Positions 1 through 64,000 of a stretch of DNA of 64,000 bases are shown piece after piece (position 1 is the first letter of the stretch; each line of letters opens with the position of its first letter). Position numbers and translations under genes: made by a program. The stretch is from Chryseobacterium taichungense (GTDB lineage Bacteria; Bacteroidota; Bacteroidia; Flavobacteriales; Weeksellaceae), in NCBI RefSeq assembly GCF_900109935.1, contig NZ_FOBV01000003.1, positions 310,001-374,000 on the forward strand. The letters are read 5' to 3'. The notes beneath the pieces were generated by a model. It saw only the letters and a list, made by a program, of their open reading frames with translations. It was not told the DNA's origin and did no database searches.

Positions 1-557
1 GGCATTCTCTAATCGTAAATTGATGTACAGAATATTTCCGTTGATATTTCTGACCCTTGTAAAAATCTTTTCAATCAGCATTTCCCTATCCATTGCGTCC
101 ATTAGAAAATCTTTTTCCTCATTTAGAATGTCCTGCGTAACTTCCTGCTGAAGTTTCGTCGTCTGCTTCCCGATTTCAACATAATATTTTGAAATGAGTA
201 CCGAATATTCAGGATGCTGTGCTGATAGATCCAGCATTTTATTGGAGTTCGTTACTATTTTACCCAAATATTGATAGAGATAAATGAGTTTTTTGCTCTG
301 GGTCAAGGCTGAATTCACATTTTTCAGTTGTTGATAGATGTATTCCTGAATCGCAATGATCTGCGTGATTTTATTGTTGATATCATCATACAATTCTTTT
401 TGCTTTTCATAGGAATCCAGAAAAGCCTGTTCGCTTCCTAATCGAACACCGTGGTTTACGGTGATCTGTGACAGAAGTTTGTCGTTAATCACTATTTGCT
501 GGCTTTTTACAGATGCAACAGAGAAGAAAAAAACTCCGGAAAAAAATATTTTTTTCA
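1..557 (-). CDS. Periplasmic coiled-coil conjugation protein, 3' end cut by window edge
   Basis: An open frame runs from an ATG at 557 to the window edge (185 codons, no stop), so the C-terminus is missing. It begins with a hydrophobic signal-like segment (KKIFFSGVFFFSVASVKS) and is then helical and rich in Gln, Asn and Lys. A central HPEY motif and a late VRNINGN..YINLRLEN segment recur in the gene at 1294-2019. It lies two bases beyond the 3' end of its upstream neighbour, so it is probably part of the tra operon. Homologues are usually called plasmid transfer proteins; a role as periplasmic component of the mating channel is inferred from context. Confidence 0.7.
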
Positions 558-559
558 TT

Positions 560-1285
560 TTAGAAAGATTTAATGTTATCCATGATGCTTTCAACTACTT
601 GCTTATCCCTGTTGACATAATATTGAAAGGCTCTTTTGTTACGTTTTACCTTGGCTTTAATATCCCTTATCTTTAAAAGCATATGGGTAGAATTTCTGCT
701 TATCGCCTTTACTTCACCCAAAGCATAGTCTAATAATACTTTACGTTCTGATTTTTCCATTTGGTTGATGGCTCCGTAAGACAAAATGATCCCGGTTACC
801 AGCCGTGTTACCATTTGCAGATCATCAACAAACTGAACCTGAGAAGGCAAAACAGCGATAATGGAATAGGGAGCATCGTTTATTTCATTGATAATAGCAG
901 TCTGATTGTTTGTTATTTTGGTTATTTCCCTGCTCATTGCTATTCCGGTGGGTATCGCTTGAATGGCAAATGAAACAATTCGCAATCTGTCCTGAACTTT
1001 GGTGATTTTTTCTTTAAAATTGTTCCATTGGTTTCTGTTGGCCGTTTCTACGGTGGCATTCGCAATTTGTTTTTGTCGCATTTCTTTTTGCCTGTCGTGT
1101 TCTTTCATCGTGGCATTGATTTCTATATCCATCATCGGAAATGAAACATTTTCCTGTTGCCATGCAGGGGTAGACCCACCACCGGAGGATCTCAATACCA
1201 AATAAACTAGAGGAATAAGCAAACTGACAACAATTTTATTTTTGCCACCGTAAGGTCGGCGAATCTCATTTTTCGATTTCATCAT
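560..1285 (-). CDS. Membrane-anchored coiled-coil protein of the transfer operon
   Basis: 241 residues with one N-terminal hydrophobic segment (about residues 18-32, VVSLLIPLVYLVL), a Gly/Ser hinge, then a charged helical region (residues 50-90) and a second helical half ending in YYVNRDKQVVESIMDNIKSF. The ending closely resembles that of the upstream gene (DKAIVENIMNRYKRNF), so the two look like diverged paralogues. It sits 8 bp after that gene in the same direction. No catalytic motif is visible. A structural role near the inner membrane in mating-pair formation is inferred from position beside TraG. Confidence 0.65.
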   Translation of the reverse strand: MMKSKNEIRRPYGGKNKIVVSLLIPLVYLVLRSSGGGSTPAWQQENVSFPMMDIEINATMKEHDRQKEMRQKQIANATVETANRNQWNNFKEKITKVQDRLRIVSFAIQAIPTGIAMSREITKITNNQTAIINEINDAPYSIIAVLPSQVQFVDDLQMVTRLVTGIILSYGAINQMEKSERKVLLDYALGEVKAISRNSTHMLLKIRDIKAKVKRNKRAFQYYVNRDKQVVESIMDNIKSF

Positions 1286-1293
1286 AGAAAAAT

Positions 1294-2019
1294 TTAAAAA
1301 TTCCGTTTATACCGGTTCATTATATTTTCAACAATAGCTTTGTCTGTATTGATATATCCGGCAAATGGATTAATAGAATTCCAGAATCCCAATCGGTTTG
1401 CTTTTTCTAATCGCAGTTTGATTGCTAAAAGCCAAAGCTTCAGATTTTTCACATTACCGGAAATATTATGAAGAATTTTGTAGCGGTCTCCTGCTGTTGC
1501 AAGATTCAGCTCTCCGGAAGCGAGAATATCAGAAACGTCGGTAACAATCTTTAGACTTTGCTCATACGTTTTTTGTGAAGCTTTCACCCCAAAAATGGCA
1601 TACTCAGGATGTTCTGATGCTAGTTGTACCACTTGTGATGAATAAGCATAACATTTATTGAGCTCAGAGTAGATTTCCTGTGCTTGGATTCCATTTTGTA
1701 AAGTGCCGGAAACCTCTTTTAAACCCTTCAGAATTTTATTCTGAATGTCATTAGCCGCTACCATCTGTGTTCCCACCCAGGTCTGTGCGTCCTTTAATTT
1801 TGAAGTTTCCTCAATGACTTCGTTCTGCTTGGCTTTTAGATTTTCAGAATAAAGAATCATTGCCGCTGTTACCGTAGGGTCGATGTAGGTGTTTTGGGCG
1901 AATCCCATTGTCCCCCAGAGGGAGAAAATTAGTAGAAAAACCTTCAATATAATATGGTTCGCCAGAGATGAAACGTGACGAAATCCTCTTGGGAAATTTA
2001 TAGGTTTAAACGTTTTCAT
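1294..2019 (-). CDS. Secreted coiled-coil conjugation protein (TraI/DUF4141-like position)
   Basis: 241 residues with a long N-terminal extension, then a signal peptide (hydrophobic core IILKVFLLIFSLWG, cleavage near GFAQ). The mature part is helical (ENLKAKQNEVIEETSKLKD) with an HPEY motif and a VKNLKLWLLAIKLRLEKANR segment. The start overlaps the end of traG by 14 bases, which suggests translational coupling. In Bacteroidetes transfer operons a secreted helical protein of this kind follows TraG (TraI, DUF4141); I see similarity of plan, not proof of homology. Together with the two following genes it forms a run of three related proteins. Confidence 0.6.
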   Translation of the reverse strand: MKTFKPINFPRGFRHVSSLANHIILKVFLLIFSLWGTMGFAQNTYIDPTVTAAMILYSENLKAKQNEVIEETSKLKDAQTWVGTQMVAANDIQNKILKGLKEVSGTLQNGIQAQEIYSELNKCYAYSSQVVQLASEHPEYAIFGVKASQKTYEQSLKIVTDVSDILASGELNLATAGDRYKILHNISGNVKNLKLWLLAIKLRLEKANRLGFWNSINPFAGYINTDKAIVENIMNRYKRNF

Positions 2020-5000
2020 AAGCGTAATTTTGTTTACTGATTAATTCTGAAAAACTGATATTACGGTCTTCCAGTTGCTGTGAAATGATTTTAAAAACAT
2101 TCTTTCCTTTGTTCTCTTTTTTCATCATTCTATAAAAGGAATTGATTTTTTGATCTAAAGGATTTTGGTATAAATTCACGAGTGACACTAAGTTTTCCAG
2201 ACTGTCTCCGAAGGTTTTTAAATCACCAACTATTCTGCGCAATGCTTCATCATAGTCTCCGTATTGGTGCACATAATATTCAACTGCCGATTTTTCCGGT
2301 TTTTCTGTAGTGTAGGTGAGATATTGTTCAAGCGAAACTTCATTTCCATAGACCTCTCCTTTTGAACCTCTTTTTAAGTAAAATTCTTTGAATCGGCTTC
2401 TCCCGAATTTGTTGTTGAGATTGTTGATGGTAAAAATCTTGTTTTGCTCTACTTTATTGAGCGATAGCAATGAAGCGATTTTATCAAAGTTGTCTTTGAA
2501 CTTCGTCTGGTCAAGCAAAATAAATGTATCCGAATTGTTGATGATGGAATCTTTAACCACTGCATTTCCAATAATGTCATCCAGTTCCTGCGTTACCACC
2601 ACCGCTTCTCCCCAAAATTTCCTCACCGTTTTATATAAATAAAGAATGTATCCACCCATCAATTTACTAGCAATGGCCTTCCATGCTTCTTCGATTATTA
2701 AGGCTTTTCTGCGGTCTTTTCTGAGTCTCATTTTCTGAATGAAAGTGTCCATAATAATGAGCGTTACTATCGGAAAGAGCTTGGGATTATCTTTTACATT
2801 ATCAATTTCAAAAACGATGAAAGATTCATCGAACAGCGTATTATCTGCACTTTCATTGAGCGTTGTTCCGTACCTTCCGCCTTTGTAAAAATCTTTCAGT
2901 ACAAATAAAAAGGTGCGCAGATTAAACTCTTTCTCTATAATATTATGTTTTTTATTATTCAGGTAAATAGGAAGAAATTGATCGCAATAATCATAAAACC
3001 CATTGAACGAAAGTTCTGTTACAACCAGCTTTTCTTCCAGTTCTTTTATTTTCCTGATGATGGCTTTTCTAAAGGATTCATTCCATTCTTCTGCTGATCG
3101 GGGTTGCCTGATGATGTCATTCGACTTGATTAAAATCAACTGCGTTTCATTGTATATTTTCCTTCTTTCTTCATCGTTCAGCGTGTCATACGCTTCATAC
3201 ACTTTATAGAAATTTTCGCTTTCATATTCCGGGTTATTGATGTTCTTATCAGGATGATAGAATTTCAATAATTTTCTTCCCGCTTCCTTTATTTCATCGG
3301 AACTGGCATCGAAAGTAATTCCCAAAATGTCATAGTAAGTATGCTGTCCTTTTGCTTCATTCTCATATTCCGTGAATAGATCATCTTCGTGAATGTTGTA
3401 TTTTCCGAGATATAGAATCAGTTCTTCAGAAGTTTTATTTTCATACCATCGAGTTCCAGCATTGAAATACCCGTGGTAAAACGACATCAACACATTGTCT
3501 AAAATGGATTTTTGTGCGGAAGACATTGAAGAATCCGGACCTTGCCAAATCAAGAAGATCAGGTTGGTTAAAAATTCTATTTTTTCGATATTAAATTCTT
3601 TTTGATCCATAAGAAAAGGATTCATCGTGATTGGTTTTTCTTCAGTGTATTGGATGTATCTGCCTCCCTTATATTTGCACGTTCCCGAATACGAATCTCC
3701 TGTATCAACAATGACCACGTCATAATTGTAGGTCAAATACTGCTCAATAATATTGTTCATCAGGAATGATTTCCCCGAACCTGACGGTCCTAATACAAAC
3801 TTGTTCCTGTTGTTTATTCTTCCTGTTTTCATCGGTAGATCCGATGGGTCAACTTTTAGCGGAACACCTTGTCTGTCGGTGAATCTCAGGTAGAAATTGG
3901 ACTCTTCATTGACGGGGTAACTTTCCTTAAAAAAAAAACACAAGGCCGCTTCGCTTGTCGTCATAAATAAATCATACTCCCTAAGTTCTGTTCCATTGCC
4001 CGGAATAGCTGACCGAAAGAGTTCCAATTGGTTATAAGCGTTTTTAGAAACAATGATTCCTTTCGTAAAAAGCTTGTTTTCAATCATTGACTGAATATTT
4101 TCCATTTTCTCCAGTGTCTGTGCTGAAAAAAGGATTGAAAAATGAGCATTGACAACGAGCTGTCCGTCAATGGCTATGTTATGAAGCAGGGTCTGGATTT
4201 CATCTGCTATAATGGCGTTGGACGGAGAATTGTTGGCTGCTCCTTCGTGCTTTTTCTTTTTTTTGTCGAGTTCCCTCTGCTGTTGTGCCTGAAGCGGAAT
4301 CGTAATGATCTGATTGTAGACAATGGTCTCATAATCTTCTAGTTCATTGATAAAACTAAAATTATCAACTGCTGTTTCTGCTGCTGCACCGTTACCGCCG
4401 AGAACAGAGTAAGGCTCAATTTCTGAAGGAAGATCAATATTTTCTACATCCACGTAGGAAATATTTTTTACAAACCTGTTTCCGATCTGCAAAAATTCGT
4501 TGGTGCTTTTGATATTATCAAATATGGGAGAATCGGAAAATTGCATCGACAAAACACCTGATATATAATATTCAAAATCTTTCTCAAACAAAAACTGCGG
4601 TTCACAGTCATTCTGCTTCAAAAGCATCAATACTTTCTGACATTTGTCCCGTAGTTCTTTATAGCTTTTTTCAGAGAAATTGTAATGCTTATTTTTCTTT
4701 TTCAGCTTGTCATCAATAATATCGGTAAAGAACAGAACCGTTTCAATGGTTTTGAAAAGTCTGCCGTCAAAATGTTCCGAATATTTTTGTTGTAGAAATT
4801 GGTTGGATTGTTCGGCTGAATATTTCTTTTTTGAAAAAATATCGAGCTTCTGAACAATTCTTCCTTCTCCAATGATTGATACCACCTGATTTAAAACCGT
4901 GTGGAAAGTGAGATAGCTGTCAGGATCTGCCGAATATTGCTCGACAATGTTTTTTATCTTGATCCCGATAATAGGGTTTCCGTATTGTCCGAAAAGTACA

Positions 5001-5080
5001 TCAAAATCCCAATTGAAATCCTTTCCAAGATCATATCCGATAAAAGGAATGCTAAATGCCTGTTTTTTTGTTGTTGCCAT
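2006..5080 (-). CDS. traG: TraG/VirB4-family conjugation ATPase with an inserted DnaJ-type J-domain
   Basis: 1024 residues. The N-terminal part (about 1-400) matches Bacteroidetes TraG, the VirB4-class ATPase that powers pilus assembly and transfer at the inner membrane. Walker A GPSGSGKS is at 431-438 and Walker B KALIIEEAW at about 793-800, followed by a VVVTQELDD motif. Residues ~579-646 form a complete J-domain: YYDILGI start, helix II with KLLKFYHPDK (HPD at 609-611), then a YEAYDTLNDEERR helix. TraG proteins usually have about 800-850 residues, so the extra length fits this insertion. The start overlaps traF by 29 bases. A J-domain normally recruits Hsp70/DnaK; coupling of DnaK to the secretion ATPase is inference. 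Confidence 0.93.
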   Translation of the reverse strand: MATTKKQAFSIPFIGYDLGKDFNWDFDVLFGQYGNPIIGIKIKNIVEQYSADPDSYLTFHTVLNQVVSIIGEGRIVQKLDIFSKKKYSAEQSNQFLQQKYSEHFDGRLFKTIETVLFFTDIIDDKLKKKNKHYNFSEKSYKELRDKCQKVLMLLKQNDCEPQFLFEKDFEYYISGVLSMQFSDSPIFDNIKSTNEFLQIGNRFVKNISYVDVENIDLPSEIEPYSVLGGNGAAAETAVDNFSFINELEDYETIVYNQIITIPLQAQQQRELDKKKKKHEGAANNSPSNAIIADEIQTLLHNIAIDGQLVVNAHFSILFSAQTLEKMENIQSMIENKLFTKGIIVSKNAYNQLELFRSAIPGNGTELREYDLFMTTSEAALCFFFKESYPVNEESNFYLRFTDRQGVPLKVDPSDLPMKTGRINNRNKFVLGPSGSGKSFLMNNIIEQYLTYNYDVVIVDTGDSYSGTCKYKGGRYIQYTEEKPITMNPFLMDQKEFNIEKIEFLTNLIFLIWQGPDSSMSSAQKSILDNVLMSFYHGYFNAGTRWYENKTSEELILYLGKYNIHEDDLFTEYENEAKGQHTYYDILGITFDASSDEIKEAGRKLLKFYHPDKNINNPEYESENFYKVYEAYDTLNDEERRKIYNETQLILIKSNDIIRQPRSAEEWNESFRKAIIRKIKELEEKLVVTELSFNGFYDYCDQFLPIYLNNKKHNIIEKEFNLRTFLFVLKDFYKGGRYGTTLNESADNTLFDESFIVFEIDNVKDNPKLFPIVTLIIMDTFIQKMRLRKDRRKALIIEEAWKAIASKLMGGYILYLYKTVRKFWGEAVVVTQELDDIIGNAVVKDSIINNSDTFILLDQTKFKDNFDKIASLLSLNKVEQNKIFTINNLNNKFGRSRFKEFYLKRGSKGEVYGNEVSLEQYLTYTTEKPEKSAVEYYVHQYGDYDEALRRIVGDLKTFGDSLENLVSLVNLYQNPLDQKINSFYRMMKKENKGKNVFKIISQQLEDRNISFSELISKQNYAYENV

Positions 5081-5375
5081 TCTTTAAAAGTTTATTACTG
5101 TCTAACCTTTTGGGAAAAATTAAGATGTGATCGAAGTTTTTGGTTTTGTCATACAAACCATATTTGTCCTGTCTTCTGAAGATAAGATAAACTCCGCCTG
5201 CGGTGACTGCAAGACCAAGTAAAGAGCCTAAGAGACCGAACTTCGAGAGTACCAATGCTGAAATGACCCCGCCTCCGATGACACCAACTGCGTAAAAGAT
5301 ATATTTCCCTTTGAGTCCGAAGAATATAAGGGGCTTTTTCAGCCCCTTATAAAGGTAGAATCCCATATTAGGCAA
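5052..5375 (-). CDS. traF: TraF-type inner-membrane conjugation protein (DUF4133)
   Basis: 107 residues with two adjacent hydrophobic segments (about 27-43, YAVGVIGGGVISALVLS, and 48-66, LLGSLLGLAVTAGGVYLIF), preceded by the family-typical YKGLKKPLIFFGLKGKYIF and followed by a charged tail with KNFDHILIFP. This is the Bacteroidetes TraF/DUF4133 pattern, equivalent in size and place to VirB3. It overlaps traE by 8 bases and traG by 29, so the three are likely co-translated. It probably anchors the TraG ATPase to the inner membrane. Confidence 0.88.
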   Translation of the reverse strand: MPNMGFYLYKGLKKPLIFFGLKGKYIFYAVGVIGGGVISALVLSKFGLLGSLLGLAVTAGGVYLIFRRQDKYGLYDKTKNFDHILIFPKRLDSNKLLKNGNNKKTGI

Positions 5376-5691
5376 AGAATGCTGTTACGAATTCCGGAAC
5401 TACAATCAAGAAGATCATTGCTCCCCCATAACCAAGGATCTCTTTGTTGACGTCCTGGTCACCATTCGTCCATTTATTATACACTCGGAGACCTCCGATA
5501 AAACCGACCAATCCTCCTACTGCTTTCAAAATCAGCTTGACCGGATCCCAATAATCAGTGATATCACTTGCGGCATTTGAAATAGCGGTTGCACCACCTT
5601 GTGCAAATGCTGGAGTTATCGCCATAATTGCCAAGGCTAGGGTTAGAACTTTCTTTGTTGTCACGTTTTTTGTGAAAAAATTTTTCATCAT
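5368..5691 (-). CDS. traE: TraE-type conjugation protein (DUF4134, VirB2-like)
   Basis: 107 residues: an N-terminal signal-like segment (LTLALAIMAITPAFAQGG), a mature region starting ATAISNAASDITDYWDPVK, and two hydrophobic helices (LILKAVGGLVGFIGGLRVY and GGAMIFLIVVPEFVTAFFA) separated by the conserved WTNGDQDVNKEI loop. This is the DUF4134/TraE family, which by size and topology corresponds to the VirB2 pilin-like subunit. It precedes traF with overlapping frames. The 130 bp upstream contains a small CGGAT-GGAA-ATCCG hairpin (about 5762-5775) but no obvious terminator. Confidence 0.88.
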   Translation of the reverse strand: MMKNFFTKNVTTKKVLTLALAIMAITPAFAQGGATAISNAASDITDYWDPVKLILKAVGGLVGFIGGLRVYNKWTNGDQDVNKEILGYGGAMIFLIVVPEFVTAFFA

Positions 5692-5823
5692 AATTCAAAA
5701 AATTTATAAAGGGTTAATAATCAATTGAGTGTTAAATTTTGGGCATAGAAGTCCCGGACAACGGATGGAAATCCGCTGTTAAGTCTAATAATCAGTACGT
5801 TAGATTTTGTTTAAGTTGACTAA

Positions 5824-6417
5824 CTACATAATGGATTGATAAACCTTATATCCATCGTGATTTGCAACCAATTGAACCAGGGTTTCAGAAAGATTCAGCA
5901 TCGCCTTCCAATCTTTAATTCTGGAAGTTTTCTGGTCTGCACTAACCGTGATCGGGTTTTCGCTAATCACTTCATTAGGTTTCTGATTTTCCTTTTCGGT
6001 TGATATTTTTTCCTTTTGTTCAAAATACTCTTCGCTTGATTCAGCATTTTCAGGATGTGATTGGTTTTCAATTTCGGTAAAATCCTTTTTTGATGGATTA
6101 TCGAATTCATCCAGATCTTGTTCAGATTCAAATTGTTTTCTTAAATACTCCAGATCTTGTCGTTCTTCATTTCCTTCAGTGATATCAGAATGGATTACAT
6201 TTTTATTAAAGGACTTGGGAGTGTTGAGATTTTCTACATCTTCAATCCCTATAGTTGCAGTAAGATCTTCGTACTGTTCGGAAATTTCGGACAAAGAAAA
6301 TTCCTCCGTCTCTTCTTTATAGGTTTCTTTTTCTTTCTTCAGAAACAGATCGTATACAATGTTACCTGCATAATACAACACGTAAACAGCCAGAATAGTA
6401 AGTGAAATTTTTATCAT
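5824..6417 (-). CDS. Membrane-anchored acidic protein of the transfer operon, unknown function
   Basis: 197 residues with one N-terminal transmembrane segment (ISLTILAVYVLYYAGNIVYDLF, residues 3-24), a long acidic low-complexity stretch rich in Glu, Asn and Ser (about 30-150) and a compact C-terminus (DWKAMLNLSETLVQLVANHDGYKVYQ). The position between TraA and TraE is where Bacteroidetes elements encode TraB-TraD, and the size fits, but I do not recognise a named family. The acidic linker may face the cytoplasm and contact TraA or the relaxosome; this is speculative. Confidence 0.65.
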   Translation of the reverse strand: MIKISLTILAVYVLYYAGNIVYDLFLKKEKETYKEETEEFSLSEISEQYEDLTATIGIEDVENLNTPKSFNKNVIHSDITEGNEERQDLEYLRKQFESEQDLDEFDNPSKKDFTEIENQSHPENAESSEEYFEQKEKISTEKENQKPNEVISENPITVSADQKTSRIKDWKAMLNLSETLVQLVANHDGYKVYQSIM

Positions 6418-6478
6418 TTTTTATTGATTTAGTTGTCAGTCAATCGTTGTCGTTTGTTGGTATTGAATCTTTGATTTT

Positions 6479-7147
6479 TTACCTCTTTTTAATCACTTGT
6501 ATTTTGATTTTTGAGGTTTCATTGATATATTTTATAAGTTCATCGAATGTATGTTCTACTGCATATTTTTGCTTGCCTATAAGGCTTCTGGTATTAATAG
6601 TTTGTAGGCAGTTTCTTTTAAATACCGGGCTTGGCAGCAGCATTCCATATTTTGCGAGCTCAATGTCCATTGCTTCCTGATTCAGATACTTGTAGCCTTT
6701 ATCATATTTGGAACGGATAAATATTCTTTCGGCCTCACTTTCCAGTAGTCCCAGCATATTGATGAAGACCAAAGTCGATTTTACAGAAACATCGGAATAC
6801 TCAAAAGGTGTTACGATAAAATCACTGTATATGAGCAAATCACTGTATTTTGCATCGAGCGTTCCGGCCAAATCAAAGAGATTGATCTCATCGCTTTCTT
6901 TTAAATTAATGAGAGTTTCAAAGTCTGAAAAAGGCTGCTCTTCTTCCTCGCCAATAATTTCTACATCGTACAATTTTGGAATGTCCAATAGCTCATCTTC
7001 TTTCCATTTGTGATAGAATGATTTCTGATAATCAAAATCGAAAACATTGAGTTTTCTTTCTGAAAGTGCGGTAATGTAATTGGCAAAAGCGATGGCTAAT
7101 GTCGTTTTTCCGGTTCCTCCTTTTTGGGTAGCAAATGTGATGATCAT
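6479..7147 (-). CDS. traA: ParA/MinD-like ATPase of the conjugation module
   Basis: 222 residues. The N-terminus carries the deviant Walker A of ParA ATPases (ATQKGGTGKTTLA, residues 6-18), then FDFDYQKS as the Walker A' region and NLFDLAGTLD as the Walker B-like segment. This fits TraA of Bacteroidetes conjugative elements, a ParA-type protein at the head of the tra operon. It may position the relaxosome or the secretion channel, or help partition the element. The nearest upstream gene is the relaxase (48 bp gap). No ParB gene is visible beside it. Confidence 0.85.
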   Translation of the reverse strand: MIITFATQKGGTGKTTLAIAFANYITALSERKLNVFDFDYQKSFYHKWKEDELLDIPKLYDVEIIGEEEEQPFSDFETLINLKESDEINLFDLAGTLDAKYSDLLIYSDFIVTPFEYSDVSVKSTLVFINMLGLLESEAERIFIRSKYDKGYKYLNQEAMDIELAKYGMLLPSPVFKRNCLQTINTRSLIGKQKYAVEHTFDELIKYINETSKIKIQVIKKR

Positions 7148-7195
7148 AGGTTTTAGTTGATTTTTATTGGACTGAAGATGATTTTTCCATCAACT

Positions 7196-8692
7196 TTATC
7201 GTCTCTTTTTTCGTCTTTTTTTGAGTTCATTTTCGGCAGGGTCTTTTGCAGTTCCCGAACTTTTCATCAACTCAAAAAGCATTTCGTTGACGGCTTTGTT
7301 TAATTCTGTTTTTTCATTATTTTCAGTCCGGTTTTCTGTCTGCACTTCATTGACGCTTATGGGATTCAGAAATTTTTGATATTCCTTTTCTCCGATTAAT
7401 GGTTGAAGTTCACCCACGTAATGAAATCTGGTATGAACAGCATACAGCTTTCCATCTTCGCCTTTTGTTATAGAAATATCTTTTTTTTCATCATTTGTGT
7501 TTTTGTTATTTCTAATAAAGTCCTTTACTTCAAACTGGACTTTTCGGTAGGTTTCCAAATCTTTCTTCCCTCGGTTTTCAAAAAGCATAAAGTCCTTGAT
7601 TTCTGCTTCCGGATTATTCTTCTTAAAAAATTCAAGCAGGATCTTTTTTGTTTCCTGGCTGCGAATATTATAATCCTTCAGTATTTCAAAAGTCTTCTTA
7701 TCCACCTTGTCAGAAGTAAATTCAAATACTTCATTCATTTTCATAATATCACTTCCTTTGTATACTTCTCCTGTTTTATGGTCGATCACGGTGTAGCCGA
7801 AAGGATTTTTATCTTCTTTATGATGAAAAACCATATCGATCCCGAAAACATCTTTCAGCTTTTTTTGGAGCTCGCTTTCAAAGGCAATCTTCATTTTTGA
7901 ATCATTTCCTCCGTCAGTAGTCTTCTCTTTTGGAAGCACTGCTTCATTTTTTCTATTATCCACCACTTTAAAAACCTTATTGGAATACAATTCTTTGTAT
8001 TTGCTTAATATGGCTTTCATCTGCTTAGCCCTTTTTTCATTTTTGCTGTTATCAAAAACAATCTGATCCCCTCTAATAGATTTTTGGTTTACTCCGTTTT
8101 TTAAAATGTTAAAAGAATTTTCATCACTTGTGTTTTTGCCTATCTTGTAACCATTTCTGCTGAGTAGAGTTTCCAACTGATCAAGCGAACTTATTTTGTA
8201 GTTCAGCAGCTTTTCCAGTTCTTCTTCCGGTTTCTGACCATATAATTTTTCCATTGTAACGCTTAATGCTTTTTGGGCTTTAAGCCTTTCATAACTGTCA
8301 TTGATCTTTTTCCCTGTCTGTTTATCAACCCGGGTTGAAACAATGTGTACGTGATTATTATCTGTATCCTTATGAAAAACCACAATGAAAGGCTGTTCGC
8401 CATATTTCATTTCATCCATAAAATTCTCCGTTATCTTAGTAAGCTCTTCTTTCGAATGCCCTTGAAATTTTGTAGAGATCATCGCGTGAAATTGAGGCTT
8501 CAACACTTTTTTATTCCCGATTGAAATAGCTCTTAAATAGTTTCTTACTTCTTGCTTGCTGCTTGATTCGTTAATGAATGAAGGAAAATTTTTCATCAGC
8601 ATTAATTCTCCAATGCCTTTATCAATTTTCTTATCGTTATAATGAACTCCTGGAAAACTCGGACCTGCCGGATCCATGATCTTAACAATCAT
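7196..8692 (-). CDS. Relaxase / mobilisation nuclease (MOBP-like, MobB)
   Basis: 498 residues. The N-terminal ~250 residues form a relaxase: a candidate nucleophile Tyr18 (GVHYND), FHAMIS at 68-73, and the metal-binding histidine motif NNHVHIVSTRVD with H114 and H116. The rest is a charged helical tail ending in KKRRKKRR. Such proteins nick oriT, stay bound to the 5' end and are exported through the mating channel. It overlaps the MobC-like gene by 4 bases, so the two form an operon. The tail probably binds the coupling protein, which is not seen in this window. Confidence 0.85.
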   Translation of the reverse strand: MIVKIMDPAGPSFPGVHYNDKKIDKGIGELMLMKNFPSFINESSSKQEVRNYLRAISIGNKKVLKPQFHAMISTKFQGHSKEELTKITENFMDEMKYGEQPFIVVFHKDTDNNHVHIVSTRVDKQTGKKINDSYERLKAQKALSVTMEKLYGQKPEEELEKLLNYKISSLDQLETLLSRNGYKIGKNTSDENSFNILKNGVNQKSIRGDQIVFDNSKNEKRAKQMKAILSKYKELYSNKVFKVVDNRKNEAVLPKEKTTDGGNDSKMKIAFESELQKKLKDVFGIDMVFHHKEDKNPFGYTVIDHKTGEVYKGSDIMKMNEVFEFTSDKVDKKTFEILKDYNIRSQETKKILLEFFKKNNPEAEIKDFMLFENRGKKDLETYRKVQFEVKDFIRNNKNTNDEKKDISITKGEDGKLYAVHTRFHYVGELQPLIGEKEYQKFLNPISVNEVQTENRTENNEKTELNKAVNEMLFELMKSSGTAKDPAENELKKRRKKRR

Positions 8693-9051
8693 CTTGATAG
8701 CTTTGCATAGATTTTTGTAAAGATTTCGTTCTGTTCTTTTTTCAGAATTATGATCTCTGATAACTTATCCGAAAAATTTCTGAGTTTATTTTCGCTGATA
8801 AATTTTTGACCATTTGCTATTTTTGCTACCTGATTGATATTATTTTCAATTTTTCCGAAGATGTTATCCTGTTTTTCAATGAACGCCAATACTTTTCGTC
8901 TCTCGTCATCCATCATTCTATTCTCTACGGAATTGATGATTAGACTAGTCAGGGAAATTTGTTTATTGGAACAGATTTTTTTCCAATCTTTCTTCTTTTC
9001 ACTCTTAATTCTGAAAAAAATAACTTCATCTTTTTGCTCATCAATATTCAT
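8689..9051 (-). CDS. Relaxosome accessory protein (MobA/MobC-like, ribbon-helix-helix)
   Basis: 120 residues, highly charged. The first ~55 residues (DEVIFFRIKSEKKKDWKKIC..ISLTSLIINSVENRM) have the strand-helix-helix pattern of ribbon-helix-helix proteins; the second half is a helical region with ENNINQVAKIANGQK. A small RHH protein just upstream of, and overlapping, the relaxase is the usual arrangement. It should bind oriT and guide the relaxase. Only 37 bp separate its start from the upstream gene, so oriT is probably not immediately upstream. Confidence 0.8.
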   Translation of the reverse strand: MNIDEQKDEVIFFRIKSEKKKDWKKICSNKQISLTSLIINSVENRMMDDERRKVLAFIEKQDNIFGKIENNINQVAKIANGQKFISENKLRNFSDKLSEIIILKKEQNEIFTKIYAKLSR

Positions 9052-9088
9052 CTTTCAAATTCAAATTTGATTTTAAAAATGTTGTTTT

Positions 9089-9412
9089 CTATATTGGAAC
9101 AAAGATGACCGCCGCAATTGCCATAATGCCTACAACGATAGAACTAACGACTTTTACTTTTTTCACTTCCCTGATTTGTTTTTTATCTATTGAAATCGTC
9201 TCTCCTTTTTTGGAAATACCATAAATATTGTTGCCATCAACTGATGTGATTTTTATTTTGTGGATTTTTGCAGTGAAATCCTGAACGTCATATTTGTGAT
9301 TTAATGCTAAAGAATTATCTTTTAATGGTTTGCCAGGATTCGAAACAATAGACCTACAAGATGTTAGTGAAAGAGTGATCATCAGGCATAAAAATTTGAA
9401 AAAGTTTTTCAT
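9089..9412 (-). CDS. Small lipoprotein with C-terminal membrane segment
   Basis: 107 residues. The signal peptide ends in a lipobox (LTSCRS, lipidated Cys19). The middle (KYDVQDFTAKIHKIKITSVDGNNIYGISKKGETISIDKKQI) reads like a small beta-rich domain, and the protein ends with a hydrophobic helix (SSIVVGIMAIAAVIFVPI). I do not recognise a specific family, although Flavobacteria have many lipoproteins of this build. It is 9 bp downstream of the secreted protein at 9422-10513, so it is probably co-transcribed. Confidence 0.6.
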   Translation of the reverse strand: MKNFFKFLCLMITLSLTSCRSIVSNPGKPLKDNSLALNHKYDVQDFTAKIHKIKITSVDGNNIYGISKKGETISIDKKQIREVKKVKVVSSIVVGIMAIAAVIFVPI

Positions 9413-9421
9413 AGTTTATGA

Positions 9422-10513
9422 TTAAGGTGTTACCCAACTTGTCAAACCGTTTACGCTTTTTAGAATATATGTTCCGGTAGCAGGCGGAGTTGGAACTATC
9501 TCTGTTGCAAAACCAAATGAACCATCTGTTTTGGCAACTACTTTTTTCGTATAGGATGAATCTCCGTCTGCATTGGGCATTTGGGAAGGTGTAACGCTGA
9601 GCTTGCCATTGATATTTAACCATCTTTCAGAAAAATCCCCCGAAATCAAAGCAAATTTGTAATCCGTATAATTGTTCGTGATACTATCCCAAAAGCTGGT
9701 TGAACTTGTTGTAACGCGGGTTGAATGTATAGCTAGTTTATTACTTACGCTTCTGTTTCCTGTGGCCGGGCTACCAGCGCCAATGCCGATGAAAATATTG
9801 TTAGACCCTGTTCGGTTTCCTGTTCCTGACAGATAGCCAATAGAGATGTTATCATTTCCTGAAGTAATGTAGGACATAGCTCCCGGACCAATTCCAATAT
9901 TTCTACTACCGGAGATTACGCCGTTTGCGATGCCATTCAAAGCAGAAACTCCTGCAGCATAATTAAGTTTGCCTGTAACTTCTCCTTGAGACATTGCATA
10001 AGCACTAGCGGAATTTCCTTTTCCAGAGGTTATATTAGAGTCGGTTGCAAAAATAGAATTGTAGTCACCGGTGATTGGACTTCTGGAATTTCCCAGTATG
10101 TAATTTTCTTTCTCATCAAAATTAAGATGCAGACTGTTCTTGACAATAAGTTCAACCGTAGAAGTGTTGCCCTTGAGTGCAACTGTATTTAGTGGGTCTT
10201 CTTTTATAAATGACTTCCATAGATCACCGTCAAAATAATACAACCCGGACTTTGTGATATGAATAACCTGACCGGATAAATTAGTAGCTGGAGATGTTAC
10301 AAACACGACAGCTCCTTTTTTTGCAGATGAATATGTTTTTGCTGCGAGTTGGTTACCTGTAATCCTTGGAGGAATAATCCCGTCATAATGATTGGTGTCA
10401 TTTGGTTTCCCTACAACTTCTAAAGTAGCCTCGGGCGTCTGGGTGTTGATGCCAATCTGTCCCTGTATTGTTGTTGCTATGAAAGGCAGAAAAAAATAAA
10501 TTAATGTTTTCAT
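9422..10513 (-). CDS. Secreted repeat protein with YadA-like head repeats
   Basis: 363 residues with a signal peptide (LIYFFLPFIATTIQGQ). Residues ~19-105 (GINTQTPEATLEVVGKPND..) are nearly the same as in the gene at 10597-11391. Residues ~130-260 hold loosely repeated Gly/Ser/Asn segments (NSIFATDSN, SASAYAMSQ, NIGIGPGAMS, NISIGYLSG, NIFIGIGAG) like left-handed beta-roll head repeats of trimeric adhesins or phage tail fibres. Outer-surface location is inferred; I see no sorting domain. It may be a surface or mating-pair adhesin, because it sits next to transfer genes. Confidence 0.65.
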   Translation of the reverse strand: MKTLIYFFLPFIATTIQGQIGINTQTPEATLEVVGKPNDTNHYDGIIPPRITGNQLAAKTYSSAKKGAVVFVTSPATNLSGQVIHITKSGLYYFDGDLWKSFIKEDPLNTVALKGNTSTVELIVKNSLHLNFDEKENYILGNSRSPITGDYNSIFATDSNITSGKGNSASAYAMSQGEVTGKLNYAAGVSALNGIANGVISGSRNIGIGPGAMSYITSGNDNISIGYLSGTGNRTGSNNIFIGIGAGSPATGNRSVSNKLAIHSTRVTTSSTSFWDSITNNYTDYKFALISGDFSERWLNINGKLSVTPSQMPNADGDSSYTKKVVAKTDGSFGFATEIVPTPPATGTYILKSVNGLTSWVTP

Positions 10514-11391
10514 TTTATTTTTTATTAAAATTCATTTGGTCTTAAGAATCGTATTAACTGTGTATAATTTGTATTAATTGCTATAATTTTAGCGTCCTAG
10601 TGTAGATAGGGTCTGATCCAATTTGAGTAGCCCTGAACTTCTCCATAAGTATAATATGATGTTGATATTGCGCCTAAAGAAGCTTGAGGAATTTTTATGG
10701 TGAAATTTTCAAGCAAGGCAGGAATAAGCATTGTTGAATTCTCAGGATGTAAAAAAACAATCTGGTTAGGAATATACCCTATGTCACTAAAGATATCCGG
10801 AATATTTATAAGTGCGTCGGAAGTAATTGGTTCTGAATCAGTCGACCTGAATATTTGAAATTTTACATTGACGATACCATTAACTTTTCTGAATGATACG
10901 GATCCTTTTAAGCCTCCATAATTTTTGGTCCCAATGGTATAGTATTTAGAAGCGGTTAAATAATTATTTGTATTTCCATTATAATTAACCGGAGCGGACC
11001 ATGTAGAAGTTGCACTAAGAGCCGCAGTACTGGTATGGTCAAACGTCAATAGAATTCTATATTCAGTGGGTTGCTTTTCTTTTGAAAATGTTTGCCACAA
11101 ATTGCCATCAAAATAATATAATCCGGGTTCAGTTATTTGAATGACTTGTCCTGATAAATTGTTAGCCGGAGATGTTACAAAGACGACAGTTCCTTTTTTT
11201 GTAGATGAATATGTCTTTGCAGCGAGTTGATTTCCTGTAATTCGTGGAGGAATAATTCCGTCATAATGATTGACATCATTTGGTTTTCCTACCACTTCTA
11301 AAGTCGCCTCTGGAGTTTCGGTATTGATGCCGACCTGACCTTGGATTGATACTACTATTAATGCCAGTAGAAGATGACTCAATTTTTTCAT
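10197..11391. repeat. Duplicated 5' gene segment (two copies, ~310 bp each)
   Basis: The 5' parts of the two neighbouring secreted-protein genes (about 10197-10513 and 11075-11391) are similar at DNA level, for example in the stretch encoding PPRITGNQLAAKTYSS and the one encoding SGQVI.IT..GLYYFDG. The similarity stops abruptly after YYFDG.LW. This looks like a tandem duplication followed by replacement of one 3' module. Confidence 0.6.
10597..11391 (-). CDS. Secreted protein, N-terminal paralogue of its downstream neighbour
   Basis: 264 residues with a signal peptide (LSHLLLALIVVSIQGQ). The first ~100 residues nearly repeat those of the downstream gene (VGINTETPEATLEVVGKPND, PPRITGNQLAAKTYSS), but the C-terminal ~150 residues are unrelated and end in SYYTYGEVQGYSNWIRPYLH. 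The GIN(T)xTPxATLxVVG opening is common in Flavobacteria secreted proteins that carry diverse C-terminal modules. Function unknown; probably surface-exposed or released. Confidence 0.65.
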   Translation of the reverse strand: MKKLSHLLLALIVVSIQGQVGINTETPEATLEVVGKPNDVNHYDGIIPPRITGNQLAAKTYSSTKKGTVVFVTSPANNLSGQVIQITEPGLYYFDGNLWQTFSKEKQPTEYRILLTFDHTSTAALSATSTWSAPVNYNGNTNNYLTASKYYTIGTKNYGGLKGSVSFRKVNGIVNVKFQIFRSTDSEPITSDALINIPDIFSDIGYIPNQIVFLHPENSTMLIPALLENFTIKIPQASLGAISTSYYTYGEVQGYSNWIRPYLH

Positions 11392-11474
11392 TAGTATTTT
11401 GATTAAAAATTCTGTGACAAAATTGGGCGTTAAAACCTTCTAAAACAATAGTATTCAATGGGTTTGGGCTAAAT

Positions 11475-11540
11475 AAGAATAATCTGGATTAGTTTGGAAA
11501 CTTCCCAGGATTAAAAAAGAATGATTTGGATTAATTTGGA
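11475..11540. promoter_or_regulatory. Pair of 24-bp direct repeats upstream of the secreted-protein operon
   Basis: Two near-identical 24-mers (core AATCTGGATTAGTTTGGA at about 11480-11498, and AATGATTTGGATTAATTTGGA at about 11519-11540) lie 42 bp apart, i.e. four helical turns, 84-149 bp upstream of the start at 11391. The spacing suggests same-face binding by a regulator. Function is inferred. Confidence 0.35.
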
Positions 11541-11611
11541 TTCTTGTACCAAAATTTAATTAAAAACAAAAAAACAAGTTCCGCAGTTTTTTTCCCCTTT
11601 TTGAAAAAAAG

Positions 11612-11670
11612 GCAAGATCGTCTTTGGATATAAAACTTGAAAAGTTTGTATATACAAAGACACATCTTGC
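11612..11670. other. Long imperfect inverted repeat, candidate oriT or structured site
   Basis: The left arm GCAAGATCGTCTTTG followed by GATATAAAACTT pairs with the right arm AAGTTTGTATATA followed by CAAAGACACATCTTGC around a GAA loop. The arms are about 27-29 nt with a few bulges. There is no T-run typical of a terminator. It lies 2.5 kb upstream of the relaxase operon. Such repeats next to AT-rich DNA are typical of oriT, but no nic site is recognisable. Confidence 0.4.
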
Positions 11671-11861
11671 TCAAAAAAGCCTCTCATTTTTCGGAGTCCT
11701 GAAAAGCGATTTATATTATTGATAATCAATAAGTTTGACTCTTCTATTATTTTTATGAGAAAGTATAGAAGTGAAGCCTTTGATTAAGAAAGAAAAAAAT
11801 GTTAATTGCTTGTAAAGTGAGAATTTACTTATCGTATTGTAAATCAAATTGTAATGACGTT

Positions 11862-12210
11862 GACCTGTACTTATTTTACGCAGGTTACCTGCATCTAATT
11901 TACGCAGGTATGAGATTGCACCTGTATTCGTAGTACGCAGGTTTGATGAGTGGGATAATGCTTTTTTATGCAAGTTACCTGTATCTGATTTACTCACGTA
12001 TGAACTCCAGCTGTATCTATTTTACACAGGTTTGATGATTGGAATAATCCTTTTTTATGTAAGTAACCTGTATCTGATTTACGAAGGTGTCTGATTCCAC
12101 CTGTATTCTAATTACGCAGGTTCGATAATTGATATTGTCCTATTTTATAAAGATGACCTGTATTTGATTTACGGCCGTATGAAGTATAGCTGTAAGTATT
12201 TTACGCAGGT
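11862..12210. repeat. Degenerate tandem array of ~90-bp units built from ACCTG...CAGGT elements
   Basis: Four consecutive units begin at 11886, 11976, 12065 and 12155 (period 89-90). Each holds two 24-bp elements of the form ACCTGTATCTGATTTACGCAGGT, about 9 bp apart, then a 33-bp AT-rich spacer (TTGATGATTGGAATAATCC type). A ninth element lies at 11862-11885. Element ends are inverted (ACCTG/CAGGT), so each can form a short hairpin. The spacers are also related, so this is not a CRISPR. It may be a protein-binding array or a repeat expansion; the 3' end of a broken small gene runs into it. Confidence 0.7.
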
Positions 12211-12414
12211 TTGGTGATTTCGTTTTCCATTTAGCTAAAGCAATAGCAAACCACAAAATGTTTTTTTCTTCTATTTCAAGGATTTTCCAATTTCGTCAAT
12301 AATTTTTTTTGATATAATTTCAGATTGTTCATCTTTAATATATAAATCGAAAAATTCTCTGTAAATACCAGCAAATGAATCACTTTCGCGTATAGATGTT
12401 CCCCAAGTCTCCAT
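12211..12414 (-). pseudogene. Broken small 'MGTWGT'-type protein gene (DUF4259-like)
   Basis: From an ATG at 12414 a 47-codon frame reads METWGTSIRESDSF.. then ..IYREFFDLYIKDE.. and stops at 12271. Shifting frame near GK continues with LEIEEKNILWFAIALAKWKT, which matches the second half of this family (an FWFALAxAxWET motif). The gene therefore has one frameshift, and its 3' part is replaced by the tandem array after WKTK. The family is of unknown function and common on Bacteroidetes islands. Confidence 0.5.
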
Positions 12415-12577
12415 AAAATATCATCTGTTTAAAATAGCTAATAACGTTACGCAGTTTTGCGCAGTGGCGACAATTTACATTATTTTTTTATAGATATATA
12501 AATATCTCATTGAGTAATTTCCGGCAAAGAAAAATAAAACCACCCATTGCGCGAAACCGCTTTTATAGTGAGTGTCT

Positions 12578-13195
12578 TTAGTTCATATTCCTTTTAAAGC
12601 TACAGAATAAAAAGTTCTGCGTTGTTTCAAAAGGCGTTATGTGATTTTCCGTTATACAACGTAACTTTTCAAAGCCTTTTTCAAGCTCCGTTGTTAAAGT
12701 TTCTTCATTATACTGTTTAATATCTAATCCGCTACATTTTTCTGGACCATTGTCTGAGAAAGTCCCAATTGTTAAATATCCAGAAACCGCTTTTCTCGCA
12801 ATTTCCATATATTTTTTTATTTGGAAATCTTCTGTCAAAAAGTGAAATGCTGCTCTGTCGTGCCAAATGTCAAAAGTTGTTTCTGGGTTAAATTCTGTAA
12901 TATCACTTACAATCCAATTTACTTTTTTAGCTTTTTCTCCCAAGCGCGTTTTAGCTTTCTCAAGAGCTTTTGCTGAAATGTCCAAAACTGTAATATTTTC
13001 AAAACCTTGGTCAATCAAAAAGTCTACAAGTTTACTGTCTCCACCACCTATATCAATAATTTTAGCTGACTTCTCAACTCCAAATGATTGAATAAATTCT
13101 AATGAAGTTTTCGGAACCTCTTGAGTCCAGCTTACTTGTTCTGGATTCTTTGTTTCATAAACAGTTTCCCAGTGATTTTTTCTATCAATATTCAT
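12578..13195 (-). CDS. Class I SAM-dependent methyltransferase
   Basis: 205 residues with methyltransferase motifs: motif I IIDIGGGDSKLVDFL (about 45-59), motif II VLDISAKALEKAK, and a WIVSDITEF..TFDIWHDRAAFHFL segment (motif III/IV). The small-molecule substrate is unknown; the size and HDRAAFHF feature resemble soluble thiopurine/tellurite-type methyltransferases. It stands alone between the repeat array and the PRTRC cassette, with short GC-richer flanks (12440-12475 and 12541-12570), as if carried as a single-gene cassette. Confidence 0.8.
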   Translation of the reverse strand: MNIDRKNHWETVYETKNPEQVSWTQEVPKTSLEFIQSFGVEKSAKIIDIGGGDSKLVDFLIDQGFENITVLDISAKALEKAKTRLGEKAKKVNWIVSDITEFNPETTFDIWHDRAAFHFLTEDFQIKKYMEIARKAVSGYLTIGTFSDNGPEKCSGLDIKQYNEETLTTELEKGFEKLRCITENHITPFETTQNFLFCSFKRNMN

Positions 13196-13462
13196 AAGTT
13201 CTATATTAATTTATGCGTTTCTCGTGTATTGGTTTTAACTTATTTATACTCGCTGCGTTTTACCTTAAATACGAATATAAGTTAATAGAAACATTAATAG
13301 TTGCAATACTACATAAAAAATAAAAATTTCGATTACCTAGGATAATATTAAGGCGAAAAAAAAAATATTTATACATCCTCAATTAAAAACCTACAACCTT
13401 TTTTCAAAAACAAACTAAAGCCAAAGTCAGGAATTGTTTTAGAAATGGGGTTGTTCCGCTTT

Positions 13463-13509
13463 CGGCAAAAATGCGTTTCCGACCGCAGGGAGGAATTGCA
13501 TTTTTGCCG
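13463..13509. other. 12-bp inverted repeat with 23-nt loop at the 3' end of the PRTRC operon
   Basis: CGGCAAAAATGC at 13463-13474 is exactly inverted at 13498-13509 around a G-rich loop (GACCGCAGGGAGGAA). It lies 24 bp past the stop of the ThiF gene. A terminator is possible but there is no clear T-run directly after either arm. The rest of 13196-13532 is AT-rich and shows no gene; it holds two poly-A stretches and the upstream region of the methyltransferase. Confidence 0.45.
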
Positions 13510-13532
13510 CCCGATTTGCATCAGGCGACTTT

Positions 13533-14345
13533 TTATAGTTTTATGGGTTGAGAATGGAAAGTTTTCAGATTAAGAAAAAAACCTCTGTTTTCAGTCAATC
13601 CGTTGCGAAATAAGTTCCACAATAGAGAACATCCCATCTGTGCCAATGTTGAATTAATAAACAAATCTTGTTTTTCCAATGCTTCCGCTAAACTGCAACT
13701 TGGTGTATCGTCTTCCGTTTCAGACTGCAAAAGTAGTTCTCCAAATTCTTCCGTCACATAAGGAAGATGCGACACTGTTTGATATTTTTCAGAATTAGGT
13801 TGATTTATATTCTCAACTGTAGAAAGCAAAACCTGTCCAGAATATCGATTGTTTCCTAAATCCATCCAATATTTAGCCTGGTTTCTGTATAGTCTCCTAC
13901 CCTCTTTCAATTCATTCAGAATATCAGCAATTTCAAATCGTGATTTGACATTATCAACACACGACATATAAATTGCTGATTGCATATTCTCTTGAATTCT
14001 TCCTAAAGAATCTCTTTCAAACTTTCTGACTTCGGCTTTCCAATTCGTTCCAGACCATCGGTTTGCCCGATTTATCAGTGCAATTGCCTTTGGTAATCCT
14101 ACTTCACATTCTGCAAAACGCTGTCTGCCTTGATTTGCTTCTGTGACAATATCATCATCCCACAACCGTACCTGTAATCCTGCGTGTCTCAATTCAATCA
14201 ATGAATGATTCATTTCCATTAAAGCGGTCAATACTTTTGAACCTGTACCTCCTGCACCTATGAGGTTTAATGTAATGGGATTGGTAGGATTTAAAAGGCT
14301 ATCATCGGTCAAATGGACTTTTGGTTTTTCTGAATGTATCATCAC
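13533..14345 (-). CDS. PRTRC system ThiF-family protein
   Basis: 270 residues. The N-terminal Rossmann motif LNLIGAGGTGSKVLTAL (GAGGTG at 30-35) is that of ThiF/MoeB/E1-like enzymes that adenylate a protein C-terminus or small molecule. An RLWDDDIVTEANQGRQRF segment matches the conserved nucleotide-site region, and YMSCVDNVKSR follows. It is the ThiF component that names the PRTRC cassette and overlaps the protein B gene by 4 bases (ATGA). Function of the cassette is unknown; it is typical of plasmids and integrative elements. Confidence 0.88.
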   Translation of the reverse strand: MMIHSEKPKVHLTDDSLLNPTNPITLNLIGAGGTGSKVLTALMEMNHSLIELRHAGLQVRLWDDDIVTEANQGRQRFAECEVGLPKAIALINRANRWSGTNWKAEVRKFERDSLGRIQENMQSAIYMSCVDNVKSRFEIADILNELKEGRRLYRNQAKYWMDLGNNRYSGQVLLSTVENINQPNSEKYQTVSHLPYVTEEFGELLLQSETEDDTPSCSLAEALEKQDLFINSTLAQMGCSLLWNLFRNGLTENRGFFLNLKTFHSQPIKL

Positions 14346-15088
14346 AGTAGATTTTTTAAAGTTAGATTTGAATTGATTAGAACATCTGTCGGAAAAGCTT
14401 CTTTACTTTGAATTAAATCTTTCCAAAGATTAACACAATTTCCATTGATAGGATTATGGCTGTTGACCAAATGGCTGAAATAAGAATTGAAAAAATATTC
14501 TTCCCATTTCTTAGTAAACTCTTCCAATGATGCAGAACTTTTAATTTTCACATCGACTGTACCCATACAGACACTACCGCTTTCGTAAACATTAAAGAAA
14601 GGTGCGTAGAAAAGTGATGTTTCCTCTCTTGGGCGTTGGTCTGTCTCCAATGCGAATATTTTCATTCCCTGCTTATTGGCACACCATACCAAAGGTGGCA
14701 CATTCGCCATTCCGTTTGGAATTGAAAGTTTATCCGTAAATAATAAATGTCGTTTCTGTGCTTTTGTGTACCAGACCACTTTTCCATTTTCCGATGTATC
14801 TATAAAAAGTACATTTTCAGAAATAACACCACTCGGTCTTAGAAAATCTTTGTCTTTCTTATTTTGGATATTAAGCGTTTTCGATAACCGCTGTGCTTCC
14901 CTTACGGTCAATGGATGGGCGTTGATGGGATTACCGTTGCGGTCAATATCAAAATGCTCAACATAACCATCGGGATTATAATCTTCTGTCTCATAAAAGA
15001 CCAATGCTGATTTAGGATGGTAAAGTGTCCCAAAATTATTGGTTATGTCGGTTTCTTCGTTTTTAATTGTATTGGCTGTATTTCTCAT
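14342..15088 (-). CDS. PRTRC system protein B
   Basis: 248 residues. It contains PKSALVFYETED and GYVEHFDIDRNGNPINAHPLT near the N-terminus, and a middle with PPLVWCANKQGMKIFALE and YAPFFNVYESGSVCMGTVDV, which is the conserved pattern of PRTRC protein B. It immediately precedes and overlaps the ThiF gene. No enzyme motif is recognised; it may be the partner or substrate of the ThiF-like activity. Confidence 0.85.
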   Translation of the reverse strand: MRNTANTIKNEETDITNNFGTLYHPKSALVFYETEDYNPDGYVEHFDIDRNGNPINAHPLTVREAQRLSKTLNIQNKKDKDFLRPSGVISENVLFIDTSENGKVVWYTKAQKRHLLFTDKLSIPNGMANVPPLVWCANKQGMKIFALETDQRPREETSLFYAPFFNVYESGSVCMGTVDVKIKSSASLEEFTKKWEEYFFNSYFSHLVNSHNPINGNCVNLWKDLIQSKEAFPTDVLINSNLTLKNLL

Positions 15089-15133
15089 AGCTTGTTTTTA
15101 TAATTGAATTATTTGTGCCGTTTTATCCACAGA

Positions 15134-16309
15134 TTAGTTGAGCAATCTGCACAATTCGTTTAAGACCTTAAATAGCTGATTTTCGAAATCAAGGTTTTTA
15201 TCCGATAAATCGCTTCCGTCAAAGGTTTTAAAAATCATTGGTTCTTGTGTTTCAGCATATTCATTGAACTCGTTATTGACCATACTTGTAAGATTATCAT
15301 AAATTAATCCGTCACTCTCGGCAAAAAAGGAAATGTATTTATCCATTGCGACAACGGTTTCCTCGTTGTAATAGTCATCTTCGTTCATATCTTCGGATTT
15401 GACCGCATTGTTGAAGTGGGCATTTCTGAAAATGCTTTCATTAGGGTAATCACAATAAATTTTAAAGGCTTTTTCTGACAATTGAAGACATTCTTTATCA
15501 AACCTGTCTTTCGGTCTAAAACGTTTTAAGCGTTGCTCAAAAAAAAGAAGATTCTTAGGATTGGAAATTTTTTGCCCCATTACATCTCCAATGATTTCAG
15601 CCCGTTGAAGTTCTTTTTTGCTGTTGTGACTATCCTCTATTTCTTCGTCCTGTTCAAGCCAATCGTTGAGCATTTCGTAATTATAATAGAGATAAGAATC
15701 TTCCTGCCTGTAATATGGGACATCTGCATTTCTATACAGATAAGCGCATACTGATAACAGTAAACAGGCTGCTTTTCTGTGTACCTTATTGTGGAGCAAT
15801 TGATAAAGCGGTACGACAGGAACATAAAACAAGGTTGCCCCTGTGTTGCATCTCTCTTCTATTGCGAAGTAGGTCTTACTACCCTTTTCTATCAGCTGGA
15901 TACTCTGCCAATTTTCACTCTTGGTTTTCAACTGCGCTTCAATATCTCTCAAAGCAAGGCTGATATTATAAGGATAATTAAAATGCTGTGTCGGCATCGT
16001 AGTTATATCATAATGCTTTGCTAATTGAGAAAGGGACTTATAAAAATCCCTTTCTATTTTAGCAGACTTACGTTTGGTCTGTTTTACGGTTATGTCATTC
16101 TCCTTTAATTTCGGCATAAAACAGGTTTTCAGAAAAGCATCGGAAGTTGAGAGATTGGAACTGATTTCCGTTGGTCTTTTTGAACTTCTGAGCTGTCTTT
16201 CATTTGATGCATCCACTCTGCGTATTCCCTTAGTTGTCGGTGCAGTTGTTTTTGTTTTTTTTCTTCGGGTGGTTGAATTGTTCCCGATATTGTTTTTCGT
16301 TGCATTCAT
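15134..16309 (-). CDS. Probable PRTRC system protein F
   Basis: 391 residues. The N-terminus is basic and low in complexity (TTRRKKTKTTAPTTKGIRR), followed by a globular region with FNYPYNISLALRDIEAQL, TLFYVPVVPLYQLL and ACLLLSVCAYLYRNADVPYYR. Size and position between proteins B and C match the F component of PRTRC cassettes, but the family match is from pattern and context only. It lies 45 bp upstream of B. Confidence 0.6.
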   Translation of the reverse strand: MNATKNNIGNNSTTRRKKTKTTAPTTKGIRRVDASNERQLRSSKRPTEISSNLSTSDAFLKTCFMPKLKENDITVKQTKRKSAKIERDFYKSLSQLAKHYDITTMPTQHFNYPYNISLALRDIEAQLKTKSENWQSIQLIEKGSKTYFAIEERCNTGATLFYVPVVPLYQLLHNKVHRKAACLLLSVCAYLYRNADVPYYRQEDSYLYYNYEMLNDWLEQDEEIEDSHNSKKELQRAEIIGDVMGQKISNPKNLLFFEQRLKRFRPKDRFDKECLQLSEKAFKIYCDYPNESIFRNAHFNNAVKSEDMNEDDYYNEETVVAMDKYISFFAESDGLIYDNLTSMVNNEFNEYAETQEPMIFKTFDGSDLSDKNLDFENQLFKVLNELCRLLN

Positions 16310-16398
16310 TTTTTTTTGTTTGTCAGTTTATGGTTGATGGTTGTTAGCTTTTAGATTGTAATTCTATCAACTGTCAACCAAAAACCATCAACTATTTA

Positions 16399-16617
16399 TT
16401 ATCCTTTTGTTCCCATCACACTCTCAAATTGGTATTCAACGGAATCATCCTTGATTTTCGGTGCTGAAATTTTCGAAGTGATCAGAATCGGGTATGTGTT
16501 GGCGTAAAAATTCATTACGGCTTCTACACTCCATTTTGGTTCGGGGTCGGTCAAGCGGATTTCCTGTCCGTTATCTTTTAATATAAAAACTCTGTCTAAT
16601 AGTGTTGCAAGTAGCAT
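16399..16617 (-). CDS. PRTRC system protein C
   Basis: 72 residues, with FILKDNGQEIRLTDPEPKWS and a following AVMNFYANTYPILI typical of PRTRC protein C, a small protein of ubiquitin-like size found in all such cassettes. It might be modified by the ThiF-like enzyme, because the C-terminus is MGTKG; this is conjecture. It lies 17 bp after protein E. Confidence 0.85.
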   Translation of the reverse strand: MLLATLLDRVFILKDNGQEIRLTDPEPKWSVEAVMNFYANTYPILITSKISAPKIKDDSVEYQFESVMGTKG

Positions 16618-16634
16618 AATCTTAGATTTTTAGG

Positions 16635-17177
16635 TTAAATTTCGGTTGATTGAGGTTGATTTTCAGAGAAAAGACTTGGTGCAAAATGTCTTTCGTATTC
16701 ATCCTGCTTTTTGCGGATTTTCTCAGCATATTCGGGAAATTCCGAACCTTTCGGAAGTGCAGACCACGCATCCTTATACTTGCCCTCTTTTTCAAGTTCT
16801 TCGGCTTTCTGTAAGGCTTCGCTGTACTTTTTGTCTTTGGCTTCCTTTTCTTTTTTCTCCCTATCAGATTTTTCCTTTTCCATTGCCGATTTCTTCTTGG
16901 CTTGTTCGACCTGTTTCATAAAACTTTCCATATCTACCATTAAACCCGATGCGGTTTGTAATGGAGTGGAAATATTCTCAAAAAATCCATTGTCCAAATC
17001 TTCCGCTGTCCCCCTCAAATTAAGTGGCGGAATCGTTTTCCTTGCCTCGTCTCCGCATTGCTCATTGTTGAGCAATACGGAAAGAACGAAACTGTTATCT
17101 GCCCCTTGTCGGAGTGTGATTTGTAAATCGCCTGTAAGATTGAGTTTGCCTATCTGTCTGAAAAAATTGGTTTGCAT
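16635..17177 (-). CDS. PRTRC system protein E
   Basis: 180 residues. The N-terminal ~85 residues (FFRQIGKLNLTGDLQITLRQ, PPLNLRGTAEDLDNGFF) are the conserved protein E domain. Residues ~90-150 form a highly charged coiled coil (KKKSAMEKEKSDREKKEKEA), and a C-terminal DAWSALPKGSEFPEYAEKIRKK segment follows. It overlaps the 80-aa gene upstream by 28 bases. Confidence 0.82.
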   Translation of the reverse strand: MQTNFFRQIGKLNLTGDLQITLRQGADNSFVLSVLLNNEQCGDEARKTIPPLNLRGTAEDLDNGFFENISTPLQTASGLMVDMESFMKQVEQAKKKSAMEKEKSDREKKEKEAKDKKYSEALQKAEELEKEGKYKDAWSALPKGSEFPEYAEKIRKKQDEYERHFAPSLFSENQPQSTEI

Positions 17178-17392
17178 AATTTTGTTTTTAAAATTGATTT
17201 TTTACTATTTCTGTTATAATTAATTTTATATTCATTATTTTGAATAATGCTCTGTAATAGGTTTCTTGCGTTTGTGGCATTCCAATCATCTTCTTTGGTC
17301 ATATCCAAGTAGTGTAATTTTTCATATTGTTTTACCATTTGGGCAATAATGTTCAATGCTTTATACTCCGTTTTGTCTGCGAGGTTGCTCAT
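17150..17392 (-). CDS. Small protein upstream of PRTRC E, unknown
   Basis: 80 residues (LADKTEYKALNIIAQMVKQY..), mostly helical and hydrophilic with a basic tail. It overlaps protein E at its 3' end and the 69-aa gene at its 5' end. No family recognised. The chain of overlaps supports a real gene in the PRTRC operon. Confidence 0.5.
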   Translation of the reverse strand: MSNLADKTEYKALNIIAQMVKQYEKLHYLDMTKEDDWNATNARNLLQSIIQNNEYKINYNRNSKKSILKTKLCKPIFSDR

Positions 17393-17570
17393 ATTGTTTT
17401 AATTTTAGTAGTTTTCCGTACATATCTGTCCAATACCTCTTCAGTCTTTTATCTAATTCTGAAAATCCTTTGTTTGTATGTTCATATTCCTTATACTCTG
17501 CTGTAATTTGGATAGCTTCATCAAGATTGGTTACTTCAATCTTGCAACCGTTTAAGTCTGTAAGTCTCAT
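17361..17570 (-). CDS. Small PRTRC-linked protein, unknown
   Basis: The frame is open from 17612, but the ATG at 17570 (MRLTDLNGCKIEVTNLDEAI) is preferred because it overlaps the upstream stop in ATGA fashion. It gives 69 residues, with YKEYEHTNKGFSELDKRLKRYW in the middle. Proteins of this build (a short strand pair and then a helix) are common in PRTRC loci of Bacteroidetes; no function is known. Confidence 0.55.
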   Translation of the reverse strand: MRLTDLNGCKIEVTNLDEAIQITAEYKEYEHTNKGFSELDKRLKRYWTDMYGKLLKLKQYEQPRRQNGV

Positions 17571-18010
17571 TGTTGTTGAGTTAATTGATATAATGAAAAT
17601 TCTTCTGTCCAAAATTCTTCCCCTGTGTGTTTTCCAAAAGCATTGTAAATAGCATTTCCGTTTTTATAGACTTGCATTTGGTAGCAGTTCAGATTATTTT
17701 CGGGTTGCAAAAATTTTTTCAAATCCTCTTTTTCCAATTCGATAAAAATCCTGCTTCTCTCCGAAAGCCATTCTTCAACTTGGGGATAATTTTCTTTCGA
17801 AAATTTGAAAAACTCTACATTGGTATCGGAATAGTTCAGCCATTTTAAATCATAGTCATTTTCCAATGTCTTTACGGCTTTGAGCCTTTTCTTTTGGGTT
17901 TCTTTCCATTCTGCCGTACCGTGGATAATGGCAAAATCGCCATTATCCCATTCGCTGTTGGTCATTGATTTTATCAGTAAATATTCTGTTTGTTGAAGTG
18001 ATGTTTTCAT
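17567..18010 (-). CDS. Hypothetical protein of the PRTRC-SSB operon
   Basis: 147 residues. Visible features are DFAIIHGTAEWKETQKKRL and a region rich in aromatic residues (LNCYQMQVYKNGNAIYNAFG). It directly adjoins the YubB-like gene (one base) and overlaps the next small gene by 4 bases. Not recognised; likely cytoplasmic. Confidence 0.55.
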   Translation of the reverse strand: MKTSLQQTEYLLIKSMTNSEWDNGDFAIIHGTAEWKETQKKRLKAVKTLENDYDLKWLNYSDTNVEFFKFSKENYPQVEEWLSERSRIFIELEKEDLKKFLQPENNLNCYQMQVYKNGNAIYNAFGKHTGEEFWTEEFSLYQLTQQQ

Positions 18011-18499
18011 TTATGCAATTTTTTGACTGTTACTATTTATTTTCCTGTCTAAAAGGATTCTCATAATCTCCTCCTTGTAATCGTAATTTTCACCCTCAAA
18101 TTCATAACAATCTGAATCTACATTGTAAATGCAGTCTTGAAAGTCACATTGATTGAGAAAATAATCCTGTAAGATTTGGTTTTCGCATATGGTCTTGCCA
18201 AAAACCATACAGCCAGATTCTTCGTAATCCAATACAAACCCAACATTGTAATGATTTGCAATAATCCATAACGACTCAATATTTGGACTCCATCTTGTTT
18301 CATAATGGAAAGAATATTCATCCGTTTCGTTCTGATAGATTTCAAAGAAGTAGCCACTTTTGCTCTCGATAAAATCGGGCAGTTGCCCGATATTTCCCTT
18401 AGTTTCCTTTTCTATCATTTCTTGAAATACATTCGAGACTTTTTCCAAAACCTCTTGATTTCCTGTGAATGTTACTTTATTGTTGCACCAATTTGCCAT
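18011..18499 (-). CDS. YubB/DUF1281-like ferredoxin-fold protein
   Basis: The start is placed at 18499 (MANWCNNKVTFTGNQEVLEK) because MANWC is the typical opening of this family; the frame is open to 18688 but that part overlaps another gene. This gives 162 residues. A middle segment FHYETRWSPNIESLWIIANH matches the conserved W.P....W....N.....F..YEE pattern of plasmid-encoded YubB-type proteins. Function unknown; they are frequent on conjugative plasmids. Confidence 0.65.
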   Translation of the reverse strand: MANWCNNKVTFTGNQEVLEKVSNVFQEMIEKETKGNIGQLPDFIESKSGYFFEIYQNETDEYSFHYETRWSPNIESLWIIANHYNVGFVLDYEESGCMVFGKTICENQILQDYFLNQCDFQDCIYNVDSDCYEFEGENYDYKEEIMRILLDRKINSNSQKIA

Positions 18500-18512
18500 A
18501 ATATTTGTTGTA

Positions 18513-18725
18513 TTAATTGTTGTTTTCGTAAATGTATGTTCCGCTTGTTTTGAAAGGTTCTTTTCCCTCTGTAAGACGGATTTCTGATTTGAACTTTCTT
18601 GAAAGACTTTTTGCATACCGTATTGCTGTCGTTCTCTCGCAATAGAATTGGGAAAAGACCTCCACCTTTTCCCAATCATTCTTATCACTTTTCGGCTTCA
18701 TTTGAAAGTTATATTGTGCTTCCAT
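18513..18725 (-). CDS. Small hypothetical protein between SSB and YubB-like gene
   Basis: 70 residues with FYCERTTAIRYAKSLSRKFK and a strand-like end (SGTYIYENNN). 12 bp after ssb and 13 bp before the YubB-like start, so it is in the same operon. No recognised family. Confidence 0.5.
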   Translation of the reverse strand: MEAQYNFQMKPKSDKNDWEKVEVFSQFYCERTTAIRYAKSLSRKFKSEIRLTEGKEPFKTSGTYIYENNN

Positions 18726-18737
18726 ATTTGAATGCTT

Positions 18738-19133
18738 TTAGAATGGTAAATCATCGTCCGTATCTTCCGCAAATGCATTGGACTTCTGTGGATGTGAAGT
18801 TGGCTGTTCTTCTGTGTCAGACTTTTTTCCACCTCCGTGGACTTTGATGTTAGAAGTATGGAAATTCAACCCCGATTTTATTTCTCCATCTTTTCCAATC
18901 CACGCACTCGCACTTGCTCTGCCTATCAGCTCTACTAATGTTCCCTTCGTTAAAATCTTAGCTACGTTGGCACTTAGCCAATAGGAGCAGTTATAATAAG
19001 TGGTCTGTTCTCTTAGTTCGCCTTGTTTGGTTTTAAATCTGTCATTAATGGCTACTGAAAAATTCACGACCTGTTTGTCATTTTTTAAAGTGTTGATTTC
19101 TGCGTTTTTTGTAATTCTGCCTACGATGTTCAT
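18738..19133 (-). CDS. ssb: Single-stranded DNA-binding protein
   Basis: 131 residues. The OB-fold runs from MNIVGRITKNAEINTLKNDK to about residue 103, with YYNCSYWLSANVAKIL in the middle. A flexible linker and the acidic tip DDDLPF, which binds partner proteins, end the protein. The element-encoded copy probably coats the transferred single strand or supports plasmid replication. It is the first gene of the PRTRC operon on the minus strand. Confidence 0.92.
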   Translation of the reverse strand: MNIVGRITKNAEINTLKNDKQVVNFSVAINDRFKTKQGELREQTTYYNCSYWLSANVAKILTKGTLVELIGRASASAWIGKDGEIKSGLNFHTSNIKVHGGGKKSDTEEQPTSHPQKSNAFAEDTDDDLPF

Positions 19134-19382
19134 AATGTTAAATTTTGATTGTTAATAATTATTTTCGAGTTTGTTAAAATTTTCGATTTGATTGATTGGG
19201 TTTCGAGGACACTCGTTTTTTTTTCTGCTTATATCCAATTGGAAAAGCAGAATTATTTGTTGTTTTATTTTGTTGTTTTTTCCGTTGATGTCAAAGACCT
19301 TCTGCGATTTAATTGATTCGTATAACTGAGGTTCCGTCTTTTTCTTTGCCGATGATCATAGGAAAGTATCAGGCATATAAAA

Positions 19383-19414
19383 CCACAATCCTCCAAAGCT
19401 TTGGAGGATTGTGG
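19383..19414. repeat. Perfect 32-nt palindrome
   Basis: CCACAATCCTCCAAAG is followed directly by its exact reverse complement, with AAGCTT at the centre and no loop. It lies 249 bp upstream of ssb. No T-run follows, so it is not a standard terminator. It could be a protein-binding operator or a recombination site. The remainder of 19134-19619 shows no gene. Confidence 0.6.
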
Positions 19415-19619
19415 CTCGAAATATTTTTGTCCGAAGGATTCAGGAGTGTCTGAAAAAATTATTGGAACTTGTGGAAAGAATTTTTATAGAAACCCAAAAA
19501 TATTTTTTTAGGTGAATGATGCTGTCCTACATTTGCAATTGTAAAAAGCCAAACATCAGTTGGAAGTGATTAAATAGACGGTATTGACAGTGGGAAAATT
19601 AAAATAAAGCATTGGGTAA

Positions 19620-19770
19620 TCTGTTTTTTTTAAGGTTTAACCAGTTTTATCATTCTTAAAAATTTAATTTCTCTTTAAAATCATTTTCAGAATTTTTACA
19701 TTTTACTTTGTTGCACAAAACCACTCATTCAAATCTAAAATCCTGATATAACAAAGAAGAATCTTCGACA
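19620..19770. repeat. Left copy of direct repeat: decayed duplicate of the Toprim gene 3' end
   Basis: About 150 bp close to identical with 26631-26781 (shared for example CTGTTTTTTTTAAGGTTTAA, and TCATTTTCAGAATTT). On the minus strand it would encode VEDSSLLYQDF and then loses frame by a 2-base deletion, whereas the right copy encodes VEDCSLLYKDFKDLNEW. It marks the outer edge of the Wadjet insert. Confidence 0.75.
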
Positions 19771-19816
19771 TATATTTCTTTTGGATTTTTCTTTAGTGGT
19801 TTCCAATTACATTCAT

Positions 19817-19932
19817 TAGATTTCCGTTATCCATCACTTTTCAACGGATTCCAAAAACCATAATCGCTTCTTATCTTGGTGTTTCAAAAGAAACATTTAG
19901 CCGGTTTTCGTCATAAATACACGAAATGGTAA
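19817..19932 (+). pseudogene. Remnant of a Crp/Fnr-family regulator (C-terminal HTH)
   Basis: The plus strand encodes FRYPSLF, then after a one-base shift QRIPKTIIASYLGVSKETFS and, after another shift, RFRHKYTKW-stop. This is the recognition helix and C-terminal end of Crp/Fnr regulators (xxP..IASYLGV..ET.SR.R). The N-terminal sensor domain is absent, so it is a dead fragment. Confidence 0.55.
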
Positions 19933-20039
19933 CAAAAATAAAAACTAAAAATACTTTTCAACAAATAGGCTTACAATACGATATTTTTAAAACTCAAATT
20001 ATTAAATCAATAATTCGACATTACAAAAACTTAAATTAT

Positions 20040-20047
20040 TATCTTTG
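20040..20047 (+). promoter_or_regulatory. Possible -7 element of the Wadjet operon
   Basis: TATCTTTG fits the Bacteroidetes -7 consensus TAnnTTTG, 15 bp before the preferred ATG of jetA. No TTG is seen at the expected distance upstream, so the promoter would be weak or differ, and the leader very short. Confidence 0.3.
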
Positions 20048-20062
20048 ACAGACAGCCATTAT

Positions 20063-21258
20063 ATGAACACATTTTCCAGCTTAAAAGAAGTATTATTTGC
20101 TCTCTCCCGAGAGGAAAAGCTTCTTGCGGAAATGTTCAAGAGACGAAAAACGGCTAAGTATAAATACGAATATGCCCTTGAACTGGCTGATGATAATGAC
20201 GGCAGACTTCAATATCTTATCGAACGTTCGGTTATTCGACAAAATGAAAGTACATTAGAAATTGATGATTTGTATGTAATTTTTTTGAACAGGTTTTAGA
20301 AGCAAATGAAGAAATAAACACTTCGTACATTAACGAAAATCTTGAAAAAGTAAAACAGAATATTGAGTATTACTTCAATGAACAAAATGAACAAAGAAAA
20401 TACGAGTATTTACGAATAGTCAAAAATACGCTTAGGAAAATTGGCATTATTACCTTGCGAAATGTTGTTGATCTGAAGCGCAATATTGACAACACTTTTA
20501 AGAGTGAGCCCAACTACAAAAACAAAAAAGCAAAGCTCATCAATCTTGATAATAAACGAAAAGACATTACCAAGCTTGCCGAACAAACCGAGCAACTAAT
20601 CACAAACGATAATATCACGTTTTTCAAAACAGCAACTGATGAGGAATTGAACCGGATAATTGTTCATTTGAAAATGCAGTTGCATAAATGCACGCACAAT
20701 CTGATTGAGATAGAACGGCAAGTAATTGACTTTTTAAACCAAATTCAACAGCAAAGCGGTGTAATAGAAAAACTGCGACAAATAAAGTATTTGAAAGACC
20801 AATTCATTTTGGAAACATCTACCGATATTAAACAAATTTTAGCTTCAAACAATGCCGTTTTCTTTGAACCAAACCCAAGCTATCCTCTCAAACTTTCATT
20901 GGAATATCTACAAACTGATGAGGAAATTTTTACAACTATTCAGAAAATAGCCGGAAGAAAAAAACTCGGAAACAAACTCAAACAACCTGTTGCCGAAAAG
21001 ATTTCTGATGAATATTTGGAAACTCAAATTCTGGAAGAAGTGCAAATCAACTTAGAAGAAGTGAAGAACGGTTTTGTGGCAGGAAGCAACAATTTATTTG
21101 ATTTTATACTGAGTTATAACTTCTCAAAAACTGTTTCTTTTGATGAACGTGTTACGATTTATTGCCAAATGGTCTCTTTGTACGACTCTGTTTTTGAAAT
21201 AACGGATCAGGTTGAAGAAAAAAATGAGGTTGAATTTGCAATGATTTATCCTAAATAA
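20063..21258 (+). CDS. jetA: Wadjet subunit JetA (MksF/MukF-like kleisin), -1 frameshifted
   Basis: Two frames encode one protein. The first (ATG at 20063; an in-frame TTG at 20045 is possible) ends at a stop at 20299. The second is open through the overlap and continues to 21258. Reading -1 at 20281-20287 gives DDLYVIFFEQVLEANEEIN and a product of about 398 residues, all helical, as expected for the kleisin that bridges the SMC heads. The shift lies in a T7 run that forms a T TTT TTG heptamer in the zero frame. It may be a programmed frameshift, a real mutation, or an assembly error in a homopolymer. Seven bp separate it from jetB. Confidence 0.8.
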
Positions 21259-21264
21259 TAATTT

Positions 21265-21837
21265 ATGAACGTACCCGTACAAACAGCCAACATATTCAAA
21301 ATACTAAGCAAAGGGCAATTTATCAGTTCCAATAGTTCTGATAAAAACATCAGCAGTCTGTACAACATTATAGAAGATGATGAGAATTTTGATAATCTAT
21401 ACGATTACTTTATAAACATCAATTTTGTTTTAGAAAAAGGTGATGAGTATTTTTATTTTAGCAGACCAGAAAACAAAATAGACCTTGAAAAGAAGATTGA
21501 AAAAGCTTTTGAATGGATTGATATCATTGACTTTTTCAAAACTTACGATAATGCTTTTAGTGCAGGATATCGTTTTTCGCCTTCCGAACTTTTGGTAAGA
21601 ATAAAGACAGATGCAGAATTGGAAACAAAGTTAGATGGTCTTAAAAAACATACAGATAAAACCAAGCATCAGGATATTTTAGATAAAATGCTAAAGAAAT
21701 TGATAGACGATACCTATATTGAATTGGAAAATGAAATCACCAATCAATATAAAGTTTTGGCTTCATTCAACTACCTTGAACAACTGATATTAACCATCAA
21801 TATTCCCGACGACGTAAGAAATGAGATACCTGAGTAA
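21265..21837 (+). CDS. jetB: Wadjet subunit JetB (MksE/MukE-like)
   Basis: 190 residues, predicted mixed winged-helix type: TANIFKILSKGQFISS at the N-terminus, FDNLYDYFININFVLEKGDE, then ETKLDGLKKHTDKTKHQDIL. Size and order (between a kleisin-like protein and an SMC ATPase) match MukE/MksE/JetB, which binds the kleisin and helps shape DNA. It overlaps jetC by 17 bases, which supports coupled translation. Confidence 0.8.
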   Translation: MNVPVQTANIFKILSKGQFISSNSSDKNISSLYNIIEDDENFDNLYDYFININFVLEKGDEYFYFSRPENKIDLEKKIEKAFEWIDIIDFFKTYDNAFSAGYRFSPSELLVRIKTDAELETKLDGLKKHTDKTKHQDILDKMLKKLIDDTYIELENEITNQYKVLASFNYLEQLILTINIPDDVRNEIPE

Positions 21838-24800
21838 AATAGTTTTCATCAACAGTGCCGACAAATCATTAAAATATTCCGAAGTTGATTTGGATGGAAA
21901 CGTGCATTTCATCGGCACACAAGGTGTTGGTAAAAGCACATTGCTTAGAGCCATACTCTTTTTTTACAATGCAGATACACAAAAGTTAGGCATTTCGAGA
22001 GAAAAGAAAAACTACAACGAATACTATTTTCCATATCAAAATTCATACATCGTTTACGAAGTACAAACGGAAACTGGAAAGTATTGTGTTTTAAGTTTCA
22101 AATCTCAGGGCAGGGCTGCATTTCGGTTTATCAATTCGAGTTACGACAAAAATTTTTTTCTTGATAATGAAGGAAAGGCGTATGAAACATTTGACAAAAT
22201 CAGAGAAGCACTGGGGAAAATTGATTCCACAAGAATAATCAACAATTATGAAGAATACAGGAATATTTTATACGGTAACAACAAAGGTCTGCCAATTGAG
22301 TTTAGAAAATACGCTTTGATTGAAAGCAAGCAATATCAAAACATTCCGAGAACGATTGCCAATGTATTGCTGAATGCTAAGTTAGATGCCGAATTTGTAA
22401 AAGAAACCATCATTAAATCATTGAATGAGGATGAAATAAAAATAGATTTAACCACTTATTCGCAAACCCATCTTCGTGATTTTGAATCTAATCTCAATGA
22501 CATCAAAAAATGGACAGAGGGCAAAATAGACAAACAAGCTGAAAAAGTGGCGACTACCTATTCAGCCATAAAATATTTGGAACAAAAGAAAAAAGAGCTT
22601 TCTTATCAATTAGGTTTTGCATTAAACAATGTAAAAGAACAACAACCCAAAGTTCAGGACCAACTCCACTCAGAAGAATTAAAACGAGATAAACTCCATA
22701 TTAAACTCAACGAACTGGATAAAGATTTTGGGAAAAAGAAAGAGGATATTTTAAAACAAATTGGCGAAGTTGGGAGTAAACTTAAAGACATAAAAACAAA
22801 ACGTGAAGAATATTCGGCTTTGAAAATAGAAACCATTCTTGAGCGTGTAGCACATAAACCGAGTTTGGATTTGGAAGAGAAAAATTTACTCGAAGAAAAA
22901 AACATCTTGACTTCCAAGTTTCTCGAAACTCAGCAACGCTTCGAAGCGCAAATAAGACAATTGGCAAATCAATTGAAAGAGTTTGAAAACAACAAACAGA
23001 CAGAAAAAAACAATGCAGAAAGAAATTTTAATGTATATGAAAAAGAATTAAATCAACAATACGATTTGATTTATGATGACATTCGACAACAAAATAAAGA
23101 AGCATTAGAAACGGCAAATGACAATGTAAAAGCTCAGGAAAAAGCGATTACTAATCAAAGAATAAAACTGTCGGAAGCCAAGCATAAACGCTTTTTTGAA
23201 GCTGAAATTACCAATTACAAAAATGAAATCGAAACTGTAAAATCCAATATTTCAAACGCCGAAACACAAATTCAGCAAGCTAATGATAAGATTAAATCTT
23301 TTCAAAATGAATGGGAATTTGAGAAAAAAAATTGCGAAACAGATACGGAAAGAAAAATTGAACGGAAATTAGAAGAAGACGAAAAAATCAATGTAGAAAT
23401 CACTACAATTGATGCCAAAATTGAGAACAGTAAAAATTCATTTTACGGTTGGCTGAATGACAATGTTCCTGATTGGGAGAAAACGATTGGAAAAGTAATT
23501 GACGAAGAAAATGTATTGTTTCAGCAAGGATTAAATCCAAAAAAAATGGCTGATGCAAATACAAGTTTTTATGGGATAAAAATTGATACATCGGAAATCA
23601 ATAAGAATGTAAAAACGGTAGCTGACTTACAAAACGAGCAAGCTGATTTTAAAAATAAAATTCAATTCATAAAACAATCTATTCAAAAACTACAGTCAGA
23701 TTTGAATGATGGATTAGATAAATTAAAGCGAAAATTTCATCCGAAAATAAAAGAACAAAAAGAAATAATCCAAGATAACGAATATACCAGAGAAAACGGA
23801 AAAGCAAAACTGGATGAATTTTCTGTACACCTATCGGAATTGGAAAATAAAGCAAAGGCGGAACAAAAATCCGCAATAGAAAACATAGAAACCAACATTG
23901 CTACATTGAGTGAAGAGAAAATAAAGGCCGAAGAACAAGTTCAAAAAATAGCATCAAGTATCGCAAAAACAATCGAAACAAAAAAGAAAGAAAAAACAGC
24001 TAAACAAAAAGAAGAACAGCTAAAACTATCAGATATTTTACAAAAATTAGAAGCGCAAATTCAACAAGAAAGTAAAAACATTAATACAAAATCTGAGACG
24101 ATAAAATCTGCCCAAAAACAAGAACTGAAAGCAAAAGGTGCAGACATAAAAAGGATTGATACCATAGATTTACGTCTTTCCGAAACAAGAAAAGAATTAT
24201 CGTTTATAGAGAGTAATTTATCGGTTACTGAACGCTACAAATATGATAAAGAGCAATTATTCGACAAAGAAAGTGAGTTCAAAAACAACAAAACTTTATT
24301 AGATAAAAAGCTAGAAAACGAAGCGGAAAAACACCATCAACAAAAAGATAAATTTGTTCAGCAAATAGGCATTCACAAAACAGAAATCGAAGCATTGAAT
24401 AAAATTTCGGATACTTTAAAAGCAGATTTAACTGCTTTTGAAAATTTCACCAAAACAGAAATTTATTCGGTAGTTGAGCATTTCATTTCTTCTTATTCCG
24501 AAGTACATAAAACCGAGCAAAATTGCGTTTCGTTGACCACTGAACTACAAATGACGGACAATACCATTACCAAGCGCTACATAGACTTGCAGGAAGCCAT
24601 TAACAAATTCACAGGGAATTTTCAAGAAAATAATCTGTTTAGTTTCAAAGTGAAATTTATGGAGAAAAGCAACTATTTTGATTTTGCCGAAATGCTGAAA
24701 GAGTTTGTAGATGAGAATAAAATCTCCGAATACAAGCAGCGTGTGGAAGAACGATTTGCTCATATCATCCGTCAAATAGGTAGAGAGACCAATTCTTTGA

Positions 24801-25489
24801 TAGAGAAAGAAGGCGAAATCAGTAAAATAATATCCGATATCAACGACGATTTTGTTACACGAAATTTTGTGGGAGCCATAAAAAGTATGGAATTAAAAAC
24901 CATCGAAAGTAAAAATAAAATCTTCACTTTATTGGTCGAAATCAAGCACTTTAATGATGAAAATGCTTTTAATTTGGGCAAACCTGATTTATTTTCCACC
25001 GATGGATTGAACAACAAAAACGAGAAAGCAGTTTCCCTTTTGATACAACTCGTGAAAGAAATGACCATTTCCAAAGATAAAGAAATTACACTTTCAGATT
25101 CGTTTGAACTATTATTCAAAATCGTAGAAAACGACAACGATACGGGTTGGGTAGAAAAGTTGACCAATGTGGGTTCAGAAGGTACAGATATTTTGGTAAA
25201 AGCGATGATAAACATAATGCTTTTGAACGTTTTCAAAGAGAAAGCAACAAAAAAACAGAAAGACGATTTCCGTTTGCATTGTATGATGGACGAAATTGGA
25301 AAATTGCATCCAAACAATGTAAAAGGCATTTTGAAATTTGCCAACGACAGAAATATTTTACTGATTAATAGTTCGCCAACATCACTCAATGCAATGGATT
25401 ATCGCTACACTTACTTATTAGCAAAAGACAGCAAAAATGTAACAAGCATCAAACGACTAGTGAAGAAAATTGTAAAGACGGAAGCATAA
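21821..25489 (+). CDS. jetC: Wadjet SMC ATPase JetC (MksB/MukB-like)
   Basis: 1222 residues with the SMC plan. The N-terminal head has Walker A GTQGVGKST (32-40). Long coiled coils (about 240-1000) are rich in Glu, Lys and Gln and broken by a hinge-like region near 530-600 (FYGWLNDNVPDWEKTIGKV). The C-terminal head has an ABC-signature-like NVGSEGTDILVKA and Walker B RLHCMMDEIG (about 1155-1160). JetC is the motor that extrudes DNA loops to detect small circular plasmids. Its AT-rich codon use resembles jetABD and differs somewhat from the PRTRC genes. Confidence 0.92.
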   Translation: MRYLSKIVFINSADKSLKYSEVDLDGNVHFIGTQGVGKSTLLRAILFFYNADTQKLGISREKKNYNEYYFPYQNSYIVYEVQTETGKYCVLSFKSQGRAAFRFINSSYDKNFFLDNEGKAYETFDKIREALGKIDSTRIINNYEEYRNILYGNNKGLPIEFRKYALIESKQYQNIPRTIANVLLNAKLDAEFVKETIIKSLNEDEIKIDLTTYSQTHLRDFESNLNDIKKWTEGKIDKQAEKVATTYSAIKYLEQKKKELSYQLGFALNNVKEQQPKVQDQLHSEELKRDKLHIKLNELDKDFGKKKEDILKQIGEVGSKLKDIKTKREEYSALKIETILERVAHKPSLDLEEKNLLEEKNILTSKFLETQQRFEAQIRQLANQLKEFENNKQTEKNNAERNFNVYEKELNQQYDLIYDDIRQQNKEALETANDNVKAQEKAITNQRIKLSEAKHKRFFEAEITNYKNEIETVKSNISNAETQIQQANDKIKSFQNEWEFEKKNCETDTERKIERKLEEDEKINVEITTIDAKIENSKNSFYGWLNDNVPDWEKTIGKVIDEENVLFQQGLNPKKMADANTSFYGIKIDTSEINKNVKTVADLQNEQADFKNKIQFIKQSIQKLQSDLNDGLDKLKRKFHPKIKEQKEIIQDNEYTRENGKAKLDEFSVHLSELENKAKAEQKSAIENIETNIATLSEEKIKAEEQVQKIASSIAKTIETKKKEKTAKQKEEQLKLSDILQKLEAQIQQESKNINTKSETIKSAQKQELKAKGADIKRIDTIDLRLSETRKELSFIESNLSVTERYKYDKEQLFDKESEFKNNKTLLDKKLENEAEKHHQQKDKFVQQIGIHKTEIEALNKISDTLKADLTAFENFTKTEIYSVVEHFISSYSEVHKTEQNCVSLTTELQMTDNTITKRYIDLQEAINKFTGNFQENNLFSFKVKFMEKSNYFDFAEMLKEFVDENKISEYKQRVEERFAHIIRQIGRETNSLIEKEGEISKIISDINDDFVTRNFVGAIKSMELKTIESKNKIFTLLVEIKHFNDENAFNLGKPDLFSTDGLNNKNEKAVSLLIQLVKEMTISKDKEITLSDSFELLFKIVENDNDTGWVEKLTNVGSEGTDILVKAMINIMLLNVFKEKATKKQKDDFRLHCMMDEIGKLHPNNVKGILKFANDRNILLINSSPTSLNAMDYRYTYLLAKDSKNVTSIKRLVKKIVKTEA

Positions 25490-25496
25490 TAAATCA

Positions 25497-26354
25497 ATGA
25501 AAATACCCATTCACATCGCTCAAAAAATTGTACAACTTTCGCAAGGAGAAACGCTACCATCAAGCGTGGCTAAACATTTCATTATAGAAGAATTGATTTC
25601 TGAAAGAATCATTGAAAGAACAGGCAGAATCCAGAAAAAACTTCAACTCATAAACCGCAACACACTATTCTTGTACCTTCAAAACAAATACGGAATCAGC
25701 GATCTGGAAAAGTACATTGAAGTTAGCCAGAAAGAAAATGTGCAACGAAGCGATTTAGTTGAAATTTCTTCCAACTCAAAACTTAAAAACGTAAGAACAT
25801 TCAAAGGGTTTTTGGTAAATAGTTATCTTCCTATACAAGCGACTTTGAATGGTGAAGAAACAACATTGAATTTTACAGAAGGAACATTTCAATTTATTTA
25901 TGATTTTGAAAATTTTATTCCAGAGAATAACATTACAATTGTAGGAATCGAAAACGCTGAAAATTTTCGTTGGATAGCAAAACAAAAAAAATTATTCGCA
26001 GATATTAAACCGCTTTTTGTAAGCCGATACCCTCAAAATCAAAGTAAAGATTTGGTAAAATGGTTGCAGTCAATTCCCAATAATTACCTTCATTTTGGCG
26101 ATTTTGATTTTGCCGGAATTGGAATTTATTTAAATGAGTTTAAAAGGCATCTTCCAGAAAAAGCATCCTTTTTCATCCCTGAAAACATTGAAATTTTGAT
26201 TGCTGAGAAAGGAAACAAAAAACGGTATGACCAGCAAAAAATTAATTTCAAAACAGAATCAATTGAAGACGAAAAATTAGCACAATTAATTCAGACCATT
26301 CATTGCTACAAACAAGGCTTAGACCAAGAAATATTCATAAATTATAGCGAGTAG
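25497..26354 (+). CDS. jetD: Wadjet nuclease JetD (Toprim-like, MksG)
   Basis: 285 residues. The C-terminal half carries the Toprim-type catalytic set: GIENAENF with E152, and HFGDFDFAGIGIY with D202 and D204, as in the DUF2220/topoVI-A-like JetD family that cleaves the bound plasmid. The N-terminal part (1-130) is a helical/winged domain. It starts 7 bp after jetC. The catalytic residues appear intact, so the effector should be active if JetA is made. Confidence 0.88.
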   Translation: MKIPIHIAQKIVQLSQGETLPSSVAKHFIIEELISERIIERTGRIQKKLQLINRNTLFLYLQNKYGISDLEKYIEVSQKENVQRSDLVEISSNSKLKNVRTFKGFLVNSYLPIQATLNGEETTLNFTEGTFQFIYDFENFIPENNITIVGIENAENFRWIAKQKKLFADIKPLFVSRYPQNQSKDLVKWLQSIPNNYLHFGDFDFAGIGIYLNEFKRHLPEKASFFIPENIEILIAEKGNKKRYDQQKINFKTESIEDEKLAQLIQTIHCYKQGLDQEIFINYSE

Positions 26355-26630
26355 AAACATTTAATAATTTATCTATTTTATGGACTTACCCCTTCATTAC
26401 TTTTGGCAAATGAATTAACAATTACTAAGGCTTTTCCCAACTCTGAAATTTACAAAAAGAGCTCCGTTCAAGCGGGGCTACAAATACCGCAATGTAGAAA
26501 TTTCCAGCCATCAATTCACAATTGTTTTTTTATTATCCGTGCATTCCTGGTATTTTCTCTTCACAATTTCAAAGCGACATTATTTGTGTATTTGTAGCAA
26601 TCCAAACCTTTCAATGTGACCTATCTCCAG
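26355..26630. other. Intergenic stretch after the Wadjet operon
   Basis: No convincing gene. On the minus strand a short stem-loop (AGCCCCG-CTTGAA-CGGAGCT, about 26461-26481, one mismatch) lies in a GC-richer patch. The remainder is AT-rich and leads into the right direct repeat. Confidence 0.35.
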
Positions 26631-26781
26631 TCTGTTTTTTTTAAGGTTTAACCAGTTTTATCATTCTTAAAATTTAATTTCTCTTTAAAATCATTTTCAG
26701 AATTTCTACATTTTACTTTGTTGCATAAAACCACTCATTTAAATCCTTAAAATCTTTGTACAACAAAGAACAATCTTCAAC
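26631..26781. repeat. Right copy of the direct repeat flanking the Wadjet module
   Basis: Intact counterpart of 19620-19770. It covers the last ~70 bp of the Toprim gene and ~80 bp downstream of it. Both copies have the same orientation and enclose about 6.9 kb. Confidence 0.75.
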
Positions 26782-27555
26782 ATTTTTATAGTTTTTCCTG
26801 ATAATCTGTTTGATTATAATTCCATTATCATCATTATCCAGGAAAAGTGAGATTTTGTCATATTCTCTAAGTTCTTCATCAACTTTGAAAAGCATAGCCG
26901 TAGAATTGAGAATCAAATAATCTGAAATTGAACTTTCAGCACTTTCTAAATTTTTAAAAGTCAGATAATCAAAAAAACCTTCAAAAACTACAATTTCATT
27001 GGAAGTATTCAAATCATTTTTTATCAAAGTGACATCTTTTTTGCCCAAACAGATTTTTGAATATTTACTTCGGATTTCAACTCCTCCTGAATTATTAAAA
27101 AAGCCAATTCCGAAATATTTTTTGCTGTTCAGTTCGTAGTAAATCTCTTTTACCAAATTTCTTTGCTCAAAAACTTTTCTGGATCGTAAATACTGGATTA
27201 AAGCAGGGTGCTGAATTTCGTTTACTTTTATGATTTGATAATTTTTGATTTGGACAGCTTCTTCAATCTGAGTATTATTTTGAACTGAGAAGTCAAATTT
27301 TTCAAGATACTTCAAAGCATCAGAAACTGAACACCGATTCATTTGCTGAACGATTGAAATCACATCATAACTTTTCCCGGTTCCAAAATCAAATGCTTTA
27401 TTTTTTACAAAATCAACAGACAAACTCGGGATTTTTTCCTCCCTGTCAAGCGCAAAGTAAAATGCAGTTTTCACGTTTTCTTTCACAGGAAATAAATTAA
27501 ACGATTCGAAAACCGTTCTTATATTTATCTTTTGTTTTATTTCTTCGCAATTCAT
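26713..27555 (-). CDS. Primase-like protein with CHC2-type fold and Toprim domain
   Basis: 280 residues. The N-terminal ~90 residues resemble the zinc-finger domain of DnaG-like mobile-element proteins (IPSLSVDFVKNKAFDFGTGK..DVISIVQQM) but lack the cysteines. The C-terminal Toprim has EIVVFEGFFDYLTF (catalytic Glu), LILNSTAML and KISLFLDNDDNG (DxD). These proteins are common in Bacteroidetes conjugative elements and may prime the transferred strand or plasmid replication. The origin lies directly upstream. Its 3' end is duplicated at 19620. Confidence 0.82.
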   Translation of the reverse strand: MNCEEIKQKINIRTVFESFNLFPVKENVKTAFYFALDREEKIPSLSVDFVKNKAFDFGTGKSYDVISIVQQMNRCSVSDALKYLEKFDFSVQNNTQIEEAVQIKNYQIIKVNEIQHPALIQYLRSRKVFEQRNLVKEIYYELNSKKYFGIGFFNNSGGVEIRSKYSKICLGKKDVTLIKNDLNTSNEIVVFEGFFDYLTFKNLESAESSISDYLILNSTAMLFKVDEELREYDKISLFLDNDDNGIIIKQIIRKNYKNVEDCSLLYKDFKDLNEWFYATK

Positions 27556-27579
27556 TTTTTTCTTTTTGAAGCAAATTTT

Positions 27580-27981
27580 TTATCCACATTTTCCTTTTTA
27601 ATAAAAAAAGACTTTTTAATTACTTTTAATATACTTTTAATGAGGCATTGCATCCTCTTATGGCAAAGGTTTTGAGCCGTTTTTTCAGTGAGCGCAATTC
27701 CGAATTCTGGTGAGCGCAATTCCGAAAGTAGAGTGACCGTAATTCCGAAAAAACAAAAGTTTTCGGGTGAGTGCAATTCCGAATTGAACCTTCTATTTTC
27801 ATTCATTTTTAATACTGCACTCGTAGTTATCCACATTTTTTCATGGTTATCCATATTTCTAGTGGGTTTTGAATTTCGGAGTGAGCGCAATTCCGAAATC
27901 TTAATCAAAAGTTTCGGAATTTTAACATTTTCTTAACTTCAGTGACCGCAATTCCGAATTCCGGGTGAGCGCAATTCCGAA
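27580..27981. other. Iteron-type replication origin (oriV)
   Basis: Seven 17-bp iterons of form GTGAGCGCAATTCCGAA start at 27688, 27710, 27733 (ACCGT variant), 27767 (AGTGC), 27881, 27942 (ACCGC) and 27965. Adjacent copies are 22-23 bp apart, about two helical turns. DnaA boxes TTATCCACA occur at 27580-27588 and 27827-27835, and TTATCCATA at 27847-27855. An inverted half-site TTTCGGAATT lies at about 27912-27921. The rep gene ends 2 bp further on. This is the layout of an iteron plasmid origin, here downstream of rep. Confidence 0.85.
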
Positions 27982-27982
27982 T

Positions 27983-29113
27983 TCAAATAATTATCGGATA
28001 ACCATTTGGCAATAATTCTCCCATTTTTGTACGCCGATAAATTTGTATGAGATGTTCCTGAATTTCATTCAGAAATAATTTTCCTTGAAATTCCGTAGAT
28101 TTAATTTCTTTCAATCGAGCCGTTCGGATAAATTCTTTGAATGCCTTTTCTATCAAAACTCTGGTTTGTGGAACGTTTCTGTATTGATGGGAAAACTGGA
28201 GCATTTCATTTTCGTGCAGACCATATCTTTTTCTGATGTAACTTAATCTTTGGGCTATTTTTTCCCTATGGTCAAGATATGCTTCGCTTGATTCTAGTTG
28301 TTCGCTTGTATTTTGAGATAAAGTGTTTTTCAAAATGTTTTTAGTTAAATGAGGAATAATAAAAATTGAATCTCCTCTGTACTTGTAATTGAAGGAAAGC
28401 GTATTAAATGTATTCAAACTGACTCTTGCAGGTTTTAAAAATTTGAAGCAAAAATCCTTAGAAGTTTTATACTTCAATCCAAATTTCTTGTTCAATGTTG
28501 AGAGTTTTAAAACAGCTCCGTTCTCAGGCAGTTTTGCAAGCCAGATAGCGAAAATAATATGCTTATTGTTCCTGACATTGTACACCAAGTTGTACAAAAC
28601 GTAATTGTATTCCGGAATAACCATCAGTTTTTTAAGCCAATAACTACTGATTAAAAACGTGGTGTAACCTCTCTGGTCATAACTAGGTATAGAAATTAGT
28701 CCACCAAAAGTTTTGATTTCCTTGCCTTTGGAATTAGTGGATTTGTACCAGCACATTTTGAACTTCGTAAGAAATTCATAAGCTTCTACCACTTGCTTCG
28801 TAGAACCGCTTGGTGATATTTTACTGTTCCTGATTTTTATGAGAGCGAAAATATTGTTCTCGGTTTCAAACTCCTCATCAAACAAGGAGAGTTGTTTAGG
28901 TCGGTCTTCCGGACGAAATTGCTCATTACTGATGGCAGAAACAATATTAAATATCACCCTAAGAGCATTGATGGGAATATCCGCAGCCTCGTGACCTTCG
29001 AAAATAAAATCGTCCACGAAATGGTTTCCCAACCGAATTCTTTCAGGATTTACTTCATTATTATTTTTAAAATTCTTGCGGATCAACCGTAAATCTTTTT
29101 CCGGTACAGCCAT
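27983..29113 (-). CDS. Plasmid replication initiator, Rep_3-like
   Basis: 376 residues with two winged-helix-like units. The first contains ALRVIFNIVSAISNEQ and VVEAYEFLTKFKMCWYKS; the second has HIIFAIWLAKLPENGAVLKL followed by LNKKFGLKYKTSKDFCFKFL, typical of Rep_3/RepB initiators that bind iterons. The seven iterons start 2 bp beyond its stop. It would open the origin with DnaA at the DnaA boxes. The family call rests on fold pattern and iteron proximity. Confidence 0.75.
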   Translation of the reverse strand: MAVPEKDLRLIRKNFKNNNEVNPERIRLGNHFVDDFIFEGHEAADIPINALRVIFNIVSAISNEQFRPEDRPKQLSLFDEEFETENNIFALIKIRNSKISPSGSTKQVVEAYEFLTKFKMCWYKSTNSKGKEIKTFGGLISIPSYDQRGYTTFLISSYWLKKLMVIPEYNYVLYNLVYNVRNNKHIIFAIWLAKLPENGAVLKLSTLNKKFGLKYKTSKDFCFKFLKPARVSLNTFNTLSFNYKYRGDSIFIIPHLTKNILKNTLSQNTSEQLESSEAYLDHREKIAQRLSYIRKRYGLHENEMLQFSHQYRNVPQTRVLIEKAFKEFIRTARLKEIKSTEFQGKLFLNEIQEHLIQIYRRTKMGELLPNGYPIII

Positions 29114-29195
29114 AATAATACTTCAATTTGTTTTAAAATTTCAATCTTTATTTTCCTTCATTACATTCTAAATTGATTAAAATCGATTTGTAATT

Positions 29196-29399
29196 TTATA
29201 TCAATTTGATTTTCTCGCTTTCGAGTGTTTTAGTACCGTCCGCAATACTGTAATATTTGTAAATATTAATTCCTTCACCTTGAAAGACCCTTTTCTCGAC
29301 TTTACCGAAATTTGGGATCTTCACTTTTTGAATTCCTTTATATTCGGCAAGCATTCCGTTGATGGTTACTTTTTGACCTAGTTTTAAACCTGATAGTGT
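29196..29399 (-). pseudogene. Short or truncated gene, unknown family
   Basis: An ATG at 29354 gives 52 residues (AEYKGIQKVKIPNFGKVEKR.. ending LESEKIKLI), and the frame is open upstream to about 29399 (TLSGLKLGQKVTING). The sequence looks coding, but the domain seems to begin before the ATG and a stop cuts it, so this is probably a 5'-truncated gene. It sits between Rep and the next operon. Confidence 0.35.
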
Positions 29400-29447
29400 C
29401 TAATTTAATTTTTTAGTGTGTTCTTATCCTAGACATTTGCCCAGGTT

Positions 29448-30200
29448 TCAAAGGTTGCCGTTTTCGCATTTTGGACGTTTTATATCCGGAATGGATTGAA
29501 GTGAAAGTTGATGGCTTTCCGTTTGACTTTTAATAAAAGGTAACGTACTTTTCAATGAAGATTTCCAATTGGTAATGGGTCTATCAGAACTATTTTTCCA
29601 GCCATTCTTTTTCCAATTCTCATATTTCGATTGTATTTCAGAATCTAACTCAGGCTTGTAAATTTTTAATGTTTTCGCATACGTCATAAATTCTTCCAAA
29701 GACGGAATATTTTCATCATTCCCTTTTTGAGTTGTTGGTTGTGGTTGTGAGGATTGTATTGTTTGCAATAAATCGCTTTCAATTTCCTGATCTTTAGAGT
29801 TTTCAGAAAAAATTTGGACGAGAAAATTTTTTAGTAATGAAACTCCGGATTCTTCTGTTTCTTGAATCAAATCTTCCTTTCCAATTTCTTCTTTCTTCAC
29901 TATTTCAGGGGCAGAAATATGTGAAGGATAATCTCCTATCAATGTGTACTTACACGCAAGTCCGCTTGTTGTTTGGTATTGAATTAATCCTAAATTCCGG
30001 AGTTTTTCCTTAGTGGATTTTACCGTTTTTCTGGTCACTCCTAATTCTTTGCTTATGACAACATCAGAAATTTGAAAATCACAAGAGTCATTATCAGAAC
30101 CAATTTTCAGCAGGTATAAATACATTGAAATTCCCGTTGTTCCAATTGATTGTTTTGGGTTAAAATCCCAAAACCGCTGCATTAATTCAAGGTAATGCAT
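29448..30200 (-). CDS. HTH protein of the replication region
   Basis: 250 residues. A winged-helix domain fills residues ~1-90 (GISMYLYLLKIGSDN, VVISKELGVTRKTVKSTKEK, LGLIQYQ), followed by a variable linker. A C-terminal segment (MTYAKTLKIYKPELDSEIQ..NWKKNGWKN..PITNWKSSLKSTLPF) recalls the DnaD-like/phage-replication C-terminal module. Similar proteins occur near rep in Flavobacteria plasmids. It adjoins the DUF3853 gene by one base. A role in replication control is inferred. Confidence 0.6.
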   Translation of the reverse strand: MHYLELMQRFWDFNPKQSIGTTGISMYLYLLKIGSDNDSCDFQISDVVISKELGVTRKTVKSTKEKLRNLGLIQYQTTSGLACKYTLIGDYPSHISAPEIVKKEEIGKEDLIQETEESGVSLLKNFLVQIFSENSKDQEIESDLLQTIQSSQPQPTTQKGNDENIPSLEEFMTYAKTLKIYKPELDSEIQSKYENWKKNGWKNSSDRPITNWKSSLKSTLPFIKSQTESHQLSLQSIPDIKRPKCENGNL

Positions 30201-30201
30201 C

Positions 30202-30453
30202 TTATTTTTTTGCGAAAAGCACTAATGCCTTTTCCTTATCAATGATGATAATGTTTCCGTTTTGAATGATGGCGTCATCCAAAACTCCTGAAGATTTTAT
30301 TTCCGAGGCTTTCGAAATAGAACATCCCAGCATTTTTGCCAGACCTTTCAATCCAAATTCATATTTTTTTTCCGAATTAATTTTTTTGGAAACCTCCAAA
30401 AATTCTTCAACAGTTAGTCGCCATATCGGAGTTTTGGGATCTATATTCGTCAT
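30202..30453 (-). CDS. DUF3853 family small HTH protein
   Basis: 83 residues: PIWRLTVEEFLEV at the N-terminus, then GLKGLAKMLGCSISKASEIK as a helix-turn-helix, and NIIIIDKEKALVLFAKK. This is the DUF3853 pattern, found in Bacteroidetes mobile elements next to replication and mobilisation genes. It is part of a tight operon with the genes on each side. Confidence 0.78.
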   Translation of the reverse strand: MTNIDPKTPIWRLTVEEFLEVSKKINSEKKYEFGLKGLAKMLGCSISKASEIKSSGVLDDAIIQNGNIIIIDKEKALVLFAKK

Positions 30454-30459
30454 CTGTTC

Positions 30460-31002
30460 TTAATTTATATATTTTTTCAATTCAGATATCCAATTCCTCG
30501 CAGCAGCCTGCCAGCATTTCATTGGTTTCTCATTGCTCAATTTCCAGTTTTTAGATCGATAATAAGAGAAAAAACGATCTGCTTCTGCAGATGGGAGATC
30601 CCGTTCAGAAAAATATAACTCAACTTCATTAAACACCGGAACTAAAAACCGAATCTCATCTTGCAGTAAGAATTTTTGATTTTGAGATATTATTTTTTCA
30701 CTTACTTTTTCAATGTCAAAATCAACGATCTCGATCAAGCTTCCTTTGTATGAATTATAACTTGGCGAGTACCGTATAAATCCTGCGCGACAAAGTTCTC
30801 TGATGCACTTATGGTAAGTTGCGATTGACCTGATCTTACTTAACTTCATCACGTCTTCCCTGCTGATCCGAAAAGAATTCTGAAACCGGTTCCAACTCCA
30901 GAACTGGAAAAGTGAAACATACATACTGATATGAGAGGGATACAATCGATCATCTTCAATAACACGCTCAAAAAAAACGATGATATTTTTATTATTCTTC
31001 AT
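30460..31002 (-). CDS. HTH protein of the mobile-element operon
   Basis: 180 residues. LYPSHISMYVSLFQFWSWNR opens a winged-helix region that includes ISREDVMKLSKIRSIATYHK and LCRAGFIRYSPSY. The C-terminus FFSYYRSKNWKLSNEKPMKC resembles the DnaD-like end of the gene at 29448. The two may be distant paralogues. It lies 16 bp after the excisionase-like gene. Confidence 0.6.
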   Translation of the reverse strand: MKNNKNIIVFFERVIEDDRLYPSHISMYVSLFQFWSWNRFQNSFRISREDVMKLSKIRSIATYHKCIRELCRAGFIRYSPSYNSYKGSLIEIVDFDIEKVSEKIISQNQKFLLQDEIRFLVPVFNEVELYFSERDLPSAEADRFFSYYRSKNWKLSNEKPMKCWQAAARNWISELKKYIN

Positions 31003-31018
31003 AATTCCGTATTAAAAA

Positions 31019-31282
31019 TTAATGTTTAACATCCGTGAGTAATTTTTGGATGTCTTTATAATTGTAATACAGGGAGCCCCCTATCTTGCTGTACGATAAT
31101 GTTCCGTTGATCCTCAGATTTTGTAAGGTTCCTGAAGATATGTTAAGCAGCTTCTTGACCTCGGAACTTCGAAGCCATAATTTTTGCTCTGTAGTCTTAC
31201 CCTTGAGTAAAAATTCAATACCTTCCAATAGTTCAATTTTGAATTGCTGAAGGTCTTCTTTGGTGATAATGGATATTGCCAT
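31019..31282 (-). CDS. Excisionase-like helix-turn-helix protein
   Basis: 87 residues. The C-terminal half is the HTH_17/MerR-like fold common in Bacteroidetes elements: WLRSSEVKKLLNISSGTLQN, then LRINGTLSYSKIGGSLYYN. These proteins act as excisionases or local regulators of excision and transfer. It begins a run of four minus-strand genes and has a 12-bp inverted repeat 49 bp upstream. Confidence 0.75.
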   Translation of the reverse strand: MAISIITKEDLQQFKIELLEGIEFLLKGKTTEQKLWLRSSEVKKLLNISSGTLQNLRINGTLSYSKIGGSLYYNYKDIQKLLTDVKH

Positions 31283-31330
31283 AATTTCGATATTGTTTTG
31301 TTTGACAAATTTTCGAAATCACACAGAATA

Positions 31331-31362
31331 TCTTTCGGTAGTTTCTCGGTACTACCGAAAGA
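31331..31362. promoter_or_regulatory. Perfect 12-bp inverted repeat upstream of the excisionase-like gene
   Basis: TCTTTCGGTAGT at 31331-31342 is exactly inverted at 31351-31362 with an 8-nt spacer. It lies between RteC and the excisionase-like gene and lacks a T-run, so it is more likely an operator or structured leader than a terminator. Confidence 0.45.
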
Positions 31363-31534
31363 TTCTCTTGTACACCCCATGAATAGAGGGTTTTCAAGTA
31401 ATAGCTCAAGGAAAATACACTCAATTCTTTGGAAATCGAGAAAATAGTTGCTAAAAATCACCTTCAAGAAACAATCTGCTTAGATTATGACTCAATATCT
31501 ATTAAAATTTTGATGTTCTGGCCTACCCCCGGCG

Positions 31535-32380
31535 TTATAGGTCCAATTCATCCAGATATTGATCTAGGTTTTTCTGAAGCAGTGACAAAAATTTGGTCCT
31601 GTCGGTTTTCCTTAGGCGCATTTCACTTAAGGTCTTATGATAATTGCCCAAGTTGATGTTAAGTGAGTTCTCGGCCCACCGGAAAATTTCTGCCAGATCG
31701 GACTGACCACCGTTAAAGCACTTTGTTTGATGAAGCGCGTACAATAATTCAATAAGCGCAACTTTCGGGGCTGTCCATTCCAGATTCTTAATATGCGTAA
31801 TTGAGTTTTCTTTGTTTTCCTTCAAATCTATTTTATCTGTTAAGTACTGATCTAAAAGGTCATTTGCCATAATTTGAGAAACAATATGGTCGTGGGATGT
31901 TGAAAATCCCTCATCATAACTGTACAGTTCCGGACTGAGCTTCAACTTAAAATCAAATTTGAACCGAACGAAATATTTTTTGTCCAGGTATGTCGATTTA
32001 CGACGATAATAACTGATGAAGTCCCTTTGTTCATTATAGAAATATAAAAGATTGGATCTCTCGTTTTCATAGTACAATCTTAACGCCTGCGAATCAGCGT
32101 AAGGTTTTGAGGCTTCTATCGCTAACACTTTGGAATAGTAGATATATACTGCTACGAACTGCGGTTTGGTATTTTTAAAGAAATATATTTCGTTACTCCA
32201 GTCCGGAAACTGATATTGGCGCAATAGATCCTTCAATTGTTTTATAGCAGCATCTGTTTCCATCAGAATTTCTTCTGCCCGAATCACAATATCATTCTCA
32301 CTTCTGTTGATCTGATCCACTGCTGTTGTAAGATCTTTCCAAAGTTGATCAACTTTTTTTTTAAAATTTTGTCCGTTCAT
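31535..32380 (-). CDS. rteC: RteC-like regulator
   Basis: 281 residues, helical, with the RteC family features: KQLKDLLRQYQFPDWSNEIY, FFKNTKPQFVAVYIYYSKVL, YYRRKSTYLDKKYF and a C-terminal WTAPKVALIELLYALHQTKC..GGQSDLAEIFRWAENSLNI. In CTnDOT RteC activates excision, so it probably controls transfer or excision here. Unlike CTnDOT, no RteA/RteB two-component genes are next to it. The presence of RteC and an excisionase-like HTH is compatible with an element that can integrate. Confidence 0.8.
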   Translation of the reverse strand: MNGQNFKKKVDQLWKDLTTAVDQINRSENDIVIRAEEILMETDAAIKQLKDLLRQYQFPDWSNEIYFFKNTKPQFVAVYIYYSKVLAIEASKPYADSQALRLYYENERSNLLYFYNEQRDFISYYRRKSTYLDKKYFVRFKFDFKLKLSPELYSYDEGFSTSHDHIVSQIMANDLLDQYLTDKIDLKENKENSITHIKNLEWTAPKVALIELLYALHQTKCFNGGQSDLAEIFRWAENSLNINLGNYHKTLSEMRLRKTDRTKFLSLLQKNLDQYLDELDL

Positions 32381-32431
32381 ACATTTTTCAATTTATTGTT
32401 AACGTAAAAATCGGGCTAAAAAATAAAAAAG

Positions 32432-34141
32432 TCAGGTCTTCTTCAATTCTTCCTGTCTCATTCTGATAAAATCTCTAGGCCTGATACTGTTGATCTCCTG
32501 AAAGTGTGCTGAGAAGATCTGCCTGTTCGCCATCCCGCATATTTTGGCGAGTGTTTCAATTTTATAACTAAGATATTTAGTATCCTCTACAAGCAAATTG
32601 GTGATATATCTTATCCTTAAAGCTTTAAGGTATGTTGGAAATGTTACATCAAAATGTACATTGAGTACATACGATACATGGGTGCGGTTACTCCCTATCA
32701 TTTTGGCAACAATGTCAAGTGTTAAATTCTGCTGAAGAAATTGTTTTTCGTCTTCAAAAATCTTTAGATTTGTTTTGATGTCTTCGATAATTTCTGAACT
32801 GTATAAGTCTAAACTGTTTTCATCAGATGAAGCGGGTGGTATAAAGTCGAAAGTAATGGTTTCTTTTGAGGTATTTAATTTTTCAAGCACTTCCTGATAC
32901 CTGGCATTCAATTCCTTTTCTCTTTTCCTGAACCTCCAAATTAAAAAAAACAAGATTACCAGTCCCGCACCAATGAAAGAATATAAAATAACTTGATGAC
33001 CTCTGATCATCTGCTTCTTCTCTTCTAATAAATTCTCCTTATCATACTCGCTATAAATTTTGTCCGTGAGCATCACAAAGTCAGCATTAATAATGGAGTC
33101 AGCCTTTAACAACTGATCCCCGTAATACATCTTCCGTTCAGAATCCCCATTTTTTTTAGCATGATCGATCAGATACAAGTAACTTGCTCTAATCTCAGGG
33201 GTAATAAACCAAAATTTATTGACCAGCGAATCAACTTTATTAAAATACTTTAACGATTCAGCTCTATTTCCCTTTGATCTATATAGTTTCCCCATATAAA
33301 AATAGACGCCCGTCAATGAAGCGTAATCCTGATTGCTGCTCAAAATATCTTGAGACACTTTAAAATGCTTCAAAGCTTCATCTGCTTTTCCCTTTCTAAG
33401 TAACTGCACTCCCTTTCCTTTCTGGAAGTACCCAAACTCAACTACAAGCTCGTTATTGTTATGAAGTCTTTCCAGCCCAATATTAATGAGAGAGTCTTCC
33501 TTATGATATAATCTTAGATTTTTATAACACGTGCTTAAGCGATAAATACTGTTAAAATAACCTGATTCATTATTGTACCTGATGTTCCGATCTAAACTCT
33601 CTTTGGCATTTTTTTCAAAAAAATCAGCTGCCTCTTCAAAATGTACGACCGCATATTTATAGTATCCCAAATAGCTTTTGATCATTCCCAAATGATAGAT
33701 GATCTTATTCTTAAGGTAACCATCTTTTGATTTTTTTGAATATTTGAATGCTATTAAATATTCTTCCAAAGCTTTTTTATATTGTCTCAGATTATAGTAA
33801 TAAATAATTCCTTTTCCTGCGTAGGCTCTCGCGATCTGGTCCTGGTCGTTTGATTTTATTGCAGTGATAATGGCACTGTCAGCGTAGGATAATTTCCTGC
33901 CGGTTTCTTTGCTGTAATAGATGGCTTCCTCGTAACCTCGGATCAGTTTTTTAAGGTCATGGTGATTTTTTGCTTTGTCAATGTACATTTTGACAAAAAC
34001 CATTGCTCTTTCGTCATTCTCGGGGTAGGAATCGATCAGTCGGGAAATCTCCTTGTAAGATTGTTGCTTTATCTCTTGACCTTGTGTCATAAGCACAAAC
34101 AAAGTGAACAATAATGGTAAAATTCTATTACAATAATACAT
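32432..34141 (-). CDS. TPR-containing AraC-type membrane regulator
   Basis: 569 residues. After a signal-like N-terminus (ILPLLFTLFVLMTQGQ), TPR-like helical repeats fill ~30-370 (e.g. YAGKGIIYYYNLRQYKKALE). A transmembrane helix follows (ILYSFIGAGLVILFFLIW, about 386-403), and the C-terminal ~100 residues are an AraC HTH (LTLDIVAKMIGSNRTHVSYV, IETLAKICGMANRQIFSAHF). This is a common one-component sensor in Chryseobacterium. It is divergent from the MauE/DUF6520 operon (256 bp gap) and may control it or the SusCD operon. Confidence 0.82.
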   Translation of the reverse strand: MYYCNRILPLLFTLFVLMTQGQEIKQQSYKEISRLIDSYPENDERAMVFVKMYIDKAKNHHDLKKLIRGYEEAIYYSKETGRKLSYADSAIITAIKSNDQDQIARAYAGKGIIYYYNLRQYKKALEEYLIAFKYSKKSKDGYLKNKIIYHLGMIKSYLGYYKYAVVHFEEAADFFEKNAKESLDRNIRYNNESGYFNSIYRLSTCYKNLRLYHKEDSLINIGLERLHNNNELVVEFGYFQKGKGVQLLRKGKADEALKHFKVSQDILSSNQDYASLTGVYFYMGKLYRSKGNRAESLKYFNKVDSLVNKFWFITPEIRASYLYLIDHAKKNGDSERKMYYGDQLLKADSIINADFVMLTDKIYSEYDKENLLEEKKQMIRGHQVILYSFIGAGLVILFFLIWRFRKREKELNARYQEVLEKLNTSKETITFDFIPPASSDENSLDLYSSEIIEDIKTNLKIFEDEKQFLQQNLTLDIVAKMIGSNRTHVSYVLNVHFDVTFPTYLKALRIRYITNLLVEDTKYLSYKIETLAKICGMANRQIFSAHFQEINSIRPRDFIRMRQEELKKT

Positions 34142-34397
34142 TATGATAAGATATGTTCAAATTTAATGAAAAACTCGCAACTAAACGCCCGTTCAATATT
34201 TAAAACGATAACAATAAACTGATTTTCAATACATTATAATCATTATTTGTTGGTAGAATTGATCAATAGTTACATCGAATGTATCAATTGATGCAACAAT
34301 AGTTTTTTTTAATTCCACAACCCACCTAATTTCGACATCAGAATTCTAATCAATATCAACAACCGGCCGGAATAACTTTTAAAACCATTAGTAAAAA

Positions 34398-34649
34398 ATG
34401 AAAAAGTATATCTCAATTTTAAGTTTAATAGCTGCATTGTTTATGCAGTCCTGTGAAAGATCTGAGTCTGATTTAAATCCCACAGAACACGAGAAGATCA
34501 AAATTGAAACCCTCAAAAACAAAGAATCATCAAAGAATGCTGATGTATACTCAGAAGCAAAGGGCTCTAATAATTTTGAGACGGGTGATGATGATGAACC
34601 CAAAAAGGATAAGCAGCACTGGAGGACAGTGCGGGATACGATCTGGTGA
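34398..34649 (+). CDS. Small lipoprotein
   Basis: 83 residues with a lipobox (ALFMQSCERS, Cys19) followed by an acidic, Ser/Asn/Lys-rich mature part ending HWRTVRDTIW. No family recognised. It leads the operon with the 54-aa protein, the MauE-like protein and DUF6520. TAATTTCG at 34327-34334 is one base off the -7 consensus. Confidence 0.6.
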   Translation: MKKYISILSLIAALFMQSCERSESDLNPTEHEKIKIETLKNKESSKNADVYSEAKGSNNFETGDDDEPKKDKQHWRTVRDTIW

Positions 34650-34680
34650 AGATGACCTCTGCTAACTGATACAGTTTAAA

Positions 34681-34845
34681 ATGGAAAATCAGAAAGTGAT
34701 CTTAAGCACCGGAAAGAGATGTACCGCAAGTGGAGAATGGGAAATCGAAGGACGGATCAGTACTTCAATTTATGTATCAAAAGGTGAAATGATGCCGGCA
34801 TATTGCGGAAAGAACGTCAAATGGATTTTAGTTAGAAAAGGATAA
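34681..34845 (+). CDS. Short 54-aa protein (CxxSGxW type)
   Basis: The ATG at 34681 gives VILSTGKRCTASGEWEIEG and then YVSKGEMMPAYCGKNVKWIL. The pattern C-x-x-SG-x-W ... kGexMP..C....V.W recalls small YjzC-type proteins. Two cysteines are present. It is too short for a default ORF cut-off but lies neatly between two genes, with 31 and 12 bp gaps. Confidence 0.55.
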   Translation: MENQKVILSTGKRCTASGEWEIEGRISTSIYVSKGEMMPAYCGKNVKWILVRKG

Positions 34846-34857
34846 AATAAAAGAATT

Positions 34858-36372
34858 ATGAAAACTTTCAGAACAAGATTTATAGAATTTGTCAGCTATT
34901 TTTTCATACTGCTCTTCTGCTACGCAAGTATCAGTAAAATGATGGATTTTGAGAATTTTCAGATCCAGATCGGACAGTCACCTTTGCTGAGCGCTTATGC
35001 TGGAATGGTTTCTTACTCCGTTATAATTATTGAGATTTTAATTTCTATACTCCTGATATTTGAAAGGACAAGGATTCCTGCACTCTATGCAGCGACAGCT
35101 TTGATGTCTGCATTTACGATCTACATCTATCTTATTCTTAATTACAGTGATTTTGTTCCATGTTCCTGCGGTGGCATACTTGAAGATCTGGGATGGACCG
35201 AGCATCTCATTTTTAATATTTTCTGTGTGGCAATTGGAGTGGCATCTGTTATCCTACAACAAAGGGTTAAGACCAATGGATTGCGACGAAGTATTTATTT
35301 TTTACTGTTATCCAATTTCCTAAGCTGTCTGATCGTTGTCGCATTATTTTTTTCGTCTGAGCACATCATTAAGAAAGAAAATAATTTTACGAGAAGATTT
35401 CTCATCCATCCTGTTATTGAAGAAAACAAACTGGATCTTAAAGTCAACTCATACTATTTTGCAGGCGAGCATAACGGAAATATCTATCTTGGAAATTATA
35501 CTTCGCCTTTTACGCTCAGTATCGTTGATAATAGTTTTAAGACAATTCAGCAATATCAGCTTGTCCCTCCAAAGAGCAAACTCATTCTGAAAAATTTGAA
35601 AACAGTTGTAAGATTTCCTTTCGTCTATGTGGCTGACGGAAGCGCACCAATTATCTACCGGGCAAAGTTAGGAAGTTCAGCCTTGAATGTTTACAGTTTT
35701 AAAGATGTCTATTTTAATGACTATGTGGTTCCCGATAGCACATCGATTGTTTTCAGAGCAAAAAGCTCGACAAGCGACAAGCATGTTTTAGGGCTTTTGA
35801 AAATAGAAGATTCCAAAAGTGTGGTCATCAATAATGATATGATCTTATCGGATGGAGACGGAGTCTTTTCCACAGACGGAAAATTACTGTACAGTTCAGA
35901 TGCAGACAAATTAATATTTGTCCATTATTACAAAAATACTTTTAGTGTAAGCAACCTGGATTTCTCAGGACTTCAACATCTGAAAACGATTGATACCGTA
36001 AACAGCACGAAACTTAAGATTGTAACCAAGCAGGATGGTCATCGGAAGATGGCAGCGCCACCAATGATCGTCAATGTCAATGCATCTACTTACGGCGATG
36101 TCCTTTTTAACCAATCTAATATCAAAGGTAAATTTGAGTCGCAGAAACTCTGGAAGAAATCCAGTGTCGTTGATATGTATAATATCATTAAACAGGAATA
36201 TTTTGGTAGTTTTTATATCACCAACAAAAACAATTCAGGAATGAGCCAGATGCTTGCAACACAAAAATTCTTCTATACCATTACAGAAAATGAAATTGTG
36301 AGATACAGATATGCGCAGTCTGTATCGAAACATTTTCAGACAGGGAAAGCTGAAAACCTGAAAAAAGAGTAA
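34858..36372 (+). CDS. MauE/DoxX-like redox membrane protein with C-terminal beta-rich domain
   Basis: 504 residues. The N-terminal ~150 residues form four transmembrane helices with the MauE signature VPCSCGGILEDLGW (two cysteines, about 101-103) between helices 3 and 4. A fifth helix is at about 142-165. The rest (~170-500) is a periplasmic beta-rich domain (NGNIYLGNYTSPFTLSIVDN, GDGVFSTDGKLLYSSD) with a propeller-like look. MauE is needed for disulfide formation in methylamine dehydrogenase, so a thiol-oxidation role is plausible. The next gene encodes a cysteine-rich peptide, a possible client. Confidence 0.75.
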   Translation: MKTFRTRFIEFVSYFFILLFCYASISKMMDFENFQIQIGQSPLLSAYAGMVSYSVIIIEILISILLIFERTRIPALYAATALMSAFTIYIYLILNYSDFVPCSCGGILEDLGWTEHLIFNIFCVAIGVASVILQQRVKTNGLRRSIYFLLLSNFLSCLIVVALFFSSEHIIKKENNFTRRFLIHPVIEENKLDLKVNSYYFAGEHNGNIYLGNYTSPFTLSIVDNSFKTIQQYQLVPPKSKLILKNLKTVVRFPFVYVADGSAPIIYRAKLGSSALNVYSFKDVYFNDYVVPDSTSIVFRAKSSTSDKHVLGLLKIEDSKSVVINNDMILSDGDGVFSTDGKLLYSSDADKLIFVHYYKNTFSVSNLDFSGLQHLKTIDTVNSTKLKIVTKQDGHRKMAAPPMIVNVNASTYGDVLFNQSNIKGKFESQKLWKKSSVVDMYNIIKQEYFGSFYITNKNNSGMSQMLATQKFFYTITENEIVRYRYAQSVSKHFQTGKAENLKKE

Positions 36373-36397
36373 GCATAATCATCAAATACTTTTTATT

Positions 36398-36658
36398 ATG
36401 AAAAAGTTCATTTTACCCGCATTTGTGATCCTTATGGGTTCAGGTGCAGCTTTTGTCACACAAAGTTTTAAAACAGCTGACAAAGCAATTGTTGACGGAT
36501 ACAGAATCGATGAGTCTGATCCTCAAAATCCAACATGCGAAAACATGCATGTCGCATGTTCAGATGTCGCTACTCCCTTCATATGTGAGGACACAGTAGG
36601 AAACCAGCTCTACGAACTTCAGGGAACGAGCTGCCCTGAGCAATTATTCAAACCTTAG
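36398..36658 (+). CDS. DUF6520 small cysteine-rich secreted protein
   Basis: 86 residues: an N-terminal hydrophobic leader (FILPAFVILMGSGAAFVTQS) and a mature region with four cysteines (NPTCENMHVACSD, PFICEDT, TSCPEQL). It follows the MauE-like gene by 25 bp and ends at a terminator. DUF6520 proteins often occur in several copies beside MauE-like genes in Flavobacteria. The function is unknown; two disulfides are likely. Confidence 0.75.
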   Translation: MKKFILPAFVILMGSGAAFVTQSFKTADKAIVDGYRIDESDPQNPTCENMHVACSDVATPFICEDTVGNQLYELQGTSCPEQLFKP

Positions 36659-36666
36659 ATCAATCT

Positions 36667-36695
36667 GGCTGTCTCACAAAAGGCAGCCTTTCTTC
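36667..36695 (+). terminator. Terminator of the MauE/DUF6520 operon
   Basis: Stem GGCTGTCT/AGGCAGCC (one G-T pair) with loop CACAAA, then TTTCTT. It starts 8 bp after the DUF6520 stop. Confidence 0.65.
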
Positions 36696-36731
36696 TGTTT
36701 AAGATTTAGTAATTGATCTTTATTCTTAGAA

Positions 36732-36768
36732 AACAAAAACGAACTCTTTTTAGGAGTTCGTTTTTGTT
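36732..36768. terminator. Bidirectional terminator between convergent operons
   Basis: A 15-bp stem, AACAAAAACGAACTC against GAGTTCGTTTTTGTT, with loop TTTTTAG. U-rich on both strands, it separates the plus-strand DUF6520 operon from the minus-strand S9 peptidase operon. Confidence 0.8.
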
Positions 36769-36785
36769 GAAAATTATGGTAGCAC

Positions 36786-39284
36786 TTACTGTTTCAGGTA
36801 CTTATTAAACCACTCTCCTATTTTAATTGTTGCCTGTATCTGATTTGAAGGTCTCTGCAACGCATGACCATCTTTCGGAAAGAGTATAAGCTCCGCAGGC
36901 TTTGCCAGGCTTTTCAAAGCGATAAACATCGCAACACTCTGTTCCCAGTCGACGTGGTTGTCTTCTTTTCCTGTCCATATCAGCAAAGGGGTATCAATAC
37001 GGTCAGCGTGAAAAACCGGATTTTGCTTGATGTAAACATCTTTCAGTTCATAGAAATTTCCGGAAAACCTGAAGCTTTGATCCGTATACCGCCAAATATC
37101 GGGACGGAGGTATTTTTTACTCATCGAAAAGTATGATGCTGTAATGTCCGAAAGTGACACACCGCTAACAGCTGCCTTAAACATCTTTGTATTGGCTATG
37201 ATATAATTCACTTCAAACCCGCCGAAAGACTCACCGATAATACCTAGTCTATCTCTGTCAATGCTGAATTTTTCTGCTGTCTTATTCACAGACTCTTCCA
37301 CAGCTTCCAATGCAGACTCTCCGGGTCTGTTGATCTGATAGAATATTCTGGGCATAATAACGATATAGCCGTCCATTGCTGTCAATGATCTGTTGAATCC
37401 GGGCTGATTATAAAATGATGGCGAGACAAATTTCTTTACCGACGAAGCTGTATTTTCATAAACACGTACAATAGCAGCGTATTTTTTAGCAGGGTCATAA
37501 TCCGGAGGTAGAATCACCGCAGTATAGGTTTCGTTTCCGTGCTTGTCCGTATAATAAATCAGCTCTGAGGCAGGCAGTGCCATACTTGCCAGATTCCCCT
37601 CGTTTGAAGAATAGACCGATTGTAACTTTTTCTTTTTGAGATCGTACAGCTTCAATTCCTGCGGATGTCTTGAGTTTTCTACGGTATAGGAAATACAATT
37701 ATTTTCGATCAACACATTGTCGATCTGTATAATTCGAGGTTCTTCTATGACTGTTGTTTTTTTGTCCCTCACAACGATAAGACCTTCCTGCAATTGATTT
37801 TGATGCAATGTTTTTATTAACAGCCAGTCTTCCTTGATTGTATTAAACTCTGTCCATTTCATTTTATCTATCGGTTCGGAAGACCTGTTTAAGATCTCAA
37901 AAGCAATATTTTTGTCTTTTGATCGTGTAAGATTGGTAAATCTGCCCGTTCCCGTATCCATTTTCCAGATATTATTTTTACCTGTTACATATGCCGTCTG
38001 CTGATCTTCGGAAAAATGAAGATCGCCAATAGGTAAGGTTGATTTGACATTCTGCCTGTTGTAGGAGAAAAACTGGTCATCAACTTCTGCGGTAAGATTT
38101 CGTTTGACTTTCAGTACCGGATCATACATCCACCAGTCTTTCCCTTCAAAATAGAAAAACTTTCCTGTTTTGGTCGGAATAAAAGAGGGACTTCGTTGTA
38201 CTGAGAATTCCACCGTGCCACTGCTGAGATTTTTAAGCCTGATGCCCGGTATCAAATGTTCATCCGTAAAATTTTCATTCGCATAGGCCATCACTTCGAG
38301 CAAGTATTGATCATCAAAGACCAGCATTACATCTGTTATACCTTCCGTATATGGGAAAGAAACTGATGTTTTCTTCACAGGGTCAATAATTAACGCATCG
38401 AAAGACAGCCCCTCACGTTTGTTAAGATTGGTCCCGAGTGCCAGATCATCCGTTCTCCAAACCTCTATGCTATCCTGCAACTTTTTTGCAGACCTCCCTC
38501 GTATAGCGATCAATTGACCACTATCTGTGAATCCTGTAAGCCTGAAGTCCTTTCCTGGGTTTTCAACATCAATTTCTTTGATCAAAATTCCTTTCTTATC
38601 ATACGTGACCATTTTATAATTATTTCCCGCTGCAACCAGAATATCAAATTTTGAAGACGACGAAATTGGATTCCACCGAACGAAATTAGATCTATCGACC
38701 AAACCCAGATTCCTTCTGATCTCAGTTTCCAGTTGTACAAGAAGAGAACTCTGATCAGACATCGCCAGCATCCATTTATTATCCGAAGAGATCTCAAGTC
38801 TGCCGATATTTTTTGCAATCTGAAAAGATTTCAACTGGTCAGATTTCATCATATTGAGTTGTCCATCATTCATCAACAGGTAACAACTGTTATTTTTTTC
38901 AGAAATGTAAAAATCTTTTACCTGATCTATTTTTAAACGCTTTTCATTTTTCAGGTTGATGACGTCCAATACTCCGTTTTGATCCAACGCTATAAAAAGA
39001 TCGCTACCGAAGTCGCTTTTCACCGCCAGACCGCCTACTATTTTATTCCCCGTAACATTATTTAACAGTACAGCATCTCTTTTCCTGTCATCATACTTCC
39101 GTATAAAATAGCTGTATTTCCCGTCATCGCTGACGGATATGTTGCCCAGCTGGTACCACTGCCTAAAAGTTTCAGGTTCAAATCCCTGCTGGGCTTTGAA
39201 GAGACTGATCGAGAAGACCATCAAAGCGATCACTGAAAGAACATTTATTTTCCTGCTTACTTTTCTGATATTAGTATCCCTCAT
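36786..39284 (-). CDS. S9 family prolyl-oligopeptidase-like peptidase
   Basis: The start at 39284 (MRDTNIRK..) overlaps the SusD stop by 14 bases; an upstream ATG at 39311 is also in frame. About 832 residues: signal/anchor (INVLSVIALMVFSISLFKAQQ), a beta-propeller region, then an alpha/beta hydrolase with GESFGGFEVNY (nucleophile Ser), LLIWTGKEDNHVDW (Asp) and KDGHALQRP (His). The catalytic triad seems complete. It cleaves peptides, probably in the periplasm, and its fusion to the SusCD operon suggests processing of an imported peptide. Confidence 0.9.
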   Translation of the reverse strand: MRDTNIRKVSRKINVLSVIALMVFSISLFKAQQGFEPETFRQWYQLGNISVSDDGKYSYFIRKYDDRKRDAVLLNNVTGNKIVGGLAVKSDFGSDLFIALDQNGVLDVINLKNEKRLKIDQVKDFYISEKNNSCYLLMNDGQLNMMKSDQLKSFQIAKNIGRLEISSDNKWMLAMSDQSSLLVQLETEIRRNLGLVDRSNFVRWNPISSSSKFDILVAAGNNYKMVTYDKKGILIKEIDVENPGKDFRLTGFTDSGQLIAIRGRSAKKLQDSIEVWRTDDLALGTNLNKREGLSFDALIIDPVKKTSVSFPYTEGITDVMLVFDDQYLLEVMAYANENFTDEHLIPGIRLKNLSSGTVEFSVQRSPSFIPTKTGKFFYFEGKDWWMYDPVLKVKRNLTAEVDDQFFSYNRQNVKSTLPIGDLHFSEDQQTAYVTGKNNIWKMDTGTGRFTNLTRSKDKNIAFEILNRSSEPIDKMKWTEFNTIKEDWLLIKTLHQNQLQEGLIVVRDKKTTVIEEPRIIQIDNVLIENNCISYTVENSRHPQELKLYDLKKKKLQSVYSSNEGNLASMALPASELIYYTDKHGNETYTAVILPPDYDPAKKYAAIVRVYENTASSVKKFVSPSFYNQPGFNRSLTAMDGYIVIMPRIFYQINRPGESALEAVEESVNKTAEKFSIDRDRLGIIGESFGGFEVNYIIANTKMFKAAVSGVSLSDITASYFSMSKKYLRPDIWRYTDQSFRFSGNFYELKDVYIKQNPVFHADRIDTPLLIWTGKEDNHVDWEQSVAMFIALKSLAKPAELILFPKDGHALQRPSNQIQATIKIGEWFNKYLKQ

Positions 39285-40686
39285 TTTGCGGATTGAGTTT
39301 TGGGTTGGCAAATAGTTCTCTTTCAGGCAAAGGCAGCAGTTTTCGGAAGTTTTGCCATGCCGGCTTTAATGGAGATATGGTATTATCCAGCAAGCCTTTT
39401 CTTTTCAGATCAAAAAAGCGGTGCCCGTACTCTGTAAACAGTTCGTGACGCCTCTCATCCAAGATGGCAGTTCTGAGTTGTTGCTGAGAAAGCCCGCTCA
39501 GTGCAGTCAGTCCGGCACGGGTTCGCAATTTATTGACCGCAATAAGTGCAGATCCTGTGTTCCCCAGTTCATTTTCTGATTCCGCAAGAATTAAATAAGC
39601 CTCTTCAATTCTTAGCACCACTGAATATTCCAATGATGTGGTCGACGTTTTATTGTACTGCTTGTACTTATAAGCGTGGGAATAGGTCATTTGGGAATTG
39701 GACAAAGTCTTTGTCCATTGTACTTTTCTCTGATCTCCTGATTCGAAAGAATTAAGCAGGCTCTGCGACAGAACCACATTGGCTGGCGGGAGTGTCAAAA
39801 ATGTATAATACTGACCTTCCAGAGTGTTGATCCCTGCATCTATCGGCATAAACTGCCAAACGGCACTTTTTGAATCTTTTAAAAATGTTTTGCTGAGGTC
39901 CTGGTCCACGGAATACGCAGGATTCTGGATGACCAGTGATGCGTAATTCTTCGCTTCTGACCATTTGTTTTGATAGAGGTATAGTCTTGCGAGGGAAAGC
40001 CTTACCCCCGAACGATTGATATGGGTGCGGTTAGCACTCGGATAGGTATCGCTTAACATCGTTTCAGCCTTTTTCAGATCCTCCTCGATTCGTAGGTACA
40101 CTTCGCTAACAGGCATTCTTGATACTGACTGATTGATATTGTAATCTGTCGTTGAAACATATGGGATATCGCCATACAGTCCGACCATATAGAAATGGAG
40201 CAATCCCCTGATAAAATAGGCTTCCCCCAAGATCTGAAGCATCGTACTCTCATCAAGGTAGGCAACGCTCCGCAAAACCCCTTCAATGATGCTGTTCACA
40301 GCATAGATCTGTTTGTACGAATTGACCCAGATAGTATTGACCGTTGGTGTATTGGGCTGAACACCTAATTCGTAAAAGCTTCTGAAGTCGACAGGCTGAT
40401 TGCTCACAGAGGTCAGCTCATCGGTATAGCACCCCATCAATGTTCCTACACCCGCCAGCCCTCCATTCAGCAGGGTATTGCTTCGCAGGTTGGAATAGAC
40501 ATCGGAAAGTGCCGCATACGCCAGTTTCTTGTCTTTGAACACCATGCTTTGAGAGATCTGGTTCTGCGGCTCATCCACTTCGAGGAATTTTTCACAGCCG
40601 ACCGAGCAGATCAATACGGCTACTGCTCCAACTACAAACAGCTTTTTGCCGATATGTTTCTTGATATAGTTTGTTTCTGTTTTCAT
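39271..40686 (-). CDS. SusD/RagB-like outer-membrane lipoprotein
   Basis: 471 residues with a lipobox (LICSVGCEK) and the SusD plan: FLEVDEPQNQIS.., TPR-like helices in the middle, and a C-terminal RTRAGL..LDERRHELFTEYGHRFFDLKR motif. It binds substrate at the cell surface and lids the SusC channel. It starts 3 bp after SusC. The partner S9 peptidase suggests a peptide rather than a glycan substrate (inference). Confidence 0.92.
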   Translation of the reverse strand: MKTETNYIKKHIGKKLFVVGAVAVLICSVGCEKFLEVDEPQNQISQSMVFKDKKLAYAALSDVYSNLRSNTLLNGGLAGVGTLMGCYTDELTSVSNQPVDFRSFYELGVQPNTPTVNTIWVNSYKQIYAVNSIIEGVLRSVAYLDESTMLQILGEAYFIRGLLHFYMVGLYGDIPYVSTTDYNINQSVSRMPVSEVYLRIEEDLKKAETMLSDTYPSANRTHINRSGVRLSLARLYLYQNKWSEAKNYASLVIQNPAYSVDQDLSKTFLKDSKSAVWQFMPIDAGINTLEGQYYTFLTLPPANVVLSQSLLNSFESGDQRKVQWTKTLSNSQMTYSHAYKYKQYNKTSTTSLEYSVVLRIEEAYLILAESENELGNTGSALIAVNKLRTRAGLTALSGLSQQQLRTAILDERRHELFTEYGHRFFDLKRKGLLDNTISPLKPAWQNFRKLLPLPERELFANPKLNPQNEGY

Positions 40687-40689
40687 AAC

Positions 40690-43674
40690 TTAAAATTTAA
40701 GGGTGGCGCTTAATGAGTATGATCTAATGGAAGGCAGATAAAAGCCGGCAACTTCGGGATCCAGTCCCTTGTATCCTGTGATCGTGAAAAGGTTCTGCGC
40801 CTGTGCCTGTAGTGTAAGGTCACGAATGAGACCTTCTTTCAATGGGATCTTATAGCTTAGCTGAACATTGTTGAGCCTGATAAATGAAGCGTCAACAATG
40901 ACCGCATCACTGCTTTGGTATAGGGAATGGGCACGGGTCACATCGGAATTGGTTCCTGTGCCGGGACGCTGATAACGTGAATCCCTGTTTTCGGGTGTCC
41001 AGTAGTCCAGCATATAGGACGGGACATTGGACATGATGCCCAGCAATGAGATGCTGTAGTCCAGACTGTATTGTCTTTGCTTGACGCCTTGGATCAAAAA
41101 GGCGAATGACCAGTTCTTATAGTTGATCTGGCTGCTGAGCCCTCCGAAGAATTTCATTCCGATATCAACCACTTTGGTCCTGTCATTCAGATCGATCTTC
41201 CCGTCACCGTTCAGATCACTGAACTCATATACACCCGTATCGGGATTTACACCTTTTAGCTCATACACCTTCTTGATATTCATTGAACTCCCAACCTCGT
41301 ACATCGTCGCATAGGAGGTGGATTCAATGTTGTCAAATTCGAGGAGCTTCGTTCGGGGAACCGTTAGATTGGCCGCGACTGACCATCGGAGGTCTTTCTT
41401 ACGGATAAGATTGACATTCAGCTCTGCTTCCGCACCTGTGTTCTGCACCTTTGCAGGAAAGTTGCTCTGCACGGTTAAAAAGCCTGTGGTAGCTGCCAAT
41501 GGAAGACCTACCAGCTGATTGGAAGACCGGTTCTGGTAATATGCTACTGTCAGGTTGACCTTATCTTTGAAAAGACCTAATTCCAAAGCTGTTTCCAGCT
41601 TTGTCGTCTTTTCCCAACTGAAATCAGGATTGAAAAGTCTCGACGGGTAAATTCCCGAAACACCATCATAGATCTGGGTGGTGGTGGTATAGGTGTCCAT
41701 AAACTGGTAGTCCCCGATAAGATCGCTTCCGGCAGTTCCTAAGCTCATTCTCAGCTTGCCGAAGTTCAGCCACGGATTGTTTTCCAGAAAAGACTCTTTC
41801 GAAAAGATCCACGCTGCTCCTACAGCTCCAAAGTTCGCAAATCGCTTCTGCGGACCGAAACGGCTTGAACCATCCCTCCTTGCAGTAAGGTTCACAATAT
41901 ATTTTCCCGAATAATCATAATTGAACCTCCCGAAAAAGGCATTATAACGGTATTGCACTTCATTATCTTCCAAAACCTTTTGTACTTTGGCATTGGAAAG
42001 ATTGCCTATAAGGTCATTGGAAGAAAAATCGCTTCCCTGAAGACGCAGGATCTGATCCTTCCTTTCCTCTACGGTCATTCCTGCCAATGCACTTAACTTA
42101 TGATGAGTCCATTTTTTATTCCAGTGAAGCTGTGGTTCGATAATCCAGCTGTCACGCACCACCACCCCGTCGTATCTCACTGACGTACTGCTGTTGGCGC
42201 CGGTCGACGGATTAAAGGCGGTCGACGGATTGAGTCGGGATTCATTCTGCTCCGTAAGCGTATATCCTGCATTGAGTTTCAGTGACAAATCTTCAAATAA
42301 CCGATAATCAACATTCATATTAGATGTCAGGGTTTTGATCTTTGAACTGTACTTATTTTCAAGCTTTGCGAGTGGATTGGCAAATGTGTTGCCTTCCCAG
42401 TTAAGCTTACCATTTGGATTGTACAGGGCCGGTGCATTGGGAGCGAGGAGAATCTGCCTTGTCAGATCGGCATCATTAAGGTTATTGTCCTGAACAGTAT
42501 AATAAATGGTAGGGCTTATCTTGAGCTTTCTGTCCTCTGATGAATAGGTGTTGCTTAAATTGAATCCTGATCTTTTATAGCCCATCCCATTTCCGAAAGC
42601 TGTTCCCTGCTCCTGATGATGAATTCCCAAATGGTATTGATTCTGCGTATTTCCACCTGAATATGAAAGCTGTTGCTGTTGGCTGAGGAAGGTATTTCCG
42701 ATAAAGGTCTTGTACCAGTCTGTTTCCCGTGACTGGTCCCATTTGCCGTTGAGATCATATGCCGTTACAGGATATGTAGAAATATTGTCGTTCTTAAAAG
42801 CATCCTTTCTCAACTGGAGATACTCTGAAGTATTTGCCATTTCAATAAATCGGTTTACTTTGGAAATGGTCGTACTCATCGTAAATTCAAGTGACGCCTT
42901 GCGGGAACTTCCCTTTTTTGTCGTAATAATTACAACACCATTAGCACCCCTTGAACCGTATATTGCTGTCGCATCGGCATCCTTCAACACCTCCATACTC
43001 TCAATATCATTTGGATTGATAGAGTTAAGCGGGCTAGCCTCTCCTTTTGACAAAATACCTGCTGAAAGAGAGGTTAGCGCATTGGACTGCGAATTCAAGG
43101 GAACGCCGTCAACAATATACAGAGGATAATTTCCTTCTGGACGAAGACTGTTCTTTCCTCTGATCTGGACTTCGAATCCTCCGCCTGCGGTTCCCGAGTT
43201 TTGGGTAATGCTGACACCTGCCATTCTGCCCTGTGCAGATGCAAGCACATTGGTTACAGGTTGATTTTCGATGTCTTTGGCCGAGATCTTGGCAATACTT
43301 CCTGTTCTTTCCTTGTCTTTGACCTTGTAATAACCTGCATTGAGAACAACTTCCTCAATTTCTTTTTCTTTCCCTAATGAGATATTGACGGTTATCCTGC
43401 TGCCTAAAGTGATTTTTCGTTCGGGATAGTCCGGATGCCGGTAAATGATCACCGGGTTTTCTCCTGACACCTGGACACGGTAAACGCCTGCTGCATTGGT
43501 CACAGCCACTTCCTCACTACCCTCCTGAAATACGGAGACGCCTTTGACTGGATGGCTATTTTCAGTGACAGTGCCTGTAATGGTGCGCATCTGCCCTATT
43601 GCTACGCCGGAGACGAGCAAGGTGAAGCCAAAAGCCAATTGAAGATGACTTAGGCTGCAAAAGTTTTTTTTCAT
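40690..43674 (-). CDS. SusC/RagA-like TonB-dependent transporter
   Basis: 994 residues. After a signal peptide it has a carboxypeptidase-like domain (ITGTVTENSHPVKGVSVFQE), a TonB-dependent plug (AKISAKDIENQPVTNVLASA, SGGF.VQIRGKNSLR, VIITTKKGS) and a 22-strand barrel ending YSLSATLKF. It imports a substrate through the outer membrane using TonB energy. It is first in a SusC-SusD-S9 operon. No anti-sigma interaction domain is obvious. Confidence 0.93.
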   Translation of the reverse strand: MKKNFCSLSHLQLAFGFTLLVSGVAIGQMRTITGTVTENSHPVKGVSVFQEGSEEVAVTNAAGVYRVQVSGENPVIIYRHPDYPERKITLGSRITVNISLGKEKEIEEVVLNAGYYKVKDKERTGSIAKISAKDIENQPVTNVLASAQGRMAGVSITQNSGTAGGGFEVQIRGKNSLRPEGNYPLYIVDGVPLNSQSNALTSLSAGILSKGEASPLNSINPNDIESMEVLKDADATAIYGSRGANGVVIITTKKGSSRKASLEFTMSTTISKVNRFIEMANTSEYLQLRKDAFKNDNISTYPVTAYDLNGKWDQSRETDWYKTFIGNTFLSQQQQLSYSGGNTQNQYHLGIHHQEQGTAFGNGMGYKRSGFNLSNTYSSEDRKLKISPTIYYTVQDNNLNDADLTRQILLAPNAPALYNPNGKLNWEGNTFANPLAKLENKYSSKIKTLTSNMNVDYRLFEDLSLKLNAGYTLTEQNESRLNPSTAFNPSTGANSSTSVRYDGVVVRDSWIIEPQLHWNKKWTHHKLSALAGMTVEERKDQILRLQGSDFSSNDLIGNLSNAKVQKVLEDNEVQYRYNAFFGRFNYDYSGKYIVNLTARRDGSSRFGPQKRFANFGAVGAAWIFSKESFLENNPWLNFGKLRMSLGTAGSDLIGDYQFMDTYTTTTQIYDGVSGIYPSRLFNPDFSWEKTTKLETALELGLFKDKVNLTVAYYQNRSSNQLVGLPLAATTGFLTVQSNFPAKVQNTGAEAELNVNLIRKKDLRWSVAANLTVPRTKLLEFDNIESTSYATMYEVGSSMNIKKVYELKGVNPDTGVYEFSDLNGDGKIDLNDRTKVVDIGMKFFGGLSSQINYKNWSFAFLIQGVKQRQYSLDYSISLLGIMSNVPSYMLDYWTPENRDSRYQRPGTGTNSDVTRAHSLYQSSDAVIVDASFIRLNNVQLSYKIPLKEGLIRDLTLQAQAQNLFTITGYKGLDPEVAGFYLPSIRSYSLSATLKF

Positions 43675-43766
43675 ACTTTTGAATAGGTTTAATTCGTTAA
43701 ACTTTGCTCTTTCCTACGCTAGCGGTCAACTTTTGTGGAAAGGGCTTTTATTTTTATATGGTTACG

Positions 43767-44003
43767 TTACACTTTCTTTTTCTTTAATATGTTTTTAGCG
43801 TGTCTATTTGATGATGCTTGGGAGGAAGCTTCAGTAAGGACATAGCAAAACCTCCTGCCCCAGCACATCTTGAAATAATATGAATGAAATTGTGTCCCGT
43901 GAAAGCTGTAAAGCCGCAATAAGTTGTACACCTTATTGTATCGTGCAGTCTGATACTGTATTTTGTGGAAGCGGCTTAGAATGTAGAGAAAAGCTGACAG
44001 CAT
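43767..44003 (-). CDS. Possible small ORF in the SusC leader
   Basis: 78 codons (LSAFLYILSRFHKIQYQTAR.. to ..SNRHAKNILKKKKV) lie between the proposed promoter and SusC. The content is basic and aromatic-rich with two cysteines, and the frame fills the leader well. Whether it is translated or merely open within a structured RNA cannot be decided from one sequence. Confidence 0.3.
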   Translation of the reverse strand: MLSAFLYILSRFHKIQYQTARYNKVYNLLRLYSFHGTQFHSYYFKMCWGRRFCYVLTEASSQASSNRHAKNILKKKKV

Positions 44004-44067
44004 TGGAAATAAAACGACGTGGAACTCTACTATATCCGCCCTGAGGTACTGGTATACCCTTCACACA

Positions 44068-44115
44068 GATAAGAGAGCCCACGCCCTAGGTCGTGAGCTT
44101 CTTACTTATCCTCTC
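44068..44115 (-). promoter_or_regulatory. Two-stem hairpin in the SusC leader
   Basis: Inner stem GCCCACG/CGTGAGC with loop CCCTAGGT, outer stem GATAAG/CTTATC with further CTCTC pairing. It lies about 400 nt before the SusC start, soon after the proposed start of transcription. Confidence 0.45.
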
Positions 44116-44184
44116 GTGTGTTAAAAATTACCAGTTTTCGGGCGAGATTCTAAGCAATAGCTTCTATAATTCTTTGAAGTATCG

Positions 44185-44215
44185 CAAAGTTACATTGCAG
44201 TAACTTATTTTACAA
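44185..44215 (-). promoter_or_regulatory. Promoter of the SusC-SusD-S9 operon
   Basis: On the minus strand TTTG near 44215 and TAACTTTG at 44185-44192, about 20 bp apart, fit the Bacteroidetes consensus TTG-N17-23-TAnnTTTG. Transcription would begin near 44178 and leave a ~500-nt leader before SusC. The divergent XRE gene starts at 44289. Confidence 0.5.
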
Positions 44216-44288
44216 ATATAATAAAAAAACACAAAAGACACTTATAAGTATCCTAAAATTTGATTCTAAACCAAGAATTTTACAATTA

Positions 44289-44573
44289 ATGAAAGATTTA
44301 ACTTTTACTTATGCAAAAAAAGCTCTTGGTTATAGGATTTTTGAGTTAAGACAAAAAATTATAAATCCCGAGACTGGAAAGCCTATATCTCAAGAAGAAT
44401 TAGGATTACGAACTGGTCTTGTAAAAAAAACAATTGGTGAATTGGAACGAGGCAATACCAATCCAGAATTTGAAACATTATTGGTAATTATCAGAGAACT
44501 GAATGTCACCTTGCAAGAATTCTTTAATTTTGATATTGAGGCATATACAAAACTTGCCGAAGCTAAAAAATAG
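44289..44573 (+). CDS. XRE-family HTH regulator
   Basis: 94 residues. A Cro/C1-type HTH runs from GYRIFELRQKIINPETGKPI through SQEELGLRTGLVKKTIGELE to RGNTNPEFETLLVIIRELNV, followed by a short tail. It is divergent from the SusC operon and may regulate it or belong to a small mobile unit, as the IS982 remnant follows. Confidence 0.85.
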   Translation: MKDLTFTYAKKALGYRIFELRQKIINPETGKPISQEELGLRTGLVKKTIGELERGNTNPEFETLLVIIRELNVTLQEFFNFDIEAYTKLAEAKK

Positions 44574-44590
44574 TTGATACAGGGTAGACT

Positions 44591-44692
44591 TCACATTATT
44601 ATTAACGTAGAATCAATAAATTCCCTTTTAGTAAAAACTAAACCATATTGTTCATCCTTTGAAAGTTGGGTGTATTCGTAGAAATACAGTTG
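44591..44692 (-). pseudogene. Short coding remnant, unknown
   Basis: A 33-codon open stretch (LYFYEYTQLSKDEQYGLVFT..) ending at a TGA looks protein-like but is preceded directly by a stop and has no start. It is probably the decayed end of a gene, cut near the IS element. Confidence 0.25.
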
Positions 44693-44879
44693 TTACATTT
44701 CGTAATTTATAAATTCTAATCTTTTCTGTAAAGTAACCCCGAGTAGAATGATTGTTTTGTTGTTATGTGAAATCACAAAAATAAGTTTTTAACATAAGGC
44801 TTCAAGCTAACAACTAATAAGGTGTGAATACATCAAAAAAAATCTCTTTAAAATAATATTTTTTAACCCGTTGTGCATT

Positions 44880-45756
44880 TTAAAATATGTTTGATTTTAG
44901 ATTGTTAATATTTCTGTTTAAGTAGTTTTTATTGATGTATTGAACAATTGTTAGTGCTGTGATTTTTGCCAAAATTCTTGTTTTAAATCCTTCGAAGGTC
45001 TTCGCATAATTTCGTCTAATCATAAATTGGTCACACAGCTGAGAAAATAAAGTTTCAATCCTTTTTCTATGCTTTTTAAAGAGTTAAAATTGAGGTTTGT
45101 AGTCTTTTTGATTAATTCTTTTTGGAGTTTCCAAAGTAATATTCGCATAATTGAAAAGATCTACTTGTACCTATGACGAGAGATATCCTTATCACCAAAC
45201 AAAATACAATCAGACAAATGTTCTTTAATATCTTTTAAGAAATGAATATCATGAATGGATGCCGGACTGAGCTCTACGCTTTGAAAAACACCACTCACAG
45301 AGCAAACCGCATGCAATTTGTAACCGTAAAAAGACATTTGTTGCGATGCACAAAAACCTCTGTTAGGAAAGCAATACTGTTGATCCTTACATATTTTGGA
45401 GCGCATACTTCTGGAAATTTCACAGATTTCCAAAGGCATACTGTCGACAATAAAATAATTTTCAAATTCATTGAAACTCTGAGCCATTTTTAAACGTATT
45501 TCATTGATCTTAAAGATAATTTTCGCTTTCTTCGATTGTAAACACTGCGTTCTATTTTATTGCTCAAAAAATGAGGAAGCTAACGGAATAAGTGATTTTC
45601 ACTATCAATTCCCATATATTCGGCGGTTAAGGCAAGGCTTACGACTTCCAAATCTTTCATTCTGGAAACATATCTCTGATAAGATAAGAGTGTTTCACTT
45701 GAAATTTTTCGTAAAACTTCCAAAATCCTTCCGTAATTTGCACCTAAGTTGTTCAT
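44880..45756 (-). pseudogene. IS982-family transposase, several frame breaks
   Basis: From the ATG at 45756 the frame reads MNNLGANYGRILEVLRKI and stops at a TAG where LFR(Q)LPHFL is expected. The LSL region is then frameshifted. The fragment at 45161-45487 (ENYFIVDSMPLEICEISR, GYKLHAVCSVSGVFQSVELS) holds the DDE core, and a third fragment carries the C-terminal QDYKPQF. At least one nonsense mutation and two frameshifts are present, so it is inactive. Confidence 0.85.
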
Positions 45757-45797
45757 TGTAAATGTTTTGTGGTAAAAACATTTACAATGAACAACTT
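45746..45797. other. 23-bp perfect hairpin over the IS982 transposase start
   Basis: AAGTTGTTCATTGTAAATGTTTT is exactly inverted 6 bases further on. The transposase ATG (45754-45756) lies within one arm. In a read-through transcript the start would be hidden, a known type of control in other insertion sequences. Confidence 0.65.
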
Positions 45798-45992
45798 ATT
45801 TCTTTTTATACATAATGCACAACGGGTTTTTTATATATTTGTGTAGGTCTATTCTACAGAGCCTGCCACCCACTAATAGCAAAGCTGATAAGCACTGTAA
45901 TTCTTTTTAATTGAATAACTTTTGTTTCATACAAGAGACGTGGTTAGTGGGTGACATTTATTTCTTGTGAAATAAAATAAAATAAAAATTCA

Positions 45993-46706
45993 ATGGAATC
46001 GCATAATCATACGATCAATTTTTATAAACTAGAATCAAAAAAGCTTAAAAGAGAACTTGGAATCCGGCATATCGAGGCATTACATATTACTGCCAAAAAA
46101 TATGGATTTTCAAACTGGACACACTGCCTTAGAAGTTTTGATGCTAAGCCAGAGCCATCTGACAATATTATAGCACATATAACATTCACCGATTGGTTGA
46201 GCAAAAAGGTTAACAGGAATTCACCGCTAGGCGATCTGGCCAGAGATGTGAAAACGGACAGCACATGGCCGTCATTTGATAGCTTTGAGCAGTATGAATC
46301 ATACCTGAGATCAAAAGGAGCTGCAAGAGAAGCTATGTACGCTTTGAAAAATGCGTGGAAAAGCTACAATGCAAATCTTAAACGCAGTTTACTGCCAAAT
46401 AAGGATAAGATAATAGCAAAAATACTAACACCTAAAAATGATATTAGAAAAATCGTTTTCGTGAAGAATATCATTCCTTTACACTACAGCAAAAGAATAC
46501 CAGAAAAGTTCAATGTTGGAGATGAGGCCTGGATCTCCAATGACGGACGTAAAGCCATACCTGTAATTATTACAGAAGTGGATGAACGGCACTATTCCTT
46601 CAGGGTTGAAAGACCTTTGAAAAATGCCGGAGATGAATATTACTATCGGCTAGACGAGGTTCGCAGTACTCCGGAACTTGCTTGTCTGAATCGACTTACA
46701 TCATAA
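45993..46706 (+). CDS. YozE-domain protein
   Basis: 237 residues in three parts. Residues ~20-45 have LGIRHIEALHITAKKYGFSN (then WTHCLRSF), a short motif seen in many small proteins with a 'YGFxxW' element. Residues ~65-128 fit the YozE SAM-like fold (FTDWLSKKV..SPLGDLARDVKTDSTWPSFDSF..YLRSKGA). The C-terminal part (EKFNVGDEAWISNDGRKAIP, FRVERPLKNAGDEYYYRLDE) is beta-rich. Function unknown. A 10-bp inverted repeat (CACCCACTAA/TTAGTGGGTG) lies upstream at 45867-45953, and a terminator follows. Confidence 0.6.
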   Translation: MESHNHTINFYKLESKKLKRELGIRHIEALHITAKKYGFSNWTHCLRSFDAKPEPSDNIIAHITFTDWLSKKVNRNSPLGDLARDVKTDSTWPSFDSFEQYESYLRSKGAAREAMYALKNAWKSYNANLKRSLLPNKDKIIAKILTPKNDIRKIVFVKNIIPLHYSKRIPEKFNVGDEAWISNDGRKAIPVIITEVDERHYSFRVERPLKNAGDEYYYRLDEVRSTPELACLNRLTS

Positions 46707-46764
46707 CTTTAATATCTTTCTTCTGTACTTTTTAAATAAGGTGGAAGTTTTAGTAACATTAAAG

Positions 46765-46797
46765 ATGCCCTTGGATCTGTACCAAGGGCATTTTTTA
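46765..46797 (+). terminator. Terminator after the YozE-domain gene
   Basis: Stem TGCCCTTGG/CCAAGGGCA with loop ATCTGTA, then TTTTTT. Confidence 0.85.
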
Positions 46798-46974
46798 TAA
46801 TTACAGTTTTCCCTTCTGACCATTTCATCACTTATGGAAGCTTCTATTTCCTGTCATTCCTTGATTCACAAAATATTTCTATATTCTTGAGAATTATCGT
46901 AATTAAGATTTTTTAGAAACAGAAAGTGCAGGACACTCTATCAATACGTTCGCACTAACTTCGTTATAAATCAA

Positions 46975-48231
46975 ATGGCTATGTTTTGGAAAATATCCCT
47001 ATCCTTCATTTTATGTTCTTTCAATTTGATGATCAACGCACAACAGCTGGCATTTCCAGGAGCAGAGGGCTTTGGACGCTATGCATCCGGCGGTCGTGGG
47101 GGAACTGTTTATTACGTGACCAACCTTAACGACACAGGAGCAGGTTCATTCAGAGACGCGGTAAGCAAGAGCGGTAGAACTGTCGTTTTTGATGTTGCAG
47201 GTGTAATTAAGATCAATGAAAAGATCTCAGCTGCTCCGGGAATCACCATTGCAGGACAAACCGCACCTGGAACTGGCGTTACGGTTTACGGCAACAGTGT
47301 ATCCTTTAGTGGAAATACCATTGTCAGGTACATGAGATTCAGGGGAAGCATTGATATGCCCAAAGGCGCATGCACCGTGGTAGCAGATGATTTGAAGGAT
47401 ATTATCTTTGACCACGTTTCCATTGAATGGGGCAGATGGGACAACCTGCACGTAAAGAACAGCAGCAATATAACTTTTCAATATTGCCTTATCGGAGAAG
47501 GGATAGACCCTCAACGTTTCGGCGCACTTCTGGAAAATCCTGTAGATATAACGGTACACCATTGTCTATGGACAGGAAACCAGAGCCGCAATCCTAAAGC
47601 GAAGGCGAAGATCGAATATATTAATAACGTAGTTTACAACTGGGGTAAAAGCGCATTCGTTGGAGGACACTCGGCAACAGATCACTATCAGGATATTGTG
47701 GGCAATTACTTTATTGCGGGACCAAGTTCTACCGGTGATTTTTTAAGTATGTTCACTGCTACAGATCATGTATACCACAGAGATAATTATGTCGATCTCG
47801 ATAAAGATGGTAAAGTAAACGGACGGTTGGTGACTGATGAAGATTTTATAAGACAAAAAGCAACTTTGGTAAAAGTACCTTCAGTAATCTCAAGAAGTAA
47901 TGTTAAGATCAGTGCCGCAACAGATATGTGGAAAGTTATTATGAACGAAGCCGGTTCCTCATTGAAACGCGACGCGGTAGATCAACGTATCATAGGGTAT
48001 TTTAAAAGTCTCGGTTACAAAGGTCAGATCTTTAAGACGGAGGCCGATGCTGGCGGACAACCGAAAGTGAAAAAGCAGATTTCAAAATTAAAAGACACAG
48101 ATGCGGATGGCATCCCCAACAAATGGGAAACCAAAAATAATCTAAATGGTAAGGATTCTGGGGACGCAGCTATCATAAGTAAAACAGGTTATTCAAATCT
48201 GGAAAACTATATTAACAGTTTGGTCAAGTAG
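46975..48231 (+). CDS. Secreted pectate lyase-like protein (PL1-type beta-helix)
   Basis: 418 residues. A signal peptide (ISLSFILCSFNLMINAQQ) is followed by the typical opening FPGAEGFGRYASGGRGG. Parallel beta-helix repeats follow with GRTVVFDVAGVIKI, IIFDHVSIEWGRWDNLHVKN and ITVHHCLWTGNQSRNPKAKA (the conserved H..W...RNP element of PL1). A C-terminal DTDADGIPNKWETKNNLN resembles a Ca-binding thrombospondin type-3-like repeat. It should cleave pectic polysaccharide by beta-elimination outside the inner membrane. It stands alone, without a PUL. Confidence 0.87.
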   Translation: MAMFWKISLSFILCSFNLMINAQQLAFPGAEGFGRYASGGRGGTVYYVTNLNDTGAGSFRDAVSKSGRTVVFDVAGVIKINEKISAAPGITIAGQTAPGTGVTVYGNSVSFSGNTIVRYMRFRGSIDMPKGACTVVADDLKDIIFDHVSIEWGRWDNLHVKNSSNITFQYCLIGEGIDPQRFGALLENPVDITVHHCLWTGNQSRNPKAKAKIEYINNVVYNWGKSAFVGGHSATDHYQDIVGNYFIAGPSSTGDFLSMFTATDHVYHRDNYVDLDKDGKVNGRLVTDEDFIRQKATLVKVPSVISRSNVKISAATDMWKVIMNEAGSSLKRDAVDQRIIGYFKSLGYKGQIFKTEADAGGQPKVKKQISKLKDTDADGIPNKWETKNNLNGKDSGDAAIISKTGYSNLENYINSLVK

Positions 48232-48361
48232 TGAGTCAATACTTTTAGGGAAGTGAATACCTTACTTTATGCCACTAATTTAGGAACCGTTTGAAAAAGT
48301 TAGAAAATCAGGTATTAGTGCGCTTTCAAAGAGACATAGAAATTGAACTCTAATGAAAACA

Positions 48362-48391
48362 AAAGGCAGAAAATCTCCCAATTCTCTGCCT
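48362..48391 (-). terminator. Terminator of the sulfur/efflux operon
   Basis: Stem AAGGCAGA/TCTGCCTT with a 14-nt loop, followed on the minus strand by TTTGTTTTC. It starts 6 bp after the metallophosphatase stop and separates it from the pectate lyase gene. Confidence 0.65.
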
Positions 48392-48397
48392 TATTTA

Positions 48398-49828
48398 TCA
48401 AACCAAAAGAAACGAATCTCCAGATTTTTCAATAAGAGAGTGTTCTTCAAGATATTTTACCATTGCTTCCACCGCCTTCAAGCCATTTTCTGTACGGTTT
48501 TTCCCGAATTTCTTCGGGATGCCTTGCTCCGTGAGAAAAGCAACTTTGTAAACCTTGTCTTTTTCTAAATGTGTCCCCTTAAAATAGATTTCCTGAATTC
48601 TGTAACCCGGCGGATTTTCAATTCGCATCAAAATCTTCAGTCCGTTGCAACGCTTCACGTAACCTCCCATTTGTTTCATCGGCTCAGCGGAAAAAGTTCG
48701 TTCAAGATTTTCTTCTAACATTTCAAAGATCTCTTTTCCCGTAAGCTCTGTGGTGGAAATAGACGGGTTCATCGGCACGATTTTGTATAAATCCCATAGT
48801 GTAATATTGCCGACATCTATAGGCGCACCGTAGCGCCACCCGTTGGAAAAGGAGATCTCAACGTCCGTCGCAAAATTGACGGCAGAAAGAAGAAAATCAT
48901 CCATAGTTGAGGATAATGTCGAATAGCGGTGAAGGATATGATCTGTTGTCCCCAAAACTTTATTTCTCATTTCAGAAAAAGGCTGTAGACTTTTTTCCAC
49001 CAGATTTTTAACTTCTACATCTTCATCTTCATCTATACTGCCATCTGTTTCAATGAGCTTGTAATCAAAATGTTTAATCATTCGATTTTCTATGTCAAGC
49101 ATTAGATGCCCTACAAATGATCCGTGGCAGCCACATTGGATGATAATGCAGTTTCCTGCTTTTTTTGGTTCGTACATCCGGTTATGGGTGTGTGCACTGA
49201 GACAAATATCGATTCCTTCAACTTTTTTGAGCAGTTCAATATCTTGCGGATAACCATTGTGCGACAAAAGAATAATAACGTCCACAGCATTATCTCTTAA
49301 TTCTCTGACGCATTGATTTGTCTCTTCAATTCCATCGGTCACCGTTATGCCTTCACTAAACTTCTCTGGCATTGTCTTATCGATAATACTGGAACAGATC
49401 CCGATAATACCAATTTTGAGTCCTCCAATTTCCGATATTTTGTACGGTTTTAAAAACTGATTTCCATTTTCATCAAACACATTACATCCTAAAATAGGGT
49501 AATCCAATTGACTTCCCAATGTCAAAAGATGCCTTGGTGTATAGGCAAAATCCCAATGACCTACCATTGCATCAAATCCAAGCTGGTTGAGTACGGGAAT
49601 CAAAACCTCTCCTTTCGATTGTACGACCGGAACGGTTCCGTGAAACGTATCACCTCCGTCAAAGAACAATGCATTCGGATTTTCTGCCCTGATCTTTTTA
49701 AAAATATTCTGAATTCTTGCGTAACCTCCTGCATTTTTTACATACTCTTTCTGACAGTCATAATACAACTCCGGGTGTGGCTCCATATAACCGTGTACAT
49801 CGTTGATAAATCCTATTGATAACTTCAT
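48398..49828 (-). CDS. SoxB/5'-nucleotidase-like metallophosphatase
   Basis: 476 residues without signal peptide. Metal-binding motifs: INDVHGYMEPH (D10, H12), FFDGGDTFHGT, GHWDFAYTP, LLSHNGYPQD and CLSAHTHNRMYEP. The GHWDF form resembles the GHWEF of SoxB (thiosulfohydrolase) rather than GNHEFD of 5'-nucleotidases. The C-terminal half (about 290-470) is the 5'-nucleotidase C-terminal domain. SoxB is exported, but this protein seems cytoplasmic, so the substrate may differ. It ends a long operon of thioredoxin, DsrE and efflux genes, which supports a sulfur role (inference). Confidence 0.78.
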   Translation of the reverse strand: MKLSIGFINDVHGYMEPHPELYYDCQKEYVKNAGGYARIQNIFKKIRAENPNALFFDGGDTFHGTVPVVQSKGEVLIPVLNQLGFDAMVGHWDFAYTPRHLLTLGSQLDYPILGCNVFDENGNQFLKPYKISEIGGLKIGIIGICSSIIDKTMPEKFSEGITVTDGIEETNQCVRELRDNAVDVIILLSHNGYPQDIELLKKVEGIDICLSAHTHNRMYEPKKAGNCIIIQCGCHGSFVGHLMLDIENRMIKHFDYKLIETDGSIDEDEDVEVKNLVEKSLQPFSEMRNKVLGTTDHILHRYSTLSSTMDDFLLSAVNFATDVEISFSNGWRYGAPIDVGNITLWDLYKIVPMNPSISTTELTGKEIFEMLEENLERTFSAEPMKQMGGYVKRCNGLKILMRIENPPGYRIQEIYFKGTHLEKDKVYKVAFLTEQGIPKKFGKNRTENGLKAVEAMVKYLEEHSLIEKSGDSFLLV

Positions 49829-49839
49829 AATTTCATTTT

Positions 49840-50289
49840 TTAAGGTTTAATTATTGCCCAGCCTTCATACTGTCTCAAAATTATTTCACCATTTCCGCTG
49901 GGGGTGTAATTGACAAAATCAAACAATTCGGACTTATCTATTTTTTTCTCACGAAGCGTATTTTCGCACTGCACCATTACCACACCTCTTTTTTTCAGTT
50001 TAACAAGCAGTTCCTGATATGGATTTTTCTTTAGGAACATTTCCACTCCGCCTCCAAAAGCCAGCAACTCGACATTCAGTTTGTCTTTCAATCTTTGATC
50101 TTCAAGAGCGTTGTTGATATTTCTGATAATAGCCTTTAATTTTTGGTCATCCGCTTCGTTGATTATGTAGAGAGCATTATATTCCTGATTGATAGATTTC
50201 GCAGGTACGTAAGAGGTTTTCTCTTGAGCAAAACTCATAAGGCCGGTCAGTAATACTGATAAGGTGAGTACTTTTATTAATTTTTTCAT
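49840..50289 (-). CDS. Periplasmic DsrE-family protein
   Basis: 149 residues with a signal peptide (VLTLSVLLTGLMSFAQEK). The DsrE/F-like fold shows NALYIINEADDQKLKAIIRN, VELLAFGGGVEMFL and GVVMVQCENTLREKK with the conserved Cys used as sulfur carrier in the family. It overlaps the TlpA gene by 4 bases. It may carry persulfide sulfur between periplasmic thioredoxins. Confidence 0.8.
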   Translation of the reverse strand: MKKLIKVLTLSVLLTGLMSFAQEKTSYVPAKSINQEYNALYIINEADDQKLKAIIRNINNALEDQRLKDKLNVELLAFGGGVEMFLKKNPYQELLVKLKKRGVVMVQCENTLREKKIDKSELFDFVNYTPSGNGEIILRQYEGWAIIKP

Positions 50290-50894
50290 TGATTTTCATT
50301 TAAAAGTTTATTGATTTCTTCATAGAAAGAATCTTTGCTGTAATCTGCCATTCCGGCGTGATGCATCCTGATTTTCCCCGATTTATCCAAAACTACCGTC
50401 GTAGGAAGTGAGCCATTAAAAAATGAAGACGGAATAGAGCCTTCCGGAGCTAAAAAAGGCACAGTAAACTGTTCTTTTTCGAGATAGATTTTACCTAAAG
50501 TAGAATCATCATCAAGATTTACCGTCAGAAAAACCAAATCTTTATTTGATTTATACTGATTATAAAACTTCTGAATTGATGGAAATTCTGCCCGGCAAGG
50601 CGGACACCACGATGCCCAGAAATTAATGAAAACCACTTTTCCTTTGAGTTCAGAAGTATGGATAAAATCTCCTTTTTCATTCCTTACACTGAAATTTTCA
50701 GTGATGGCCGAAGAACTCGACTCAGAAATTGGTTCTACTTTCTTTTCTTCAATCTTAGAATTCAGAAGGCCGGTTGAAATAATCTGTCTCATCAGCCAGG
50801 CTTTTGCATCGGGGCTTACCAGCAAAACTATAAATACTGAAACCAGAATTGTTGTACTCCAATTTTTCCGAAGCCATATTTTAAATTTTTCCAT
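50286..50894 (-). CDS. TlpA-like membrane-anchored thioredoxin
   Basis: 202 residues with an N-terminal transmembrane anchor (TTILVSVFIVLLVSPDA, about 14-30) and a thioredoxin fold with NFWASWCPPCRAEFP (CxxC at 97-100) in the periplasm. LPTTVVLDKSGKIRMHHAG contains the conserved cis-Pro. Such proteins reduce disulfides or persulfides. It lies 16 bp after a second TlpA-like gene. Confidence 0.88.
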   Translation of the reverse strand: MEKFKIWLRKNWSTTILVSVFIVLLVSPDAKAWLMRQIISTGLLNSKIEEKKVEPISESSSSAITENFSVRNEKGDFIHTSELKGKVVFINFWASWCPPCRAEFPSIQKFYNQYKSNKDLVFLTVNLDDDSTLGKIYLEKEQFTVPFLAPEGSIPSSFFNGSLPTTVVLDKSGKIRMHHAGMADYSKDSFYEEINKLLNENQ

Positions 50895-50910
50895 TGTCTA
50901 AATATATTAA

Positions 50911-51453
50911 TTATTGTTCTGTTAATTTTTTCAGCGCCTCATAAATCTGAGGCTGATCAAAATCTCTCCCACCCTGAATCTGTGCTTCGAGTTCTCCCTT
51001 TTTATTAAAAATTAAAGTTGTAGGAATAGCACCCTGAAAGTATTTGGAAGGTATATTATCTCCTGCAACATATACCGGAAGGTCATAGTTTTTATCCTTC
51101 ATAAATTTCATAGCCTTCGTCAGGTTGGCTTCCACATTAAGGAAAACAAAGATAATATCATCATTTCCCTTGAATTTATTTTTCAGCCTGTTGAGTGTCG
51201 GCATTTCTTCTACACAAGGTCTGCACCAGGTTGCCCAAAAATTAATGAAGACAACTTTACCTTTCAGTTCACTCAGCGAGATTTTCTTTCCGTTTTCATC
51301 CACTAAAACAATATCATCGTTTTCATCAAAGAGATTCGGATTTTGGATTTGAATTTTATGTTGAGGGACAGACTGCATTGCATTGATTTCTGATGAAAAC
51401 AGGAAGAGTGGTAGTATAAGAACAGGTATTTTAGATTTTAAAATATTTTGCAT
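50911..51453 (-). CDS. TlpA-like periplasmic thioredoxin
   Basis: 180 residues with a signal peptide (VLILPLFLFSSEINAM) and NFWATWCRPCVEEMP (CxxC 77-80). GAIPTTLIFNKKGELEAQIQ carries the cis-Pro. Its stop codon at 50911 is close to the next thioredoxin, and its start shares one base with the end of the membrane-fusion gene. The two TlpA proteins differ enough to have different partners. Confidence 0.86.
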   Translation of the reverse strand: MQNILKSKIPVLILPLFLFSSEINAMQSVPQHKIQIQNPNLFDENDDIVLVDENGKKISLSELKGKVVFINFWATWCRPCVEEMPTLNRLKNKFKGNDDIIFVFLNVEANLTKAMKFMKDKNYDLPVYVAGDNIPSKYFQGAIPTTLIFNKKGELEAQIQGGRDFDQPQIYEALKKLTEQ

Positions 51454-52556
51454 TATTTCTTTTTTTTGGTTGATATTTTACCTTCTTCCAATTCTTCGGA
51501 AGGTTTTATTAAAATTTTATCGTTTTCTGAAAATGCACCAAAAACTTCGGTCAGCTTTTCATACGTAATTCCTTCTTTTACAGCCACTCTTTTCACCGTA
51601 TCATCATTAAAAGTCATTACGAAAGTTCCAGACTGAGTTTGCAGAATACTTTTTGTCGGCACAAAAAAACTGGGCGCATTTCTTTTCAGATTCAGCTGAA
51701 CCTGTGCATACTCACCACCTTTTAAAACAGAACCTGGATTAGAAACATCGAATTCGAGCGTCATAGAGCGGTTTTCCTGACTGATAACCCCTGAATTTCT
51801 TGAGAGATGCGCATTAAAAGTTTTACCCGGAATCGAATTGACCGTAAAGTCAGCTTCCATACCTTCAGTAATGCTTGACGCGTGTTTTTCAGGAAGAGAA
51901 ACCGTAAGTCTCAATTTATTTTTCTGAGCCATACTAAAAAGAGCCGTCCCCGAATTAGGACCAACTAAAGCTCCGGCAGAAAGATTTCTATCCATTATAA
52001 CTCCATTGAAAGGCGCTGTAATCCTCAGATATTGATTCATCTGCGAAGATCTGCCTGTTCCCGCTTTGGAGGCATCATACGCAGCTTTGGAGCTCCGCAT
52101 AATGCTTTTAGCCCTGTCCAGCTCAATATCTGCAACTGCTCCTTTTGTCTTGGAAGCATCCTGCAACCGTTCAAAAGCTTGCTTGGCGTAGAGGTAATCG
52201 GTATACATTTTCTGCTGCGAAGATTTATCCGAAAGGTAATCCTGATTCATTTCCGGAGCTTCTAAAACCGCAAGAAGCTGACCTTTGGAAACCACCGAAC
52301 CTCTGTCAACATAAATTTTCCTGATAAATCCCGGCACTTTGGCAAAAACCTGCACCGATTCATACGGCTTCAGTTCGCCTGGAACGGAAATCTGATAAGT
52401 GGGATTTATGAGCTTGATTTCTGTGTTCAGGAAAGACTGAGCAGGCTGAACAGTTTTTTTTGTTTCATTTTTAGTTTCCTTTTCGCCCGAGCAGGACGCC
52501 ACCCCCAAAAGAATGAAAGGAATAAAGATGTATTTTATTTTGCTGATGATTTTCAT
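51453..52556 (-). CDS. RND efflux membrane-fusion lipoprotein
   Basis: 367 residues with a lipobox (LLGVASCSGE). It has the lipoyl/barrel-sandwich halves (VQVFAKVPGFIRKIYVDRGS, ITAPFNGVIMDRNLSAGALV) flanking a helical hairpin, then beta-barrel and membrane-proximal domains. It links the RND pump to the TolC channel. It is between the pump (14 bp upstream) and the TlpA genes. Confidence 0.9.
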   Translation of the reverse strand: MKIISKIKYIFIPFILLGVASCSGEKETKNETKKTVQPAQSFLNTEIKLINPTYQISVPGELKPYESVQVFAKVPGFIRKIYVDRGSVVSKGQLLAVLEAPEMNQDYLSDKSSQQKMYTDYLYAKQAFERLQDASKTKGAVADIELDRAKSIMRSSKAAYDASKAGTGRSSQMNQYLRITAPFNGVIMDRNLSAGALVGPNSGTALFSMAQKNKLRLTVSLPEKHASSITEGMEADFTVNSIPGKTFNAHLSRNSGVISQENRSMTLEFDVSNPGSVLKGGEYAQVQLNLKRNAPSFFVPTKSILQTQSGTFVMTFNDDTVKRVAVKEGITYEKLTEVFGAFSENDKILIKPSEELEEGKISTKKKK

Positions 52557-52570
52557 TATTTTTTAATTAT

Positions 52571-55500
52571 TTAAGATTGTACGTAAAATTTACTTTCCTC
52601 ATCTTCCGGATCCAATGATGGATTTGAGTGCCCTGCATTAGACATTACTGCCGCAAAAAAATGTGGAACCAAAAGCAGAATGGTAAGAGTGGATGCGATG
52701 ATACCACCAATAACAGCTCTACCAAGTGGAGCAACCTGCTCAGAACCTTCCCCGATCCCGATTGCCATAGGAATCATCCCTGCAAGCATCGCCAAAGCGG
52801 TCATTAGTACAGGGCGAAGTCTGGATGCGGCTGCCATTCTCGCAGAATGAAGTGCGCTGGTATGGTAATGTTTACGGTAGTATTCTGCCTGATTGATAAG
52901 TAATACTGCATTCGAAACAGAAACACCAATGGACATAATCATTCCCATATACGACTGTAGGTTGAGCGTACTGCCGGTAATATAAATCAAAACAAGACTT
53001 CCCACGATCACGGAAGGAATCACAGAAAGAACTACAAAAGGAACTTTAAATGATTGATAGTAAGCAGAAAGCATCAGAAATATTGCTAATACTGCCGCCA
53101 AAAGTCCCATTGCAAGACTGTCGAGTGTATCATCCAGTAGCTGCAGTGTGCCTTCTGTCCAAACAGAAACACTTTTTGGAGGTTTTCCAGTCTCACTGAT
53201 AGCATTTTTTACCGCATTGGAAGCAGAGCCTAAATCTTTCCCGTAAAAATTTCCAATAATCGTTACATATCTCATAGGTCCCTTTCGGTTGACCTGCGCC
53301 GGTGCGGTTGTTTTTTTAACAGTAGCAATATCTTCAAGAATGGGTCTGGGGCTGTCCTTTTTCAAGGGAAGGGATTTCAGGATCTCTTCAGAGTTCATTA
53401 TACTTTCTGGAATCTGAACCTGTGCCTGAAAGACAAGTCCTGATTTTGGGTCCACCCAAAGGTTTTTGTCAGTGTATCGCGTTGAAGAGGTAGCGGTCAC
53501 AAGACTGCGTGTTACATCCTGCATCGTCAGTCCGAACTGCGCGGCGAGATTTCGGTCTACGTTGATCTGTAACGTCGGATATTGAAGTGGCTCTGCAATG
53601 CGGACGTCTCGCAGGAAATCGTTATTTTTCAGCTTTTCCTCTATTTTTTTTGCGTGAGATACCGCCAGTTTCAGATTAGGAGATCCTACCTTGATTTCTA
53701 TCGGGGTCATCGAACCTTGTCCGATGATTTTTTCGGTAAGTTCCATGGGTTCAAAATTAATTTGTGCTTCAGGATGCTTCTCAGCAATAGTCTTGCGAAT
53801 CTTTTCTTTCAAATCTTCCATAGACCCTGAAAAATTCTCCTTATTCACAGAAACCTGCAAAACAGACTGATGTGTCCCGTTGGTGAAAAGAAATATGGGA
53901 TTAATTGGCGTTGCTGCTGGATGCAAGCCTACATAGGCCGAACTGATGTTGATTGCATTTTCTGGCAAAATAGCTTCAATATCTTTGAGAATATCCTTCA
54001 CCAGCTTTTCAGTTTTCTCCAGACGGCTTCCCTGTGGCGCATCAATTCTCATCTGAAAATCACCGCTGTTGGAAAGAGGCATAATATCGGTTCCCAAAGA
54101 GCGCATCATTAAAAATATTAAAAGACCCGAGAAAATAATATAGGCTGAAAACAATACCAAAGTCCTTCCCGACCATTTTCTCATTTTGTGACTGTAGCCT
54201 GTTCTGAAACGATAGAAAAAACTCCTGTTTTTAACATAATGCTTCTCGATATGGTTATTCTTCATCATCCAGTTAGCGAGGATCGGAACAAAGGTCTGGG
54301 ATGCCAGAAAGGAAGCTATCATTGCGAATGCAACTGCAAAAGAAAGCGGAAGAAACATATCTTTTGGAATGCCCGTCATAATGAAGGCAGGCGTAAGAAC
54401 GGCCAAAATGCATAATAATATAAGCACCTTCGGAATGGAAATTTCAAGTACTGCATCAAGAATGGCTTTGGGTTTAGTTTTCCTCATTTCCATATGCTGG
54501 TGGATATTCTCAATCGTGACCGTAGCTTCATCTACCAAAATTCCGATGGATAGAGCTAACCCACTTAATGTCATTATATTAATAGTATATCCTGCAAAGT
54601 AGAGCACACATACGGCTGTTAATATTGCTATGGGAATTGTAAAGACCACGATCAGTGCACCTCGAAGATCACCAAGGAAAAGAATGATGACCAGTCCCGT
54701 AAAGAGTGCGCCTAAAATTCCTTCATGAATTAGATTTGAAAGGGAGCGTTCAATATATTTTGACTGGTCAAATTCATAACTCACCTTCACATCATCTGGA
54801 AGCTGATCTCTCAGTTTTGGCATTGCTTTTTTAAGATTTTCAACTGCTGTCAGTGTAGAAGCATCTGATTTTTTGATCACCGGGAGATAGACAGAGCGTT
54901 TCCCATTGACCAATGCATATCCAGATGTCTGATCAGCTCCATCGTGAACATTGGCAACATCTCCCACGTAAAGAGTTCTACCGTCTTGGGTCTTTATCGG
55001 AATTTTAAGAAACTCCGCAGGATCTTTGGCTATGGAATTGATCGGTGCCATATAATTCGTTTCACCCATTCTGATATTTCCTGCCGGCGAAGGATGGCTG
55101 CTTTTTGTGATCGCCAAAGTAATTTCTTCAGGACTCAGTCCGTTACTCTGCATTGCAGCCGGGTCAATATTTACCACGATCGAACGGATGTTACCGCCAA
55201 AAGGTGCCGGAGCCGTAATACCGGGAATCTCAACAAACATCGGTCGGATTTTGGTAAGAACCATTGTCTGAAGATCTGTTACCGAGTGATTGTCACTTTC
55301 AAAGACGAGTTGACCGACCGGAAGTGAATTACCGTCAAACCGCACAACCATTGGTGGTACTGCACCGGGTGGTAAAAATCCCATTGCCCGAGAAACCTGC
55401 GTGGAAACCTCACCTGCAGCCTGCGCCATATCAGTGCCGGGATAAAAGGTCAGTTTCATTAAGGTAAGTCCCTGAACACTTTTGAAATCAATATTCTTGA

Positions 55501-55729
55501 CACCATTCACAAAAAGCAGGACTTTTTGAAATTCATTGGACATAAAACCGTCCATATATTGAGGTGAAAGCCCACCGTAAGGCATCGCAATGTACATTGA
55601 AGGCAACTCTACCTCGGGAAAAATATCTACTTTTATTTTTTTTATAGCTGTAAGCGAAAGCACAATGACCGACAGGAAAACGACCATTACGGCAATGGGC
55701 TTTCTTAGCGCAAAACGTATTAAATTCAT
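52571..55729 (-). CDS. RND-family efflux pump (AcrB/MMPL type)
   Basis: 1052 residues with the RND plan: TM1 (IAVMVVFLSVIVLSLTAI), two periplasmic porter halves, TM2-6 around ILVDEATVTIENIHQHMEMR (TM4 region with the proton-relay Asp), TM7, and TM8-12 with SIGVSVSNAVLLINQAEYYR. It is of the HAE-type rather than clear heavy-metal type; substrate unknown. Operon with TolC and MFP and with sulfur-thiol genes suggests export of a sulfur-containing or oxidised metabolite (inference). Confidence 0.92.
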   Translation of the reverse strand: MNLIRFALRKPIAVMVVFLSVIVLSLTAIKKIKVDIFPEVELPSMYIAMPYGGLSPQYMDGFMSNEFQKVLLFVNGVKNIDFKSVQGLTLMKLTFYPGTDMAQAAGEVSTQVSRAMGFLPPGAVPPMVVRFDGNSLPVGQLVFESDNHSVTDLQTMVLTKIRPMFVEIPGITAPAPFGGNIRSIVVNIDPAAMQSNGLSPEEITLAITKSSHPSPAGNIRMGETNYMAPINSIAKDPAEFLKIPIKTQDGRTLYVGDVANVHDGADQTSGYALVNGKRSVYLPVIKKSDASTLTAVENLKKAMPKLRDQLPDDVKVSYEFDQSKYIERSLSNLIHEGILGALFTGLVIILFLGDLRGALIVVFTIPIAILTAVCVLYFAGYTINIMTLSGLALSIGILVDEATVTIENIHQHMEMRKTKPKAILDAVLEISIPKVLILLCILAVLTPAFIMTGIPKDMFLPLSFAVAFAMIASFLASQTFVPILANWMMKNNHIEKHYVKNRSFFYRFRTGYSHKMRKWSGRTLVLFSAYIIFSGLLIFLMMRSLGTDIMPLSNSGDFQMRIDAPQGSRLEKTEKLVKDILKDIEAILPENAINISSAYVGLHPAATPINPIFLFTNGTHQSVLQVSVNKENFSGSMEDLKEKIRKTIAEKHPEAQINFEPMELTEKIIGQGSMTPIEIKVGSPNLKLAVSHAKKIEEKLKNNDFLRDVRIAEPLQYPTLQINVDRNLAAQFGLTMQDVTRSLVTATSSTRYTDKNLWVDPKSGLVFQAQVQIPESIMNSEEILKSLPLKKDSPRPILEDIATVKKTTAPAQVNRKGPMRYVTIIGNFYGKDLGSASNAVKNAISETGKPPKSVSVWTEGTLQLLDDTLDSLAMGLLAAVLAIFLMLSAYYQSFKVPFVVLSVIPSVIVGSLVLIYITGSTLNLQSYMGMIMSIGVSVSNAVLLINQAEYYRKHYHTSALHSARMAAASRLRPVLMTALAMLAGMIPMAIGIGEGSEQVAPLGRAVIGGIIASTLTILLLVPHFFAAVMSNAGHSNPSLDPEDEESKFYVQS

Positions 55730-55738
55730 TCTAAAATT

Positions 55739-57106
55739 TTAAAGTTGGGTAAATAAATAATCAAAATCGCCGGTGAGTTCATCCTTTGCTATGACCTGCT
55801 CCCAGAATTCTTTTGCGGCATCGATCTGACTTTTTTCTGCATTCTCAAGAATCTGACGGACCTGTAACAGTTCAGTGAGGGTAATAAGCCCACTCTTGTA
55901 TCTTGCTACATACATTTCGTAGGCATCTGATGCGCCTTTCACAGAAGCACTTTCTTTCTTAAGCTGTTTTTGCTGTTCTACAATCCTGTTTTCAAGGGCT
56001 TTAATCTCAGTCTGCATTGAAAGCTGATACTGGTTTTCGAGATAACCCATACGTTCCGCTTCTTTTGACAGCATATTCGCTTTTTGCCTGTTCGTATGAA
56101 GACTGCTGATATTCCACGTCAATCCAAGTCCAACCAGAGCATTGTTGGCAGAATTGGAGAAACCATTGGTCCATTTCCCTGAGACATTGCCATACGAATC
56201 GGCTCCTGAACCTCTGTAAGCATAACCTCCCAAAATCTTAATCGACGGAAGTGATGATCTTCTCTCTGTTTCCGCTTTGGTCTGGTAGTATTCGGACTCC
56301 TGATGAATGGATTTTAAAAAAGGATGTGATGGATTAACTTTCTCATTATGGGAAGAATTTTTTTCAGGATCAAGAAAATGACTGACCTGGTAATCCTCTA
56401 CTTTAAAATTATCACTATAAAATTCCTTAAGTTTTTCTGCGGATGCCTTCTGCTTTCCAAACCAATTATCTTCTATTGCCAACGCCTGAACGTATGATGA
56501 ATAGGTAAGAACAGAATCTGCTTCCGGTTTGAGACCGGCACGGGAAAGTGCTTTGCTTGAACTGTGGATTTCTTCGAGCCTTGTTGAGTTTTTCTTTGCC
56601 CATCTGAGCTTTGCTCCATTAAAGACATAGTCAAGATAACGTTGTGAGAGCAGTCTTTTGAGCCTCACCAGATAGGATTCTTTATCTGTCCTGAGTTTTT
56701 GTGTGAACTCATTTGCTGATTTTTCCTCGGATTTCTGACGCCCGAAGTTATAGATCTCGTACTCCGCGATAGCCGAACCGAAATTGTTTGAGGATAAAGA
56801 GGAGCCTGAATTCCTGTTTCCGGAAACATTAAAAAAACCGGACTGTGGGAAAAAACCACCACTGCTTCCTTCTAATGTGCCGTAGGTATTTTGATATTGA
56901 AGCTTTACCTGTGGTAATGCCTTGGATTTCACCGTCTCTTCATTATATTCTGAAGATTCTATTGCAGACTCGGCTGCACGGATCCCTGAATAGTTTTTTT
57001 GTGTTTCTGTCCATATTTTACCCAAGAGTGATTCTTGCTGGGCGAAAAGGACAGACTGTTGTGTGATCAGTCCAAAGAATAGGACTGATAGACTTTTTCT
57101 TATCAT
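55739..57106 (-). CDS. TolC-family outer-membrane efflux protein
   Basis: 455 residues with a signal peptide (LSVLFFGLITQQSVLFAQQ) and two repeats of the TolC helical/beta plan: WTETQKNYSGIRAAESAIES early, then EIKALENRIVEQQKQLKKES and YKSGLITLTELLQVRQILEN late. It forms the outer-membrane tunnel for the pump. It is the first of the efflux genes; 98 bp separate it from the upstream small protein. Confidence 0.9.
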   Translation of the reverse strand: MIRKSLSVLFFGLITQQSVLFAQQESLLGKIWTETQKNYSGIRAAESAIESSEYNEETVKSKALPQVKLQYQNTYGTLEGSSGGFFPQSGFFNVSGNRNSGSSLSSNNFGSAIAEYEIYNFGRQKSEEKSANEFTQKLRTDKESYLVRLKRLLSQRYLDYVFNGAKLRWAKKNSTRLEEIHSSSKALSRAGLKPEADSVLTYSSYVQALAIEDNWFGKQKASAEKLKEFYSDNFKVEDYQVSHFLDPEKNSSHNEKVNPSHPFLKSIHQESEYYQTKAETERRSSLPSIKILGGYAYRGSGADSYGNVSGKWTNGFSNSANNALVGLGLTWNISSLHTNRQKANMLSKEAERMGYLENQYQLSMQTEIKALENRIVEQQKQLKKESASVKGASDAYEMYVARYKSGLITLTELLQVRQILENAEKSQIDAAKEFWEQVIAKDELTGDFDYLFTQL

Positions 57107-57204
57107 TTTTTGACAAATTAATAGCTACCGAAAAATTCCGGTAAGGATTAAAAAAATAAAATCATTTACATCTGCTATTGTTAACAGATTGAATTAATTT
57201 TAAA

Positions 57205-57603
57205 TCAAATGATAAGTTTGCGGTATTGTATAAAGATGGGGACAGCATTCCCTATTTTGGAAGAGCCGTAAAAAGGATGTTTCGGAATATTGACAAAAAG
57301 AAAAGCGGCTGCAAAAAGAATAAATGTAAATGCAGCAATCTCTTGAAAATCGGATACGGAAAACTGAGTATCGTTTTTCGCCGTCATTTCTTTTTCCTTA
57401 CAGAAATTACATTGCGAAGCAGAAGTTGTGACCGTAAATTTGTCTTTTGGAACTGAAGAATGACTTGTGGAAGTAGGCGGTACGTTGAACAGATTTTTGA
57501 TACCGTATTTTACGGCACACGAAGAAATTAAAATGCATACAATGAAAAACATTCCGATGATGCTTCTCATTGTATGATTTGTATTTAATTTCTGATTAGT
57601 CAT
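57205..57603 (-). CDS. Small membrane lipoprotein with a CxxC motif
   Basis: Up to 132 residues. An alternative ATG at 57570 (MRSIIGMFF) gives a better lipoprotein signal (CILISSCAVK). The middle has SQCNFCKEKEM (CxxC), then a transmembrane helix (AAFTFILFAAAFLFVNI). No family recognised, but small proteins with such a CxxC often precede efflux operons in Flavobacteria. CAAATGTA at 57609-57616, read on the minus strand as TACATTTG, is a good -7 box. Confidence 0.55.
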   Translation of the reverse strand: MTNQKLNTNHTMRSIIGMFFIVCILISSCAVKYGIKNLFNVPPTSTSHSSVPKDKFTVTTSASQCNFCKEKEMTAKNDTQFSVSDFQEIAAFTFILFAAAFLFVNIPKHPFYGSSKIGNAVPIFIQYRKLII

Positions 57604-57608
57604 TCTTG

Positions 57609-57638
57609 CAAATGTAAATGTTTAAATAATGAGGTCAA
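57609..57638 (-). promoter_or_regulatory. Promoter in front of the efflux part of the block
   Basis: Minus-strand TACATTTG (57609-57616) fits TAnnTTTG, and a TTG at 57636-57638 lies 19 bp upstream. It would drive the CxxC lipoprotein gene and perhaps the TolC-RND-MFP-TlpA-DsrE-SoxB-like genes. It overlaps the start of the frame beginning at 57603 and so favours the ATG at 57570. Confidence 0.5.
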
Positions 57639-57666
57639 AAATATTAACAGACTTTATAGAATAGTT

Positions 57667-58368
57667 TTATTTGGAAATATGTTTTTTAACTTCCTCTTCC
57701 GTTACAAAACCAAGGTTTTCCCAGGCTACCTTGTCATTTTTGTATAGTTTCAAAACCGGGAGTGCAGAAACATTCAGCTCTTTGCAAAGTTCTGTATTTT
57801 CGTCGGCATTGATTCTGACAATTTTCAATTTATCCTGCATTTCCGAAGCCATTTTTTTTAAATATGGTTCCATTTTTTTGCACGGAGCGCACCATTCTGC
57901 ATAGAAATCTACTAAAACAGCTGTATCACTTTTCAGCATTTCGTTGTACTGAGCAAGACTCATTCCTGCGGAAGTGGATGCTTTGATTTCCGGAAGACTG
58001 GCATTTCTCCATTTCATCATTCCACCCTGCATTTTATAGACATTTTTAAAGCCCATCTCTGTGAGTTTCTCAGCGGCAGCAGAACTTCTCGGTCCGCTCA
58101 TACAGTACACGAATACAGGTTTATCTTTATCTAAAGCTTTTGCTTTTTCAGCAAAATCTCCGCCAGTCCAGTCAATGTTCATTGCATTTTTAAGATGTCC
58201 GTTACGGAATTCTCCCGAAGTTCTCACATCGACCAACTGAGCATCTTTGGTCTGGTTTAATTTTTTAGAAAATTCTGTAGCAGACAGATTGCTTTCTCTA
58301 CTATTCTGAGCTTTTCCACAACCTGTCAATACGATGAGAAAAAATAAAACGATTAGATTTTTATACAT
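57667..58368 (-). CDS. Rhodanese-thioredoxin fusion lipoprotein
   Basis: 233 residues. Lipobox LTGCGK (Cys17). A rhodanese domain follows (about 25-125) with the persulfide Cys89 in VFVYCMSGPRSSAAA, and a thioredoxin domain (about 135-233) with FYAEWCAPCKKMEP (CxxC 160-163). The fusion can pass sulfane sulfur from the rhodanese Cys to the thioredoxin dithiol in the periplasm. It directly follows trxA, with no gap. Confidence 0.9.
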   Translation of the reverse strand: MYKNLIVLFFLIVLTGCGKAQNSRESNLSATEFSKKLNQTKDAQLVDVRTSGEFRNGHLKNAMNIDWTGGDFAEKAKALDKDKPVFVYCMSGPRSSAAAEKLTEMGFKNVYKMQGGMMKWRNASLPEIKASTSAGMSLAQYNEMLKSDTAVLVDFYAEWCAPCKKMEPYLKKMASEMQDKLKIVRINADENTELCKELNVSALPVLKLYKNDKVAWENLGFVTEEEVKKHISK

Positions 58369-58674
58369 TTAAATGTTTTGTTTAATTAATCTTTCCAGTT
58401 CATCCGCCTGAAAAACTCCTGATTGCTTCCATTTCACTTCACCGTTTTTAAAAATCATCAGAGTCGGAACACTTCTGATTCCAAACTGCTCCGCTACAGC
58501 CTGATTTTTATCGATGTCAATTTTAACGATACTTGCTGTATCGCCTATATTTTTTTTTAGATCCTTAAGAATGGGAGCCTGCATTTTGCACGGACCGCAC
58601 CATTCTGCAAAAAAATCTACCAACACCGGTTTGTGTTGACTTATTAGTTCCTGAAATTTATTCATTTTGCTCAA
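58369..58674 (-). CDS. trxA: Thioredoxin
   Basis: 101 residues, a single thioredoxin fold with VDFFAEWCGPCKMQAP (CxxC 26-29) and RSVPTLMIFKNGE. No signal peptide, so cytoplasmic. It sits between the DUF2892 protein and the rhodanese-thioredoxin fusion, all on one operon, and probably releases sulfide or accepts persulfide from the rhodaneses. Confidence 0.9.
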   Translation of the reverse strand: MSKMNKFQELISQHKPVLVDFFAEWCGPCKMQAPILKDLKKNIGDTASIVKIDIDKNQAVAEQFGIRSVPTLMIFKNGEVKWKQSGVFQADELERLIKQNI

Positions 58675-58677
58675 TTT

Positions 58678-58911
58678 TTATTTAATTTCCTCATATCGCA
58701 CCTCATCACTGCTGTTTTTTGAATCACGACTCGGTACCGAACAATTTCCTGTTGCACAACAGCCGATATTCAATAATGGCATTACAACAAAAACTGCTCC
58801 GACAGCTACTAAAATCCACATTCCTGATTTCACGGCTTCCACGATAAGAAAAATTCCCATTGATAAGCGAAACAGCCTTACAAAGTTCCAGTTTTTAAAT
58901 AAATTAATCAT
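58678..58911 (-). CDS. YgaP-like membrane protein (DUF2892)
   Basis: 77 residues with two hydrophobic segments (FRLSMGIFLIVEAVKSGMWI and VAVGAVFVVMPLLNIGCCAT), the second ending in adjacent cysteines (GCCATGNC). This is the DUF2892 two-helix domain that is fused to rhodanese in YgaP. Here it is a separate gene next to a rhodanese gene, in the same pathway. Confidence 0.85.
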   Translation of the reverse strand: MINLFKNWNFVRLFRLSMGIFLIVEAVKSGMWILVAVGAVFVVMPLLNIGCCATGNCSVPSRDSKNSSDEVRYEEIK

Positions 58912-58919
58912 ACTTTTCT

Positions 58920-59531
58920 TTATTTTTTTGTACCAAATAAGCGGACAACCGAAGCTTTCCCCTGATGATAAGCACCTTCATTGAGCACAGTTTCGGAAAT
59001 ATATGCTTCCTGAAAATCGAAATCGGAAAAATTAGCTTTCAGATCCTCCAGATCATAAAGCATTTCCCAATGTTTTGGTCCTCCTGCATTTGGATTTTCG
59101 TCTTGAAATTTAGAATGCTCTTTACTGAAACCTTCCAGAATAATTTTACCGCCTCTCTTTACAAGCGATGAAAACTTTCTGTGCAAATCCCGTCTCAATG
59201 TTTCAGGAAAATGGGAAAATACCATTACTAAAAGGTCAAAACTTTCTTTTTCATAACTTATTTTATCTGCCGAAACCGTTGTATAATTTATTTTCACCGA
59301 GTTTTTTTCTGCAAGCTGCATCGCTTTCTTTTTGCCTTCTTCACTTTGGTCAAAAGCTTCGACTTCAAAACCCTGAGTTGCCGCGTAGACAGCATTCCGC
59401 CCCTCTCCTTCTGCAGGAAAAAGAACTTTTCCCGGAGTGAGTTCAGCAAATTTTTCCGCAAAATAGACATTAGGCTGATCTCCGTACACAAAATCTGACT
59501 GGCGGTATCTTTCGTCCCAAAAATCTTTCAT
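58920..59531 (-). CDS. SAM-dependent methyltransferase (TehB-like)
   Basis: 203 residues. FWDERYRQSDFVYGDQPNVY is the typical TehB-like N-terminus, followed by motif I KVLFPAEGEGRNAVYAA, motif II VEAFDQSEEGKKKA and FDLLVMVFSHFPETLRRDLH. Its start overlaps the rhodanese stop. Methylation of a toxic sulfur or chalcogen species would fit the operon, but this is inference. Confidence 0.85.
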   Translation of the reverse strand: MKDFWDERYRQSDFVYGDQPNVYFAEKFAELTPGKVLFPAEGEGRNAVYAATQGFEVEAFDQSEEGKKKAMQLAEKNSVKINYTTVSADKISYEKESFDLLVMVFSHFPETLRRDLHRKFSSLVKRGGKIILEGFSKEHSKFQDENPNAGGPKHWEMLYDLEDLKANFSDFDFQEAYISETVLNEGAYHQGKASVVRLFGTKK

Positions 59532-59845
59532 TATTGTTCCATTAGTTTTATCATATTCTGTACACTGCCACCGTTGAGAACATTCGTGATTCCGTTTCGT
59601 TCCAATGTTCCTTTTGCCATTGCGCTACGGTTTCCGCTTCTGCAGAAAACGATGATGTTTTTCTTGTTCCTAAACTTGGAAATCTGATCTTTGACAAAAT
59701 CCAAAGGAATATTAACAGCTCCTTTTGCACTTCCCGAAGCAAATTCTCCGGGCGTTCTTACATCTACCAAAAAAGCGCCTTCTTCCAACGCTTTGTCCAG
59801 TGCTGCATTGTCTTTTTTTCCAAATAACATTGATAATATATCCAT
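59531..59845 (-). CDS. Single-domain rhodanese
   Basis: 104 residues with GAFLVDVRTPGEFASGSAKG and the active-site loop IIVFCRSGNRSAMAKG (Cys68). It has no signal peptide. It starts just after the stop of the MBL-rhodanese gene and would use the persulfide or thiosulfate made by the sulfide oxidation pathway. Confidence 0.92.
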   Translation of the reverse strand: MDILSMLFGKKDNAALDKALEEGAFLVDVRTPGEFASGSAKGAVNIPLDFVKDQISKFRNKKNIIVFCRSGNRSAMAKGTLERNGITNVLNGGSVQNMIKLMEQ

Positions 59846-59846
59846 C

Positions 59847-61238
59847 TTAATTTTTTACAGTGTTCGCTTTTTCTATCCATTCTTTCATTCCGCCGGAGAA
59901 ATTTTTCACATTCTCAAAACCGTTTTTCTTTAGCAGAGAATAGGCAATCGTCGCTCTGTCACCACTTTGGCAATGAATCACGATTGGCTTTTCACGGGAA
60001 ATTTTATCCAGATTATGCGCTAAAGTTCCCACAAAGACATTCTCAGCATTTTCAATATGTCCTGCGTCATACTCGGTTTTATTCCTTACATCAACCACCT
60101 GAACGTCATCTCTGTTCAGATAAGATTTGAATTCTTCAATATCAATAATATCAGCAGTCTGTAATTCTAAGTCTAAATCTTTTACGTCATCAACATAGCC
60201 CATCATCTGATCCATCCCGATTCTCATCAGTTTTCGGGTAAGATCTTCCATTTGTTCTTCCTGTGCAACTAAAATAAACGGCTCAGCATAATTGACAATC
60301 CATCCCATCCACGTGGAAAATGAATTATTACCCTGAATATTGATGCTTTTTGGTATAAAACCTTGGGCAAAATCTGCTTTATTTCTTGTATCAATAATTT
60401 TAACACCGCTTTGATAAGCTTTCAAAAAATTTTCTTTGGAAAGTTTCGGATGTTCTGGAACTTCTGTCAATAAAGGTCTATCCACCTTGTTGAGCTTCTT
60501 CATCATTGCGAAGTATTTCGGAGGTTCCGGCTGTCCTTCCAACAGGTATTTTACAAAACCTTCTTCATCTTCTTCATATTGAAAAGCCCAGTTTCTGATC
60601 TTTTCATACCCTACTGTGGAACTTGGAACTGCGCCCAAAGCCTTTCCGCAAGCCGAACCAGCACCGTGTCCAGGCCAAAGCTGAATAAACTCTGGCAATT
60701 TGCTGAAATCCTGAACAGAATGATACATTTCTTTTGCTCCTTTTTCCTGAGTTCCTGTAATTCCTGCTGCTTTTTCCAATAGATCAGGTCTTCCTATGTC
60801 TCCCACGAAAACAAAATCTCCCGTGAAAATCATTACGGGTTCGTCCGTTGCGGGATGATCGGTCAATAAAAAGCTGATGCTTTCCGGTGTATGTCCTGGT
60901 GTGTGAATGACTTTTAAAGTTAAATTTCCGACTTTAATAGTGTCTCCATTGGTTAATCCGGTATGCGGGAACTGATATTGCCAATCTTCACCACCTTCAT
61001 CCGAAAGATACATTTCAGCTCCCGTCACTTTCGCAAGTTCTCTGGAACCCGATAAAAAATCGGCGTGAATGTGGGTTTCTGTAATATGAGTAATCGTAAG
61101 ATTATTTTCTTTGGCAATCTGAAGATAAGTGTCGATATCTCTTTTGGCATCGATAACAATGGCTTCACCTTTTGCCTGACATCCGATTAAATAGCTCGCC
61201 TGCGCAAGGCTCTTATCATAAATATGCTGAAAAAACAT
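59847..61238 (-). CDS. MBL-fold persulfide dioxygenase-like protein with two rhodanese domains
   Basis: 463 residues. The N-terminal MBL domain (1-~235) has TETHIHADFLSGSRELAK (H56, H58, D60), HTPGHTPESI and FTGDFVFVGDIGRPDLL. Rhodanese 1 (~265-350) lacks the catalytic Cys (FILVAQEEQM). Rhodanese 2 (~370-460) has VIHCQSGDRATIA with Cys423. This is the CstB-like/ETHE1-rhodanese plan that oxidises glutathione- or low-molecular-weight persulfide to sulfite and transfers sulfur. A Crp-type operator and -7 box lie upstream (61281-61324). Confidence 0.9.
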   Translation of the reverse strand: MFFQHIYDKSLAQASYLIGCQAKGEAIVIDAKRDIDTYLQIAKENNLTITHITETHIHADFLSGSRELAKVTGAEMYLSDEGGEDWQYQFPHTGLTNGDTIKVGNLTLKVIHTPGHTPESISFLLTDHPATDEPVMIFTGDFVFVGDIGRPDLLEKAAGITGTQEKGAKEMYHSVQDFSKLPEFIQLWPGHGAGSACGKALGAVPSSTVGYEKIRNWAFQYEEDEEGFVKYLLEGQPEPPKYFAMMKKLNKVDRPLLTEVPEHPKLSKENFLKAYQSGVKIIDTRNKADFAQGFIPKSINIQGNNSFSTWMGWIVNYAEPFILVAQEEQMEDLTRKLMRIGMDQMMGYVDDVKDLDLELQTADIIDIEEFKSYLNRDDVQVVDVRNKTEYDAGHIENAENVFVGTLAHNLDKISREKPIVIHCQSGDRATIAYSLLKKNGFENVKNFSGGMKEWIEKANTVKN

Positions 61239-61280
61239 AATGTAATTTGTTTAGGGTTATACTTTTTTATTTTTATAATA

Positions 61281-61324
61281 CAAATTTCGGGTTTTGCAAA
61301 ATGCTATACCGCTACTTTTGTTAC
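61281..61324 (-). promoter_or_regulatory. Promoter and Crp/Fnr-like operator of the persulfide dioxygenase operon
   Basis: GCTAC-TTTT-GTTAC at 61311-61324 is a one-mismatch form of the palindrome GTAAC-N4-GTTAC. The minus-strand -7-like box GAAATTTG is at 61281-61288. Centre-to-box distance is 29.5 bp, the same as at the SQR promoter, and both copies share TTTGTTACATAAG. Confidence 0.55.
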
Positions 61325-61339
61325 ATAAGTTATTTTTTT

Positions 61340-62659
61340 TCAAAACCAATAATTCGTTATTAAATTTAACTGATTATAATTGGTCTTTTGATAAACTGCA
61401 ATTGGATTTGTGGTTTGGAGATTTCTTTTAAAGATGTACAGCAAGTCAACTTCCAGTTTATTAGTGATTCTGAAAGCGACAAAGCTGTTCCATTGGAAAA
61501 AATCATCTGTATTGTATTTATTATTTTTGAAATCATTTTCGGAAGCTCCGCTGCTGATGCTAAAATCTGAATGAGCCGACCATTTTCCCTGATGAAATAA
61601 GACCGTAGCTTTTATAATATCAACATTTCGAAAACCTTCCATTCTGCTTCTCGGAAGCGATGTGAAAAACTGGTCTCTTCCCAATTCTTTCGGAAATAAA
61701 AATCTGCCGGTATCAAAAGCTTTAGAATAAGCAAATTCCCACGCAAATTTTTTGATTTTATACCGAAGCAAAAAACTGGCAACCTGACCGTTTTCATCTG
61801 GCTGAACATATCTTTCTGAATATTTTAATCGATTTTGGTAAGAATCCGGAATCTGATAGCTGTAAATAAACCCCAAATCCCATTTAGGAAAATTTAAACC
61901 CAGCTGAAACCAAGAGGTATTGAGTATTTTATCTAAATGAATGTTGTAAAAATTAATGTCTGCTAGTCTAAACTTTCTTCCGTAATGAAAAATTGTAGCA
62001 CCTAAGGCATTGCTTTTATTGAGATAGTCTACTTTTGAACCATCTGGCTGGAATCCATTATCCAATACTCCGATTGCGTCCTTTATTTTTGACCACTCTG
62101 AATTTGAGCGCATCGAAACAGAGTTAAGCAGTGCTACATCAACCTGAGACTTACCAGAAGTGAAATTCCAGCTCAATCCGCCATATTCTATAGGTAGCAT
62201 TCTGCCGTCACTTGGATTGATAAGCGGTGAATATTCAACAGGAATTTTCCCTATTGTAAGTTTTGATTTCCCATTTTGATATTGTACATAAAATTGATTA
62301 AGCCTTGAAACGGCATAAGCATTCTCAGGAGAAGATAAGTCAAAAAGTTCCCGTTCCCACTTGGATGATTTTCCGGATCCCAAATCTTTTTCATCCAAAT
62401 CTGATGACAAAACTTTAGAAAGATACGAAGCAGAAACTCCAATGGAAATATGTTTTACGGGTTTGTATTCAAACTTTAGATTTCCGCCTAATGCATCCGC
62501 CCAATAATCTTTACCTTTAAGATTATCTGTTGACATCAAAAAGTTCCGAAGATTTCCTGAGATGAGCACTTTATCACGATTATCTAAATTAACAGATTGT
62601 GTTTTAAACAATGAAAAAGCAAACACCAAAATTATTGACGTAACTTTTTTGGTAAACAT
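61340..62659 (-). CDS. Outer-membrane porin-like beta-barrel
   Basis: 439 residues with a signal peptide (ILVFAFSLFKTQS) and alternating amphipathic strands with terminal aromatic residues (FYVQYQNGKSKLTIGKIPVE, WEFAYSKAFDTGRF), ending NQLNLITNYWF, a classic barrel C-terminus. It resembles OprD-like/alginate-export porins. It directly follows the SQR gene (1 bp), so it may let a sulfur compound or anion through the outer membrane. Confidence 0.75.
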   Translation of the reverse strand: MFTKKVTSIILVFAFSLFKTQSVNLDNRDKVLISGNLRNFLMSTDNLKGKDYWADALGGNLKFEYKPVKHISIGVSASYLSKVLSSDLDEKDLGSGKSSKWERELFDLSSPENAYAVSRLNQFYVQYQNGKSKLTIGKIPVEYSPLINPSDGRMLPIEYGGLSWNFTSGKSQVDVALLNSVSMRSNSEWSKIKDAIGVLDNGFQPDGSKVDYLNKSNALGATIFHYGRKFRLADINFYNIHLDKILNTSWFQLGLNFPKWDLGFIYSYQIPDSYQNRLKYSERYVQPDENGQVASFLLRYKIKKFAWEFAYSKAFDTGRFLFPKELGRDQFFTSLPRSRMEGFRNVDIIKATVLFHQGKWSAHSDFSISSGASENDFKNNKYNTDDFFQWNSFVAFRITNKLEVDLLYIFKRNLQTTNPIAVYQKTNYNQLNLITNYWF

Positions 62660-62660
62660 T

Positions 62661-63866
62661 TCAAACTTCTTTTCCTTTCAGCATTTTGTTCCAGTACAGA
62701 TACGGGAGAATATATTTTTTGAGAATCCAAAGTCTCCAATGCTCTTTTGAACTGTCTGAAATGAGCATCTTTTTGAGATTCGGGTCTGGTGTGAATTCAT
62801 TTTTATAATTAAATTCTGCCAAAACCATTTTTCCGTAACCTGTTACCAGCGGGCAGGAAGAATAGCCATTATAAGATTTGTTATCTGCCTTGCTTCCCAA
62901 AATCATATTGATGAGGTTAGAGACCACTACCGGAACCTGCTTTCGGATTGCCGCTCCTGTTTTAGCTGTAGGAAGTCCGGCTACATCTCCTACTCCGAAA
63001 ATATTTTGAAATTTATTGTGCTGAAGACTGTTAACATCTACATCAAGCCAGCCTGCTTCGTTGACTAAAACTGAATTTTTAATAAAGCCCGGAACTTCCT
63101 GTGGCGGCGCAAGATGAAGGAAATTAAACGGCATCTCAATAATACGATCTTCGTTTTTAAAGTAGGCAATTTTATTGACTGGGTCAATCTTATAAAGTGC
63201 GTGTAGTGTTTTTAAATCGATACCGTAACGGTCGATTACTTTCATTAACGTTTCAGCGACTTCTTTTACGCCAAAAATAACACCACCCGGAAGCGCAAAA
63301 GTAATTTTCACCTTATCTGAAATTCCTTTTTTTCTAAAATAATCTGCTGCAAGATACATTATCTTTTGCGGTGCACCACCGCATTTGATGGGCGTTGTAG
63401 GCAAAGTAAAGAGCGCATTTCCTCCTTTGAAGTTCTGAAGAGATTCCCAGGTAAATTCGGGGTCTATGTAATTGCTGCATACTACACCCGTTTTTACTGC
63501 CTCTTCTAAACCCTCCACCAGAGAAAGATTATTTACCAAGCCCGGCGCAACAACTAAATATTCGTAAGAAAAACTCTTGTTATTATCTGTAGAAATTTTG
63601 TTTTGGTCGGGATGAATTTCGGTGACCTTATTTTTAAGCCAGGTTACACCGGTGGGAATTAAATCTTTTGCCTGTCGTATTGTGTCTTTAAAATCGTAAG
63701 TTCCAGCTCCTACAAGAGTCCACGCTGGTTGGTAATAATGTTTCTCGGAAGGATCTATGATGAGAATTTTGAAGGATTTATTGGTATTTATGAGCGAAGC
63801 AGCAGTCATAATTCCTCCTGTTCCTGCTCCGATGATGATGATTTGAAAATGATTTTCCATAGCCAT
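62661..63866 (-). CDS. sqr: Sulfide:quinone oxidoreductase (type II/SQRDL-like)
   Basis: 401 residues. FAD-binding IIIIGAGTGGIMTA (about 9-22), a second NAD(P)/FAD-type segment and NIFGVGDVAGLPTAK (about 289-303). Cysteines lie at C130 (TGVVCSNY), C162 (TTPIKCGGAPQKIMYL) and C338 (YSSCPLVTGYGK); the latter two match the redox pair of mitochondrial-type SQR. It oxidises sulfide at the inner membrane face and passes electrons to quinone, giving persulfide for the downstream MBL enzyme. It leads the sulfur block. Confidence 0.92.
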   Translation of the reverse strand: MAMENHFQIIIIGAGTGGIMTAASLINTNKSFKILIIDPSEKHYYQPAWTLVGAGTYDFKDTIRQAKDLIPTGVTWLKNKVTEIHPDQNKISTDNNKSFSYEYLVVAPGLVNNLSLVEGLEEAVKTGVVCSNYIDPEFTWESLQNFKGGNALFTLPTTPIKCGGAPQKIMYLAADYFRKKGISDKVKITFALPGGVIFGVKEVAETLMKVIDRYGIDLKTLHALYKIDPVNKIAYFKNEDRIIEMPFNFLHLAPPQEVPGFIKNSVLVNEAGWLDVDVNSLQHNKFQNIFGVGDVAGLPTAKTGAAIRKQVPVVVSNLINMILGSKADNKSYNGYSSCPLVTGYGKMVLAEFNYKNEFTPDPNLKKMLISDSSKEHWRLWILKKYILPYLYWNKMLKGKEV

Positions 63867-63882
63867 ACTTTTTGATGTTTTG

Positions 63883-63926
63883 TAAAGCTATATAATTTGA
63901 TAAAACCAGTCAGTAACATTTGTTAC
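63883..63926 (-). promoter_or_regulatory. Promoter and Crp/Fnr-like operator of the SQR operon
   Basis: A perfect palindrome GTAAC-ATTT-GTTAC lies at 63913-63926 and the minus-strand -7-like box TAGCTTTA at 63883-63890; centre to box is 29.5 bp. The operator centre would be near -42, as for activator sites of Crp/Fnr proteins. Confidence 0.6.
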
Positions 63927-64000
63927 ATAAGCAAAAAATAAATAAGAAAAGATCAATCAGTTAATGATAAATGCAAAACAACCTATTGATTAATAATGAC

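Follow-up and report, generated by a model that had tools for sequence, protein, structure and literature searches.

A J-domain inserted in the TraG conjugation ATPase of Chryseobacterium and its relatives, and a putative slippage site in the same gene

The question raised by this locus is what a co-chaperone domain would be doing inside the motor of a secretion system. The gene, traG, encodes a VirB4-type ATPase of 1024 amino acids (aa) with an inserted J-domain and is found at 2006..5080 on the minus strand, as are all the features of the transfer operon given below, of a 64,000-nucleotide stretch of the Chryseobacterium taichungense genome that was analyzed as a whole and is called the window here. 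The protein passes the cut-off of the NCBIfam model TIGR03783 (473.7 bits, cut-off 261.55) and that of the Pfam family P-loop_TraG, PF19044 (2e-130; 435.6 vs a cut-off of 25.8), the latter matching in two stretches that flank the J-domain, and both the Walker A motif (GPSGSGKS, aa 431-438, 3767..3790) and the Walker B region (ALIIEEAW, aa 793-800, 2681..2704) are present. A sequence-only reading of this DNA had reported a complete J-domain between these two motifs, at 3143-3343, which corresponds to aa 580-646, and the report was borne out on both counts: the Pfam family DnaJ (PF00226) matches aa 581-644 (3149..3340) with an E-value of 2.9e-18 over profile positions 1-63 of 63 (66.2 bits vs a cut-off of 27.8), and the HPD motif is intact at aa 609-611 (3248..3256). 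The J-domain is bordered by two poorly conserved arms, the first at aa 541-578 (3347..3460) and the second at aa 646-688 (3017..3145), and no second DnaJ domain was matched in the Pfam scan of the protein. A chance match or annotation artefact was ruled out by the E-value of 2.9e-18 and by the presence of the segment in all 80 of the loci described below, and a private fusion or assembly chimera was ruled out by the 100% identity over aa 1-1024 of the protein in two Chryseobacterium species.

The segment is also predicted to fold as a J-domain. A sequence search of the PDB gave human DNAJB8 as the top match (E 3.1e-12), and chains of E. coli DnaJ and Sec63 were matched as well. The first AlphaFold model, built for the whole TraG from 42 rows, was weak overall (mean pLDDT 61.4) and poor in the motor domain, while the blocks covering aa 581-640 had a pLDDT of 76-84. 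The helices of the J segment in this model comprise aa 582-586, 594-607, 610-613, 621-635 and 637-653, and the HPD sits between helices 594-607 and 621-635, that is, between helices II and III. The predicted segment matched many J-domain structures, among them 4wb7 (Z 11.8, rmsd 1.7, 72 residues aligned) and the DnaK-bound DnaJ 5nro_B (Z 9.1, rmsd 1.7, 62 aligned), which is the helical fold that the sequence-only reading had proposed to look for in a predicted structure. In the same model, with its mean pLDDT of 61.4, aa 1-394 (3899..5080) matched TrwK/VirB4 7o41 (Z 29.0, rmsd 3.6, 354 aligned) and constitute the N-terminal VirB4 domain. The second model, aa 395-955 rebuilt from a broader sequence set, reached a pLDDT of 80.8 and a pTM of 0.71 and matched VirB4 4ag6 (Z 29.3, rmsd 3.7, 346/373 residues aligned), and on this match the VirB4 motor core appears to be intact, with the J-domain as an addition to it.

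The gene lies within a transfer operon. Next to traG are the genes of a DUF4133 protein (5052..5375; PF13571 at 8.1e-5, below the cut-off, with DUF4133 annotated at the same place in a related plasmid), which we take to be the protein usually called TraF, and of a DUF4134 protein (5368..5691; PF13572, 3.2e-26), presumably the one usually called TraE. These are followed by a ParA-like ATPase (6479..7147), a MobA/VirD2-type relaxase (7196..8692; PF03432, 1.6e-20) and a probable MobC-like accessory protein (8689..9051), which has no family match and occupies the position of mobC in the related plasmid L119. On the other side of traG are two unassigned transfer-operon proteins. One of them (1294..2019) has no family match, and an unassigned gene of similar length comes after traG on the plasmids L119 and L120; the other (560..1285) has no Pfam match at 0.001 and only NCBIfam matches below the cut-off, and a like order is found in L119 and L120. 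Beyond the left edge of the window are genes for TraM, DUF4138, a coupling protein and an M23 peptidase and a TrbL-like match below the cut-off. No Hsp70 gene was found among the 20 open reading frames (ORFs) in and beside the window that were scanned with Pfam. We call TraGs with the J-domain J-TraGs; Chryseobacterium sp. JJR-5R and Sphingobacterium faecium also have plasmid-borne J-TraGs, with a similar gene order around them. The protein thus resembles the TraGs of TIGR03783 and PF19044 in passing their cut-offs, in its Walker A and B motifs, in its DUF4134, TraM, DUF4138 and coupling protein neighbors and in the predicted 4ag6/7o41 core fold, and it differs from them in about 150 extra residues that carry the J-domain.

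A scan of genome contigs identified 116 relatives. The best 80 of them were retained, and all of these 80 carry a J segment with the HPD, 70 being recognized by pattern and the other 10 by inspection of the sequences. The best 80 are found mostly in Weeksellaceae (Chryseobacterium, Epilithonimonas, Kaistella, Cloacibacterium, Elizabethkingia, Empedobacter, Riemerella and others) and also in Capnocytophaga. Searches with the insert and its flanks gave matches in 15 of 296 genomes of the order, all of them in the family of the window, in 2 of 395 genomes of the class, both in its genus, and, at a coverage of at least 80%, in 2 of 72,556 plasmid records; scans of viral contigs gave 6, 0 and 6 relatives. 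In 296 genomes of the family there are at least 107 single-frame matches to aa 330-440 with an E-value of 4.5e-45 or better and at least 6 frame-split copies, the first figure being a hand count among the matches listed (to about E 2e-21) in which the J-domain was not checked one by one. The genome of the window itself contains, on contigs C17 and C9 (genome G000 of our set), a second J-TraG that is frame-split and 85% identical and a canonical TraG of 840 aa without the J-domain.

To place the insert within the family, a non-random sample of 145 TraG ORFs was aligned, leaving out 8 ORFs shorter than 750 aa (L021, L133, L002, L156, L140 and L003, which are pieces of broken J-TraGs and were analyzed separately, and L124 and L162). 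The J insert is present in 95 of the 145, 38 have no insert, and 12 (L121, L122, L123, L125, L157-L161, L163, L167 and L169, some of them plasmid relatives) carry a different insert there, 56-112 residues long and with many charged residues. The 95 J-TraGs were chosen by the presence of the HPD, so that its occurrence in 95/95 is circular, and they include near-copies; the 80-locus set was not chosen in this way, and a set of 31 representatives removes the copies. A tree of 70 representatives, made by a quick method with the insert columns removed, places the 31 J-TraGs on one side of a branch with an SH-aLRT of 100, and it carries long-branch warnings, one of them where the J-TraGs join the nearest group. 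The J insert was apparently gained once, in one TraG clade, and J-TraG would apparently represent a widespread insertion of a co-chaperone domain, of single origin, into a conjugation motor. The sequence-only reading had held that TraGs usually have no J-domain, which agrees with the 38 insert-free members, and had asked whether the segment might be a normal part of the family; here the answer is divided, since it is a standing feature of one TraG clade and not of TIGR03783/PF19044 at large. In the alignment, this site of the VirB4 motor, between the Walker motifs, stands out as a hot spot for insertions. Among the other inserts, those of L121, L122, L125 and L157 and of L192 and L193 from viral contigs gave no Pfam match above the cut-off but DUF87, which spans the ATPase, any further matches falling below the cut-off, and DUF2786, which had been suspected in the Bacteroides form of the insert, was absent from the Pfam matches.

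Residue conservation within the J-domain was analyzed in 42 aligned J-TraGs, consisting of that of the window and 41 of the 80 best loci. Ten J-domain columns are invariant (Y583, L586, H609, P610, D611, A630, Y631, L634, R640 and Y643), R602 is found in 41/42 and N613 in 40/42. The entropy is zero at H609, P610 and D611, and it is 2.19, 2.28 and 2.89 bits at the nearby positions 606, 607 and 614. The HPD is not a folding determinant, as is known from DnaJ mutants, and its invariance beside variable columns, in a motif that the fold does not require, speaks for a coupling to DnaK. We propose, with a probability of about 0.7, that the inserted J-domain recruits host DnaK to the secretion motor. 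Each motor subunit would carry one J-domain, so that host DnaK would be drawn to the cytoplasmic side of the channel, where the J-domain would trigger its ATP hydrolysis in the way Sec63 and Pam18 do at translocons; both are J proteins that recruit Hsp70 and trigger its ATP hydrolysis there. Once at the channel, DnaK could take hold of a client, for which the relaxase (for unfolding), a pilin subunit and the motor itself are equally possible candidates.

Four observations stand against the coupling to DnaK, one of them being the lack of an Hsp70 match among the 20 ORFs mentioned above. Helix II is part of the DnaK contact surface, and it is atypical in most J-TraGs because position 601 is Gly in 31/42 of them vs Tyr in DNAJB8, the top PDB match. 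Variation is greater in the J-domain and in its arms than in the motor core, with mean entropies of 1.06, 1.41 and 1.60 bits vs 0.29 and 0.23 bits in the 42 J-TraGs. Finally, L231 (genome G992, contig C15), a divergent TraG that is 62% identical over aa 330-440, has a J-like segment between Walker A and B in which the HPD is lost; this segment gave no DnaJ match at 1e-10, and the T run described below is also absent. The J-domain might instead be only a structural or docking module at an insert-tolerant site, with no Hsp70 activity, which would agree with the other inserts at the site in 12 of the 145 TraGs and the lack of any in 38, with the retention of the insert and loss of the HPD in L231, and with the Gly at 601. 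We regard such a module as unlikely, since it leaves the HPD, invariant in 42/42 rows next to highly variable columns and unneeded for the fold, without an explanation. It is more improbable still, in our estimate, that the J-domain serves as a sensor, in which DnaK bound to TraG would gate the motor so that transfer tracks the free DnaK of the host and hence its stress state. Because the insert lies between Walker A and B, DnaK occupancy could affect ATP turnover, and a sensor likewise requires an intact HPD; at the level of sequence, sensing and client handling look alike.

Recruitment of DnaK by J-TraG would have a parallel in the J-domain proteins (DnaJ/Hsp40), among them Sec63 and Pam18, which share with it a full J-domain with the HPD attached to a translocation machine, and it would differ in that J-TraG has its J-domain within the ATPase that powers a type IV secretion system. 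If the proposal is true, the Hsp70 system would be physically tied to a bacterial secretion motor in widespread mobile elements, and the unfolding of conjugation substrates would become testable through one HPD mutation. In searches of open-licence literature we found no paper on a J-domain in TraG or VirB4, or on slippage in either, and the plasmid DnaJ described in the available text of PMC3756968 is a stand-alone protein and not a fusion. As a separate observation from the plasmid searches, in plasmids of Rhodococcus and Gordonia (H90, H91 and H93-H99) the J match covers both the gene of a J-domain protein and a GrpE gene, so that the two genes are adjacent or overlapping.

The same gene contains a second element, which we judge to be more surprising than the J insert. 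Codons 381-384 of traG (TGT TTT TTT TTT, 3929..3940) contain a run of ten T (3929-3938; A10 on the plus strand), and an RNA hairpin is predicted just upstream of it (3941..3964, codons 373-380, the fold extending over codons 373-381); both lie where the VirB4 N-terminal domain passes into the motor. The run is T10 in 93 of the 95 intact J-TraGs and T9 in the other 2, and of 30 further loci inspected, 29 share this run and 1, a copy with an in-frame stop, has a longer one. Codon usage was compared among the 31 representatives, which are less than 92% identical to each other, at 169 conserved two-fold-degenerate columns. Codons 381-384 are identical in 31/31 and are the only 4 of the 169 columns with a single codon; the other 26 invariant Phe columns vary. 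By parsimony on the tree there are 0 changes at codons 381-384, and each of the remaining 165 columns has changed at least once. The ratio of synonymous change, which averages 1.00 over all windows (sd 0.12), falls to its gene-wide minimum of 0.32 at codons 380-386, and the constraint extends upstream to about codon 370. In relatives without the J-domain but with the same encoded peptide (L123, L181 and L184), both TTC and TTT are used. The T run may be older than the J insert, since the three Sphingobacteriales plasmid genes that are nearest in the tree (L121, L163 and L164; support 88) also have TTT TTT TTT AAR.

Synonymous recoding makes the hairpin less stable in 31/31 genes (mean -5.2 kcal/mol vs -1.8 kcal/mol after recoding), and the details of the hairpin differ between genes. 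Its window had the lowest mean z of 331 windows, -2.07 (the other 330 had a mean of -0.10 and an sd of 0.32), and a repeat with 300 recodings gave -1.9. Because related sequences are not independent, the Wilcoxon p value of this repeat is not to be taken at face value, and ranking the hairpin against other windows within these genes is the more reliable control. Two of the 330 other windows have a lower raw folding energy, so that the standing of the hairpin rests on the comparison with synonymous recodings. No stimulating structure was detected 3' of the run, where the 60 nt are no more stable than elsewhere (-8.1 vs -7.6, sd 3.3). Addition of one U to the run leads to an immediate UAA after Cys-Phe-Phe-Phe in 93/95 genes, and with one U fewer the frame runs on for 3, 9 or 17 residues, the Cys being the first of them, in 2, 72 and 21 of the 95 genes, respectively. 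Since either slipped frame ends early, the product would be the N-terminal VirB4 domain alone.

From these patterns we lean towards the view that the hairpin and the U10 form a programmed slippage site right between the N-terminal domain and the motor, where transcripts containing one extra U would end at UAA. The gene would then have two products, the full-length J-TraG, which would recruit DnaK, and the N-terminal domain alone, which would not, and traG probably makes the latter through slippage in addition to the complete protein. Some lineages may have switched the default frame, so that their motor half would be made through slippage. A hairpin followed by a U run, with a mean minimum free energy of -5.2 kcal/mol in the 31 genes, is also the architecture of a transcription terminator, and the element could be read as an intragenic attenuator. 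This seems improbable to us: the hairpin is weak for the purpose, the site is missing from a terminator scan of window positions 1-9500, and termination cannot account for the purifying selection found downstream of the stop in two diverged sister copies, which are described in the following.

Seven natural J-TraG copies are broken (L228, L230, L002/L195, L224, L226, L227 and L229), six being frame-split and one containing an in-frame stop, and all of them break at codons 381-384, Cys-Phe-Phe-Phe. L228 and L230 belong to different genera, are sisters in the tree (SH-aLRT 100) and have the same break, with the default frame stopping at the run. Their motor halves, which are under strong purifying selection, still carry the J-domain and differ by a dS of about 2.2 and a dN of 0.053 (dN/dS 0.024), and the dN/dS of the upstream half is 0.02; these are simple Nei-Gojobori values with dS near saturation. 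The shared state suggests that the break was inherited, and if so, the motor half with its J-domain has long been functional behind a stop. The pair is the strongest hint that the frame changes are productive. The main rival to a productive frame change in L228 and L230 is translation from an internal start, as a GTG or ATG is available in the downstream frame ahead of Walker A in 7/7 broken copies, and the frame-broken copies in general might be two separately translated proteins, or else the result of recent damage or homopolymer assembly error; homopolymers are error-prone, and 5 of the 7 breaks could be recent. We consider this set of explanations doubtful. Two sisters sharing one break, at a dS of about 2.2 with a dN/dS of 0.024 downstream and an SH-aLRT of 100, argue against it, and neither version explains why the T10 codons are unchanging in the unbroken representatives.

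Programmed slippage of this kind has described counterparts. The available text of PMC5009743 reports that in a Roseiflexus insertion sequence the RNA polymerase is made to slip at a homopolymer by a hairpin that the nascent RNA forms immediately 5' of it, that 9 A or T in a row suffice for efficient slippage, as discussed along with the slippage in Thermus dnaX, and that mxiA and spa33 of the Shigella type III secretion system give truncated products through slippage. The Roseiflexus element, with its hairpin 5' of the homopolymer, is the closest architecture described in that text; the element in traG differs from it and from Thermus dnaX in being located in the gene of a secretion ATPase, in its T10, in its predicted N-terminal-domain product and in being a prediction from sequence. 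The Shigella genes (PMC5009743) are alike in yielding a truncated product of a secretion gene, and they belong to another secretion system and are other genes. The terms TraG, conjug and VirB4 are absent from the main text of the GeneTack survey (PMC3711429). If the slippage element is real, a single VirB4 gene would yield two products at a fixed ratio, a point of relevance to the multiple arrangements of VirB4 in type IV secretion complexes. In work on R388, VirB4 subunits are reportedly present in more than one arrangement in these complexes; the PDB titles among our fold matches include an unbound form of TrwK beside the inner-membrane complex.

Elsewhere in the window, at 20455-26354, there are four consecutive ORFs, one of them matching DUF3584 (6.6e-51) and one giving a weak match to JetD (1.3e-5). 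The three ORFs besides that with DUF3584 had no PADLOC match, and the group is possibly a Wadjet-like anti-plasmid system.
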